In this document: positions 1 through 38,934 of the stretch, piece after piece
Position numbering within the stretch: the first letter of the stretch is position 1
Layout of the letters: the number at the start of each line of letters is the position of its first letter
IMG/VR virus record: IMGVR_UViG_3300020472_000068
Location: 1 to 38,934 of that record
Strand: one strand, 5' to 3'
Length of the DNA: 38,934 bases
From: a virus
The notes under the pieces: generated by a model
What the model was told of the DNA's origin: nothing
What the model saw: only the letters and a program-made list of their open reading frames with translations
Database searches by the model: none
Position numbers and translations under genes: made by a program

Positions 1-86
1 CTCCTATAAAGTTTGTTCCAGATAAACCACGCATTGATCCTATTTCTGGTAAGGAAGTAGATCCACAAACAGGCAAGCTTACATGA
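1..86 (+). CDS. C-terminal fragment of the holin-like 152-aa protein (5' end outside window)
   Basis: The frame is open from the window edge and encodes the last 27 residues, ending in the motif DPQTGKLT and TGA. It is the variant counterpart of the complete gene at 37708-38166, with Phe and Val replacing Leu and Ile at two places. Its stop overlaps the next start as ATGA, which implies translational coupling. The gene is cut by the window edge, not broken. See the complete copy for the proposed role. Confidence 0.85.
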   Translation, partial: PIKFVPDKPRIDPISGKEVDPQTGKLT

Positions 87-592
87 AACACTTTCTTTTG
101 CTGATCCTATTAGCAGCTCCAGTTAACGCAGGAGGCATTACCCATAAGATCACAGCTACAGCGCAAGCGTCAGTTGACGGAAGTTATTCTCACGCAAAAC
201 GCATTGGAAGCACATATTCTATGACTAGCTCTGGAGTTACAGCAGGAACAATGGGACATTTAGACGTTCCAGCAGCATCAAATAATGCTCTAACAGGAGT
301 TGCTGCAACGCATGGCTCAGGTTCCTATACCCAGACGACCGCAGGCGCAGCTACAACTTTTAGCGAAACATTCCTTCAAGGTGATGATACTCCAAGCGCA
401 ACATCTATAAGTCACGGAGCAGTCGGAAGTTTACCAATGTTGGGAGATACAATTACATATACTGGAGGAGATAATACTGGATTAGCTGCAACAATTACTA
501 GCGTATCTGGTGGGACTATTGGCTTAACTGCTGGTAAATCTGGTACTAGCGTAACTGGATCAATAACTTCATCTTTATCGATAGGTGATTAA
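83..592 (+). CDS. Secreted Thr/Ser/Gly-rich protein with signal peptide, unknown function (copy 1)
   Basis: This 169-aa product begins with Lys, a hydrophobic core of Leu/Ile, and an Ala-Pro-Val-Asn-Ala-Gly cleavage region near residue 16, a typical Sec signal peptide. The mature part is very rich in Thr, Ser, Gly and Ala with no cysteine, resembling an extracellular beta-rich or adhesive protein. It overlaps the upstream gene by ATGA and the downstream one by TAATG, so it is the second gene of a coupled cassette. It runs against nearly all other phage genes. A 94%-identical version lies at 38163-38672 (10 residue changes), so the protein is under purifying selection. I do not recognise a family. 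Possible roles are envelope modification, lysis or a decoration exported by the host. Confidence 0.88.
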   Translation: MKHFLLLILLAAPVNAGGITHKITATAQASVDGSYSHAKRIGSTYSMTSSGVTAGTMGHLDVPAASNNALTGVAATHGSGSYTQTTAGAATTFSETFLQGDDTPSATSISHGAVGSLPMLGDTITYTGGDNTGLAATITSVSGGTIGLTAGKSGTSVTGSITSSLSIGD

Positions 593-1014
593 TGCGCTAT
601 CTATTATTTTTTATCTTTTTATCCGTTCCAGCACAAGCAGTCCCAGTTATTCCAGGATTTAACTCAGGATCTACTACAGCAAGAACCGAAAGCAAACAAA
701 ATACAACTGAGTTAATAGAATCGTGGTCATATTCTACAGGCTATGAATATTCTGTTGGTGGTACTAACTTAAATATTCAAGGCGATATGTTACCTAAAAC
801 AGTTACTACAGGTACTCACGTTGTAGATGGAATTACTACTACTCATCATGGGATTGACCTTAATACTAAACCTACGGTAACTATGCACACCCAAGGAGCA
901 GCTACAAACCTTCTTGAAAGTTATCATGGACCAGGCTTAAAATCGTTTACCCGAATTAGTAGAGATATTCTTACCGAGTCTGTAACAGAAACAATGTCAA
1001 CATTTACTCAATGA
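592..1014 (+). CDS. Secreted protein with signal peptide, unknown function
   Basis: The 140-aa product has a short signal peptide ending near Ala-Gln-Ala (about residue 16). The mature domain is polar and Thr-rich, with several Thr-Thr-His/Gly stretches and no recognised catalytic motif. The start shares its A with the upstream TAA (TAATG) and the stop overlaps the next ATG, so translation is probably coupled. The 5' part of a variant is present at 38672-38934. The signal peptide region has diverged most, while the mature region is nearly fixed. No family is recognised. Export to the periplasm or outer surface is the only supported inference. Confidence 0.87.
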   Translation: MRYLLFFIFLSVPAQAVPVIPGFNSGSTTARTESKQNTTELIESWSYSTGYEYSVGGTNLNIQGDMLPKTVTTGTHVVDGITTTHHGIDLNTKPTVTMHTQGAATNLLESYHGPGLKSFTRISRDILTESVTETMSTFTQ

Positions 1015-1733
1015 AGAGGTATTTATGTGCAGCACTATTGTTAATAAATAGTCCTGTAATTGCAGATACTACAATGACAAATAATCCGATTAGTAACTCA
1101 TCTGGCAGTGTTACAAACTTAGGGGTCATGAACATGCCGAGCAAGCAATTTACAAATACATTATCATTAAATCAAGTTCAATGCCAAGGTGACACCTTAG
1201 TTATTCAACCTTTTTTAACTGGCAATTATTCTGGAGGTACACCAAAAGTTGATAGTTTTCTTGACCCTGTTTATTCAACTAAAGACGTAAAAGGTGCAAT
1301 AGATGAAAACGGAAATGAGATAGGTGATGGAGAAGTTGACGACCCAACATTAGTACGTGGGTATAGAACAGTAAAGAGATTTGAGAAGACAAATTATGCT
1401 TTTTCCCCAGGAATTAGTTTGAGTTACAATATTAATCTAGATAGAAAAAGTGTACGTAACTGTCGTAAATCTCAGGTACATTTAGTAAATCTTTTACAGG
1501 CTAAACACGAAGATGCCAGATTATCCTATGAATTAGGAAGAGCAAAGCATTGTGCAGACCTCCTGCAAAATGGAGTTAGGTTTAAGAAAGGAACTAAGTA
1601 TGAAGTCCTTTGTGCTGACATAGAACTTGTATCAAAACCTAATACGTTGATTGACCATCAGCATTCTATTTCCGCAGATCCCTCTGAGCCTTTCTCCTTT
1701 CAGAAAGGGACAATAACTTCTCCTTCTTCTTAA
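1011..1733 (+). CDS. Secreted protein with signal peptide, last gene of plus-strand cassette, unknown function
   Basis: This 240-aa product has an N-terminal signal peptide (Lys-Arg, Leu/Ala-rich core, cleavage near Ile-Ala-Asp at residue 19). A mature domain with four or more cysteines follows: one near residue 58, one in Val-Arg-Asn-Cys, one in Lys-His-Cys and one in Leu-Cys-Ala-Asp. Disulfides in an exported protein are plausible. A helical stretch (about 155-190) precedes the last two cysteines. It starts within the upstream stop (ATGA). Its last 68 bases overlap the 3' end of the opposite-strand gene ending at 1666, so the two transcripts converge. I do not recognise the family. Confidence 0.85.
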   Translation: MKRYLCAALLLINSPVIADTTMTNNPISNSSGSVTNLGVMNMPSKQFTNTLSLNQVQCQGDTLVIQPFLTGNYSGGTPKVDSFLDPVYSTKDVKGAIDENGNEIGDGEVDDPTLVRGYRTVKRFEKTNYAFSPGISLSYNINLDRKSVRNCRKSQVHLVNLLQAKHEDARLSYELGRAKHCADLLQNGVRFKKGTKYEVLCADIELVSKPNTLIDHQHSISADPSEPFSFQKGTITSPSS

Positions 1734-2469
1734 ATAATTTCTTAGCCAAGACCTTAGACCTTTTCTTTATTTGCTTCTGAATCTGCTTCTGAACTATTTT
1801 TATGTAGGGCTGCAACGTACCAACAGCAAGAATACTGGTCACAGCTATTGCACTTGTAGAAACCAGCAAGGGAACGGGGGGAGAATAATTTCCTGCTATT
1901 TCTAGTGGGTTTAAACCTTCCCACACTGTTTCACATTTACCTGTTACTTGATCTCTTCTCCATCCTTTAATCCTTGCTAGACCTCCTTTACCTAACGAAC
2001 CAATAGGAGTTTTAGCAAGTGTGTCTAAAGGTGGGCAAGGTAATAAATCTGCAATAAACTCTCCATCAATATTTGGAATATTATTTTGTTGTCCTACATT
2101 GGAATTTCCGTCCTTGTTATTGGAGCTATCCTTTTCTTTCACTTCCTCTCCTTCATTGCCTAAGCCTTTTAGTAGTTCAGTATTAGGTTTTGGTGGTTGT
2201 ATATCACCATAAAGATCAGGGGCTATATACATTGCAGGAGCAAAATCACATAGCACTAAATTATTTTTAGGATCTACATTAAACATTTCACTACCAGTTC
2301 CAGTCTTTTTATCTCTGGCCACAACACAAGGAAGTTCAATAATTGGAACAAAACCAAAAGGCAATTCACCAAAAGTAGTTGGAGGGATTATTTCAGCAGG
2401 AGGAATTATTGTTAGTTCTGGTAAGTCTTTAACCTTTGGCTCGTTTATAAAAGGAGGATTTAATTCCAC
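1666..2469 (-). CDS. Pro-rich protein with C-terminal transmembrane segment and basic tail, unknown function
   Basis: The 267-aa product starts at GTG, directly abutting the stop of the preceding gene. Residues 1-90 are rich in Pro and Ile/Leu. A low-complexity Glu/Lys/Asn/Ser linker follows (about 105-135), then a hydrophobic segment of about 22 residues (about 205-225: Val-Ser-Thr-Ser-Ala-Ile-Ala-Val...). The tail is highly basic, full of Lys and Arg. This predicts a membrane-anchored protein with a cytoplasmic cationic tail. It is the last gene of the minus-strand late block and overlaps the end of the plus-strand cassette by 68 bases. No family is recognised. A lysis or envelope role is possible from position only. 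Confidence 0.8.
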   Translation of the reverse strand: MELNPPFINEPKVKDLPELTIIPPAEIIPPTTFGELPFGFVPIIELPCVVARDKKTGTGSEMFNVDPKNNLVLCDFAPAMYIAPDLYGDIQPPKPNTELLKGLGNEGEEVKEKDSSNNKDGNSNVGQQNNIPNIDGEFIADLLPCPPLDTLAKTPIGSLGKGGLARIKGWRRDQVTGKCETVWEGLNPLEIAGNYSPPVPLLVSTSAIAVTSILAVGTLQPYIKIVQKQIQKQIKKRSKVLAKKLFKKKEKLLSLSERRKAQRDLRK

Positions 2470-3027
2470 CTAGCAGTCGTTCCATTGACCAGCAAGATCA
2501 CTAGCTGCATTTCCTACTTGCTTCCTAGCTTGACCAAAGAATATTCCTGCTAATACTGGTCCTACGATAGGAACGCTTGCTATAGCTGGAGTTACTTGAA
2601 CAGAAGTAGCATCAGCAATCATCATTCCATTTGATTTGCCTTGTGCCATCTTTTCAATACAAGCTATTTGTTCTGCTGTAAGTTTCCCATCTGAACCTTT
2701 TGGGTAGATTGCAAACTGAGCCACATCTTGTTTGTGTGTATATCTCTTCTTAACCCCACCATTAAAGGTAGGTTTTTCATCATCAATGATTGTTGTGACT
2801 AGCTTTGGATCATGTTGCTTAGAAGCAAAAGTCCATTCTTCTCCACCATCAGGAGCTTTTTCACTTCTTATTTGAATTGAACTATAAGGAGTGCTAGAAA
2901 GCTTTGCTATATCAGGAATACCTGAATCTTTACGAGCCAACAAATTAAGGCTCATAAAATTAGTGGCTATCAAACCTCCACCTAACACAAGAGAAGTTAG
3001 GCCATTAAATGATTTAAATTGGATCAT
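2470..3027 (-). CDS. Membrane-associated protein, unknown function
   Basis: The 185-aa product has a hydrophobic N-terminal segment (about residues 9-30) that could be a signal anchor. The central polar domain is about 110 residues. A second hydrophobic, Pro/Gly-containing segment (about 145-170) is followed by a short tail ending in Cys. The start overlaps the upstream small membrane gene by ATGA, and the downstream gene begins immediately after its stop, so the three form one operon at the end of the late region. I see no lysozyme, amidase or peptidase motif. Confidence 0.8.
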   Translation of the reverse strand: MIQFKSFNGLTSLVLGGGLIATNFMSLNLLARKDSGIPDIAKLSSTPYSSIQIRSEKAPDGGEEWTFASKQHDPKLVTTIIDDEKPTFNGGVKKRYTHKQDVAQFAIYPKGSDGKLTAEQIACIEKMAQGKSNGMMIADATSVQVTPAIASVPIVGPVLAGIFFGQARKQVGNAASDLAGQWNDC

Positions 3028-3227
3028 CTGTTAAAAGGTAAAGTTGGGCCTGTTGTATTAGGAATAGAAGGAATTTGTATTTGACTTTGAATGTTTCTAA
3101 TCAATTGATCTTGAACTGTAAAGATCATGTCATTTACAAATTCAGCTCTTTTCATGTAAACAAAACCTCCTCCTCCAACTGCTATTAAAAGAACAGCAGT
3201 ATTGACATAGGTTAGGATTTTAACCAT
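3024..3227 (-). CDS. Small single-pass membrane protein, unknown function
   Basis: The 67-aa product has one N-terminal transmembrane segment (about residues 6-25, with a Gly-Gly-Gly-Gly run). An amphipathic, Gln/Ile-rich segment follows, then a Pro-rich end. It opens the three-gene membrane block downstream of the tail genes, and its stop overlaps the next start as ATGA. Size and topology would fit an i-spanin- or holin-like protein, but no diagnostic motif is present, so this stays a guess. About 100 bp without a gene separate it from the tail genes. Confidence 0.75.
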   Translation of the reverse strand: MVKILTYVNTAVLLIAVGGGGFVYMKRAEFVNDMIFTVQDQLIRNIQSQIQIPSIPNTTGPTLPFNR

Positions 3228-3329
3228 AAAAAATTACTGGGCTGTATTTATAATATTCAAAAAAATTTAATAGGCCACATTATGAAGTCTATTAACTAAG
3301 ATCGAAGTGTTTATAATTAATTATTTTTT

Positions 3330-3809
3330 TTATATCTTATCCCAACTTAAGGTTTCTTCATTCCATTTATAATTTACACCGTCTGGATTATCAGGAGATG
3401 CAGCATCAGAAGGTGTATCAACAGGGGCTTTATAAGTACAAGTTGCTTCATCAAAAGTCCAAGAGGCAGGACCAGCAGGATCTAAAGCCGCCCATCTTGC
3501 CTTGATGTCATCTTGTTTTGCTTTTTTTTCATCATCAGTCATATCAATATAATTCCAATAATCTTGAATCTTTCCGTCAATTAATTTATATTCCAATCCA
3601 TTATGTTTGTAAGCAAGTGAAATATCAGCACCGATTGTTTCGTTAAATTTTTGATAAACACCTAATTCAGGTTGTTTTCTTACAAATTCAAGCCAACCAG
3701 CAGGAGGACTAGAAAAATCATGATTTGGATAAAGTTGTTTTATATTATCTTCTAAATGTGGGTGGCCTATAGGGTTGTTACTAGCGTCAACTTTTATATA
3801 AAGAGTCAT
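3330..3809 (-). CDS. Tail-associated protein or tail fibre accessory, cyanophage type
   Basis: The 159-aa product begins Met-Thr-Leu-Tyr-Ile-Lys-Val and has an aromatic-rich N-terminal domain. The C-terminal part has a Trp-Thr-Phe-Asp...Cys-Thr-Tyr-Lys-Ala-Pro-Val element followed by Tyr-Lys-Trp-Asn-Glu-Glu...Ser-Trp-Asp. This Trp-x-Phe-Asp/Tyr-x-Trp pairing is one I know from small structural or tail-accessory proteins of marine cyanophages. The start overlaps the stop of the Gly-rich fibre gene (ATGA), so it is co-translated with the fibre genes. A fibre chaperone or fibre-tip component is likely. The exact role is not shown by the sequence. Confidence 0.72.
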   Translation of the reverse strand: MTLYIKVDASNNPIGHPHLEDNIKQLYPNHDFSSPPAGWLEFVRKQPELGVYQKFNETIGADISLAYKHNGLEYKLIDGKIQDYWNYIDMTDDEKKAKQDDIKARWAALDPAGPASWTFDEATCTYKAPVDTPSDAASPDNPDGVNYKWNEETLSWDKI

Positions 3810-4726
3810 GAGATGTCTCCAACTTGTGTACTTGGAAATTGTCTTACATCACCTGGCCATAATATCCGAACAGCTCCTGGACCTCCACCTCCACCTAAAA
3901 ACCATAAGGTATACATTGTGTTTGAGGTTCCTGCTGCACCGCCTCCACCTCCAGAAAAAGCACTACCATGACCACCAAGATATGCACTGATGTTAGATAT
4001 GGTGAAGGAATTATTTCCATTAGTAGGAGAGGTACCAGTAACTGTACCCATAGAACCCCCACCGCCACCTGCACCACCATACCCAGCAGCCCCAGAACCG
4101 CCGCCACCTGCCGCCCCAATATAAGCACCAGTATTTGAACCATTACCGCCATAAGCTGTGTAAGTTGTTGTCGAGCTACTAGCACCATCCGCCCCGCCGC
4201 CGCCGCCGCCATTTCCAGCAGAGCCTCTAGTTGTTGAATTACTACTATTACCACCAGTTCCACCGTTAGAACCTGAACCTTGGCCGCCAGCTCCGCCACT
4301 ACCGTTACTGCCATTTCCTCCGCTATATGAACCGTCACCAACGCAATCAGAAGACGCACCGCCAAGCCTGTTAGTGTAGCCTGGGTTATTCCCTCCAACT
4401 GCTTTTAAGACAGTTGTAGTACTAAAATACGAATCCCCGCCGTCTGCTGATGAGTTTGGTGCTGCACCTGCTCCTACAACAACTGTGAGAGCTGATCCTC
4501 CTACACTTATATTATTTTTATAAGCACATGCACCTCCACCGCCTCCTTCGTTGCTTCCTTCGCTACTGTGAATAGACCCTGCTCCACCACCTCCAATAGC
4601 AACAACAGAAACAGAACTTACACCTGCTGGGGGAGTCCATGAATATGTACCAGCAGAAGTATATTGTTGTTGTCCTTCAACTGCTCCTTTGCCTACACCT
4701 AAAAACATTTGTTGAATAGGGCTCAT
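3806..4726 (-). CDS. Gly-rich tail fibre/adhesin protein
   Basis: In the 306-aa product, residues 20-55 form a beta element of the type Ser-Ala-Gly-Thr-Tyr-Ser-Trp-Thr-Pro-Pro-Ala-Gly followed by Val-Ser-Val-Val-Ala-Ile-Gly-Gly-Gly-Gly. This is the start of the glycine-rich domain seen in many phage adhesins. Residues 60-285 are dominated by Gly, Ser, Asn and Ala with repeated Gly-Gly-Gly-Gly-Gly blocks, expected to form a polyglycine-type sandwich for receptor contact. It lies directly after the main fibre gene. The local DNA has runs of CCG/CCA on the plus strand and is more GC-rich than its surroundings. Rapid evolution by host range selection is expected. Confidence 0.82.
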   Translation of the reverse strand: MSPIQQMFLGVGKGAVEGQQQYTSAGTYSWTPPAGVSSVSVVAIGGGGAGSIHSSEGSNEGGGGGACAYKNNISVGGSALTVVVGAGAAPNSSADGGDSYFSTTTVLKAVGGNNPGYTNRLGGASSDCVGDGSYSGGNGSNGSGGAGGQGSGSNGGTGGNSSNSTTRGSAGNGGGGGGADGASSSTTTYTAYGGNGSNTGAYIGAAGGGGSGAAGYGGAGGGGGSMGTVTGTSPTNGNNSFTISNISAYLGGHGSAFSGGGGGAAGTSNTMYTLWFLGGGGGPGAVRILWPGDVRQFPSTQVGDIS

Positions 4727-4766
4727 AATTAATCTTTGTGTTGTGTGTTAGTTAGTAGGTACATAT

Positions 4767-7643
4767 TCAGCTCAACCCTGCACCTGAGATGTAAGCAACT
4801 GTATCTGAAGCCCATAAAATAGTAGCCATTCCTCTTGATGCTAGAGTGCGGTTCGCATTGTTGCCATCAGCTGTGTTATACATCGTTGTTCCTTTTATAA
4901 TTGTTATATCTCCAGCCGTATTATTGACAATTGTTATTGCATCACCAGCAGCATGTCTACTATCAACCCATGTAACATTTCCACTTGCAAGAATATGTTT
5001 ACCTGCATCTGCTGCTAACAATTCGTAAGCAGAGGCTTGAGTATTTTGAGGTATAGAACGCAGGTCGCCTTTACTATCTTTTAGAATATCTGCTTCTAAT
5101 TCACCTGTGCTTGAGTTAAAGGTTAAATTAGTACCACTTTTAGGAGCTAAATCACCAGTTGCAGCTGTTGTAAATAAGACATTACAACTTGTATCACTTG
5201 ACTCGTCAGCGACTGTTACGTTTGTAGCTGTTGTAGCTGTAGTTGCAGTAGCAGCATTACCTGTACAAGATCCAGAAGATCCAGATGCATTACCTGTGAC
5301 ATTACCAGCAAAACCAGTTGCTGTTAATATTCCAGTATCTGAGTTAAAGGTTAAATTACTTCCAACTTTCGGAGGAAGAGTGCCACTATTTGTGGTGACA
5401 AATAATAAGTAGCAAGACGTATCAGATGACTCATCAGCAACCGTAACATTTGTGGCATTAGTAGCGTTTGTAGATGTACTTGCGTTACCAGTTAATGCTC
5501 CAGTAAACCCAGTACTTGTTAACATCCCTGTTGAAGGATTATAAGTAAAACCTGTATCTGTACTTATATCTAATTTTCCAGTTGCAGTAGCACCATTACC
5601 TACAAAAGTTGGATAAACAGTAGCGGCTGTTGTGTTTTCGGCTGTAACTACTACTTCGGTTGGAGCTGCTGCAATATTGCTATTTGTTTGAACGCTATTA
5701 CCCATCGATGCATGAGCAGAGCATTGATAATGCAATACCTGTGGAGTTGTATCTGAAACAACTATTTGTGTATAAGCTCCAGCTGAACCAGGAGTACCGC
5801 TAGTAGTAACTCCTGTTGAATATCCTGCTGCTTTTGCTGCATCTAAATAAAAAAGTAGCGGATGACCTGAGTTAGTACCATCTGCCTGATCAAATTTATA
5901 TGTACGACCTGGAGTAAGAGTTAGAAAAGGAGATTCTTTACCATCAATCTTGTATCCAGAACTTGATCCAGTTCCGTTATATCTATGAGCAACAGTCTTA
6001 GTTGCAACAGTAACTGTAAATGTTTTTACATTGCCTGTATAAGTTGCATTTAAACTTGAAAACCCAATTAAAGCTCCATCATTTGTAAGCGTTGCATCTC
6101 CTGTAAAAGTAGGACTTGAGCTAGAACCTGGATCGACCCAAGATAAAGTTCCTGATCCATCACTAGCTAATACATAACCAGAAACAGCAGCGTCAGTAGC
6201 AGGAAGAGTAAGAGTAAAGCTACTAGTAATTGTGCTAGGTGATTGAAAACCTATGTAATGTGTGCTATCAGCATCAGCAAAACGTAAATCCGATTGGGCG
6301 TTAAGAATTACATCTCCTGTAAAAGTATCTCCTGATTTACTAATTAAATTACCTGTTGCTGTTACACCTGCTTGCCAACTACTGCCGTTATATACTTTTA
6401 ATTCATTACCTGTAGTATTAAAGTAAAGATCACCAACATTTAAATTTGAACTAGGATCTGCATCAGCAATACTGTATGTATTAGCAAAAGAATTAACTGC
6501 TGCTAAGTTTGTAACAACTGTATTAATATTGGTTATTGAACCTGCAACTGTATTTACATTACTAATTGATCCTGCAACAGTATTAATATTAGTTGAGTTA
6601 GAGTTAACAGAATTAATATTAGAACTGTTTCCAGCAACTGAAGTTACATTAGAACTAATGCCTGCAACTGTAGTTATATTTCCTGATATTCCAGCAACTG
6701 TTGTTACTTCAGTTGCTTTTGGTGTTTGTCTATGAAATGTATAAGTATGAAGTGTAGAGGTTGTCTCTACAATCATTCCAAAACCAGCTGCATAAGTTGT
6801 ACTATTTGCTAAACCATTAATAGTAATAGTTGCATTGTTAGATGCGTTGCCATTAGATATTGTTGCTACTCCACTACCATTTGAAACAAGGTTAGAAGCA
6901 AGAGCTTTAATACTAATTAAAGTTCCTGCTCCATCTGGATTATTTATATCAGGATTTGTATCAGGGAAAGATGTTTCATTTGCTATTGGAACAAAACCAC
7001 CGACATCATCAACTAAATCAATAATTCGAGCATCAATAGCTGCTGTACTTGCTACATAGCCATCACTTGAACTCCAAGAAACTCCACTAAGAATAGTTTC
7101 AGAACTATGTTGTCTAAAATAACGACTATCAGAAGCTAATGTTGTAAAGAAAGAAGTGTCATTTGCTGTAGCACCTGCTTGTTCACTATTAATTACAACA
7201 GTATCTCCATGTAATTTTGCTGCAGTAATAGAAGCATCAGCTACTTCAGTTGTTGTAATTGCAGAATCAGCTATTTGACTAGAAGTAAATACTTTTGTAT
7301 CTACATGATTAAGAACTTCTTGTAAGCCAAATAATAAATGCTCAGTATTTGTATCAAGATCAGCTTCAGTTAAAATTGCTCCATCTACAAAATCTACTTT
7401 TTTAGCACTTATATTTGTATCTCTTTGGAACTTAATTGCAGCACTGTTAGCCGGATGATTTCCTGAAGTAAAGGAAATGGTAGTAGCTGATGGAAAGGTG
7501 TAATGGGTAGTTTTAGTTTTTAAGACACCGTCAACAGTTACATCTATCTCATCTTCAGAAAGGTAACTGAAGGAGATAGAAAAGGGACCAGCAGTATTAT
7601 TGCCAGTGTGACTAGTAAAAGATGCAGCAGTGTTAGTAGCCAT
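4767..7643 (-). CDS. Tail fibre protein, T7 gp17-like N-terminus
   Basis: The 958-aa product has an N-terminal domain (about 1-115) that resembles the T7 tail fibre attachment domain: Gly-Pro-Phe-Ser-Ile-Ser-Phe-Ser-Tyr-Leu, Val-Asp-Gly, Ile-Lys-Phe-Gln-Arg-Asp-Thr, and Leu-Thr-Glu-Ala-Asp-Leu-Asp. Residues 314-383 are seven decapeptide repeats, probably a coiled or fibrous shaft. Near 594-647 a His-Pro-Leu and a Cys-x2-His-x2-Met motif resemble a cupredoxin-type module. Residues about 710-860 carry two copies of a beta repeat with Ala-Asp-Glu-Ser-Ser-Asp-Thr-Ser-Cys and Asn-Leu-Thr-Phe-Asn-Ser. The modular, repeat-rich build is typical of cyanophage fibres. It follows the gp16-like gene, as in T7. 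Confidence 0.92.
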   Translation of the reverse strand: MATNTAASFTSHTGNNTAGPFSISFSYLSEDEIDVTVDGVLKTKTTHYTFPSATTISFTSGNHPANSAAIKFQRDTNISAKKVDFVDGAILTEADLDTNTEHLLFGLQEVLNHVDTKVFTSSQIADSAITTTEVADASITAAKLHGDTVVINSEQAGATANDTSFFTTLASDSRYFRQHSSETILSGVSWSSSDGYVASTAAIDARIIDLVDDVGGFVPIANETSFPDTNPDINNPDGAGTLISIKALASNLVSNGSGVATISNGNASNNATITINGLANSTTYAAGFGMIVETTSTLHTYTFHRQTPKATEVTTVAGISGNITTVAGISSNVTSVAGNSSNINSVNSNSTNINTVAGSISNVNTVAGSITNINTVVTNLAAVNSFANTYSIADADPSSNLNVGDLYFNTTGNELKVYNGSSWQAGVTATGNLISKSGDTFTGDVILNAQSDLRFADADSTHYIGFQSPSTITSSFTLTLPATDAAVSGYVLASDGSGTLSWVDPGSSSSPTFTGDATLTNDGALIGFSSLNATYTGNVKTFTVTVATKTVAHRYNGTGSSSGYKIDGKESPFLTLTPGRTYKFDQADGTNSGHPLLFYLDAAKAAGYSTGVTTSGTPGSAGAYTQIVVSDTTPQVLHYQCSAHASMGNSVQTNSNIAAAPTEVVVTAENTTAATVYPTFVGNGATATGKLDISTDTGFTYNPSTGMLTSTGFTGALTGNASTSTNATNATNVTVADESSDTSCYLLFVTTNSGTLPPKVGSNLTFNSDTGILTATGFAGNVTGNASGSSGSCTGNAATATTATTATNVTVADESSDTSCNVLFTTAATGDLAPKSGTNLTFNSSTGELEADILKDSKGDLRSIPQNTQASAYELLAADAGKHILASGNVTWVDSRHAAGDAITIVNNTAGDITIIKGTTMYNTADGNNANRTLASRGMATILWASDTVAYISGAGLS
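6495..6704 (-). repeat. Seven in-frame 30-bp repeats encoding decapeptides in the tail fibre shaft
   Basis: Residues 314-383 of the tail fibre divide exactly into seven 10-residue units with the pattern (T/N)(T/S)VAGxSxN(I/V). The DNA is degenerate between units, so the repeat is old and kept for the protein, not a recent slippage product. Such a repeat is expected to make a trimeric coiled or beta shaft whose length can change by unit gain or loss. Confidence 0.85.
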
Positions 7644-7649
7644 GATTAA

Positions 7650-10600
7650 TTAAAAGTTGAGGTTGCGAATAAGTTGATTGACAGATCTTTTTTGCTCTGC
7701 TTCCCGAGCTTGTCTTATTTCGGGATCAAGCATATTTTCTATAAAATGTTTTTCTGCTGCATCGGCATACCCATTATAAAGTTTAGTTATTTGTGCTCGT
7801 AATAGCTTAGCTTGTCTCTTTTTAAGTTTCAAATCTGCTTGTTTATCAGGTGAATCTTCTGCTCCATTTTCAATAATGTATAGCATGTCTTTAATTTGAG
7901 GTTTTTTATATAATTCTAAAAGTCTTTCAGGGAATCTTTTTCCACCTATTTTAATAAAAGGAATTAAATTTTTTAATTTATTATATTCAGCAGTATTTAA
8001 TTTAATTCCATCTCCTGTATCGTCTTTCATTATGACTGAATCAGGTGGTACTAGTTGAACTCCTGCTCTTGCTATAAAATTATCAATTACATTGTCTGTG
8101 CTTTTTCCGTATTTAAGAGGCATAAACCAATTAGTTCCTAAACCTGACGGACGTTCCATAACTTTTCCAGTTGTAGGACTTACCATTGGTTCTAGATCTG
8201 CACTGTAACCAGGGTATTTATCTGCAAGTTCTCTCATTATGAGTATGCCTAAAGTATCTAAAGCATTACCAATAAAAGGTGTTTCTGGTGTGTCTCTCAA
8301 TGTTCCATCTGCTCTAATTTCTTGTTTAGTTAAATCACCTTCCTGAATTTCATATTTCTTTTTAGCAAATCTACCTGTATAAGTTTTACCGATACTTGTA
8401 TTAGTCCATTTTTCTCCATATGCTCTTTTAATAGAAGCAAGCATTGATGATGGATAACCAACAACAGAGCCAACATATTTTGCAGGGATTCTCATCCATC
8501 TTTCAAAATTAGCTGGATCATCAACAATCTCAAATAGTTCTCCAATGTTTTGCAGCATGTATTTATTAGAGAAGTTTCTTTGCATTAATACCCTTAAAGC
8601 TTTAGCTGCTTCCTGTTCATCATCTGCCTCCATGTGATGCGACATTTGCGCCCAATCACCTGCAATCATTAGCATTGAAGCAATAGGTTCTAGTCGATCC
8701 AAGACATCGTAATACTCGTATGTTGGTAATCCATCTTTACTTCTGATCACTTCACCATTTTCATCTCTCTTTATTTTCCTAAGACTATAAGGTAGTACTC
8801 CTGTTCTTCTGTCATTTTGTGCTTTGTATTTGTTGTGATGTCCACCACCCATTAACGCTATTTCTGCTTCAGGATCATTACCTTGTATTCCTAAAGTTAT
8901 TAAAGAAGCCCATATCAATCCACCTGTCACAGCTTCTCCTTGTGCTCTTTGGCTTGTAGCAAGATCTGAACTATATAATCTATCGTTATGTTCTTTTAAA
9001 ATCTTACCTAAAGTAGCGTTATATTTTGCACCTGCTCCTGGTATCTGGAAACCTGTTCTTCTTAGTACTGACTTACCAATATTGACTGGTGTAGTAACAA
9101 AAGGAACAATAGGTTTCAATCCTGTTGACTTAAGAATAGAGGCTAACTTTTTAGTAGTACCTGCTCCTGCACCTTCTCTTCCAAAGCCCTGCCCTAATTC
9201 CTGTGTAAAGGTTCTATCTGCTGCGTAATCTAAAGATTCAACATAAGCATCAAGAATATTCTTTTTGGTTCCTGGTTCAACGCTTTCTTTATTAACAATT
9301 TCAATTACTTTGTCAAAGTTTTTCTTGACGTATCTTTTAAACTCTTGACCTTGTAATCCTTCTAAAGTTGCTTGTTCTGAAAACTTACCTAATAGATGAG
9401 AACGGAAAGCAATATTTTTAACAAATTCATCACCAGCCATCATGAATCTTCCAGGCATCCTTACTACATAAGTGCCTAAAGTATTAATAACTGAGGCTAA
9501 AGGTGAATCACCTGCCATGCTGAAGGCATATCTATCAGAAGAATCTTTTCCGAATTGTCTTGATGGATCTAATATATTTTTATCTAAGTAGAAAGCTTTA
9601 GAAGCCATCTTGAAAGATTCTCTAGTAGAGGTAAGCATTCCTACTAATTCGTTAACAGCTCTTCCTTTTGAAACTGTATCTGTAAGAGGACTTCCTAAAA
9701 ATAGATCTACTGGTCCTAAAGCAACATTAAAAGCAGAACCAACAACGTTAACTATGTGAGTTTCAGGTGCAGAAAGAATAGAGTTGATAAAGATTTCATT
9801 TGTAACTTTTAAACCTCTTAATGCCCTGTCTCCTAATGTCATGCCTTCAAATAGTTTTCCTATCTTTTTAATATCACCATTCATAGCTTGTACTTGAGTT
9901 GATAATCTGACTAAATCTTCAATATTACCAGTGTCTCTTGCTCGTATAAGAGCATCAAGAATTTCATCTTCTGTTGGGATAAGAGCTTTTTCAGCAGCTT
10001 CTGTTTGAGCTTCTTCTACAAGTTGTCTTGTATTTTTTCTTCCTGCTTTATCAGCAGCAATTCTTTGGGCTGGTGTTTCTCCTCCTCCAAAACCTTTCTT
10101 AACTTGCTCATCTATTGGAATACGTTTTGTTCCTGGTTGTTGTATTAATTGACTTGCTCTTAAAGTACCAGCAGCTTCACTACCGATAATCTTTGTAGGT
10201 GTAACTAAATCTAAAATATCAAAATATGATCTAGCTAAACCTTTTAATAAATCATCAGAAAAATCAGTTTGGTTTAAAACAGCATCTTGAAGTGTTTGAG
10301 TTGTATTAACAATATTTTGAGTCAGTCTAAATTGATGTCTTAAAGCAGAAAGATATTGAATCCGTAAAGCTTTCTTATCATCTTTACCTCTTATTCGACT
10401 AGCTAAATAATCTAATCTTCTTTTTAATTCAGGTAATAAAATATTATCTGCTTCAGCAATTGCAAATTCATCTGGTATTGATGTTGGGTATCTAGGATTA
10501 GTTTCTATTTCACTTCTCAAGAAACGATCTGTAAAATCTACATCTTCTGGTCTTGACCCCCAGATCCTTTTGTTAACGTTTGGATCAATAGGTTTAGAAG

Positions 10601-12203
10601 GTCTTCTATAAACATCATCATCATTAAATCTTGGTAAGTCTTTAGTCGGTCCTTCAAAATCATTACCTTTTTGTTGTGTTTCAAATTCAGTTTTTGCTTG
10701 TCTTATCTGTCTCCCCATACTGTCAATAGAATCTTCAATGGCTTCATCAAAGTCTGGTGAATCTAATGGTCCTTTCCTTTGCTTGACTACATTCTTATTT
10801 TTAAGAAAGTCGTTATATATTCTTTGAGATTGTGGACCACCTAATTTAGCTTTAAGGCTGACAAATAAATCTCTAATAAATAAAGAAACTTCTTGTGTAA
10901 TTCTTTTCCACGTACCAGAAGGGGCAAGTTCTAAGTCGTCATCTAATCTTTCAAGAGATATATCTTTTAAGTTTTCTGCAAAGAACTCATCTATATCTTT
11001 ATATCTATAGTTTTCTGCTGTATATCCTGTACCTTTTTTAAACTTGTTAAGTTCATTTGTGTATTCTACAAGTAGTCCTTTAGATAAACTTTTATCTTTA
11101 ATTTTCTTGTTTAAATTAGTAAGGTAGTCAAGTTTTTCAACTTGGAAATCTTTAGTTAATTTTGCTAAATCTTTCTTAGGTAAATATCTAGAAAGACTAT
11201 GCCATAATTCATGGACCATAGTCTCAGTCAATTCACCTTCATCTATAGTTTTCTGTCTTATTTGAATTAAGTTTGTAGCAAAGTTATATCTACCTTGTGG
11301 ACCTATCTTATTTGTTACTGATATAGATACATCATCTAAACGATCTGCAAACTTATCTATGAATTTGACTGTATCTTCTGCATCAATAGGGTCAGCACCT
11401 TTAACTGGAAACTGTTTGAGTATTCTTTTTTTAAGGTATTCAGCACCTCTTCTTTTTTTACCAATACCTCCTTCTTCTAGGCCTTGAAATGGTTGAAGCT
11501 TTGTATTGATCAGTTGTTCATAAGTAGCTCCATCAACTATTTGGTCAATCAACCCGTCTGTATCTGTATATCCAATATCACCTTCTCTTATTCCTCTAGC
11601 AATTTTCTGTGCTTCGTCACTATCAGTATTTTTTAATAGCTCTTCTAACCTTAATTTATCTTCATTTGTGATAAGACTATCTATTTCAGTTGCTGACTTA
11701 CCACCATATTTACTAGAAAGAGAACCAACAAAATCTAGTGAACCTTTAAAGCCAGTACCAAATGCTGTACCAAATGCTGTTGCTGTTCCAATCTCTCCTG
11801 CTGTTGGTAATCGTTGTTGATCAATAGCTGTTCTAACTGTTGTTTCTCCTCCAGCTGTAACAGCACCTTGAAGACCTGCACCAGCTAAACCTTTAATACC
11901 TTTACCAGTAGATCCAAATGGGATCATTTGAAAGAGACCAGCTGCTATTGCTTCTCCATAACTAAACTCAGCTCCTCTAATCTTTTGTGCAGCTACGTTA
12001 GAAGCATATCCAGAACTAAAGTTAATAACTCCATAAGCAACACGAGCACCAGGAATAGGAGTTACAAGTAAAGGAGCAGTCTTGAGATCTGTTGTTATTC
12101 CAGTACCTATTTCAATACCAAAACCTCCTATTTGTCTTAGTGCATTATTTAAAGGATCTTGATCATAAGGATTGTTTTGCTCAGACAAGTAAGAGTTAGT
12201 CAT
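7650..12203 (-). CDS. Internal virion protein, T7 gp16 position, with zincin-type HExxH motif
   Basis: This 1517-aa product sits between the gp15-like gene and the tail fibre, the place of T7 gp16, which forms the ejection channel. The N-terminus (about 15-160) is Gly/Ala-rich and hydrophobic. Residues 331-335 read His-Glu-Leu-Trp-His in the context TETMVHELWHSL, a HExxH zinc site, and Asp-Glu-Phe-Phe-Ala-Glu (405-410) offers a downstream Glu as third ligand. This predicts a metallopeptidase domain at about 250-430. T7 gp16 instead has an N-terminal transglycosylase, which I do not see here. Residues 1080-1100 are hydrophobic. It probably enters the cell during DNA ejection. The virion assignment is firm. 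Peptidase activity is inferred from motif and context. Confidence 0.88.
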   Translation of the reverse strand: MTNSYLSEQNNPYDQDPLNNALRQIGGFGIEIGTGITTDLKTAPLLVTPIPGARVAYGVINFSSGYASNVAAQKIRGAEFSYGEAIAAGLFQMIPFGSTGKGIKGLAGAGLQGAVTAGGETTVRTAIDQQRLPTAGEIGTATAFGTAFGTGFKGSLDFVGSLSSKYGGKSATEIDSLITNEDKLRLEELLKNTDSDEAQKIARGIREGDIGYTDTDGLIDQIVDGATYEQLINTKLQPFQGLEEGGIGKKRRGAEYLKKRILKQFPVKGADPIDAEDTVKFIDKFADRLDDVSISVTNKIGPQGRYNFATNLIQIRQKTIDEGELTETMVHELWHSLSRYLPKKDLAKLTKDFQVEKLDYLTNLNKKIKDKSLSKGLLVEYTNELNKFKKGTGYTAENYRYKDIDEFFAENLKDISLERLDDDLELAPSGTWKRITQEVSLFIRDLFVSLKAKLGGPQSQRIYNDFLKNKNVVKQRKGPLDSPDFDEAIEDSIDSMGRQIRQAKTEFETQQKGNDFEGPTKDLPRFNDDDVYRRPSKPIDPNVNKRIWGSRPEDVDFTDRFLRSEIETNPRYPTSIPDEFAIAEADNILLPELKRRLDYLASRIRGKDDKKALRIQYLSALRHQFRLTQNIVNTTQTLQDAVLNQTDFSDDLLKGLARSYFDILDLVTPTKIIGSEAAGTLRASQLIQQPGTKRIPIDEQVKKGFGGGETPAQRIAADKAGRKNTRQLVEEAQTEAAEKALIPTEDEILDALIRARDTGNIEDLVRLSTQVQAMNGDIKKIGKLFEGMTLGDRALRGLKVTNEIFINSILSAPETHIVNVVGSAFNVALGPVDLFLGSPLTDTVSKGRAVNELVGMLTSTRESFKMASKAFYLDKNILDPSRQFGKDSSDRYAFSMAGDSPLASVINTLGTYVVRMPGRFMMAGDEFVKNIAFRSHLLGKFSEQATLEGLQGQEFKRYVKKNFDKVIEIVNKESVEPGTKKNILDAYVESLDYAADRTFTQELGQGFGREGAGAGTTKKLASILKSTGLKPIVPFVTTPVNIGKSVLRRTGFQIPGAGAKYNATLGKILKEHNDRLYSSDLATSQRAQGEAVTGGLIWASLITLGIQGNDPEAEIALMGGGHHNKYKAQNDRRTGVLPYSLRKIKRDENGEVIRSKDGLPTYEYYDVLDRLEPIASMLMIAGDWAQMSHHMEADDEQEAAKALRVLMQRNFSNKYMLQNIGELFEIVDDPANFERWMRIPAKYVGSVVGYPSSMLASIKRAYGEKWTNTSIGKTYTGRFAKKKYEIQEGDLTKQEIRADGTLRDTPETPFIGNALDTLGILIMRELADKYPGYSADLEPMVSPTTGKVMERPSGLGTNWFMPLKYGKSTDNVIDNFIARAGVQLVPPDSVIMKDDTGDGIKLNTAEYNKLKNLIPFIKIGGKRFPERLLELYKKPQIKDMLYIIENGAEDSPDKQADLKLKKRQAKLLRAQITKLYNGYADAAEKHFIENMLDPEIRQAREAEQKRSVNQLIRNLNF

Positions 12204-12227
12204 AACTAATTAGTTGTTGGTTTGTTG

Positions 12228-15200
12228 CTACGCAATATCAGGCCTTCTATCTATGGTACTGGATTCATCGTTTCTAGGCTTGCTTTGATTTAAGATAATT
12301 TCTTTTGCTTTTTTCCTTGCTTCTTCCATGTAAGGAAGATGTTTCTTGCTTGTATAACTAGACCAAGCATTAAATAATCCTTCTTTATTATTATTTAGCC
12401 AAGGTTCATTTATAAAAATGTCGTAAGCAGCTTTTGCATTTAAGTTTATATCAAATAAATCATTTCTATCTTTTAACCATTTCCATTTACCCATGCGCCA
12501 TTGTCCTAAGTAATTTGATGCAGCTGTATCTATCATGTTTATTTGTAGAGGTCCGTAACTTTCATCTCCTTTATCTAAAGCAATATTATTTCTAATACTT
12601 CGAGTGTTTGTTTCTGCTCTTGAAATAGCAAGCATTGTTGCTAGCTTTTCTTCATCTTTAAATCCTTCTTGATATAAAGCATTACCTAAATCAGTTTGTC
12701 TTTTATCTAAAGGCGTAATGGGTTCCCAAGCTCGATCAAAGTCTCTTTCTTGTTGTCCTTTTAAATTTGAAGGTACTTTCTTAATATTAGAAATTGAAGG
12801 CAGCATTCCAGGTTGTAACTCTCCTGCTATTAATGTTCCTTTGTCTAAGATTGAAGAGGCTTGTTTATCGTTTTTTTTTAGCTTAAATTCATAATTCTGC
12901 TTTTCTTCATTACTTAATTTATTAAATTCAGGTATTGTAATGTTCTCTTTAATAGGAGGGAAAAGTTTATCAAATAATCCTGTTGGTATTGGTACTTCAT
13001 GTGCATTCATTTGACTTTCAAAGAACTCTTTAGGTGTTAATCCTGTTCGATCAAGTATTACATTAATAGCTTCAAAATCTATTTCTGATCTTTTTCTTAG
13101 TCTAAAGTCAGAACCTACGCTTAACTCTTCCCAACTAATTCCTTCTGGAAACTTTCTAGCTAATTCTTCTAATCTCTCAACTTGTTGTTCAAGAACACCT
13201 TTGTCATAAATAGGAGTTGTTTGAACTTCTGTTCTTAAAGCTTCATTCTCTTTTTTATTTCCTTTTCCTGTTTCAAAACCAAATAGGGCTTTTATTTTTT
13301 TATCTTCAAGATAATCTCTAATTCCACTTCCTTGATAGTCATATTCTTCAGTAGGTACATAAGCAACAATTCTGCCTCTTCTGTTTTGTAGAGGTTCATA
13401 TAATTCTTTCTGGCTTTCATTAAGTTTGTTGTATTCAGCTGGAAGAATACTGCTAAGGACTTCCTCCTCTTCTTTTACTTCTGTTTCTGTTTCTGTTGTT
13501 TGATTATTTGTTTGAGTTGGTGTTGGCTTGTTTCCTTGTTGTTGAGTTTGTAAAGAACCACTTTCAAAATCATTTGTTGGTTTGTTTTTGCCTCCTAAAT
13601 TAGTATTGCTGCCACCAGTTAGTTCCATAGATTTAAATATGTTCGTATAGGTACCCTTTTCACCTGTTGGATATTTAGCATCAATTTCTGCTTGATCTAA
13701 AACTTCGAGGTAAGATAGTCCTTGTTCTTGTAACTGTAATATTTTAGCGTCAATTTCATCTTGACTTGGCAAAGCTTGTGTAGGCTTGCCATTTTCATCT
13801 TTTACTGTGTTTCCCTTTTCATCTTTTAAAGTGTAATTATCAAACCAAGTTGATAATTCTTTTTGTATTTTTAATTTCATTTTAAGAGATTTGTTGTTAT
13901 TTTCCCCTTGTCCAAAGTTCCCGAAAGGACTAATTTTTAGAGCAAAGTTAATGGGTTTCATTACTTCTTCTATAGAAGTGTCTACCATTTTTCCAATTTC
14001 AGCCATTTTTACTTCGGCATATTTTTCTAATCGTTCTCCTAACTGTCGAAGTTCATCATCTTCTGGAGTTGCATTTTCTAAAATAGCTATCCGAATATCA
14101 GTTTTAGCTTTTTTTACATCATCTCCATAAAAACCATCTGCCATCTTCTTGCGAATTAAATTTAGTCTTTCCTTTGTTCCAGCATTATCAGTTCGAGAGA
14201 AAGCTTCTATTTCTGTAGCATATTTAGGATTTTGAGCTTTTATTCTTTCAAGTTCAGCGTCTCGTTCTGCTAGTTTTACAGGATCAATTTCTCCTTTTTC
14301 ATTTCTAATTTTCATTTTTCCTAGTTTTTCCATATCCTCTTCTATTTCATCTACTTGAATAAACTTTTCTAAGTCTTTTTCATCTTTGAATTTTTGAAGT
14401 CTTTTTTTATTAAAGTCAAGTTCGTGATCAGCTTGCATGTCTATATAATCAGGATGGTTTGTTAAATTCTTTGTTCCACCTTGACCCCAAGGAATATTTT
14501 CAGCTAATAGTTCAGGAAGCAATTCTGCGTTTTTCATAGACATCGGACCACCTCCTTTTGCTATAAGTCGATCAGAGATAGCATAAATATTTTGTAAAGT
14601 ATCTGTGTGGGCTTTTTTCAATGGTTGTCCTGTTACTCCTAATTTATATAGACCATTAAAATGATCACTAAATAAAGTTTTTAATTGATCAGTATCACCT
14701 GATATTGCAAGCTGAGCTCCTTTGTCAAGTACGTTAGAAGTATTACCAATGTAATCATCAAATAAAAATAGTTTATGTCTTTTACTGTGGTGCTCTGTAA
14801 TAGCAAATAATTGACTTGGTAAAGTTGAAGTAAAGTGTTCAGTAATTATTGCAGGACTTACACCTTCAAGATTTGAAAGTGCAGTGTTAATTTGATTTTG
14901 TCTCCAAGTTAAAAACTCAGGAGAGTTAGGTGCAAATTCACTAATTGATTTAAAAACAGGTTGACCATCTTCATCTACTTTGCCTGTATCAAATGGAAGA
15001 TCGTATTCAGTTTCTAATGAAGTTTTTAAACCTAAACTTGCTATTTGTGCTCTAGTTCTTTCTGCGGCTTTACGTCTAAAAATACTTCCACCAATTACTT
15101 CATTAGCAACTTCATCACCATCTTTTTTTCTAATTTTGCTGGTTATTTTTCCAAATGATCCATCATTTAAAAGCTTGTCAAGTTCTTGATTAACACCTAT

Positions 15201-15362
15201 AGCTTGCTCTTCTTTAATTGCTTCATCCATCTTGTTATCAAGGAAAGCTTCAATACCAGGATTAACAGCTTTTAAAGCTCTTGCTAAAACATCTAAGTCT
15301 GTACTAAGAGGTTGTACATAAGTGTCTACTGGTTGTGCTTGTGGTTGAAAACTGTTAGTCAT
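12228..15362 (-). CDS. Internal virion protein, T7 gp15 position, with C-terminal lytic transglycosylase domain
   Basis: The 1044-aa product is charged and helical over most of its length and lies between gp14-like and gp16-like genes, as T7 gp15 does. The C-terminal 150 residues hold a lysozyme-like transglycosylase pattern: Ser-Arg-Ala-Glu-Thr-Asn with Glu917 as the likely catalytic acid, then Glu-Ser-Tyr-Gly-Pro-Leu-Gln-Ile-Asn (934-942), equivalent to the family's Gly-Leu-x-Gln-Ile motif, and Ala-Ala-Tyr-Asp-Ile-Phe. It should cut peptidoglycan during genome entry. In T7 this activity is on gp16, so the enzyme has moved to the neighbouring core protein. A Thr/Gln/Glu-rich linker lies at about 605-640. 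Start and stop abut its neighbours. Confidence 0.88.
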   Translation of the reverse strand: MTNSFQPQAQPVDTYVQPLSTDLDVLARALKAVNPGIEAFLDNKMDEAIKEEQAIGVNQELDKLLNDGSFGKITSKIRKKDGDEVANEVIGGSIFRRKAAERTRAQIASLGLKTSLETEYDLPFDTGKVDEDGQPVFKSISEFAPNSPEFLTWRQNQINTALSNLEGVSPAIITEHFTSTLPSQLFAITEHHSKRHKLFLFDDYIGNTSNVLDKGAQLAISGDTDQLKTLFSDHFNGLYKLGVTGQPLKKAHTDTLQNIYAISDRLIAKGGGPMSMKNAELLPELLAENIPWGQGGTKNLTNHPDYIDMQADHELDFNKKRLQKFKDEKDLEKFIQVDEIEEDMEKLGKMKIRNEKGEIDPVKLAERDAELERIKAQNPKYATEIEAFSRTDNAGTKERLNLIRKKMADGFYGDDVKKAKTDIRIAILENATPEDDELRQLGERLEKYAEVKMAEIGKMVDTSIEEVMKPINFALKISPFGNFGQGENNNKSLKMKLKIQKELSTWFDNYTLKDEKGNTVKDENGKPTQALPSQDEIDAKILQLQEQGLSYLEVLDQAEIDAKYPTGEKGTYTNIFKSMELTGGSNTNLGGKNKPTNDFESGSLQTQQQGNKPTPTQTNNQTTETETEVKEEEEVLSSILPAEYNKLNESQKELYEPLQNRRGRIVAYVPTEEYDYQGSGIRDYLEDKKIKALFGFETGKGNKKENEALRTEVQTTPIYDKGVLEQQVERLEELARKFPEGISWEELSVGSDFRLRKRSEIDFEAINVILDRTGLTPKEFFESQMNAHEVPIPTGLFDKLFPPIKENITIPEFNKLSNEEKQNYEFKLKKNDKQASSILDKGTLIAGELQPGMLPSISNIKKVPSNLKGQQERDFDRAWEPITPLDKRQTDLGNALYQEGFKDEEKLATMLAISRAETNTRSIRNNIALDKGDESYGPLQINMIDTAASNYLGQWRMGKWKWLKDRNDLFDINLNAKAAYDIFINEPWLNNNKEGLFNAWSSYTSKKHLPYMEEARKKAKEIILNQSKPRNDESSTIDRRPDIA

Positions 15363-15991
15363 TAGGCGTTACCTACAAGGCCGTAGTAACGAGTAAGACC
15401 GCTACCAATTGTATCTAGAGCAACGTCTAAACCTCCTCTTCTCATACTGTTAGCTTTAGCAACTCTGTTATCTCTTGTAGCTTTAAAGCCTAAAGTATTT
15501 CTTCTATACTGTTGAGTTGCTGACTCCATTGTTTGTTCTAATAAACTCTTAGCTTCACCTGTTTTTCTGTCTTCATCATTTAACAATAAGTCAAGTGTTA
15601 GACCTGTTCTTTCAGCAGCTAATAGTTGTCCTTTTGCTTGTAATCCTTTTTTAGCTAAAGCTAATTGTTCTTGTGCATTTGCTTTCCTGTCTTCTTTAAG
15701 TCTAGCTCCAAGTCCTTCTTGTTTTAAAGCAAAAGCACTGTCAGCTGCTTCTTCCATTTGGGCTGCTAATTTATTTCCTCTTTTCATATCTAGATAACTT
15801 TTTCCACCAGTTAAAAGAGTTGAGTCTAAGAAAGCAGCAGTACCTGCACTACCTAGTCCCAGACTACTTAAGAAACTTGTACCAAATAAACCTCCTCCTG
15901 TACCTGCAACAGCTGTCGCATTAGCTAAAGGAACTACAGCTGGAGCTGCACTACTAGCAAGAAGAGGAGTAAGAGCAGTCAAAAAACACAT
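15362..15991 (-). CDS. Internal virion protein, T7 gp14-like
   Basis: The 209-aa product is close in size to T7 gp14 (196 aa), in the same position between gp13-like and gp15-like genes. The first 65 residues are rich in Ala, Leu, Gly and Ser and could associate with membrane. The rest (70-190) is a long charged helical region rich in Lys, Glu, Gln and Ala. This matches gp14's role in forming the outer-membrane part of the ejection conduit. Its start directly follows the stop of the gp13-like gene and its end overlaps the next start. Assignment rests on position, size and composition, since no sharp motif exists. Confidence 0.82.
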   Translation of the reverse strand: MCFLTALTPLLASSAAPAVVPLANATAVAGTGGGLFGTSFLSSLGLGSAGTAAFLDSTLLTGGKSYLDMKRGNKLAAQMEEAADSAFALKQEGLGARLKEDRKANAQEQLALAKKGLQAKGQLLAAERTGLTLDLLLNDEDRKTGEAKSLLEQTMESATQQYRRNTLGFKATRDNRVAKANSMRRGGLDVALDTIGSGLTRYYGLVGNA

Positions 15992-16444
15992 TTAAACAAT
16001 CCTCACAAACTCATAGAACGGTTTTTTCAGGTGGCCGTATTCAGGGTGAAACTTAATAAACGTAAACCCTAAAGCCTTTAACCATTTGATAGCAGAAGTA
16101 TTCTCCGCATATACATAATTATATAAGACGTTATAAGTTTTCAATAGACTGTCTACCCATTCCCTTCCTTTTTTAATTAGGTCAACCCTATAACTTCTTT
16201 TACTTGTTAGTTCATCTGTACCAACCATCCATATAGTTCCATCGCTACAGACACCACATAAACCTATTGGTTGATCTTCATCACCAGCAATAGCTAAATT
16301 CTTTTCTGTAAATAAATAAGTAAGCCTTAATGCTTCTTCTGGTTGTTGACCTGTTTGATACCAAGCTTCTATTTTATCTAAAATTCTTAAATGGTTACAG
16401 ACATAAGTAAGGTCAGATAAATTAGATTTTCTTAGATATGCCAT
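15992..16444 (-). CDS. T7 gp13-like virion assembly protein with GNAT-type fold
   Basis: In the 150-aa product, the C-terminal half carries Leu-Tyr-Asn-Tyr-Val-Tyr, then Asn-Thr-Ser-Ala-Ile-Lys-Trp-Leu-Lys-Ala-Leu-Gly-Phe. This closely parallels the T7 gp13 segment with Trp-Asn-Tyr-Val and Asn-Thr-Ser-His-Ile-Arg-Phe-Leu. The pattern resembles the last strands of an acetyltransferase fold. T7 gp13 (138 aa) is needed for assembly of the internal core and is absent from mature particles. The gene lies between gp12 and gp14 homologues with overlapping or abutting ends. An acetyltransferase activity is not shown. Confidence 0.85.
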   Translation of the reverse strand: MAYLRKSNLSDLTYVCNHLRILDKIEAWYQTGQQPEEALRLTYLFTEKNLAIAGDEDQPIGLCGVCSDGTIWMVGTDELTSKRSYRVDLIKKGREWVDSLLKTYNVLYNYVYAENTSAIKWLKALGFTFIKFHPEYGHLKKPFYEFVRIV

Positions 16445-19254
16445 TAAATTCTTCTAGATCTTGAATGGTACATTGCTTCATATTCTGCACTAAGAAACTG
16501 TGCTGGTAAAAAAGAAAGGCTCCAAATATCAATATAATTCATATCTGCTTTAGACATAACAGGAAATTTAAAAACTCCTTTTTGTGTTCTTAGTCTATTT
16601 AAAGGTTGAGAGCCAGAACCTGTAGAACCTGTTGAATACCTTACGCCTAAAAGGTTTGGAGTGAATTTATAATTAGCCCACTCACCCATAGAAGGTTTGA
16701 CAAATGTTTCAAAGCTTGCAGTTCTTTCATATTTTAAATAAAAATTAAGCAGTTGAAATCTACCTCCTAAAATAGGAGCATTTGTTTTTTCATCTATTAG
16801 TTTTTGTGGAGGGAAGACATATAGAGAACCAAATGTATAACCCATAATTACTTTTGAATTTCTATAGTCACCTGTTGCTGTAACTACTGAAGTAGTTCCT
16901 TCGGCGTCATAAGCAATAGTAGAAGTTTGAATTGTTTGACCTGTTTGTAGTGTCTTTGTATTACCTTTACTATCTACATAAGTACTTGTTTCTGCTGTAC
17001 CACCATTTAATCCATCATCTAAAAATCTTCCAACAATTGTAGGTGTTCCATATAACTTATAAGGAAAAGTAAAAGTACTAAGTTTAGTATTACTGTCGTA
17101 AGTAATAGAAACACCTGTAGTTGCTTCTGTTACTTTAAAATCTAAATGAAATTCACAACCATTACTTTCTCCTCCTGGTGCATGAGGTTCTACATATCTA
17201 GATTCAAATGGTAATTTTAATAAAACTGTTTCAGTAGCACTTTCTACAACAAGAAATAAATCAGACCCAATAAAATCTATATTAAGAATTTTGTAATCCA
17301 AATAGAGATTTAGCTCAAACCAAGAATTTAAAACCTTATTAAAGTTTTCACCATATAGCCAACGATTTATAAAAACACTACTTTCGTCTTGTGTTGAAGT
17401 ATTATTAAAATTCGTTCCACTGAATGCACCTTGTCTATTAGGTAATAATGCAAGAAGATTTTCACTGCTAGATGTAGTCATTTTAAAAACACTACCAGGT
17501 ATATATTTAGGTACATGTATTGTTATGTCACTTGCATCTTTTACTTCAACTCCTGGTTGTTTTATATATTCTCTTACACCTGAATACTCTCCTTTTTGTG
17601 TTAGAAAATAAACGCTATTACCCGAACTAACAGGTTTAGCTTTTGTATTACTATTAAATTCTGTAGCTACAACTATATATGCTGTCTTAGGTGTCAATGT
17701 GTCATCAGATGCTTTTAGTATAAACTGTGCTTTTTCTGAGAAAAGTATTAATTCTTCTCCCATTGTCGTTGCATGTTTTAATATAGAAATTTCTGTATGA
17801 GAAGCTGCTATATCAATAGGATCACTATCTAAAACTGTAGTTACTGTTTCAGGAAAAAAGTTAAAGAAGTCTGATACTCTTGAAAGAATTACATCATCAT
17901 CAGCAAGAAAACCTATTCTATTTCTAAAAAAGAAAATGTTATTTAATTTCTGACCTACAAAAGAAGGATTAGGTGCAGTATCTAAATCACCAACAGTTCT
18001 ATCACTCCATTTAGGTAAAGTTTGAGTATTTGGTACTCCAAATATAACATCGGCATTTGAAGCAAAATTCCCATCAGTTACATTGTAAGTAAAAGTATTT
18101 GCATTAGTAACTGTAACGGCAGTAGTAGTATTTATACCACTACCAGTTTTAAAGAATAGAGCTATTTGATTTCCTGTTGATAAACCATGATTAGTAGAAG
18201 TAACTGTTACAACATTATTTGCTTGTGAATAAGTACCTGTCTTATCATAAAGAGTATAATTACCTCCATCTGCTTGTGCAAAAATAAAAAGACCATCTGA
18301 TTTTCTTATTAAAACATGAGGCATTGTTGAGTAATCATATTTATATTGTATTCCTGGTTTTAAAGTTTCTTCCCATTGACCTTGTTCAAAAGTACCACCG
18401 TTATTTGTTACAAACTTGACGTAATGATTATCAAATTTTGTACTGTCACTTCCTTTAACTTCAACAACAAAATTATTAGGAGCAACAACAGGAAGATCAG
18501 TAAAGTTTTGAATAGAGCTTTTAACTAATGTTATTTGTGAGTTACCTTGAGTGTCATTTGAATCAATAGTAAAGTCAGTACTATCGTCTTTTTTTATCCA
18601 TAAAACAGGTCCATTTTGCTGAATAGTAAAACCTGACAAAGCACTTCCACTACTAGGACTTTCACCATTTTGACCTAATAGTTTATCTTTTATTTTTGTT
18701 CCTACGGTTGTTGTACTTAATGGATTATCACTACTTGTATCGTGTGTAGCTACTGTACTATTTACAGTTATTGTGTAACTAGTTTTATCTGAAACTTGAT
18801 TGAAGAAAACTAATGCTCCATTGTTTGCACCAGCACTTACATCAGCAGCCATTGCTACTGTTTTATTTACATTAAGAACAAAAGTATAGTCAGCAATACT
18901 AACAGTTTTTATTTCTTCTCTTTCTATATCTGTGTCTAAATAACTTGCACCATCGGGGACTTCATGACCAATAGCTGCTCCAGTTGTAGAGTCAAAGATA
19001 GCTAAGGTTTGATCCCCAAAAACAGCTATATAACCTTCAGTTTCATCTCTATTAATTGTTTGTATATGTACATTACCCATCGTTGAAGATTGTAACGTCG
19101 CTACATATTGTGCTCCTGATCTTTTCTTTAATCCTTCTGTAGGACTACTAACAAAATTAGATTGCATCCAAGCATGGTCTGCTTGTTTTTGTGTATCAGA
19201 AGCTTGTGATACCCCTCTTAAAAGAGTAGGTATAGATTGAGTAATAAGACCCAT
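16444..19254 (-). CDS. Tail tubular protein B (nozzle), T7 gp12-like
   Basis: The 936-aa product (T7 gp12 is 794 aa) begins with Gln-Ser-Ile-Pro-Thr-Leu-Leu-Arg-Gly-Val-Ser-Gln, the characteristic opening of podoviral nozzle proteins. Pro-Thr-Glu-Gly-Leu-Lys-Lys-Arg-Ser-Gly-Ala follows near residue 38. The middle has Asn-Arg-Ile-Gly-Phe-Leu-Ala and Leu-Ile-Leu-Phe-Ser-Glu-Lys-Ala-Gln-Phe, both typical of the family's beta-propeller part. It forms the tail tip through which DNA leaves. It follows the gp11-like gene after two bases and overlaps the gp13-like start. The extra length seems to be inserted beta domains at about 140-400. Confidence 0.93.
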   Translation of the reverse strand: MGLITQSIPTLLRGVSQASDTQKQADHAWMQSNFVSSPTEGLKKRSGAQYVATLQSSTMGNVHIQTINRDETEGYIAVFGDQTLAIFDSTTGAAIGHEVPDGASYLDTDIEREEIKTVSIADYTFVLNVNKTVAMAADVSAGANNGALVFFNQVSDKTSYTITVNSTVATHDTSSDNPLSTTTVGTKIKDKLLGQNGESPSSGSALSGFTIQQNGPVLWIKKDDSTDFTIDSNDTQGNSQITLVKSSIQNFTDLPVVAPNNFVVEVKGSDSTKFDNHYVKFVTNNGGTFEQGQWEETLKPGIQYKYDYSTMPHVLIRKSDGLFIFAQADGGNYTLYDKTGTYSQANNVVTVTSTNHGLSTGNQIALFFKTGSGINTTTAVTVTNANTFTYNVTDGNFASNADVIFGVPNTQTLPKWSDRTVGDLDTAPNPSFVGQKLNNIFFFRNRIGFLADDDVILSRVSDFFNFFPETVTTVLDSDPIDIAASHTEISILKHATTMGEELILFSEKAQFILKASDDTLTPKTAYIVVATEFNSNTKAKPVSSGNSVYFLTQKGEYSGVREYIKQPGVEVKDASDITIHVPKYIPGSVFKMTTSSSENLLALLPNRQGAFSGTNFNNTSTQDESSVFINRWLYGENFNKVLNSWFELNLYLDYKILNIDFIGSDLFLVVESATETVLLKLPFESRYVEPHAPGGESNGCEFHLDFKVTEATTGVSITYDSNTKLSTFTFPYKLYGTPTIVGRFLDDGLNGGTAETSTYVDSKGNTKTLQTGQTIQTSTIAYDAEGTTSVVTATGDYRNSKVIMGYTFGSLYVFPPQKLIDEKTNAPILGGRFQLLNFYLKYERTASFETFVKPSMGEWANYKFTPNLLGVRYSTGSTGSGSQPLNRLRTQKGVFKFPVMSKADMNYIDIWSLSFLPAQFLSAEYEAMYHSRSRRI

Positions 19255-19256
19255 AA

Positions 19257-19862
19257 TTAACGAATTAAAGCACTAGCAGGTGAGTATGTATTGAAGACAG
19301 TAGTAGATGCTGGATCACCTCTTAAAATATTATGATCTGCATTTGAATAATCTGTTTCCATTAATATTGATCTTGCTCTTATTTCATCCTGTTGTGTAAA
19401 AGTTCTTAATCCATCGTCACCTACCATGCGATCAATAAAGATTCTTGCAGCTTTGATCATTACATAACGTCTAGCAGGTTCCGGTATTTCATCAAAAGTT
19501 CTGAAGTAAACAACAGTACAAATTAAATCTTCATCAAATTCATATGTATGTTTTTTACGGTCATATAGTTTTAAACCAATTTGAACAGCATCAACTGAAG
19601 CGTGATCATGAATATTAGGGTCAATTCTTAACGTATTACTAGCTAAAGCAATCTGCTTAGAAGCATCTCTTGTTAAGGTTAAATCTATTTCTGTGTTGAA
19701 GTGCCATCCTTCTGATTGAACATCTTTATTAATCTCTTTCAAAATTGTTTGTGCCATCTTTGCATCAACACCCAAGCTACCAACCAAGGTGTTAATAGGA
19801 GATTCACCTATGCTTGAAAGCATGGTATTGACTGCTTCTAACTCTGTTGTTGCTGTAGCCAT
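19257..19862 (-). CDS. Tail tubular protein A (adaptor), T7 gp11-like
   Basis: The 201-aa product is similar in length to T7 gp11 (196 aa). It contains Glu-Ala-Val-Asn-Thr-Met-Leu-Ser-Ser-Ile-Gly-Glu-Ser-Pro-Ile near the start and Gly-Trp-His-Phe-Asn-Thr-Glu at about 50, both diagnostic of this family. The C-terminal half has Arg-Tyr-Val-Met-Ile-Lys-Ala-Ala-Arg. I place the start at the ATG at 19862, where stop and start share TAATG with the upstream gene and a GAGGAA ribosome site precedes it. An in-frame ATG 21 bases upstream is inside the preceding gene. It forms the ring joining portal to nozzle. Confidence 0.92.
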   Translation of the reverse strand: MATATTELEAVNTMLSSIGESPINTLVGSLGVDAKMAQTILKEINKDVQSEGWHFNTEIDLTLTRDASKQIALASNTLRIDPNIHDHASVDAVQIGLKLYDRKKHTYEFDEDLICTVVYFRTFDEIPEPARRYVMIKAARIFIDRMVGDDGLRTFTQQDEIRARSILMETDYSNADHNILRGDPASTTVFNTYSPASALIR

Positions 19863-20068
19863 TAAACGTTCCTCGTGTTCCACTTGCTATGTAGTTTAAG
19901 CTTATCAATTCCTTTTTCTTTTAGATATTTATTATGTTTATCTTCTTGATCTCTTTGTTTCTTTGTTCCTTCGTAATATTCCCATCCTTTCCATTTCTTT
20001 TTTGGATATTCAAATCTTAAATAAAGATCTGCAATTGTTTGAGGTTTTTTCTTTTTTTTGCTTGCCAT
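19862..20068 (-). CDS. Small Lys-rich protein between capsid and tail genes
   Basis: The 68-aa product is strongly basic: it starts Met-Ala-Ser with a run of five Lys and carries further Lys/Trp/Tyr-rich stretches. It lies just downstream of the capsid terminator and is coupled to the gp11-like gene by TAATG. T7 has no direct counterpart here. A basic head-completion or DNA-binding role is possible but not supported by a motif. Confidence 0.72.
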   Translation of the reverse strand: MASKKKKKPQTIADLYLRFEYPKKKWKGWEYYEGTKKQRDQEDKHNKYLKEKGIDKLKLHSKWNTRNV

Positions 20069-20079
20069 ATTTAATACCT

Positions 20080-20123
20080 AAAGAAAAAGAAGAGTACCAA
20101 CCCATCCCAGATTGATACTCTTC
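20080..20123 (-). terminator. Rho-independent terminator after the capsid gene (T7 T-phi position)
   Basis: Arms at 20089-20096 and 20116-20123 form a perfect 8-bp stem, extended by three more pairs after one mismatch, around an 11-nt loop. On the minus strand the stem is followed by TTTTTCTTT. T7 has its single late terminator at exactly this place, directly after the major capsid gene, to raise capsid mRNA relative to the tail genes. Confidence 0.85.
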
Positions 20124-20131
20124 GCATGTGG

Positions 20132-21136
20132 TTAAGATGCAGACAACTTAATTGTAGCTGCTGCTTCTGGTCTTAGGATTCCATGCCCAAGAGCATATTT
20201 CGCAACCATCAATGTACCTTGATACATAATTCCATAGTCACTTCCACTGATTTCAGTAGTCATGTCCATGAGTTTCACTGTACCAACTGCTGACTTATGG
20301 AAGACTAAACCAATAGTCTTACTGTCGTCACCAGCATAGGTGTTATTAGATCCACCTAATTCATTAGCATCAGCTCCACCTGGAGGTTTGTTCTCCTGTG
20401 AAATGTTGTTGCTCATGATCACAGGCATACCTGCAATCTGCTGAACACGACCTGACGCAAATGAACCATTACCACCTGGGTTAAAATCAGTATCGACAGT
20501 ACGAGTAGCTGACTCAGGTAATTTGTAATATTCGGCTGGAGGCAATACAACGAATCTATCTGTAGGAGGGATATCGCGCTCATCAAATGCTTGAGCGATA
20601 TCATAGATAGCTGCTGCTAACTCATCACCAGTAACATCTGAAGATGCAGTATTACCGTTAGCAAGAGTTAGAACAGTACCACCACTACCACCAGAGATAG
20701 TTGCTGAAGCTCTTGAAGCATTAGCAATTACCTTGGCAACGTTCTGGTCATACCTTCTAGCAAGAGCCTTTCCTAGCTCTGAAGCATAGGTAGCTCTAAC
20801 GTCATAATGATTCTTGAGCTCTTCAAGATCCGTTATAAACGCTTGTGATATGAGGAGATCATCAATAGAGATAATCTTTTCGTTTGCCTTGATTTGGTTA
20901 GCACCAACTAGCGGGGTTCCCACTGAGTGATAGGCAGCTGTTGCTGTACCTAAAACTGGAAATTGGGCTGATTTACCTGAAGTGATAGTCCTAACAGTTT
21001 GCATTCTCTCGTTGAACACATTGTTCTCAGAGAAAGAAGTCAGAACTTCGCCACTAAAAACCTTTAAGAAAAGGGCATCGTAGCCAGTACCACTATTGTT
21101 AACCAGACCAAGGCGTGAAACTGTGGCGTTAGCCAT
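20132..21136 (-). CDS. Major capsid protein, T7 gp10-like
   Basis: The 334-aa product is close to T7 gp10A (345 aa) and has family landmarks. These are Leu-Phe-Leu-Lys-Val-Phe-Ser-Gly-Glu-Val-Leu-Thr-Ser-Phe near residue 22, Thr-Ile-Thr-Ser-Gly-Lys-Ser-Ala-Gln-Phe-Pro near 50, and Ile-Asp-Asp-Leu-Leu near 90. It adopts the HK97 fold and builds the icosahedral shell. A ribosome site AAGGAAC precedes the ATG. A large structured hairpin lies upstream and a terminator immediately downstream, so this gene probably has its own abundant transcript. Codon use has more C-ending codons than neighbours, as expected for a highly expressed gene (impression by eye). Confidence 0.95.
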   Translation of the reverse strand: MANATVSRLGLVNNSGTGYDALFLKVFSGEVLTSFSENNVFNERMQTVRTITSGKSAQFPVLGTATAAYHSVGTPLVGANQIKANEKIISIDDLLISQAFITDLEELKNHYDVRATYASELGKALARRYDQNVAKVIANASRASATISGGSGGTVLTLANGNTASSDVTGDELAAAIYDIAQAFDERDIPPTDRFVVLPPAEYYKLPESATRTVDTDFNPGGNGSFASGRVQQIAGMPVIMSNNISQENKPPGGADANELGGSNNTYAGDDSKTIGLVFHKSAVGTVKLMDMTTEISGSDYGIMYQGTLMVAKYALGHGILRPEAAATIKLSAS

Positions 21137-21188
21137 AATTTGTTCCTTGTGTTAATTAATAATTGATTAGCACTTCAACTGCCTTTCC

Positions 21189-21235
21189 TTTCTCAAGGTG
21201 TTATCCCTCGCAAGGGGCAACTTAATATTGAGAAA
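21189..21235 (-). promoter_or_regulatory. Structured hairpin in the capsid gene leader
   Basis: Arms TTTCTCAA (21189-21196) and TTGAGAAA (21228-21235) pair perfectly over 8 bp and enclose a smaller CCCT/AGGG stem. There is no T run, so it is not a terminator. It sits about 50 bases before the capsid start. An RNase III-type processing site or mRNA-stabilising leader, as used in T7 around gene 10, is the likeliest role. A phage promoter could overlap it, but I cannot define one. Confidence 0.55.
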
Positions 21236-21262
21236 AACTTAGAAGTAATTGAATAATAACAG

Positions 21263-21424
21263 TTATTTAGATTTGCCAACACCACTGGCTTTCATAAGCT
21301 TGATGATATTTAAAGCAAATTGAATAAGACCATTGCTCTTTAGTTTGGATAAACCTACTATTTCAGAGCAAATAAAAAGCAGCCCCCATAACAGAGACTG
21401 CAAAGAAGGATCACCAAAATCCAT
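21263..21424 (-). CDS. Small single-pass membrane protein upstream of the capsid gene
   Basis: The 53-aa product begins Met-Asp-Phe-Gly-Asp-Pro-Ser-Leu-Gln and has one hydrophobic segment (about residues 10-27). An amphipathic helix and a Lys-ending tail follow. The ribosome site AAAAGGAG lies 7 bases before the ATG, the strongest in this region, which supports translation despite its short length. It lies between the 60-aa gene and the capsid. Function is unknown. A small late membrane protein such as a holin is conceivable because no other holin is certain. Confidence 0.7.
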   Translation of the reverse strand: MDFGDPSLQSLLWGLLFICSEIVGLSKLKSNGLIQFALNIIKLMKASGVGKSK

Positions 21425-21439
21425 ATATTCTCCTTTTAC

Positions 21440-21622
21440 CTATTTGTTTTGTCGTGTTTTATTCCAAGCATTTACCTGTGCTGCTGTAACACCTGACGGT
21501 AAATAAGATTCATCACCACCTGAACTTAAATATGCTTGAGCTTTCATTAGTTGTGCTCTACCAGTAGGAGACCACGGACCTTTGTTCTTTTTCTTCTTAA
21601 ATGCATCAAGTAAACCACCCAT
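21440..21622 (-). CDS. Small basic protein, unknown function
   Basis: The 60-aa product has a Met-Gly-Gly-Leu-Leu start, a Lys-Lys-Lys-Lys cluster, and a C-terminal segment Leu-Pro-Ser-Gly-Val-Thr-Ala-Ala-Gln-Val. An AGAGG ribosome site precedes the ATG. It lies between scaffold and capsid, in a late operon with 5-bp spacing to the scaffold gene. No family is recognised. A head-assembly accessory role is possible from position only. Confidence 0.7.
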   Translation of the reverse strand: MGGLLDAFKKKKNKGPWSPTGRAQLMKAQAYLSSGGDESYLPSGVTAAQVNAWNKTRQNK

Positions 21623-21627
21623 AATTG

Positions 21628-22440
21628 TTACCTCTTAGTAGAAAAGACATCGCTATCAGCCATACGAGCATAGACGTTCTCTGTATAAGTCACATCCTTT
21701 CCATATCTAGGATCTTTCATAGCAGCTTGTACTTCAGCAGAAGATCTAAATGGTGTTGCACCACTTTGACCAGACTTACCACTTACTAAATCAGGTTCAG
21801 TTCCCATAGCATTTTTGTATTGTGAATAAAGACCTTGTACTCCCCACTTTATAGCGGAGGTATTTCCTTGTTCTAATAAAGAATTGAAATCATTTAAGTC
21901 CGATTCTGGTAAATTCTGAGTAGCCCAAGATTGAAGCTTGGTATATTCAGCATCACCACCAATAGAATCTTTAATAGATTCAATTTGTTGACCAGCGATA
22001 GCAGCAGCTCCTTCAGCATTACCTCTTAGTCCATTGAGATAAGTGTCAACAATAGTTTTAGAAAAACCTGCTTCTCCTAATTTGGAATAGTCATCTTCTG
22101 ATATCTCACTAGTTTCTTGGAAACGTTTAGAAATATCTTGGACATCAATTCCAACTTCTTCTAATACTTCAGCTAAACCTTCACCATAAAATTCCTTAGC
22201 ATCAAATTCTGATTCTTCTTCAGTTGTTTCTTCTGTTGAAGCTTCAGCTTCTGATTCAGTAGTCTCTTCTTTTTGACCTAGCTTTCCTTCTAATTCTTTA
22301 TAAGAAGCAGCAAGATCTTCTACTGATTTAAATTTACCAAGAATAAGACCATCATCATCAGTCTCATTTTTAGCAAGAGTTTCTAAATCCTCTCTAGACA
22401 TAGGAGGAGTTTCCTGTGTAGCTACTTGTGATTCAGCCAT
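21628..22440 (-). CDS. Capsid assembly scaffolding protein, T7 gp9-like
   Basis: The 270-aa product is acidic, with an extended Glu/Thr/Ser-rich region (about 60-85) and Asp/Glu-rich helices. It lies between portal and capsid like T7 gp9 (307 aa). An Ile-Leu-Gly-Lys-Phe-Lys-Ser-Val-Glu-Asp-Leu-Ala-Ala-Ser-Tyr-Lys segment near residue 35 is typical of podoviral scaffolds. The C-terminus contains Asp-Pro-Arg-Tyr-Gly-Lys-Asp and ends basic, consistent with capsid binding. It should guide prohead assembly and leave before packaging. Confidence 0.9.
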   Translation of the reverse strand: MAESQVATQETPPMSREDLETLAKNETDDDGLILGKFKSVEDLAASYKELEGKLGQKEETTESEAEASTEETTEEESEFDAKEFYGEGLAEVLEEVGIDVQDISKRFQETSEISEDDYSKLGEAGFSKTIVDTYLNGLRGNAEGAAAIAGQQIESIKDSIGGDAEYTKLQSWATQNLPESDLNDFNSLLEQGNTSAIKWGVQGLYSQYKNAMGTEPDLVSGKSGQSGATPFRSSAEVQAAMKDPRYGKDVTYTENVYARMADSDVFSTKR

Positions 22441-22443
22441 AAA

Positions 22444-22665
22444 TTAACCTTTAAAAGTTGAGATTGTGTTTCCTTTTCTAGTCTTGTATTCGACTTTTTG
22501 TGATGTATCAGTATTAGGTTCAGGAGAAAGTCTACTGACTACAGCATTAGCTGAAGTATCTTCTACTGCTTTTGGTGTCTCTACCTTTGGTGCTTGCACT
22601 TTAGGCTTTTCAACCTTTGGTGTTTCAACTGGTTTAGTTGGTTCAGACGGCTTCTGGGTTGGCAT
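22444..22665 (-). CDS. Small Pro/Lys/Val-rich repetitive protein between portal and scaffold
   Basis: The 73-aa product consists mainly of Pro-Lys-Val-Glu/Gln-type repeats (residues 5-40), then a polar tail ending Lys-Gly-Asn-Thr-Ile-Ser-Thr-Phe-Lys-Gly. Its first 23 bases overlap the end of the portal gene in another frame, and it ends three bases before the scaffold start. It is probably extended and disordered. I do not recognise a family. A portal- or scaffold-linked peptide is suggested only by position. Confidence 0.65.
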   Translation of the reverse strand: MPTQKPSEPTKPVETPKVEKPKVQAPKVETPKAVEDTSANAVVSRLSPEPNTDTSQKVEYKTRKGNTISTFKG

Positions 22666-24226
22666 CGGTTTGCTCCGTTAGTTGTTGTGCTTGGGCATTG
22701 TTTTTAGGATCTAATAAAGGAGACCCTAAAGCAGCTGGCCCAAGATGTTGGATCAGCTGTTGTTGTTGTTGAGCTTGTAGCTCTTGTGCAATTTGTTCTT
22801 GGGACTTAACTAAGTTAGCGGTATCTATACCAGTTGCATTAGCTAAACGTTTAATAGCTTCATCGACATTTACGTATTGTCTCATAACATCTGGTCCTAA
22901 AGCCTGAGAAATTGTACCAATAAATTCTACTAACCTAGCTCTATCATTACCTCTACCAAGACCTTGAAGACCAGTGACTATCTTAGGTTTGACTATCTTT
23001 TCTGGTAACTTAGGAGCCTTACCACTACGAGTAAGCATGTGCATTCTTCTTCTTAAATATGGCAGCTGAAATTCTTGAGTCAGTATTGAATATATTCCTC
23101 CCAAACTATTTTCTAATTCATTTGCCATGATAGAAACTTCTGCTGCTGTCACTCTTTCTGCATCTCTTTGTACTGACCTAGCCATTAAGAAAGCATATTC
23201 AAGACGACTTTCTATACGTTGAATAGCAGAAAAACTAACTTGGAAGTCAGCACCTTTATTTACTTGCAGAACAGAAACATCATTAGCAGAACCTTCACGT
23301 ATTGCACCATTAGGAGCCTTGGCTAAGGTTGCAGCCCTAGTAACACCATTAGGATTAACAAGGAATAATGTCTTAGCACTAGCAGCAGCACCTTCAATTA
23401 TTGCTTGCATTAAAGACTCAAGACTAATTAAATCTCCTTTGTACTCAGTGACATATCCATCTCCATAATCAACTCCATCTCTTCTAGTCCAGCGTAATAA
23501 AATCCAAGGAGATACATCAGCTTTTGATTTACCATCAGTGCCAGGAATCCTTTCCCCTTTACATTCTTGGAACCAAGTAAACTCATCACCATATCTTTTT
23601 ATACATGTATAGATATCTAAGTCTTCGTCATAATCTTTACCGTCATAATTATCTTTCTTTTTAATTTGTTCTAAAAATTTATCTGGTAAAGCTTGAGGAT
23701 GAACTGTCTCCTTTGTAATAATTTCTAAGACATTACCAACATCATCACGTTTACAGACATATCTATCTAAGTGATAAACCTTTAAACCTTTGTCAGTTAA
23801 ATAAAGAAGAACATTACCACCAACTATTAAATGCTTAAGGGCTTCAAACATAGCAACCCTGTCATTAGATATTTCTATCTCATTCATCAATGCACTTTCT
23901 ATAGTCTTTAACCCTTTATCTATTTCAGTTTCTAATCCTTCTTGTCCTTCCTGAAGCAAAGCAAGACTATCAATACTTAGTTTGAAGAAGGGAGTAGAAG
24001 GAGGTAGAAGAGCAATAAGGAGCTTGGAAGCAAGGCTATTTGTACCTCTGGCGCCAACTGCTTGGAAAGGAGTTTTTATCTTTGCGTGTTTACCTACAGT
24101 TGATTCCGGTATTAAAGAAGGAATCGTTAATTTAGAAGCATCCTTTGCTTCCCTTTCATAGGGTGCACGATCACTTACTAACTGTTCATATCGACCAGCA
24201 GCTGTTTGCCCTATAGCAAGATCCAT
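22643..24226 (-). CDS. Portal (head-tail connector) protein, T7 gp8-like
   Basis: The 527-aa product matches T7 gp8 (536 aa) in size and place. Landmarks are Ala-Pro-Tyr-Glu-Arg-Glu-Ala near 22, Gly-Ala-Arg-Gly-Thr-Asn-Ser-Leu-Ala-Ser-Lys near 57, and Leu-Pro-Pro-Ser-Thr-Pro-Phe-Phe-Lys-Leu near 73. Further ones are Arg-Arg-Asp-Gly near 250 and Glu-Arg-Val-Thr-Ala-Ala-Glu-Val near 365. The C-terminus is Gln-rich, with five consecutive Gln near 487. It forms the dodecameric ring at the packaging vertex. Its 3' end overlaps the Pro/Lys-rich gene. Confidence 0.95.
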   Translation of the reverse strand: MDLAIGQTAAGRYEQLVSDRAPYEREAKDASKLTIPSLIPESTVGKHAKIKTPFQAVGARGTNSLASKLLIALLPPSTPFFKLSIDSLALLQEGQEGLETEIDKGLKTIESALMNEIEISNDRVAMFEALKHLIVGGNVLLYLTDKGLKVYHLDRYVCKRDDVGNVLEIITKETVHPQALPDKFLEQIKKKDNYDGKDYDEDLDIYTCIKRYGDEFTWFQECKGERIPGTDGKSKADVSPWILLRWTRRDGVDYGDGYVTEYKGDLISLESLMQAIIEGAAASAKTLFLVNPNGVTRAATLAKAPNGAIREGSANDVSVLQVNKGADFQVSFSAIQRIESRLEYAFLMARSVQRDAERVTAAEVSIMANELENSLGGIYSILTQEFQLPYLRRRMHMLTRSGKAPKLPEKIVKPKIVTGLQGLGRGNDRARLVEFIGTISQALGPDVMRQYVNVDEAIKRLANATGIDTANLVKSQEQIAQELQAQQQQQLIQHLGPAALGSPLLDPKNNAQAQQLTEQTDANPEAV

Positions 24227-24228
24227 GA

Positions 24229-24432
24229 TTAGTACCTAAGATTTTCCATTGCTTTTAATGGAATCCTTAGTGAACCTATACCTGTATTTTTTCCACCACC
24301 ACCAGAAGAACGTGATTTTCCAGATCTACGACCTTTTCTGTTTTTACCAGTAGTTAAAGCACCTGCTGTTTTCTCTGGCATAGGTGCAATTTTTGCCTCT
24401 TTCGGCATCTTTGGTTTACTTCCAAAACACAT
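24229..24432 (-). CDS. Small virion/tail assembly protein, T7 gp7.3-like
   Basis: The 67-aa product starts Met-Cys-Phe-Gly-Ser-Lys-Pro-Lys-Met-Pro, a short Pro/Lys opening often seen in podoviral proteins just before the portal. It contains Arg-Arg-Ser-Gly-Lys-Ser-Arg-Ser-Ser-Gly-Gly-Gly-Gly, comparable with the Ala-Arg-Ser-Ser-Gly-Gly-Gly end of T7 gp7.3, a tail protein. It begins one base before the upstream stop and ends two bases before the portal start. Homology to gp7.3 is likely but rests on a short low-complexity motif. Confidence 0.68.
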   Translation of the reverse strand: MCFGSKPKMPKEAKIAPMPEKTAGALTTGKNRKGRRSGKSRSSGGGGKNTGIGSLRIPLKAMENLRY

Positions 24433-24653
24433 TAGATTTGATGCTCCAAAACGTTAGTTAACATGTTATCCCTTTGTCGTTGTTGTTGTTCAATCAAGTA
24501 ATCAACAACAGATCTTTGACCTGCCCTAAACCAAATCTCTCTATCAGATAAAGATAAGTCTGGGTGTCTTTGTGGGTAATGACTATCGAGAGCTTTAAGC
24601 AACTCGTCAGTTAATACAGGGAAAGGGATGTGTTCAGATTTATTGTAGTCCAC
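24432..24653 (-). CDS. Small conserved-type hypothetical before the portal gene
   Basis: The 73-aa product has Ile-Pro-Phe-Pro-Val-Leu, Leu-Leu-Lys-Ala-Leu-Asp...Tyr-Pro, and Glu-Ile-Trp-Phe-Arg-Ala-Gly-Gln-Arg-Ser-Val-Val-Asp-Tyr-Leu, then Gln/Arg. The Phe-Arg-Ala-Gly-Gln-Arg motif is familiar from small genes next to the portal in marine T7-like phages, but its function is unknown. It overlaps the gp7.3-like start by one base and marks the start of the structural block. Confidence 0.72.
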   Translation of the reverse strand: MDYNKSEHIPFPVLTDELLKALDSHYPQRHPDLSLSDREIWFRAGQRSVVDYLIEQQQRQRDNMLTNVLEHQI

Positions 24654-24686
24654 TTTAAGAAAGAGAGTATAGCAGAAATAAAGTTA

Positions 24687-24878
24687 TCAATCTTCTGTTG
24701 CCATCAAATATTCTATATACATTTTAGCTTTTCTCAAGTCTTCCTTACCTCCTTTCTTATACCAACGTGAAATGTATTTAATAACATTGCCTTCACAGTA
24801 CCCCATATTATTTTTCAATATGTATTCAATTGGTGGGATAGGAAAGTTGTAATGTTCAGGTTTAGTTACGGGGTCCAT
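24687..24878 (-). CDS. DUF3310 domain protein
   Basis: The 63-aa product is essentially one DUF3310 domain. It shows Asp-Pro-Val-Thr-Lys-Pro-Glu-His-Tyr at the start, Pro-Ile-Glu-Tyr-Ile, Tyr-Cys-Glu-Gly-Asn-Val-Ile-Lys-Tyr-Ile-Ser-Arg-Trp, and Lys-Gly-Gly-Lys-Glu-Asp-Leu-Arg-Lys-Ala. The family occurs in many phages. In T7 it is part of the nucleotide kinase gp1.7. This copy has no additional domain and no visible nucleotide-binding loop. It overlaps the exonuclease gene by 13 bases and closes the DNA-metabolism block. A nucleotide-metabolism role is plausible but unproven. Confidence 0.88.
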   Translation of the reverse strand: MDPVTKPEHYNFPIPPIEYILKNNMGYCEGNVIKYISRWYKKGGKEDLRKAKMYIEYLMATED

Positions 24879-25597
24879 AGTTCTACCTCTTTAGTTTTGT
24901 AGTTGAAATCTCCTTCTCGAAGAATGCGAGAAAGACGAGCTGTTAGTAATGCATCAGTAAAAGGTTGTTTCTTTTTTTCATAGGCTTCTACTACTTTGTT
25001 CCACATATCAGGAAGAGTTTTTGCATCACCTAAAATCTTATCTGCTGTAACAGGACCACAACCAATTAGTCCTTTAAAATTATCTGTAGTATCTCCAGTT
25101 AAAGCTTGAATCATCCAGTGTCTATCAGCTTTTTTCTTAGTTATTAGTTCCATATCGTCTTTAACAATAAGAGTACAAGGAACAGTCTTCATATCTTTAT
25201 CAGGAGAAACAACAATAGGATTTGAATATCTTTTTGATGTAGCAAGGAGACCTAAGACATCATCACCTTCTAAACCTGTATAAGAAACTGACTCATATCT
25301 CTGTGAGATCTGTTCAATGATTGCGTATAAAGCTAATGGCTTACGTTTGTTTTTTCTATTGGCTTTGTAATCAAGAAATAGTTGATGTCTAAATGTTGGG
25401 TACTCAGTGAAACACATGACCACATCATTTTTATCATCAGCAATGGTTTGGTAATACTCAATTCGACTATCAATCATTTCATGTATATCTCTTTCATCAC
25501 AGTGAAGAGTATGTAGATGGTCATCCCACTTAACATCTTGCTCACAACTGCAACAAGAAGAATAAATTAACCAGTCAGCATCAATTAATAAGGTCAT
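24866..25597 (-). CDS. 5'-3' exonuclease (FEN family), T7 gp6-like
   Basis: In the 243-aa product, metal-binding acids are all in place: Asp6 and Asp8 (Leu-Ile-Asp-Ala-Asp), Glu110/Asp112/Asp113, Asp133/Asp135, and Asp169/Asp172. Tyr-Lys-Ala-Asn-Arg near 77 and Gly-Cys-Gly-Pro-Val-Thr-Ala (179-185, helix-hairpin-helix) complete the FEN signature. In T7 this enzyme removes RNA primers and degrades host DNA. It starts two bases after the primase-helicase stop. In T7 the DNA polymerase gene lies between these two genes, but here nothing does. Confidence 0.93.
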   Translation of the reverse strand: MTLLIDADWLIYSSCCSCEQDVKWDDHLHTLHCDERDIHEMIDSRIEYYQTIADDKNDVVMCFTEYPTFRHQLFLDYKANRKNKRKPLALYAIIEQISQRYESVSYTGLEGDDVLGLLATSKRYSNPIVVSPDKDMKTVPCTLIVKDDMELITKKKADRHWMIQALTGDTTDNFKGLIGCGPVTADKILGDAKTLPDMWNKVVEAYEKKKQPFTDALLTARLSRILREGDFNYKTKEVELWTP

Positions 25598-25599
25598 GG

Positions 25600-27228
25600 T
25601 TAAGCACCGAAATAAGTGGACATAGGAATAGAAAGACGACCAGTATTTTCGTCATACAGAAGCTTATCTATTGGTCCAGTAGAACCAGTATGTCTGTTCT
25701 TCAGAATCCTTAATTGCATTTCAGATCGTTCAGCAGGGTCTCCTTGTTGATTTCTTTCTGCACTAATACATAAATCTGATAATTGTAAAATTGCTGAGCT
25801 GCCTCTCAAATCTGAGGTAGAAACTTGTGATCCCTGCTCATGTGATACACCTTGTGGTCTTCTTAAATGAGAGACAAGAATGATAGCGACACCAGTACTT
25901 TCAACTACCTGTCTAAGTTTTGTACAAGTAATATCAATAGCTCTTCTCTCATCTACATCAGCTAATCCAGAGATGACAATAGTTAGATGGTCAAGAATAA
26001 CTACATCTACTCCTTCTGCTGTAGCCATGTATTGAATCTGTTCTATTAATCTATCTGGTTCCATTGAACCGAAATGGTCATAGAGGAATAATTTTTCTGT
26101 ACCAAATAATTTATCAAAGGCTGGTTTTAATCCTTCTACTTCTTCTATCTGTTCTTCTAAATGCAGTGGCTTATTAAGTTCTATACCTAAGATGCCTTGC
26201 ATAGTTCTTTGTACTGACTCTTCTAAAGCTATGTACCCGACGGTCAATTTATTCTTTAAAAAATGATGGGCTAACTCTCTACACAGGCTTGATTTCCCTG
26301 TTCCTGATCCAGCGCAAATCGTAATCATTTGGGATTTACGAAAACCCCTAGTGAATTGATCCAGCATTGGATAAGGAAAAGGACAAACAGAACTTGCTCC
26401 TTCTTTAGTTAGTTCTTCCCATAAATCATTCGCATTTAGGATTGAATCCGGTCTAACAGGTGTTGCTTTCCACAGCAGACTTTTAAGTTCTTCTCCTTCA
26501 CCTGCGAGGAGCATTTCATTAGCATCTTTTCTTGGTAATCGGCATATAGCTGCTTTTCCAGCAGGTAATATTTCAATTGCTTTCTCTGCTGCTTGGATAC
26601 CAGGTTCATCGGAATCGAAGCAAAGAACAATCTTGGCGAATTGGTTGAGCCATTTTAAATTTGCAGCTAAATACTTATTAGCAGACTGAGCACCAGATGG
26701 CAGAGAAACTACAGGAAATTTGTTGCCTTGTACCTGTGAAATAGACATAGCATCTATCTCGCCTTCTGTGATTACAGCAAAAATGTTTCCGTAACTACCG
26801 TGTTGTCGCCATAGTTTCTGACCCCATAACTGTACATTTTTACAATCACCTACCCATCTAAATGTTTTACCTTTTGGTCCTTTAAGTCTTAGATGTTGTG
26901 CAACAGGTCTACCTAATTGATCTTCATAAGTAGCTACTTGTACTCTTTCTCCATTCTGTTCTGCATATCCATAATTAAAAAATTTAGCAGTCTCTTCTGT
27001 AATCTTTCTATGAGGAAGTTCTTTATGCTGAACAAATTTTATTAATGGTTGGGTCACTGGTTTAGAGGAGTAATAAGATTTACGTTTGTGTTTTGTTTCA
27101 GTAGGAGCAGGCACTCTGTAACTACAGCCAAAGCAAAAAGCATGGCCGTCTGAATAGACAGCAAGATTGTCTTTACTGCCACAGTTAGGACAGGGTTCTT
27201 TCTTGACGTACTTGTTGGTTTCTGTCAT
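25600..27228 (-). CDS. Primase-helicase, T7 gp4-like
   Basis: The 542-aa product (T7 gp4A is 566 aa) has a zinc ribbon with Cys13, Cys16, Cys32 and Cys35. Its TOPRIM primase has Glu-Gly-Glu (155-157) and Asp-Ser-Asp (205-207). The RecA-type helicase has Walker A Gly-Ser-Gly-Thr-Gly-Lys-Ser (307-313), Walker B Ile-Leu-Asp-His (411-414), and Leu-Val-Ser-His-Leu-Arg-Arg (451-457). All catalytic elements are intact, so it should unwind and prime at the fork. Its T7 partner polymerase is missing, so it must work with a host enzyme or an unrecognised protein. The start lies inside the small coupled gene upstream. Confidence 0.95.
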   Translation of the reverse strand: MTETNKYVKKEPCPNCGSKDNLAVYSDGHAFCFGCSYRVPAPTETKHKRKSYYSSKPVTQPLIKFVQHKELPHRKITEETAKFFNYGYAEQNGERVQVATYEDQLGRPVAQHLRLKGPKGKTFRWVGDCKNVQLWGQKLWRQHGSYGNIFAVITEGEIDAMSISQVQGNKFPVVSLPSGAQSANKYLAANLKWLNQFAKIVLCFDSDEPGIQAAEKAIEILPAGKAAICRLPRKDANEMLLAGEGEELKSLLWKATPVRPDSILNANDLWEELTKEGASSVCPFPYPMLDQFTRGFRKSQMITICAGSGTGKSSLCRELAHHFLKNKLTVGYIALEESVQRTMQGILGIELNKPLHLEEQIEEVEGLKPAFDKLFGTEKLFLYDHFGSMEPDRLIEQIQYMATAEGVDVVILDHLTIVISGLADVDERRAIDITCTKLRQVVESTGVAIILVSHLRRPQGVSHEQGSQVSTSDLRGSSAILQLSDLCISAERNQQGDPAERSEMQLRILKNRHTGSTGPIDKLLYDENTGRLSIPMSTYFGA

Positions 27229-27307
27229 TAGCTTTCCAATGTTCGATTAGGTCTTGTAATTCTTTGATTCTTTTTTCTGCATACTCAATGCGTTGTTTGT
27301 TATCCAT
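27185..27307 (-). CDS. Small helical peptide gene between endonuclease and primase-helicase
   Basis: This 40-aa frame starts at an ATG that shares bases with the endonuclease stop (TAATG), the coupling style used throughout this genome. The product is charged and predicted helical, with Ile/Leu spaced like a short coiled coil (Ile-Glu-Tyr-Ala-Glu-Lys-Arg-Ile-Lys-Glu-Leu-Gln). Its last 44 bases overlap the primase-helicase start in another frame. It may be a real micro-protein or a coupling device for the downstream gene. Confidence 0.5.
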   Translation of the reverse strand: MDNKQRIEYAEKRIKELQDLIEHWKANDRNQQVRQERTLS

Positions 27308-27744
27308 TAGTACCAATCAGCAGGAATTGTTTTATGACACCAAGGGAAACCATTCTTAGTAGCCCATTGACCATAAGAAAGGCTTCTCTTTTTGCCACGA
27401 CTTAGTTTTGTCTTTGCGTTCTGGAAGCAGAAACGTATATCTAAACTGGGATTTGCCGCCTTAACCGCAACCATTTTTCTTCTGTCCTCTTTTGAGAGGA
27501 AACCTTTAGTCTCAACAATGACCCCGTTGCTAAGGATAAAATCAGGCTTGTAACAGCAACTGAGGGTGTACTCCAGCTCAAGGGATTCATAACTAAAGGC
27601 AACTTTGTTTTTGTATAGGGTAGCGGCAATTCCAGCTTCGAATTTACTTCTGTACTTTTGTTTAGAACTCGTCTGTTGCAACTGCTGTGGCTGGCATTGG
27701 GCACTCTTGGGTTGGCTCTTGTGGGTCTTCTGTTTGAAAGCCAT
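27307..27744 (-). CDS. Endonuclease I (Holliday junction resolvase), T7 gp3-like
   Basis: With the start at 27744 the product is 145 aa, near T7's 149. That start has AAGGAG 11 bases upstream. A longer in-frame start at 27774 lacks a site. In the longer numbering the active-site residues are Glu46 (Arg-Ser-Lys-Phe-Glu), Asp78 (Pro-Asp-Phe-Ile-Leu), Glu88 and Lys90 (Val-Glu-Thr-Lys-Gly), equal to T7 Glu20, Asp55, Glu65 and Lys67. It resolves branched DNA and helps break down host DNA. Its N-terminal coding region overlaps the ssDNA-binding protein gene by 83 bases in another frame. Confidence 0.93.
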   Translation of the reverse strand: MAFKQKTHKSQPKSAQCQPQQLQQTSSKQKYRSKFEAGIAATLYKNKVAFSYESLELEYTLSCCYKPDFILSNGVIVETKGFLSKEDRRKMVAVKAANPSLDIRFCFQNAKTKLSRGKKRSLSYGQWATKNGFPWCHKTIPADWY

Positions 27745-28381
27745 ACCCAGTTGCACTCCTTGAGTATTCAACATGGTTTTTAATCATTACTGCTTCAGGT
27801 TGAATCTTGATTCCAACTCCAAAGGCAGGAGTTTCCCAACCGCTACACCGTAGGTTGACTTGTCCTGTAGTACCTGGACCACATTTGTTAACAACAACCT
27901 TCTGACTATCAGACATCACAGAACCATCAGCATTAAATAATGTTGGTGGTCTGTTCTTCCACTGAGTACCATCAGGTCTTGCACCACCTACTTTCATCTT
28001 TGCTCTGACTTTAAAATAACCTTTGGTTTCTCCTCCATCAGTTACTTCTTCAAAGCCCCAAGGTAGTTGAGCAAGTTTAAATTTCTTGCTTGGTTGAGCA
28101 GTCTTTAGTTGTGCCTTCCATCTATCAAGAAGACCAGTTAATTGCTCTTCAAGTTCCTGTGATTCTTCTGGATCTATTAAGCAAGTAATTCTCCATTCAC
28201 CCATAGGATCAAACTTAGTGTCTGGTTCTACGAGCCATGCAAATTGAAACTTACAAATTGGTGTAGTGCAGTTAAGAATTTCAGATTTGAGATTCATTTG
28301 TGTAAATCGTTTAGTGGATCTGTTGTAATCGCTTGAAAGCCTAGAAGGTCTATCATGCGCGAATGTCATATTACTGTTCAT
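27662..28381 (-). CDS. Single-stranded DNA-binding protein, T7 gp2.5-like
   Basis: The 239-aa product (T7 gp2.5 is 232 aa) lies between RNA polymerase and endonuclease I as in T7. It contains a Trp-Leu-Val-Glu-Pro-Asp and Tyr-Phe-Lys-Val-Arg-Ala-Lys-Met OB-fold-type pattern and Ala-Arg-Pro-Asp-Gly. The extreme C-terminus ends Thr-Asp-Glu-Phe. A terminal aromatic residue after acids is used by gp2.5 and bacterial SSB to contact replication partners. The acidic tail is much shorter than in T7. The first 28 residues may be a leader, as Met29 is an alternative start without a clear ribosome site, while GGAG lies upstream of the chosen start. Confidence 0.85.
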   Translation of the reverse strand: MNSNMTFAHDRPSRLSSDYNRSTKRFTQMNLKSEILNCTTPICKFQFAWLVEPDTKFDPMGEWRITCLIDPEESQELEEQLTGLLDRWKAQLKTAQPSKKFKLAQLPWGFEEVTDGGETKGYFKVRAKMKVGGARPDGTQWKNRPPTLFNADGSVMSDSQKVVVNKCGPGTTGQVNLRCSGWETPAFGVGIKIQPEAVMIKNHVEYSRSATGYGFQTEDPQEPTQECPMPATAVATDEF

Positions 28382-28402
28382 TTGTCTCTTGTCACTCCTT
28401 TA

Positions 28403-30814
28403 TCAACTAAATACATAAGGAGCTGACATAACTTCTTTTATATCAAAATCTCCCATCTCTAGTGGTGCTGGTAATTTACTTGGATCTTCTAGCTGAGTAG
28501 AAGCCTGATCATATAAATCATCTAATACATTGTTTTGATAAATCTCTACAAAACTTTCCTTAGCACAAGTAACAAAGTCTTCTATTTGTCCGGCAACTGC
28601 TCCGTAACAATCATGGACTGTATAAACCTGATCTATTCCCCTGCTCTTTGCTTTCTCTAAAGCTAGGTGAACATTGGCAGCATCCATGCTATGCACGAAA
28701 TTAGCTGGAAAACTTTGTACTGATCTTCTTTTATCTATCTCATCTAAGTCTTCTAATAGTGTCAGTCTTATAGTGCTATGCCCCATCTGAGTTTTAATTT
28801 TTTTACTAAAAGTTTTTTGATAGCTTTGCTTGACTAAGAAATTAGAAGGAGTTAACCATTCAATTTGTTTATCTTCTTTTGTAAAACATCTACCTAATTT
28901 AGTTAAATAAGACATGACTTCAGTAGAAGAAGGACATACATTTGCTACTGATTCTTTAATCATTTCTGCTAGATAATGGTAATGCTTAAATGTCTGAGTA
29001 CCCCAAGGAACTTCTATGCTATGTTTAACTAAATGCTCCTTTAAACTTAAGGCTATACCATAGATTGTGCCTGAATAAGGTATCATCATAATTGGTTTCT
29101 TTATCAGCTTTCTTGTTATAATTTCCCTATGATCAAACCAATCTTTTGCGTACGATCTTTCATCATTTGAAAGATTAAATATTAAATTAGTTCTTATATT
29201 TTCATATAGATCTTGTGGTTCTTCTGACTCACATAAGTTAACTGAGCTGGCAAGATCTTTATCTAAAACCATTGCAGCAAAATGTTGATATCCATTGTTA
29301 GTACCATCAAGCATCACTGGATGATGACTAATAAACCCATATCCCTGTTCATCTAAGCCAGCCATATCTAAGCACCAGCTAAGAAACTGAAAAGGTTCTT
29401 CTGCTTTACTCCATAAGCTCACATAGCTTTCAGGATTACCTGCAATATTCCTAGCCATATGAATACCTTCATTATTTGCCCAGTCAATTCGTTCTTTATA
29501 GCTGGCCTTATTCATGCCCCAGTGATTAGCACCAGCAATACAAAGCCAGTTCCTATCCTTTTCATTTTTAATTGGAGCACCTTTTTTAAACTGGTGTAAT
29601 CCTCTAGTTAAATCTGTTCCTTGTGGGTTAAATGATCCGGATACTGCGTATAATCGTCCGGTAAAATCTGCCTGATGTACGTGGAAGAATGACTTAGAAC
29701 GATAGTAGTCAGCAGTATCTAAGATAGTCAGACATTGGTATCTCTTAGCTCTGTTATGTGCATTGGTGTCATGTGTAATTGATGCTTCTCTTTTCCATTT
29801 ATTACGAGCATCATCATTTGTATTTATGTCAAATGGTTTAGGAGGTATAGGCAATGGTTCTGCATCTATCAAACCACCAACTTGTGTATTGGTATTCCAG
29901 CAATAGTTAGCAGCTTCTAAGACAACTTCATTAATTCCATTCTCAGTACCTTGTAAAGCATTTAATGCGACATAAAAAACTTCTGGGTTCTCTTCATCAA
30001 ACTCTTTTGAATAATCATTTCCCTTTGTTTTAACTGCTTTTATATTGCTTAGTCTTTCTGTATAAAATCCACCATCAGCAAAGTTAGACCAGTTCTTAGG
30101 TTGAATAAGACAAGGCATTAGCAATGGATAAGCAGCTAATCTATTGGTCTTCTGTCTCTTTACCCAAGCCAAGCTACCTTCAGTAAATTCAAGATAAGTT
30201 CTCTTTGTCTTATTAAATAAATACCCCTTGTTGACTAGCTTTACTAAGCCAACTGATTTCATTAACAGGTCAATCAAAGTTAGACCTGCTCTTAGTTTGT
30301 CTTCCTTTTTCCAAGCTTCAAACTGATACCCCTTATTCCTCATGTGACCAAGGACCATAGCCCTTCTATAGCCATAGTGTTTTGTGTCACTGATATGGGT
30401 TTTTAATATCTCAAAATATCTAGGGTCATCCTTACGGAAAATAGAAAACTTATCTTCATCTTCCAGTAGGTTCCCTATCTTTACTGCTACTCCAGCTGCT
30501 GTAGTTTTGTGTTGACTGACGTTATCTAAGATTGCTTTGAATGCTATGTAAGCAACAACATCAATATCACTAAACTTTTGCAGAAGAATAGCAGCTCTTG
30601 CTTTTCTTCCTGGCTTAGCTCTCCAAGCTCTATCAATAAACTTACCAATCTCTTCTACAAAAGGCTGTAATCCTGCCTGCATCATGGTGATGGCATAAGG
30701 ATTGTCTGACTCTCTACCTTTCTCTATGTTGTTTCTAATCTTGCTGCAATAAGAATCAAAGGCTCTTCCAGCCATTTCATTCTCATGTTGGACCTGAATC
30801 TGGGCTTGATCCAT
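28403..30814 (-). CDS. Single-subunit DNA-dependent RNA polymerase, T7 gp1-like
   Basis: The 803-aa product is shorter than T7 RNAP (883 aa). Catalytic residues are conserved: Asp503 in Leu-Asp-Gly-Thr-Asn-Asn-Gly-Tyr-Gln-His-Phe, Arg568/Lys572/Tyr580 (motif B spacing R-x3-K-x7-Y), and Asp735 in Val-His-Asp-Cys-Tyr-Gly. After Tyr580 comes Ser-Gly where T7 has Gly-Ser. The enzyme transcribes middle and late genes. The start has a good AAGGAG site 6 bases away that is partly inside a potential hairpin, so translation may be regulated. It follows the small early genes, as in T7. Confidence 0.96.
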   Translation of the reverse strand: MDQAQIQVQHENEMAGRAFDSYCSKIRNNIEKGRESDNPYAITMMQAGLQPFVEEIGKFIDRAWRAKPGRKARAAILLQKFSDIDVVAYIAFKAILDNVSQHKTTAAGVAVKIGNLLEDEDKFSIFRKDDPRYFEILKTHISDTKHYGYRRAMVLGHMRNKGYQFEAWKKEDKLRAGLTLIDLLMKSVGLVKLVNKGYLFNKTKRTYLEFTEGSLAWVKRQKTNRLAAYPLLMPCLIQPKNWSNFADGGFYTERLSNIKAVKTKGNDYSKEFDEENPEVFYVALNALQGTENGINEVVLEAANYCWNTNTQVGGLIDAEPLPIPPKPFDINTNDDARNKWKREASITHDTNAHNRAKRYQCLTILDTADYYRSKSFFHVHQADFTGRLYAVSGSFNPQGTDLTRGLHQFKKGAPIKNEKDRNWLCIAGANHWGMNKASYKERIDWANNEGIHMARNIAGNPESYVSLWSKAEEPFQFLSWCLDMAGLDEQGYGFISHHPVMLDGTNNGYQHFAAMVLDKDLASSVNLCESEEPQDLYENIRTNLIFNLSNDERSYAKDWFDHREIITRKLIKKPIMMIPYSGTIYGIALSLKEHLVKHSIEVPWGTQTFKHYHYLAEMIKESVANVCPSSTEVMSYLTKLGRCFTKEDKQIEWLTPSNFLVKQSYQKTFSKKIKTQMGHSTIRLTLLEDLDEIDKRRSVQSFPANFVHSMDAANVHLALEKAKSRGIDQVYTVHDCYGAVAGQIEDFVTCAKESFVEIYQNNVLDDLYDQASTQLEDPSKLPAPLEMGDFDIKEVMSAPYVFS

Positions 30815-30816
30815 TA

Positions 30817-30866
30817 GTAACTCCTTGTTTTATAAGAGTTACCTAAGTCAATTAAACCTAGGTAAC
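30817..30866 (-). promoter_or_regulatory. Two mutually exclusive hairpins in the RNA polymerase leader
   Basis: On the minus strand, arm pair GTTACCTA/TAGGTAAC (30859-30866 with 30838-30845) can form an 8-bp stem. Pair GTAACTC/GAGTTAC (30836-30842 with 30817-30823) can form a 7-bp stem. The two share bases 30838-30842, so only one can form at a time. The second stem includes three bases of the ribosome site AAGGAG (30821-30826). This is the layout of a translational switch, but a chance palindrome cluster cannot be excluded. Confidence 0.5.
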
Positions 30867-30874
30867 TATGGTTT

Positions 30875-31069
30875 TTAAATTAGTTCTCTACTATCAACAA
30901 CCATCATCCCATCAGATTCTGGCCATTTACCCCTTGCTATTTCAACAGCTTTTGCTGCTGAAGATGCAGTAATTAGCTCCTTTCTGACACCAGGATCATA
31001 ATTAGAATCAGAGATCTTAATTACAAATAGTTTCTTAGGCAAAGCACTAGAAAAAGAATGGTAAGCCAT
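30875..31069 (-). CDS. Small early protein upstream of RNA polymerase, unknown function
   Basis: I place the start at 31069, where TGATG joins it to the upstream stop and GGGAGA serves as ribosome site. This gives 64 aa (Met-Ala-Tyr-His-Ser-Phe...). A start 15 bases upstream is possible. The product looks like a compact alpha/beta fold: a Leu-Phe-Val-Ile-Lys-Ile strand, an Ala-Ala-Lys-Ala-Val-Glu-Ile-Ala helix and a Met-Met-Val-Val-Asp strand. No family is recognised. It is the last small gene before the polymerase. Confidence 0.72.
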   Translation of the reverse strand: MAYHSFSSALPKKLFVIKISDSNYDPGVRKELITASSAAKAVEIARGKWPESDGMMVVDSRELI

Positions 31070-31260
31070 CAAATATTCTCCCACTCATTTAAGTCAAGCA
31101 TAAAGTTAGCTGTCTCAGCAGCAAACTTAGGAGACACAGTTTGAGCAATCATAAGAATCGCCAACTGTTTTTTCTCACTATCTGGTAAATCAGACAGCAC
31201 ATTTAGACACTCCTTAACTTTGTTAGAGATGCCGCTAAATTCTTCTTTGTTAATTGGCAC
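31069..31260 (-). CDS. Small helical early protein, unknown function
   Basis: The 63-aa product starts at GTG, sharing G with the upstream TAG (TAGTG). It is mostly helical, with Leu/Ile heptad-like spacing in residues 15-45, and ends Leu-Asn-Glu-Trp-Glu-Asn-Ile. The stop overlaps the next start as TGATG. Such compact coupling argues for a true operon gene. No function is recognised. Confidence 0.7.
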   Translation of the reverse strand: MPINKEEFSGISNKVKECLNVLSDLPDSEKKQLAILMIAQTVSPKFAAETANFMLDLNEWENI

Positions 31261-31463
31261 TAGTCTTCCTCCTTTGTTGTGTAGTAGTTGGTAATGGTTT
31301 CAGCTAACGCTTCTATTAGCTCATGATCCCAAGGTTCATCTTGTGCTAACCCAAAATTACTTAGGTTTTTGATCATGTCTTGTGCTAATTCAGCCTTATA
31401 GCCTGGTTGTGACATCTGATATTCAGGTGTCCACGGACAATCATTAGGGTCTAGGTAAGTCAT
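31260..31463 (-). CDS. Small early protein, unknown function
   Basis: With the start at 31463 the product is 67 aa (Met-Thr-Tyr-Leu-Asp-Pro-Asn-Asp-Cys-Pro-Trp). An in-frame ATG at 31493 would add ten residues and deepen the overlap with the zinc-ribbon gene. The body is acidic and helical, with an Ile-Glu-Ala-Leu-Ala-Glu-Thr-Ile helix and a Glu-Glu-Asp end. No family is recognised. The start choice is uncertain because neither ATG has a clear ribosome site. Confidence 0.65.
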   Translation of the reverse strand: MTYLDPNDCPWTPEYQMSQPGYKAELAQDMIKNLSNFGLAQDEPWDHELIEALAETITNYYTTKEED

Positions 31464-31710
31464 CAATGTTTTGAAGCAATGTGTTAATAGCATTCACTAT
31501 TGAATGCTTAGTTTCTTCTAATGAATCAGTTAATTTCTTTTTATCTTTTTCAAATTTTTCATCATCTAGAAGGTTATAGGAATGAACTTCATAAGTTGTA
31601 AATCTCCATTTACAATCTTGGCATTCTCTTCTTCTTCTTTTTTCTCCATTTGAATCAGGTCTAGTTTCTATAACGAAAGTAGATTTAGATTTACATTTAG
31701 GGCAATCCAT
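31444..31710 (-). CDS. NrdR-type zinc-ribbon protein (second of a pair)
   Basis: In the 88-aa product, residues 1-45 reproduce the NrdR zinc ribbon. Cys3 and Cys6, then Glu-Thr-Arg, a Lys-Arg-Arg-Arg-Arg run, Cys30 and Cys33, and Arg-Phe-Thr-Thr-Tyr-Glu give almost the spacing of bacterial NrdR (Cys3, Cys6, Cys31, Cys34). The ATP-cone domain that senses dATP/ATP in NrdR is absent and is replaced by a charged coiled segment of about 40 residues. AAGGAGA precedes the ATG. NrdR represses ribonucleotide reductase genes, so a phage ribbon without the sensor might bind host nrd operators. That role is inference. Confidence 0.82.
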   Translation of the reverse strand: MDCPKCKSKSTFVIETRPDSNGEKRRRRECQDCKWRFTTYEVHSYNLLDDEKFEKDKKKLTDSLEETKHSIVNAINTLLQNIDDLPRP

Positions 31711-32062
31711 GATTCTCCTTCCTCTTTTTGAGTTGTTTCTTATGCTTATTTACTTGACCAGCCCATGAAAGCAGCTCTTCTAATAAATCTGCTACCTCAG
31801 CAGAAATAGAAGCTAAGTGCTTTTCACTTCCTTCTAAATCTCCTGATTCTTTCTTGACTCCAAGCATGATTGCTTGAAGTTCTTCTACCTCATATTCCCT
31901 AGTAGAAAACAAGTGATTGCATTTAGAACATCTCCTCCTCCTACGGATATATGGTGTTTGGTCTGTGTTACGTGTTTCTACTGAAGGAGCGCCAGGAATT
32001 TTTTCCTGACCCGCTCCAGTGGATACAAAACTTACAGAGCCACAAGAAGGGCACTTAAGCAT
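31697..32062 (-). CDS. NrdR-type zinc-ribbon protein (first of a pair)
   Basis: The 121-aa product has Cys4 and Cys7, a basic run of five Arg (40-44), Cys45 and Cys48, and Leu-Phe-Ser-Thr-Arg-Glu. This is the same NrdR-type ribbon as the next gene, with a longer loop between the cysteine pairs. The C-terminal 70 residues are helical and charged, again without an ATP-cone. A site AGGAGA precedes the start. Overlaps of 14 bases downstream and 8 upstream tie it into the early operon. Two adjacent diverged paralogues suggest duplication followed by specialisation. Confidence 0.78.
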   Translation of the reverse strand: MLKCPSCGSVSFVSTGAGQEKIPGAPSVETRNTDQTPYIRRRRRCSKCNHLFSTREYEVEELQAIMLGVKKESGDLEGSEKHLASISAEVADLLEELLSWAGQVNKHKKQLKKRKENHGLP

Positions 32063-32339
32063 GAGATTCTCCTAGCTCTTTTTTAAAAAGCTTAAAATCA
32101 TGGTGAGCCAAAGCTTTAAAGTTTTTTTTCTTCTTACTACGATCTTTTATTAGATCAGAAGTAACTTGAACTACTTCTTTAATAGCTTTGATCTTATATT
32201 CAGTGATACCCCTGCTTTTTGTTGAAGCATAAAACGTATATTCTTTTGAAGTCTCTTCATTAGGAGCGGAAATAGCTAATTGAAGAGCGTTCATATACAT
32301 TTTTTCTTGAGTGCTGAATTTTAAAAAAGGATATGCCAT
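32055..32339 (-). CDS. Small basic early protein, unknown function
   Basis: The 94-aa product begins Met-Ala-Tyr-Pro-Phe-Leu-Lys-Phe. It has a helical body and a Lys-rich segment (Arg-Ser-Lys-Lys-Lys-Lys-Asn) near residue 70, then His-His. The start lies two bases after the stop of the small membrane gene, and its end overlaps the zinc-ribbon start by 8 bases. It might bind nucleic acid on charge grounds. No family is recognised. Confidence 0.72.
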   Translation of the reverse strand: MAYPFLKFSTQEKMYMNALQLAISAPNEETSKEYTFYASTKSRGITEYKIKAIKEVVQVTSDLIKDRSKKKKNFKALAHHDFKLFKKELGESHA

Positions 32340-32341
32340 CT

Positions 32342-32503
32342 TTAAAAAAGCAAATGGATAATAAATAAAAATCCGGCTAGGGATATTAAGACAAGTTGCC
32401 TTTCCCTTAGCATTTGCAGCTCATCTTGTTGGCTATCAATAACCTCTAAGGCAGCTGTAACTATCTCTACTCTCGTAGAGTTTTCTGTGATGTTGTTAGA
32501 CAT
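32342..32503 (-). CDS. Small early membrane protein, unknown function
   Basis: This 53-aa gene has an N-terminal helical, charged region (Asp-Ser-Gln-Gln-Asp-Glu-Leu-Gln) and a C-terminal hydrophobic segment (residues 37-53, ending His-Leu-Leu-Phe). It therefore looks tail-anchored. It is preceded by the hairpin plus CCCAGAA leader found before three other early genes and lacks a Shine-Dalgarno site. The next gene starts two bases after its stop. Confidence 0.62.
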   Translation of the reverse strand: MSNNITENSTRVEIVTAALEVIDSQQDELQMLRERQLVLISLAGFLFIIHLLF

Positions 32504-32514
32504 AACAAATAGAT

Positions 32515-32573
32515 TTCTGGGGCTTGCGTAGCGCTAAAGCACTACTTTGTAGGTTCCTTATAAAAAGGAACCT
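32515..32573 (-). promoter_or_regulatory. Early leader element: hairpins plus CCCAGAA (copy 4)
   Basis: On the minus strand a perfect 9-bp hairpin (arms 32565-32573 and 32551-32559, AGGTTCCTT) comes first. A second stem with loop TTTA (arms within 32528-32545) follows, then CCCAGAA (32515-32521), 11 bases before the ATG at 32503. No T run and no ribosome site are present. The same arrangement occurs at three other early gene starts. Confidence 0.6.
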
Positions 32574-32607
32574 GTGGAAGGCCATAGAAGACCCTCCATA
32601 GGTTCAT

Positions 32608-32751
32608 TTATTCAGGTAAAGAATCAGAGTCATTAAATAACCAGTCATCAGCTGCTTTCGCTTGCCGATACTGTTTTAATTTCTCTTCTTCTAGTTCAGA
32701 TGGGCTCCTATAAGGAACATGAAACGCCTGGAATAGTTCTCTTTCAGTCAT
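32608..32751 (-). CDS. Small acidic early protein, unknown function
   Basis: This 47-aa product starts with ATG overlapping the upstream stop (ATGA). The sequence reads Met-Thr-Glu-Arg-Glu-Leu-Phe-Gln-Ala-Phe-His-Val-Pro-Tyr-Arg-Ser, then a Glu/Lys helix and an acidic end Asn-Asp-Ser-Asp-Ser-Leu-Pro-Glu. Coupling supports translation. Function is unknown. Confidence 0.62.
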   Translation of the reverse strand: MTERELFQAFHVPYRSPSELEEEKLKQYRQAKAADDWLFNDSDSLPE

Positions 32752-33110
32752 GATTTAACAGGTGAAGGATCAATAATTAAGTTTCCAATACTCTTGAAGA
32801 TTTCTCTAAATTCATCTTCTGTAAAATGTTTACAGACATGCTTATAGCCGAGTTTTTCTTTTTCGTTAAAACACATACCACTATTCTCATCCTCAATCTT
32901 TTTATTGAGTTTGAGTTGTGCTTTGTCTTCTTCCGAAATTTCTTCCTCAAGCTTCTTTACAGAACATTGAAGAGTGTCATGACAACAACATTGACCGCCT
33001 TCTTCAAGCATTAAATAAATAACATCTTGAAGCTTTCTCCTGTTCTCTTCTCCTACTCGTGACAGATAACTATATTGTTGATCTGTTAAAGGAATAGAAA
33101 TAGTTTTCAT
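32748..33110 (-). CDS. Early Cys-containing protein with ribbon-helix-helix-like start, unknown function
   Basis: In the 120-aa product, residues 1-38 read as a strand (Met-Lys-Thr-Ile-Ser-Ile-Pro-Leu) followed by two helices, similar in outline to ribbon-helix-helix DNA-binding proteins. A Cys-Cys-Cys-His-Asp-Thr-Leu-Gln-Cys cluster near 41-49 and a further Cys-Phe and Cys-Lys-His later could bind metal. The leader is of the hairpin plus CCCAGAA type, with the motif only 4 bases before the ATG. It may be an early regulator, but the fold call is tentative. Confidence 0.7.
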   Translation of the reverse strand: MKTISIPLTDQQYSYLSRVGEENRRKLQDVIYLMLEEGGQCCCHDTLQCSVKKLEEEISEEDKAQLKLNKKIEDENSGMCFNEKEKLGYKHVCKHFTEDEFREIFKSIGNLIIDPSPVKS

Positions 33111-33114
33111 AAGT

Positions 33115-33157
33115 TTCTGGGACTTAGAAAGGACATTAGGCTTATTAGATAAGCCTA
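33115..33157 (-). promoter_or_regulatory. Early leader element: hairpin plus CCCAGAA (copy 3)
   Basis: A perfect 9-bp stem (TAGGCTTAT at 33137-33145 with ATAAGCCTA at 33149-33157) has a 3-base loop. It is followed on the minus strand 15 bases later by CCCAGAA (33115-33121) and then, 4 bases on, the ATG at 33110. No T run follows, so termination is unlikely. Confidence 0.62.
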
Positions 33158-33184
33158 TAGAAGGCCCTAAGGCCCTCTAGAGGA

Positions 33185-33382
33185 TTAACTGTGACTAACA
33201 GAGCCAACGGTATTACCATTAACATCTCTTAGCCTGCTTTCTAGTTCCCATTGGCTCTCAGGGTCTTTAACTTCCTTGATAGCGTTAGCGTAAGATTTTA
33301 AAATCCTTGCTATTTCTGGGCCTAGATTCTCACCTTCAAAAGCTGCGTTATCAGTTGATAAAACTAGAGTTAATTTAGTCAT
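33185..33382 (-). CDS. Small early protein, unknown function
   Basis: The 65-aa product has a hydrophobic strand Leu-Thr-Leu-Val-Leu-Ser-Thr-Asp-Asn-Ala, a helix Glu-Ile-Ala-Arg-Ile-Leu-Lys-Ser-Tyr-Ala, and an acidic middle. The end is Arg-Asp-Val-Asn-Gly-Asn-Thr-Val-Gly-Ser-Val-Ser. This alpha/beta layout suggests a small folded protein. It follows the 124-aa gene by 9 bases without a separate leader. No family is recognised. Confidence 0.7.
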   Translation of the reverse strand: MTKLTLVLSTDNAAFEGENLGPEIARILKSYANAIKEVKDPESQWELESRLRDVNGNTVGSVSHS

Positions 33383-33391
33383 TAGTAAAAA

Positions 33392-33766
33392 TTAGGAAAA
33401 GTCAGGAGCTAAAATTCCATTTCCGCCCCAATCACGATGAATTTTTAAGTCATTCTTTCTGACTGTCTCATCATCAATTTTTAAAGCGAAACCTCTTGGG
33501 TCATTATTCCAAAAGATTCCCCATTCCTTAATGCTTGAAATGTTTAGAACTTTACAAACACTTTTAAAAATGCTTTCTACTTCAGCTTTGACATCAAGGC
33601 CGTTGTAGTCATCTTCTGCTAATTGATGAGCTTTATTCTCTAGTCTAAAAAGCTGCTTACATAGCTTGATTGAATCAACATCATTAGAAAGATTAAAGAT
33701 GACTTTTAAGTCTTCTCCATGCTTTTCTATCTGTTGATACATCTTCTCTTTTGAAGAAGTAGTCAT
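33392..33766 (-). CDS. Early protein, unknown function
   Basis: The 124-aa product is helical and acidic in the first 80 residues. The C-terminal third has Trp-Gly-Ile-Phe-Trp-Asn-Asn-Asp-Pro-Arg-Gly-Phe-Ala-Leu-Lys-Ile, then His-Arg-Asp-Trp-Gly-Gly-Asn-Gly, an aromatic-rich and probably globular part. It uses the hairpin plus CCCAGAA leader and lacks a ribosome site. Early position suggests host takeover, but no motif shows its target. Confidence 0.72.
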   Translation of the reverse strand: MTTSSKEKMYQQIEKHGEDLKVIFNLSNDVDSIKLCKQLFRLENKAHQLAEDDYNGLDVKAEVESIFKSVCKVLNISSIKEWGIFWNNDPRGFALKIDDETVRKNDLKIHRDWGGNGILAPDFS

Positions 33767-33779
33767 AAGTTTTTAAAGA

Positions 33780-33830
33780 TTCTGGGTTTAAAAGGGTAAT
33801 AGTGCAGCTCTAAAGAGCTACTGAATACCC
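33780..33830 (-). promoter_or_regulatory. Early leader element: hairpin plus CCCAGAA (copy 2)
   Basis: An inner AGCTCT/AGAGCT stem (33806-33811 with 33814-33819) is extended by AGT/ACT and an outer GGGTA/TACCC (33794-33798 with 33826-33830). CCCAGAA (33780-33786) follows on the minus strand 7 bases after the outer arm and 13 bases before the ATG at 33766. Confidence 0.6.
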
Positions 33831-33869
33831 TGTGAAACCTCCATTAAGAAGGCTTCATAGGATAGTCAA

Positions 33870-34091
33870 TTAGATCTCTTTGATCTGAACTAAGGAATAC
33901 TCAACCTGTTCCTGGTCTGATCTTTCTTTCTCTGAAATAGAGTATGGAGAATGATCTACGAACCATTGAACTCTTTGTTCTACTTCCTCAGTTATCCAGT
34001 CTTGCATCTCATCAAATAGATCAAATGTTTTAACAACTGGCTTAGGATCTAAAAAATCACAAGCATAGGTAACTTGATAAGTTCTTTCCAT
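33870..34091 (-). CDS. First early gene, small acidic protein, unknown function
   Basis: The 73-aa product is the first gene after the long non-coding region, so it should be expressed first after DNA entry. It starts Met-Glu-Arg-Thr-Tyr-Gln-Val-Thr-Tyr-Ala-Cys-Asp-Phe-Leu and is acidic, with Trp-Ile-Thr-Glu-Glu-Val-Glu-Gln-Arg-Val-Gln-Trp. Small acidic first genes in T7-like phages often counter host defences (T7 gp0.3 is an acidic DNA mimic), but no homology to it is visible. The leader is of the CCCAGAA type without a ribosome site. Confidence 0.75.
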   Translation of the reverse strand: MERTYQVTYACDFLDPKPVVKTFDLFDEMQDWITEEVEQRVQWFVDHSPYSISEKERSDQEQVEYSLVQIKEI

Positions 34092-34104
34092 TTAATTGAA
34101 TAGG

Positions 34105-34135
34105 TTCTGGGACAATCACTAGCTAAACCAGTGAT
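34105..34135 (-). promoter_or_regulatory. Early leader element: hairpin plus CCCAGAA (copy 1)
   Basis: A 6-bp stem ATCACT/AGTGAT (34115-34120 with 34130-34135), with TTTAG in its loop on the minus strand, is followed after 3 bases by CCCAGAA (34105-34111) and 13 bases later by the ATG at 34091. It has the same order and orientation as the other three copies. Confidence 0.58.
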
Positions 34136-34393
34136 CAATTTAATCATACATCTACCTAGTGCTTTAACAATCTTACCTAGTACCTTTGATCGAATGATCC
34201 CTTGGTACGACTTGCTCTCTTCTCCTTTGTTTCAATTTGTTAAGGACTATAGGTAGGCCATCGATGAAATAAAAACACAAGTACAAATGTACTAAATGTA
34301 GTTATTAGACCCTATTTAGTGGCTATACCTCCCCTACCCTGTCCAGAGTTTGTCCAAATGGTATTTATTAATTACTAATAGACTACTACCACT

Positions 34394-34465
34394 AGCCTTT
34401 TAGCCTATGCATAACTGTCTATAAAACAGTTATGCAAGATTTATACAGTAAAAAGGCTTTTTTTT
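34394..34465 (+). repeat. Nested hairpin with T run (terminator-like on the plus strand)
   Basis: A perfect 10-bp inner stem (TGCATAACTG at 34408-34417 with CAGTTATGCA at 34427-34436) is enclosed by AGCCTTTT (34394-34401) and AAAAGGCT (34451-34458). A run of T to 34465 follows on the plus strand. Read on plus it is a terminator form, yet no plus-strand gene lies upstream nearby. It could block antisense transcription or be a replication or packaging structure. Confidence 0.6.
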
Positions 34466-34512
34466 CTCTAATTTTTGACTATCGAAGGGGGTAGATTTCG
34501 TGCGTAGTAGTA

Positions 34513-34540
34513 GATATACCCCTTCAAATTTTTGCGTCAA
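34513..34540 (-). promoter_or_regulatory. Candidate host sigma70-type early promoter
   Basis: On the minus strand TTGACG (34535-34540, 5 of 6 to consensus) and TATATC (34513-34518, 4 of 6) are separated by 16 bases. It points toward the early genes, about 420 bases before the first one, as expected for a promoter used by the host polymerase before phage RNAP is made. Other weaker matches exist in this AT-rich region, so this is a candidate only. Confidence 0.45.
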
Positions 34541-34593
34541 AACAAAGGGGAGTATTTAGGAGGAGAGAACAGGTAGTAAGAGGGTGCCCCAAA

Positions 34594-34614
34594 GGGATCG
34601 CCCAGAATGATCCC
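34594..34614. repeat. Inverted repeat GGGATC/GATCCC with CCCAGAA in its loop
   Basis: Arms 34594-34599 and 34609-34614 pair perfectly with a 9-base loop. The loop contains CCCAGAA (34601-34607) on the plus strand, the reverse orientation to the four early leader copies. Whether this fifth copy is functional or chance is unknown. Confidence 0.5.
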
Positions 34615-34624
34615 AATGGGACGT

Positions 34625-34680
34625 TATAGGAGTTAGCTATAAGAGGTCATAAGAGTGTTATAGGAAGGTTATAAGGAGGG
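34625..34680. repeat. Five short repeats phased at about one helical turn
   Basis: The hexamers TATAGG, TATAAG, CATAAG, TATAGG and TATAAG start at 34625, 34638, 34648, 34659 and 34670, giving intervals of 13, 10, 11 and 11 bases. Each is followed by a purine-rich A/G pair. Such phasing puts sites on one face of the helix, as in iterons or terminase recognition arrays. Confidence 0.6.
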
Positions 34681-34765
34681 CTTTTGGTTAAGAAGAGAGG
34701 GAAGAATCTGTAGCAGCTTCTTCTTTTGTTAGAAACCTTTGAAGTCTTTTGGAGTCCTGTTTGTG

Positions 34766-34820
34766 TTTCTTTCTTTTTTCTTTTGTTACTTTTCTTTTTT
34801 CTTTCTTTGTTTCTCCCTCT
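34766..34820. other. Polypyrimidine/polypurine tract
   Basis: Fifty-two of 55 bases on the plus strand are C or T, so the minus-strand transcript would be purine-rich. Just before it lies the purine-rich stretch 34690-34706. Such tracts can form unusual DNA or serve as initiation or nicking sites. Here it separates the 23-bp repeats from the phased repeats. Confidence 0.7.
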
Positions 34821-34844
34821 GCGAGGATCTACTTCGTAGATGGG

Positions 34845-34957
34845 CCCCTGGGCAAATGGGTGTGGAACCTTAAAGAAGATTTAGTAGTGTCCTTAAAGAT
34901 GATTTGGGGGTGACCCTATTGTCAATTTATGGGTGACCTTAATTAGTAAGAAGTACT
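34845..34957. repeat. Degenerate 23-bp tandem repeat array
   Basis: CCTTAAAGAwGATTT occurs at 34868 and 34891, and GGGTGACC at 34908 and 34931, each pair 23 bases apart. Cutting at 34845, 34868, 34891, 34914 and 34937 gives about five units, most starting CCYT and several ending GGGTG. Identity between units is moderate, and the middle ones are best preserved. It lies directly after the terminase terminator, a typical place for packaging signals. Confidence 0.6.
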
Positions 34958-34995
34958 AAAAAACCCTTTGACCTCCTCTAAAAGCCAAAGGGTTT
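34958..34995 (-). terminator. Rho-independent terminator after terminase
   Basis: A perfect 10-bp stem (AAACCCTTTG at 34961-34970 with CAAAGGGTTT at 34986-34995) has a 15-base loop and is followed on the minus strand by TTTTTT. It lies 68 bases after the terminase large subunit stop and ends the late transcript before the gene-free region. Confidence 0.88.
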
Positions 34996-35062
34996 AGTAG
35001 CCATCTAATCCCATTAGATGTGTAGTAAGTAGCTTGCATTAGAAACTACAAAGTTAGTGTAG

Positions 35063-36772
35063 TCAGAACATAGAAGCATTGGAATGGTCAGTTTGTTTAA
35101 TTTGGTCCATAGACATACCCATAGCTGTTTGAGTGATTGTGTTATTTATGGAGGAACCCCATTCATCTAGGTGAAGTCTTAGAAGTTCTTCTTTTCTAGA
35201 TCTTATGTTGCGATCTTCATCAGCAGACATGTAATCAGTCCAGTAGGAGACAGCACCAGATAGAGCATCTAGGATATCGTCATGAACTAAGGAGCCTTTG
35301 TGACGTGTTATGCGGGACATTTGATAAAAAAGCTGGAGTTTTAGTTTTCTTTCTGGTGCTTCATTTGTATTGGATCTGTAGTCTTTTTCTACGACTTTCC
35401 TATCAATGATTAATCGGTGAGAGTTCATTACAGGTTCTAGGGTATCGATGATTCTGAACTCTTTAGTTTTGTTATTACGTACGTTTTCTACTTGGCAGGG
35501 ATGAAATTTAGAAAGAACAGGTTTAAGTAGTTCAGCAAACATACCTCCTCCAAAGTTTTCTTCAACGATGATGGTATTTACTTTGTGATCTCTAGCTAAT
35601 CTGGCTAATTTTGTAAGAACAGACTCGTCATAGCCACCAATTAGGCCACCTGCATCAGATACAAATAGGTTTCCGTTAAGCATCTTGACAATTGCGTAAC
35701 CAGTAGCATCTTTTCCTTTACCAGAAGGGTCAATAGACATAACTGAACCTGTGTATTCAATCCAATCACCAAACTCTTGTGCAGGTCTGTAGTATCTATC
35801 TCCGTTAAAACCTACACATGGGAGATCTGGAAGGGAATATTCAGGAGAGTTAGACCATATGATTTTTTCTGGAGCATGTTCAGGGTTTATTGAGGAGATT
35901 ATTAGGTCAGAAAGTTTAAGAGGATATCTATCTTGGTCACTTAGACTTGTATCCAGCATGAACTGGAGGGAGAAGCCAGAGCGACCATAGGAAGCTTCTC
36001 TTTCCATTAGGTCAACACTATTGAATCTTTCTGGATCAACAGGATCTTTAGGCTTTACAACCTCATCTAGAAGCCTTTGAGCAACTTTAGGAGCAAGTCT
36101 ATCTCCGTAATTGTTTTTAAGGTTTGGATATCTAGCAGGCCATATACAGGTTTCATATCCTCTTTCTTCTAAGGTGAGATAAAGGGATTGTTCTGTTTGC
36201 GGAGTACCTAGGAAACAAATTTTGCCTTTAGGTTTAAGGATTGCGTCAAATTCTTTAACAGCTTCACTAAGCTTGTCTCTCATCGGTTGAGTGAAGGAGT
36301 TGTTAGGAACTTCTACGTCATCAGCTACGACTTCATCAGCCCTAGAACCTGCCATTTGTCCTAGTACACCCACAGATTTAACTGAAGGAGCGTGGTCAGC
36401 TCTAGCAGGTCTTACATCAAAACTTATTTTAGAGTTTCTCTGGTTACCATCTGGACGTAATGGAGCAAGGATATCCATCTCAGTGATAAGTCTCATTGTG
36501 AAAGTAGAGAAATTATCAGCTCTATCTTTAGAAGCAGAGACCACAAGGAACTTTAGTTGTGGATTCATGCGTAGTTTCCAGACTACGTAAGCAGAAGTAA
36601 TCCAAGATTTACCTACACCCCTAAAAGCTTGAATTATTTTTCTACGTGGACCGTGTTGAAGGTATTCAGCTATTTCTAGTTGTACTGGTGTTGGATCAGG
36701 AAGGTTTAGATGCCTCCAAGTAAGAATTAGAAAGTATCTAAAGTCTTGTAATTTCTCTGGTAAAGGTTGCAC
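35063..36772 (-). CDS. terL: Terminase large subunit (DNA maturase B), T7 gp19-like
   Basis: The 569-aa product (T7 gp19 is 586 aa) has Walker A Ala-Phe-Arg-Gly-Val-Gly-Lys-Ser (49-56), shared with T7, and Walker B Asp-Glu-Val-Val-Ala-Asp-Asp-Val-Glu (146-154). The nuclease acids are Asp348 (Ser-Ile-Asp-Pro-Ser), Glu404/405 (Ile-Val-Glu-Glu-Asn) and His-Asp-Asp-Ile-Leu-Asp-Ala (497-503). It pumps DNA into proheads and cuts concatemers. It starts one base after the small subunit stop. In T7 the terminase pair lies at the right genome end, and here it borders the repeat-rich gene-free region. Confidence 0.96.
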   Translation of the reverse strand: MQPLPEKLQDFRYFLILTWRHLNLPDPTPVQLEIAEYLQHGPRRKIIQAFRGVGKSWITSAYVVWKLRMNPQLKFLVVSASKDRADNFSTFTMRLITEMDILAPLRPDGNQRNSKISFDVRPARADHAPSVKSVGVLGQMAGSRADEVVADDVEVPNNSFTQPMRDKLSEAVKEFDAILKPKGKICFLGTPQTEQSLYLTLEERGYETCIWPARYPNLKNNYGDRLAPKVAQRLLDEVVKPKDPVDPERFNSVDLMEREASYGRSGFSLQFMLDTSLSDQDRYPLKLSDLIISSINPEHAPEKIIWSNSPEYSLPDLPCVGFNGDRYYRPAQEFGDWIEYTGSVMSIDPSGKGKDATGYAIVKMLNGNLFVSDAGGLIGGYDESVLTKLARLARDHKVNTIIVEENFGGGMFAELLKPVLSKFHPCQVENVRNNKTKEFRIIDTLEPVMNSHRLIIDRKVVEKDYRSNTNEAPERKLKLQLFYQMSRITRHKGSLVHDDILDALSGAVSYWTDYMSADEDRNIRSRKEELLRLHLDEWGSSINNTITQTAMGMSMDQIKQTDHSNASMF

Positions 36773-36773
36773 A

Positions 36774-36995
36774 TTAACGCTCTAGAGGATGAATAGCTTC
36801 TAGATCAGGAAGGGAAGCCATTAAATCGCCAAAGGGTGATTCTGGTGCAGGGATACATTCAATACCATTATCTTTTAAAAACTGTCTAGCAACATTTAAG
36901 TCAGAAGGTTTAGCATCACCTGCTCTAATTCTGTCTAATAATTCTTGTACAAGTACTGTATGAAGGCTTTCTAAGGCTTTTTTATTATCTTCCAT
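36774..36995 (-). CDS. terS: Terminase small subunit (DNA maturase A), T7 gp18-like
   Basis: The 73-aa product (T7 gp18 is 89 aa) lies directly upstream of the large subunit. It has an N-terminal helical part with Leu-Leu-Asp-Arg-Ile-Arg-Ala-Gly-Asp-Ala-Lys-Pro-Ser-Asp-Leu-Asn-Val-Ala-Arg, a pattern seen in small terminases of this group. It continues with Phe-Leu-Lys-Asp-Asn-Gly-Ile and an acidic end. It should recognise the packaging region and guide the large subunit. Confidence 0.88.
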   Translation of the reverse strand: MEDNKKALESLHTVLVQELLDRIRAGDAKPSDLNVARQFLKDNGIECIPAPESPFGDLMASLPDLEAIHPLER

Positions 36996-37034
36996 AGGTT
37001 CCTTAAGTGTATTTAGTTAACAGGATAGCGTTAA

Positions 37035-37202
37035 TTAAGCAGCCATATAGTTTTCTAATTCTTCTGCTTTGTCGTTAAGACCGGTATAAAGGCCATGAAG
37101 TTTATGATCAGGTCTGTGTCTACCGTCAAGAATATATAAACGTTCCATTCTTAAAACACGTTCTTCATCTGCTTTTCTCCATTCAGGTTTATAACTAAGC
37201 AT
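37035..37202 (-). CDS. Small protein gene upstream of terminase, unknown function
   Basis: The 55-aa product has Pro-Glu-Trp-Arg-Lys-Ala-Asp-Glu-Glu-Arg-Val-Leu-Arg-Met-Glu-Arg-Leu-Tyr, then Asp-Gly-Arg-His-Arg-Pro-Asp-His-Lys-Leu-His-Gly-Leu-Tyr-Thr-Gly. The conserved-looking Asp-Gly-Arg-His and His-Gly-Leu-Tyr motifs suggest a real gene, and I recall similar small genes beside terminase in marine cyanophages. It is separated by 39 bases from the small subunit gene. Confidence 0.72.
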   Translation of the reverse strand: MLSYKPEWRKADEERVLRMERLYILDGRHRPDHKLHGLYTGLNDKAEELENYMAA

Positions 37203-37272
37203 TGGTAATTTGCAAAAAATAAGATTGTTGTTAGGGTTAGATTGGCTTGAAAGTCCCCATTAAAAGCCCAAT

Positions 37273-37302
37273 AAAGCCTCCTCTGGTCATAAGGGAGGCT
37301 TT
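37273..37302. terminator. Bidirectional terminator-like hairpin
   Basis: A perfect 9-bp stem AAAGCCTCC (37273-37281) / GGAGGCTTT (37294-37302) has a 12-base loop. On the plus strand it is followed by a T-rich stretch (GTTGTTT), and on the minus strand by ATTGGGCTTTT. It separates the terminase block from the small genes near the reversed cassette. It could stop transcription from either side. Confidence 0.7.
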
Positions 37303-37328
37303 GTTGTTTCTATAGATAAGATTCTACT

Positions 37329-37493
37329 ATGTTTAAAGCTATTGGATCATTATTTGTTTATAAAAGTCCTAAACAAAGGGAAGGATATAAACATTTTTTA
37401 AGATATTTATCATCTAGAAAATTAATGAGTTTAGCTGAAACAACAGGACATTATTCAAAAACAGAATTGATTAGAAGGATTATGAGTCAATGA
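37329..37493 (+). CDS. Small basic plus-strand protein, unknown function
   Basis: The 54-aa frame reads Met-Phe-Lys-Ala-Ile-Gly-Ser-Leu-Phe-Val-Tyr-Lys-Ser-Pro-Lys, then Tyr-Lys-His-Phe-Leu-Arg-Tyr-Leu and a basic helix ending Ile-Met-Ser-Gln. It starts just after the terminator-like hairpin and has no clear ribosome site. Its end overlaps by 7 bases the end of the opposite small gene. A true gene is plausible because the composition is protein-like, but evidence is limited. Confidence 0.5.
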   Translation: MFKAIGSLFVYKSPKQREGYKHFLRYLSSRKLMSLAETTGHYSKTELIRRIMSQ

Positions 37494-37669
37494 TATTTTT
37501 TAGATTCTTCTAGTCTGACAACAGATTTTTCTAATTGAATTAAGCGTCTAAATATTTCAATAATATCTTTTTCTCTGCGTCTATTAATACTTCCAAAGGT
37601 CATTAAAACCATGCTTGCAAAAGCACCGATAATGGCAGCTGTTATTTCATGCACTGACGAATTAAGCAA
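37487..37669 (-). CDS. Small single-pass membrane protein with coiled-coil tail, possible holin or lysis accessory
   Basis: The 60-aa frame has a hydrophobic segment (about residues 9-27, Ile-Thr-Ala-Ala-Ile-Ile-Gly-Ala-Phe) and then a charged helix with Arg-Arg-Arg-Glu-Lys-Asp and heptad Leu/Ile spacing. The longest start is TTG, and an internal GTG at residue 6 is an alternative. Neither has a strong ribosome site. It is divergent from the plus-strand cassette, with a 38-base T-rich gap between them. Topology resembles small holin-like proteins, but this is inference. Confidence 0.58.
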   Translation of the reverse strand: MLNSSVHEITAAIIGAFASMVLMTFGSINRRREKDIIEIFRRLIQLEKSVVRLEESKKYH

Positions 37670-37707
37670 TTTGTCTTATCTTAGTTTGGCAAGCTTGTAT
37701 TTTTTTT

Positions 37708-38166
37708 ATGAATGACGAAACCAAAAGCGAAACCCAAGACAAAAAAGAAAACAAAAAAAACCCAATACAAAGGTTAAAGGAGGGCTTTGATGATAAAGAA
37801 GAACAAGCCAATGCGATTACTACACTTATAAAAATTATTGTTCTTGGGTGGTCCGGTGCGATCTTGACTTTAAATTACGTTTCTATCCCAGGAATACCAC
37901 AACAAAAAATAGATCCAACATTCATAGCTTCAGTGTTTACAGGGGTTTTGGCCTCCTTTAATATTACTACAACGTCTAAAAAAGGTGATGGAACTTATAA
38001 ACTTGATAAAGAAAATAAGGACAAAGGAGGATTAAAAGGACTTGATAACGGTGTTCCTTATACCATCATCAAAGTCGAGACTCCTATAAAGTTAGTACCA
38101 GATAAACCACGCATTGATCCTATTTCTGGCAAGGAAATAGATCCACAAACAGGCAAGCTTACATGA
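37708..38166 (+). CDS. Holin-like protein with two hydrophobic segments, first gene of plus-strand cassette
   Basis: The 152-aa product starts with a Lys/Glu/Asn-rich cytoplasmic-type region (1-35). Two hydrophobic stretches follow at about 38-60 (Ile-Thr-Thr-Leu-Ile-Lys-Ile-Ile-Val-Leu-Gly-Trp) and about 72-90 (Phe-Ile-Ala-Ser-Val-Phe-Thr-Gly-Val-Leu-Ala), then a long polar Lys/Pro-rich tail. Two membrane passes after a charged N-terminus fit a class II-like holin or an inner-membrane anchor. Its end overlaps the next gene (ATGA). The last 86 bases exist as a variant at the window start. The family is not recognised. Confidence 0.82.
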   Translation: MNDETKSETQDKKENKKNPIQRLKEGFDDKEEQANAITTLIKIIVLGWSGAILTLNYVSIPGIPQQKIDPTFIASVFTGVLASFNITTTSKKGDGTYKLDKENKDKGGLKGLDNGVPYTIIKVETPIKLVPDKPRIDPISGKEIDPQTGKLT

Positions 38167-38672
38167 AGCACTTTCTTTTCCTACTGCTATTAGCAGCCCC
38201 AGTTCATGCTGGAGGTATCACCCATAAGATCACAGCTACAGCTCAAGCGTCAGTTGACGGAAGTTATTCTCACGCAAAACGCATCGGAAGTACATATTCT
38301 ATGAGTAGCTCTGGAGTAACGGCAGGGACAATGGGACATTTAGACGTCCCAGCATCATCAAATAATGCTCTAACAGGAGTCGCTGCAACGCATGGTTCAG
38401 GTTCTTATACCCAGACGACCGCAGGCGCAGCTACAACTTTTAGCGAAACATTCGTACAAGGTGATGATGTTCCAAGTGCTACAACTTTAAGTTCTGGTGC
38501 TGTTGGAAGTTTGCCAATGTTGGGAGATACGATTACATATACTGGAGGAGATAATACTGGATTAGCTGCAACAATTACTAGTGTATCTGGTGGAACTATT
38601 GGCTTGACTGCTGGTAAATCTGGTACTTCTGTAACTGGTTCAATAACCTCATCTTTATCGATAGGTGATTAA
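38163..38672 (+). CDS. Secreted Thr/Ser/Gly-rich protein with signal peptide, unknown function (copy 2)
   Basis: This 169-aa protein is the variant of the one at 83-592, with ten substitutions. Three lie in the signal peptide (Phe, Leu and His for Leu, Ile and Asn), and a cluster of five lies at about residues 99-113. Of roughly 47 base changes across the gene, most are silent, showing selection on the protein. It is linked to its neighbours by ATGA and TAATG. The signal peptide ends at Val-His-Ala-Gly. The mature chain lacks cysteine and has Gly-Asp-Thr-Ile-Thr-Tyr-Thr-Gly-Gly and a Ser/Thr/Gly-rich end. Function is unknown. Confidence 0.88.
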   Translation: MKHFLFLLLLAAPVHAGGITHKITATAQASVDGSYSHAKRIGSTYSMSSSGVTAGTMGHLDVPASSNNALTGVAATHGSGSYTQTTAGAATTFSETFVQGDDVPSATTLSSGAVGSLPMLGDTITYTGGDNTGLAATITSVSGGTIGLTAGKSGTSVTGSITSSLSIGD

Positions 38673-38934
38673 TGCGTTATTTATTATTAATAGCCTTTAT
38701 TTCCCTTCCATCACAAGCAGTCCCAGTTATTCCTGGATTTAATTCAGGTTCTACTACAGCAAGAACTGAGAGTAAGCAAAATACAACTGAGTTAATAGAA
38801 TCGTGGTCATATTCGACAGGCTATGAATACTCGATTGGTGGTTCAAACTTGTCAATACAAGGCGATATGTTACCTAAAACAGTTACTACAGGTACTCACG
38901 TTGTAGATGGAATTACTACTACTCATCATGGGAT
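38672..38934 (+). CDS. Secreted protein with signal peptide, 5' part (runs off the window)
   Basis: This is the first 87 residues of the variant of the 140-aa gene at 592-1014. The signal peptide differs (Leu-Leu-Ile-Ala-Phe-Ile-Ser-Leu-Pro-Ser-Gln-Ala), but the mature part matches except for Val/Ile, Thr/Ser and Asn/Ser changes. The reading frame is intact to the edge, so it is cut by the window end, not broken. Confidence 0.85.
   Translation, partial: MRYLLLIAFISLPSQAVPVIPGFNSGSTTARTESKQNTTELIESWSYSTGYEYSIGGSNLSIQGDMLPKTVTTGTHVVDGITTTHHG

Follow-up and report, generated by a model that had tools for sequence, protein, structure and literature searches.

A convergent seven-gene module of predicted membrane and exported proteins in marine picocyanobacterial phages, with a possible role in outer-membrane disruption at lysis

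The closest described counterparts of the locus reported here lie in the T4-like cyanophages Syn9 (gp161-gp167) and P-HM2 (PHM2_191-197), where the same protein families (designated A to G below) occur in the same convergent layout. These two genomes differ from our locus in that the A gene heads the opposite operon together with G, F and E; their genes are annotated as hypothetical only, and the deposited D starts hide a signal peptide. Homologues of E, A, C and D also occupy the same genome position as our locus, between tail-fibre and terminase genes, in P-SSP7 (genes 042-045) and among the opposite-strand genes of P-SCSP1u and P-SCSP2. These sets are reduced, B, F and G being undetectable in all three phages: P-SSP7 has a co-linear E-A-C-D set, and in P-SCSP1u and P-SCSP2 A-C-D faces a weakly matching E. 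A precedent for mobility is provided by pelagiphages, whose curli (type VIII secretion) genes form a multigene envelope system that has passed between podoviruses and myoviruses infecting a single marine host group (PMC9599517). In the ocean, carbon is released to a major extent through the lysis of Prochlorococcus and Synechococcus by their phages. Spanins were not detected in marine cyanophages by a systematic survey, which pointed to an N-out/C-in topology and to an outer-membrane protein as possible spanins that had escaped recognition (PMC6139136).

The window analysed here (the whole stretch of 38,934 bases, 36% GC) derives from an uncultured T7-like phage. It encodes a T7-type RNA polymerase, helicase-primase, exonuclease and endonuclease I, as well as portal, scaffold, tube, nozzle and terminase; no DNA polymerase is found among its large ORFs. 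The nearest cultured relative is Prochlorococcus phage P-SCSP2 (83% identity in the capsid protein, 75% in TerL, 74% in the portal), a member of the MPP-C clade of cyanopodoviruses without DNA polymerase (PMC9860041). Since P-SCSP2 is the closest cultured phage, Prochlorococcus is the likely host.

The two ends of the window (1-855 and 38080-38934) overlap over about 855 bases with 91% identity. Differences between the copies fall mostly at third codon positions, with dN/dS values (0.14 for B, 0.21 for C) indicative of purifying selection, and the last 77 bases are an exact match to positions 778-854. An exact terminal 77-mer and third-position differences are expected from a k = 77 assembly graph holding two strain alleles; we infer that an assembler with k = 77 halted at the branch between two strains. 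On the simplest reading, the ends would thus represent two alleles of the same genes, with the cassette present once in a genome unit of about 38,080 bp, circular in the assembly. The second copies of B (38163-38672, plus strand) and C (38672-38934, plus strand, truncated by the window end) would be strain variants rather than duplicate genes. A tandem duplication or direct terminal repeat was considered and rejected, the copies being 9% different, mainly at third positions, and the match closing in the exact 77-mer. End-repeat detection of the IMG/VR type would not catch circularity when the ends are 91% identical.

Gene A (37708-38166, plus strand) encodes a 152-residue membrane protein with two hydrophobic segments (residues 37-53 and 68-84) and charged termini, the layout of a class II holin. 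It matches DUF6450 (PF20048; 103.4 bits against a Pfam gathering cut-off of 25) and phrog_2714/721; searches of Pfam and PHROGs gave no known holin family, only DUF6450 and PHROGs without function. B (83-592; 169 residues; phrog_564), C (592-1014; 140 residues; phrog_650) and D (1011-1733; 240 residues; phrog_848/1755, homologous to Syn9 gp165), all on the plus strand, are predicted to be exported by a Sec-type route. C is a predicted beta protein that matches DUF6322 (PF19847; 85.8 bits, Pfam gathering cut-off 30.6). By a crude rule for signal peptides, 95 of 102 B homologues, 66 of 111 C homologues and 112 of 120 D homologues qualify, against none of 26 minus-strand genes of the window. Adjacent cassette genes overlap at their start and stop codons (ATGA, TAATG, ATGA) and are translationally coupled.

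Much of the original prediction is upheld by these data. It had described four coupled plus-strand genes, a two-segment membrane protein followed by three signal-peptide proteins of 169, 140 and 240 residues, running across the map junction between the late genes and the terminase of an otherwise minus-strand genome. The cassette does straddle the join of the circular assembly, its placement is supported, and the gene-sized ORFs outside A-D are on the minus strand, except for a small one at 37329-37493. The range proposed for the cassette (37708-38934) does contain A; the B and C sequences within it belong to the partial second allele, and complete copies of B, C and D are at 83-1733. The mature parts of the three exported proteins had been described as rich in Thr/Ser/Gly or disulfide-capable; cysteines are found in D alone, which has five (four invariant in the D alignment) and a conserved HxH, and B and C have none. 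Nor did the postulated promoter of the cassette's own come to light: no phage-specific motif is common to more than three regions of the window.

The small ORF at 37329-37493 (plus strand, 54 residues), upstream of the cassette, is conserved in related contigs, matches no family and is possibly a fifth plus-strand gene. A small membrane-plus-coil gene (37487-37669, minus strand) is divergent from A, and related contigs frequently have it in the vicinity of A. A strong hairpin at 37269-37306 with T-/A-rich flanks (-21.9 kcal/mol for a 66-nt stretch, z -3.8) separates the plus-strand genes from the terminase side and looks like a two-way terminator.

The cassette, coupled as it is, does not stand alone but makes up one half of a larger convergent arrangement. 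The plus-strand unit runs head-on into E, F and G on the minus strand, whose products are all predicted membrane proteins. E (1666-2469; 267 residues; phrog_570, Syn9 gp164) overlaps the 3' end of D by 68 bp; its product is rich in proline, has a single membrane segment near the C-terminus and ends in a basic tail. F (2470-3027; 185 residues; phrog_605, Syn9 gp163) has two hydrophobic segments, and G (3024-3227; 67 residues; phrog_568, labelled "plasmid stability" in PHROGs) a single N-terminal membrane segment. With profiles built from the window proteins, the layout of A, B, C and D facing E, G and in some cases F was found to recur in metagenomic contigs. Where D is flanked by 2.5 kb or more in both directions (38 loci, with some contigs entered twice), A and C were present in all 38, E in 36, B and G in 35 each and F in 11. 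F is divergent, and F-sized gaps between E and G persist in several loci. A to G therefore constitute one conserved module of marine picocyanobacterial phages, consisting of predicted membrane proteins (A, E, F, G) and predicted Sec-type exported proteins (B, C, D). Genes for a 2OG-Fe(II) oxygenase, a tryptophan halogenase and other proteins are inserted at module gene borders in some contigs (L006, L012, L019, L028, L030, L095, L117), the order of the module genes being unchanged. Pfam and PHROGs gave no known function for any member, and no mention of DUF6322 or DUF6450 was found in the literature searched.

In all 109 E homologues, a region with 14% proline precedes the single C-proximal membrane segment and a strongly basic stretch follows it, from which an N-out/C-in topology is inferred by the positive-inside rule. 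B and C have a motif in common and may be paralogues; the B profile also matches C. The AlphaFold2 model of C, of fair confidence (pLDDT 84, pTM 0.43), is a beta protein with N- and C-terminal strands of 24-25 residues. Its best Foldseek match, to the upper-tail protein of phage Andhra, is weak (E 9e-3, TM 0.31), and VIA-align comparison with beta-barrel pore proteins gave Z scores of 3.3 at most, a weak likeness to pore or collar rings. The model of D is poor (pLDDT 62), with a long helix visible, and fold searches with it gave weak matches. The strand-then-long-helix layout of D prompted a comparison with TolC/OEP proteins, in which two of 53 members matched at E 0.13 and hhalign returned a probability of 0.9% (P 0.06), giving no clear support. 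PDB sequence searches with the C and D profiles returned chance-level matches only.

Far from being peculiar to this phage, the cassette proved widespread in marine cyanophages, and the search for the block elsewhere that had been suggested with the original prediction found it in metagenomic contigs and in both T4-like and T7-like cyanophages. S-IOM18, like Syn9, carries the A-G families. The module of S-SCSM1 comprises genes 163-167 plus an unannotated D at 135467-136114, and A, C and D are present in S-TIM5, a cyanomyovirus of a different lineage. In the T7-like Oinezvirus S37C6, A-B-C-D is set against E and G, and the T7-like laboratory cyanophage S-TIP37 carries D. A tblastn search with P-SSP7 D matched 449 of 50,697 phage records, all of them marine phages or cyanophages going by record names (Synechococcus 307, Cyanophage 78, Prochlorococcus 51, Marine 9, uncultured 3, Tiamatvirus 1). 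For scale, cyanomyovirus hsp20 was found in 373 Synechococcus, 66 Cyanophage and 24 Prochlorococcus records; D is thus common, not universal. It was not found in Syn5, P60, PSS2, S-PM2 or S-CREM2.

Five further D matches, in bacterial assemblies, come with the rest of the module. In NZ_RMVE01000006.1, filed as Nonlabens xiamenensis, the module is surrounded by cyanomyovirus uvsX, hsp20, regA and gp44 genes, so that this record looks like a phage contig placed with the wrong host; the module-bearing assemblies L131, L133 and L135 likewise look misbinned or co-assembled. No cellular homologues were found beyond such phage-like contigs. In three deposited annotations the start of D is misplaced or the gene is left out, which masks its signal peptide: P-SSP7 gene 045 (38690-39238) is annotated without an upstream TTG start that adds the signal peptide, the start of Syn9 gp165 lies inside gp166, and D of S-SCSM1 is missing from the annotation.

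The closeness of the virion genes to P-SCSP2 is not mirrored in the module. Using tblastn (E 1e-3), B, C, D and E of the window have no match in P-SCSP2, and A matches at 33% only. In a maximum-likelihood tree of D, in which the P-SSP7 and P-SCSP rows occupy only about one third of the columns, a branch with support 99/96 separates P-SSP7 and the P-SCSP phages from the T4-like phages and the window lineage; a tree of C supports the same split less strongly. The combination of P-SCSP2-like virion genes with a D that groups with those of T4-like phages points to module exchange between viral families, and the lineage of the window most likely exchanged its module with a pool that includes T4-like phages.

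An envelope role in general, as originally proposed, is supported, and among envelope change, exclusion and lysis or export, lysis would fit best. That unrelated phage families infecting one host group share this gene set suggests a function matched to the host envelope, not to the type of virion. T7 keeps its holin and spanin genes between tail-fibre and terminase genes, and the module lies between these genes in its T7-like carriers. The holin-like layout of A, the predicted signal peptides of B, C and D and the charge pattern of E, which fits the topology proposed for an unrecognised i-spanin, also speak for lysis, as do the failure to find a credible lipoprotein gene or a separate endolysin in the window and the lack of a virion tag on the annotated module genes of S-SCSM1. 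Seventeen of 21 picocyanobacterial phages listed as spanin-less (a count that leaves out S-CBS4) have a homologue of A, C or D: P-SSP7, P-HM1, P-HM2, P-RSM4, P-SSM2, P-SSM4, P-SSM7, Syn1, Syn33, S-RSM4, S-ShM2, S-SM1, S-SM2, S-SSM5, S-SSM7, Syn19 and Syn9. None was found in PSS2, P60, Syn5 and S-PM2; these four being spanin-less yet without D, the module is not needed by every cyanophage. Shared ancestry alone could account for the correlation between module and spanin absence.

We put at roughly 0.4 the probability that the module serves to disrupt the outer membrane at lysis, letting the progeny out. Expressed late, it would stand in for spanins, but with no lipoprotein among its parts. The role of A would be that of a class-II-holin-like inner-membrane protein. 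After export, B, C and D would assemble in the periplasm or in the outer membrane, where C would contribute long beta strands and D a long helix together with a beta part held by disulfides. An inner-membrane anchor would leave the proline-rich N-terminal part of E in the periplasm, in contact with D or C, and F and G would serve as accessory membrane components. Once the inner membrane and peptidoglycan are disrupted, the complex of E with D or C would change in such a way that the outer membrane is opened or fused. A more ambitious proposition appears rather doubtful: that exported beta proteins and an inner-membrane partner of N-out topology make up a new class of lipoprotein-free machine for outer-membrane disruption, which most marine cyanophages would share for their egress and which would have been transferred as a unit between the T4-like and T7-like families.

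Module proteins have no homology to known lysis proteins in Pfam or PHROGs. The window has no credible lipoprotein gene, a six-frame lipobox scan giving one antisense match inside the portal gene, and the o-spanin lipobox is absent from B, C and D. The basic tail after the C-proximal segment of E (109 of 109) does not agree with a type II i-spanin (N-in, C-out, coiled coil), and no module protein combines the N-terminal lipobox and C-terminal transmembrane domain of a unimolecular spanin. No separate endolysin was recognised in the window or near the module; a GH19 domain was found in S-CREM2 only, among 15 records. Resemblance to a peptidoglycan hydrolase was seen in a single stretch of the window, residues 897-982 of an internal virion protein (12228-15362, minus strand), as a sub-threshold, lysozyme-like SLT_3 match (E 0.0026). 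Against a lysis function, some 200 residues of E would need to cross the membrane although the protein has no cleavable signal, and the block of T4-like phages adjoins hsp20 and regA and not late genes. A T4-type late promoter (CTAAATA) precedes B in one cyanomyovirus, S-SCSM1; the others have none or variants.

Superinfection exclusion or surface remodelling, in which the exported proteins would coat or alter the infected cell and block adsorption or injection by competing cyanophages, is unlikely in our estimate. Strain-to-strain variation in exported beta proteins rich in Thr, Ser and Gly would suit it, as would a distribution specific to one host group, and the surface-exclusion lipoprotein TraT is listed by Foldseek for D, at chance level only. 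However, the dN/dS values of 0.14-0.21 between alleles contrast with the diversification often seen in exclusion genes, and seven genes, four of them for membrane proteins, make a large exclusion system. The joint presence of inner-membrane and exported parts, the weak resemblance of C to pore proteins, and the oxygenase and halogenase genes at module borders are consistent with an auxiliary trans-envelope channel, or another device altering host uptake or export during infection. This we hold to be rather improbable, given that the module contains no transporter or ATPase domain, that the TolC/OEP likeness of D is unsupported and that homologues were found in phage-like contigs only. A curli identity was discarded, as no CsgG, CsgF or CsgA/B match was obtained in Pfam or PHROGs.

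A function in the virion or in adsorption, as decoration, fibre or collar components that keep their hydrophobic N-terminal stretches uncleaved, seems quite improbable. The Thr/Ser/Gly-rich beta sequence of B and C, the Andhra tail protein as best PDB match of C and the tail-fibre genes adjoining the module in T7-like members speak for virion parts. On the other hand, the signal-peptide-like N-termini of B, C and D are conserved, the block is distant from structural genes in T4-like phages, and S-SCSM1 genes 163-167 carry no virion mass-spectrometry tag although 45 virion proteins were detected. Detection as ordinary virion parts, the outcome named beforehand as contradicting the original prediction, is weakened accordingly for the annotated genes; D, unannotated in S-SCSM1, falls outside the comparison. 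Gp155 and gp156 of S-CREM2, candidate module virion proteins by position, proved unrelated, and this phage has no D.

The route through the outer membrane is an open question for cyanophages, listed as spanin-less (PMC6139136), and lysis by the module offers a concrete candidate for it. The likeness to the spanins of lambda (Rz/Rz1), T4 (PseT.3/PseT.2) and T1 (gp11) is in the proposed job only: an inner-membrane protein would work with an exported partner, which carries the cysteines. Unlike spanins, the module is without a lipoprotein, the predicted topology of E is opposite to that of Rz, and there is no sequence similarity. With the pelagiphage curli genes the module shares no protein family, and the host group is another; it would follow these genes as the second case in which a multigene envelope system has passed from one marine phage family to another.
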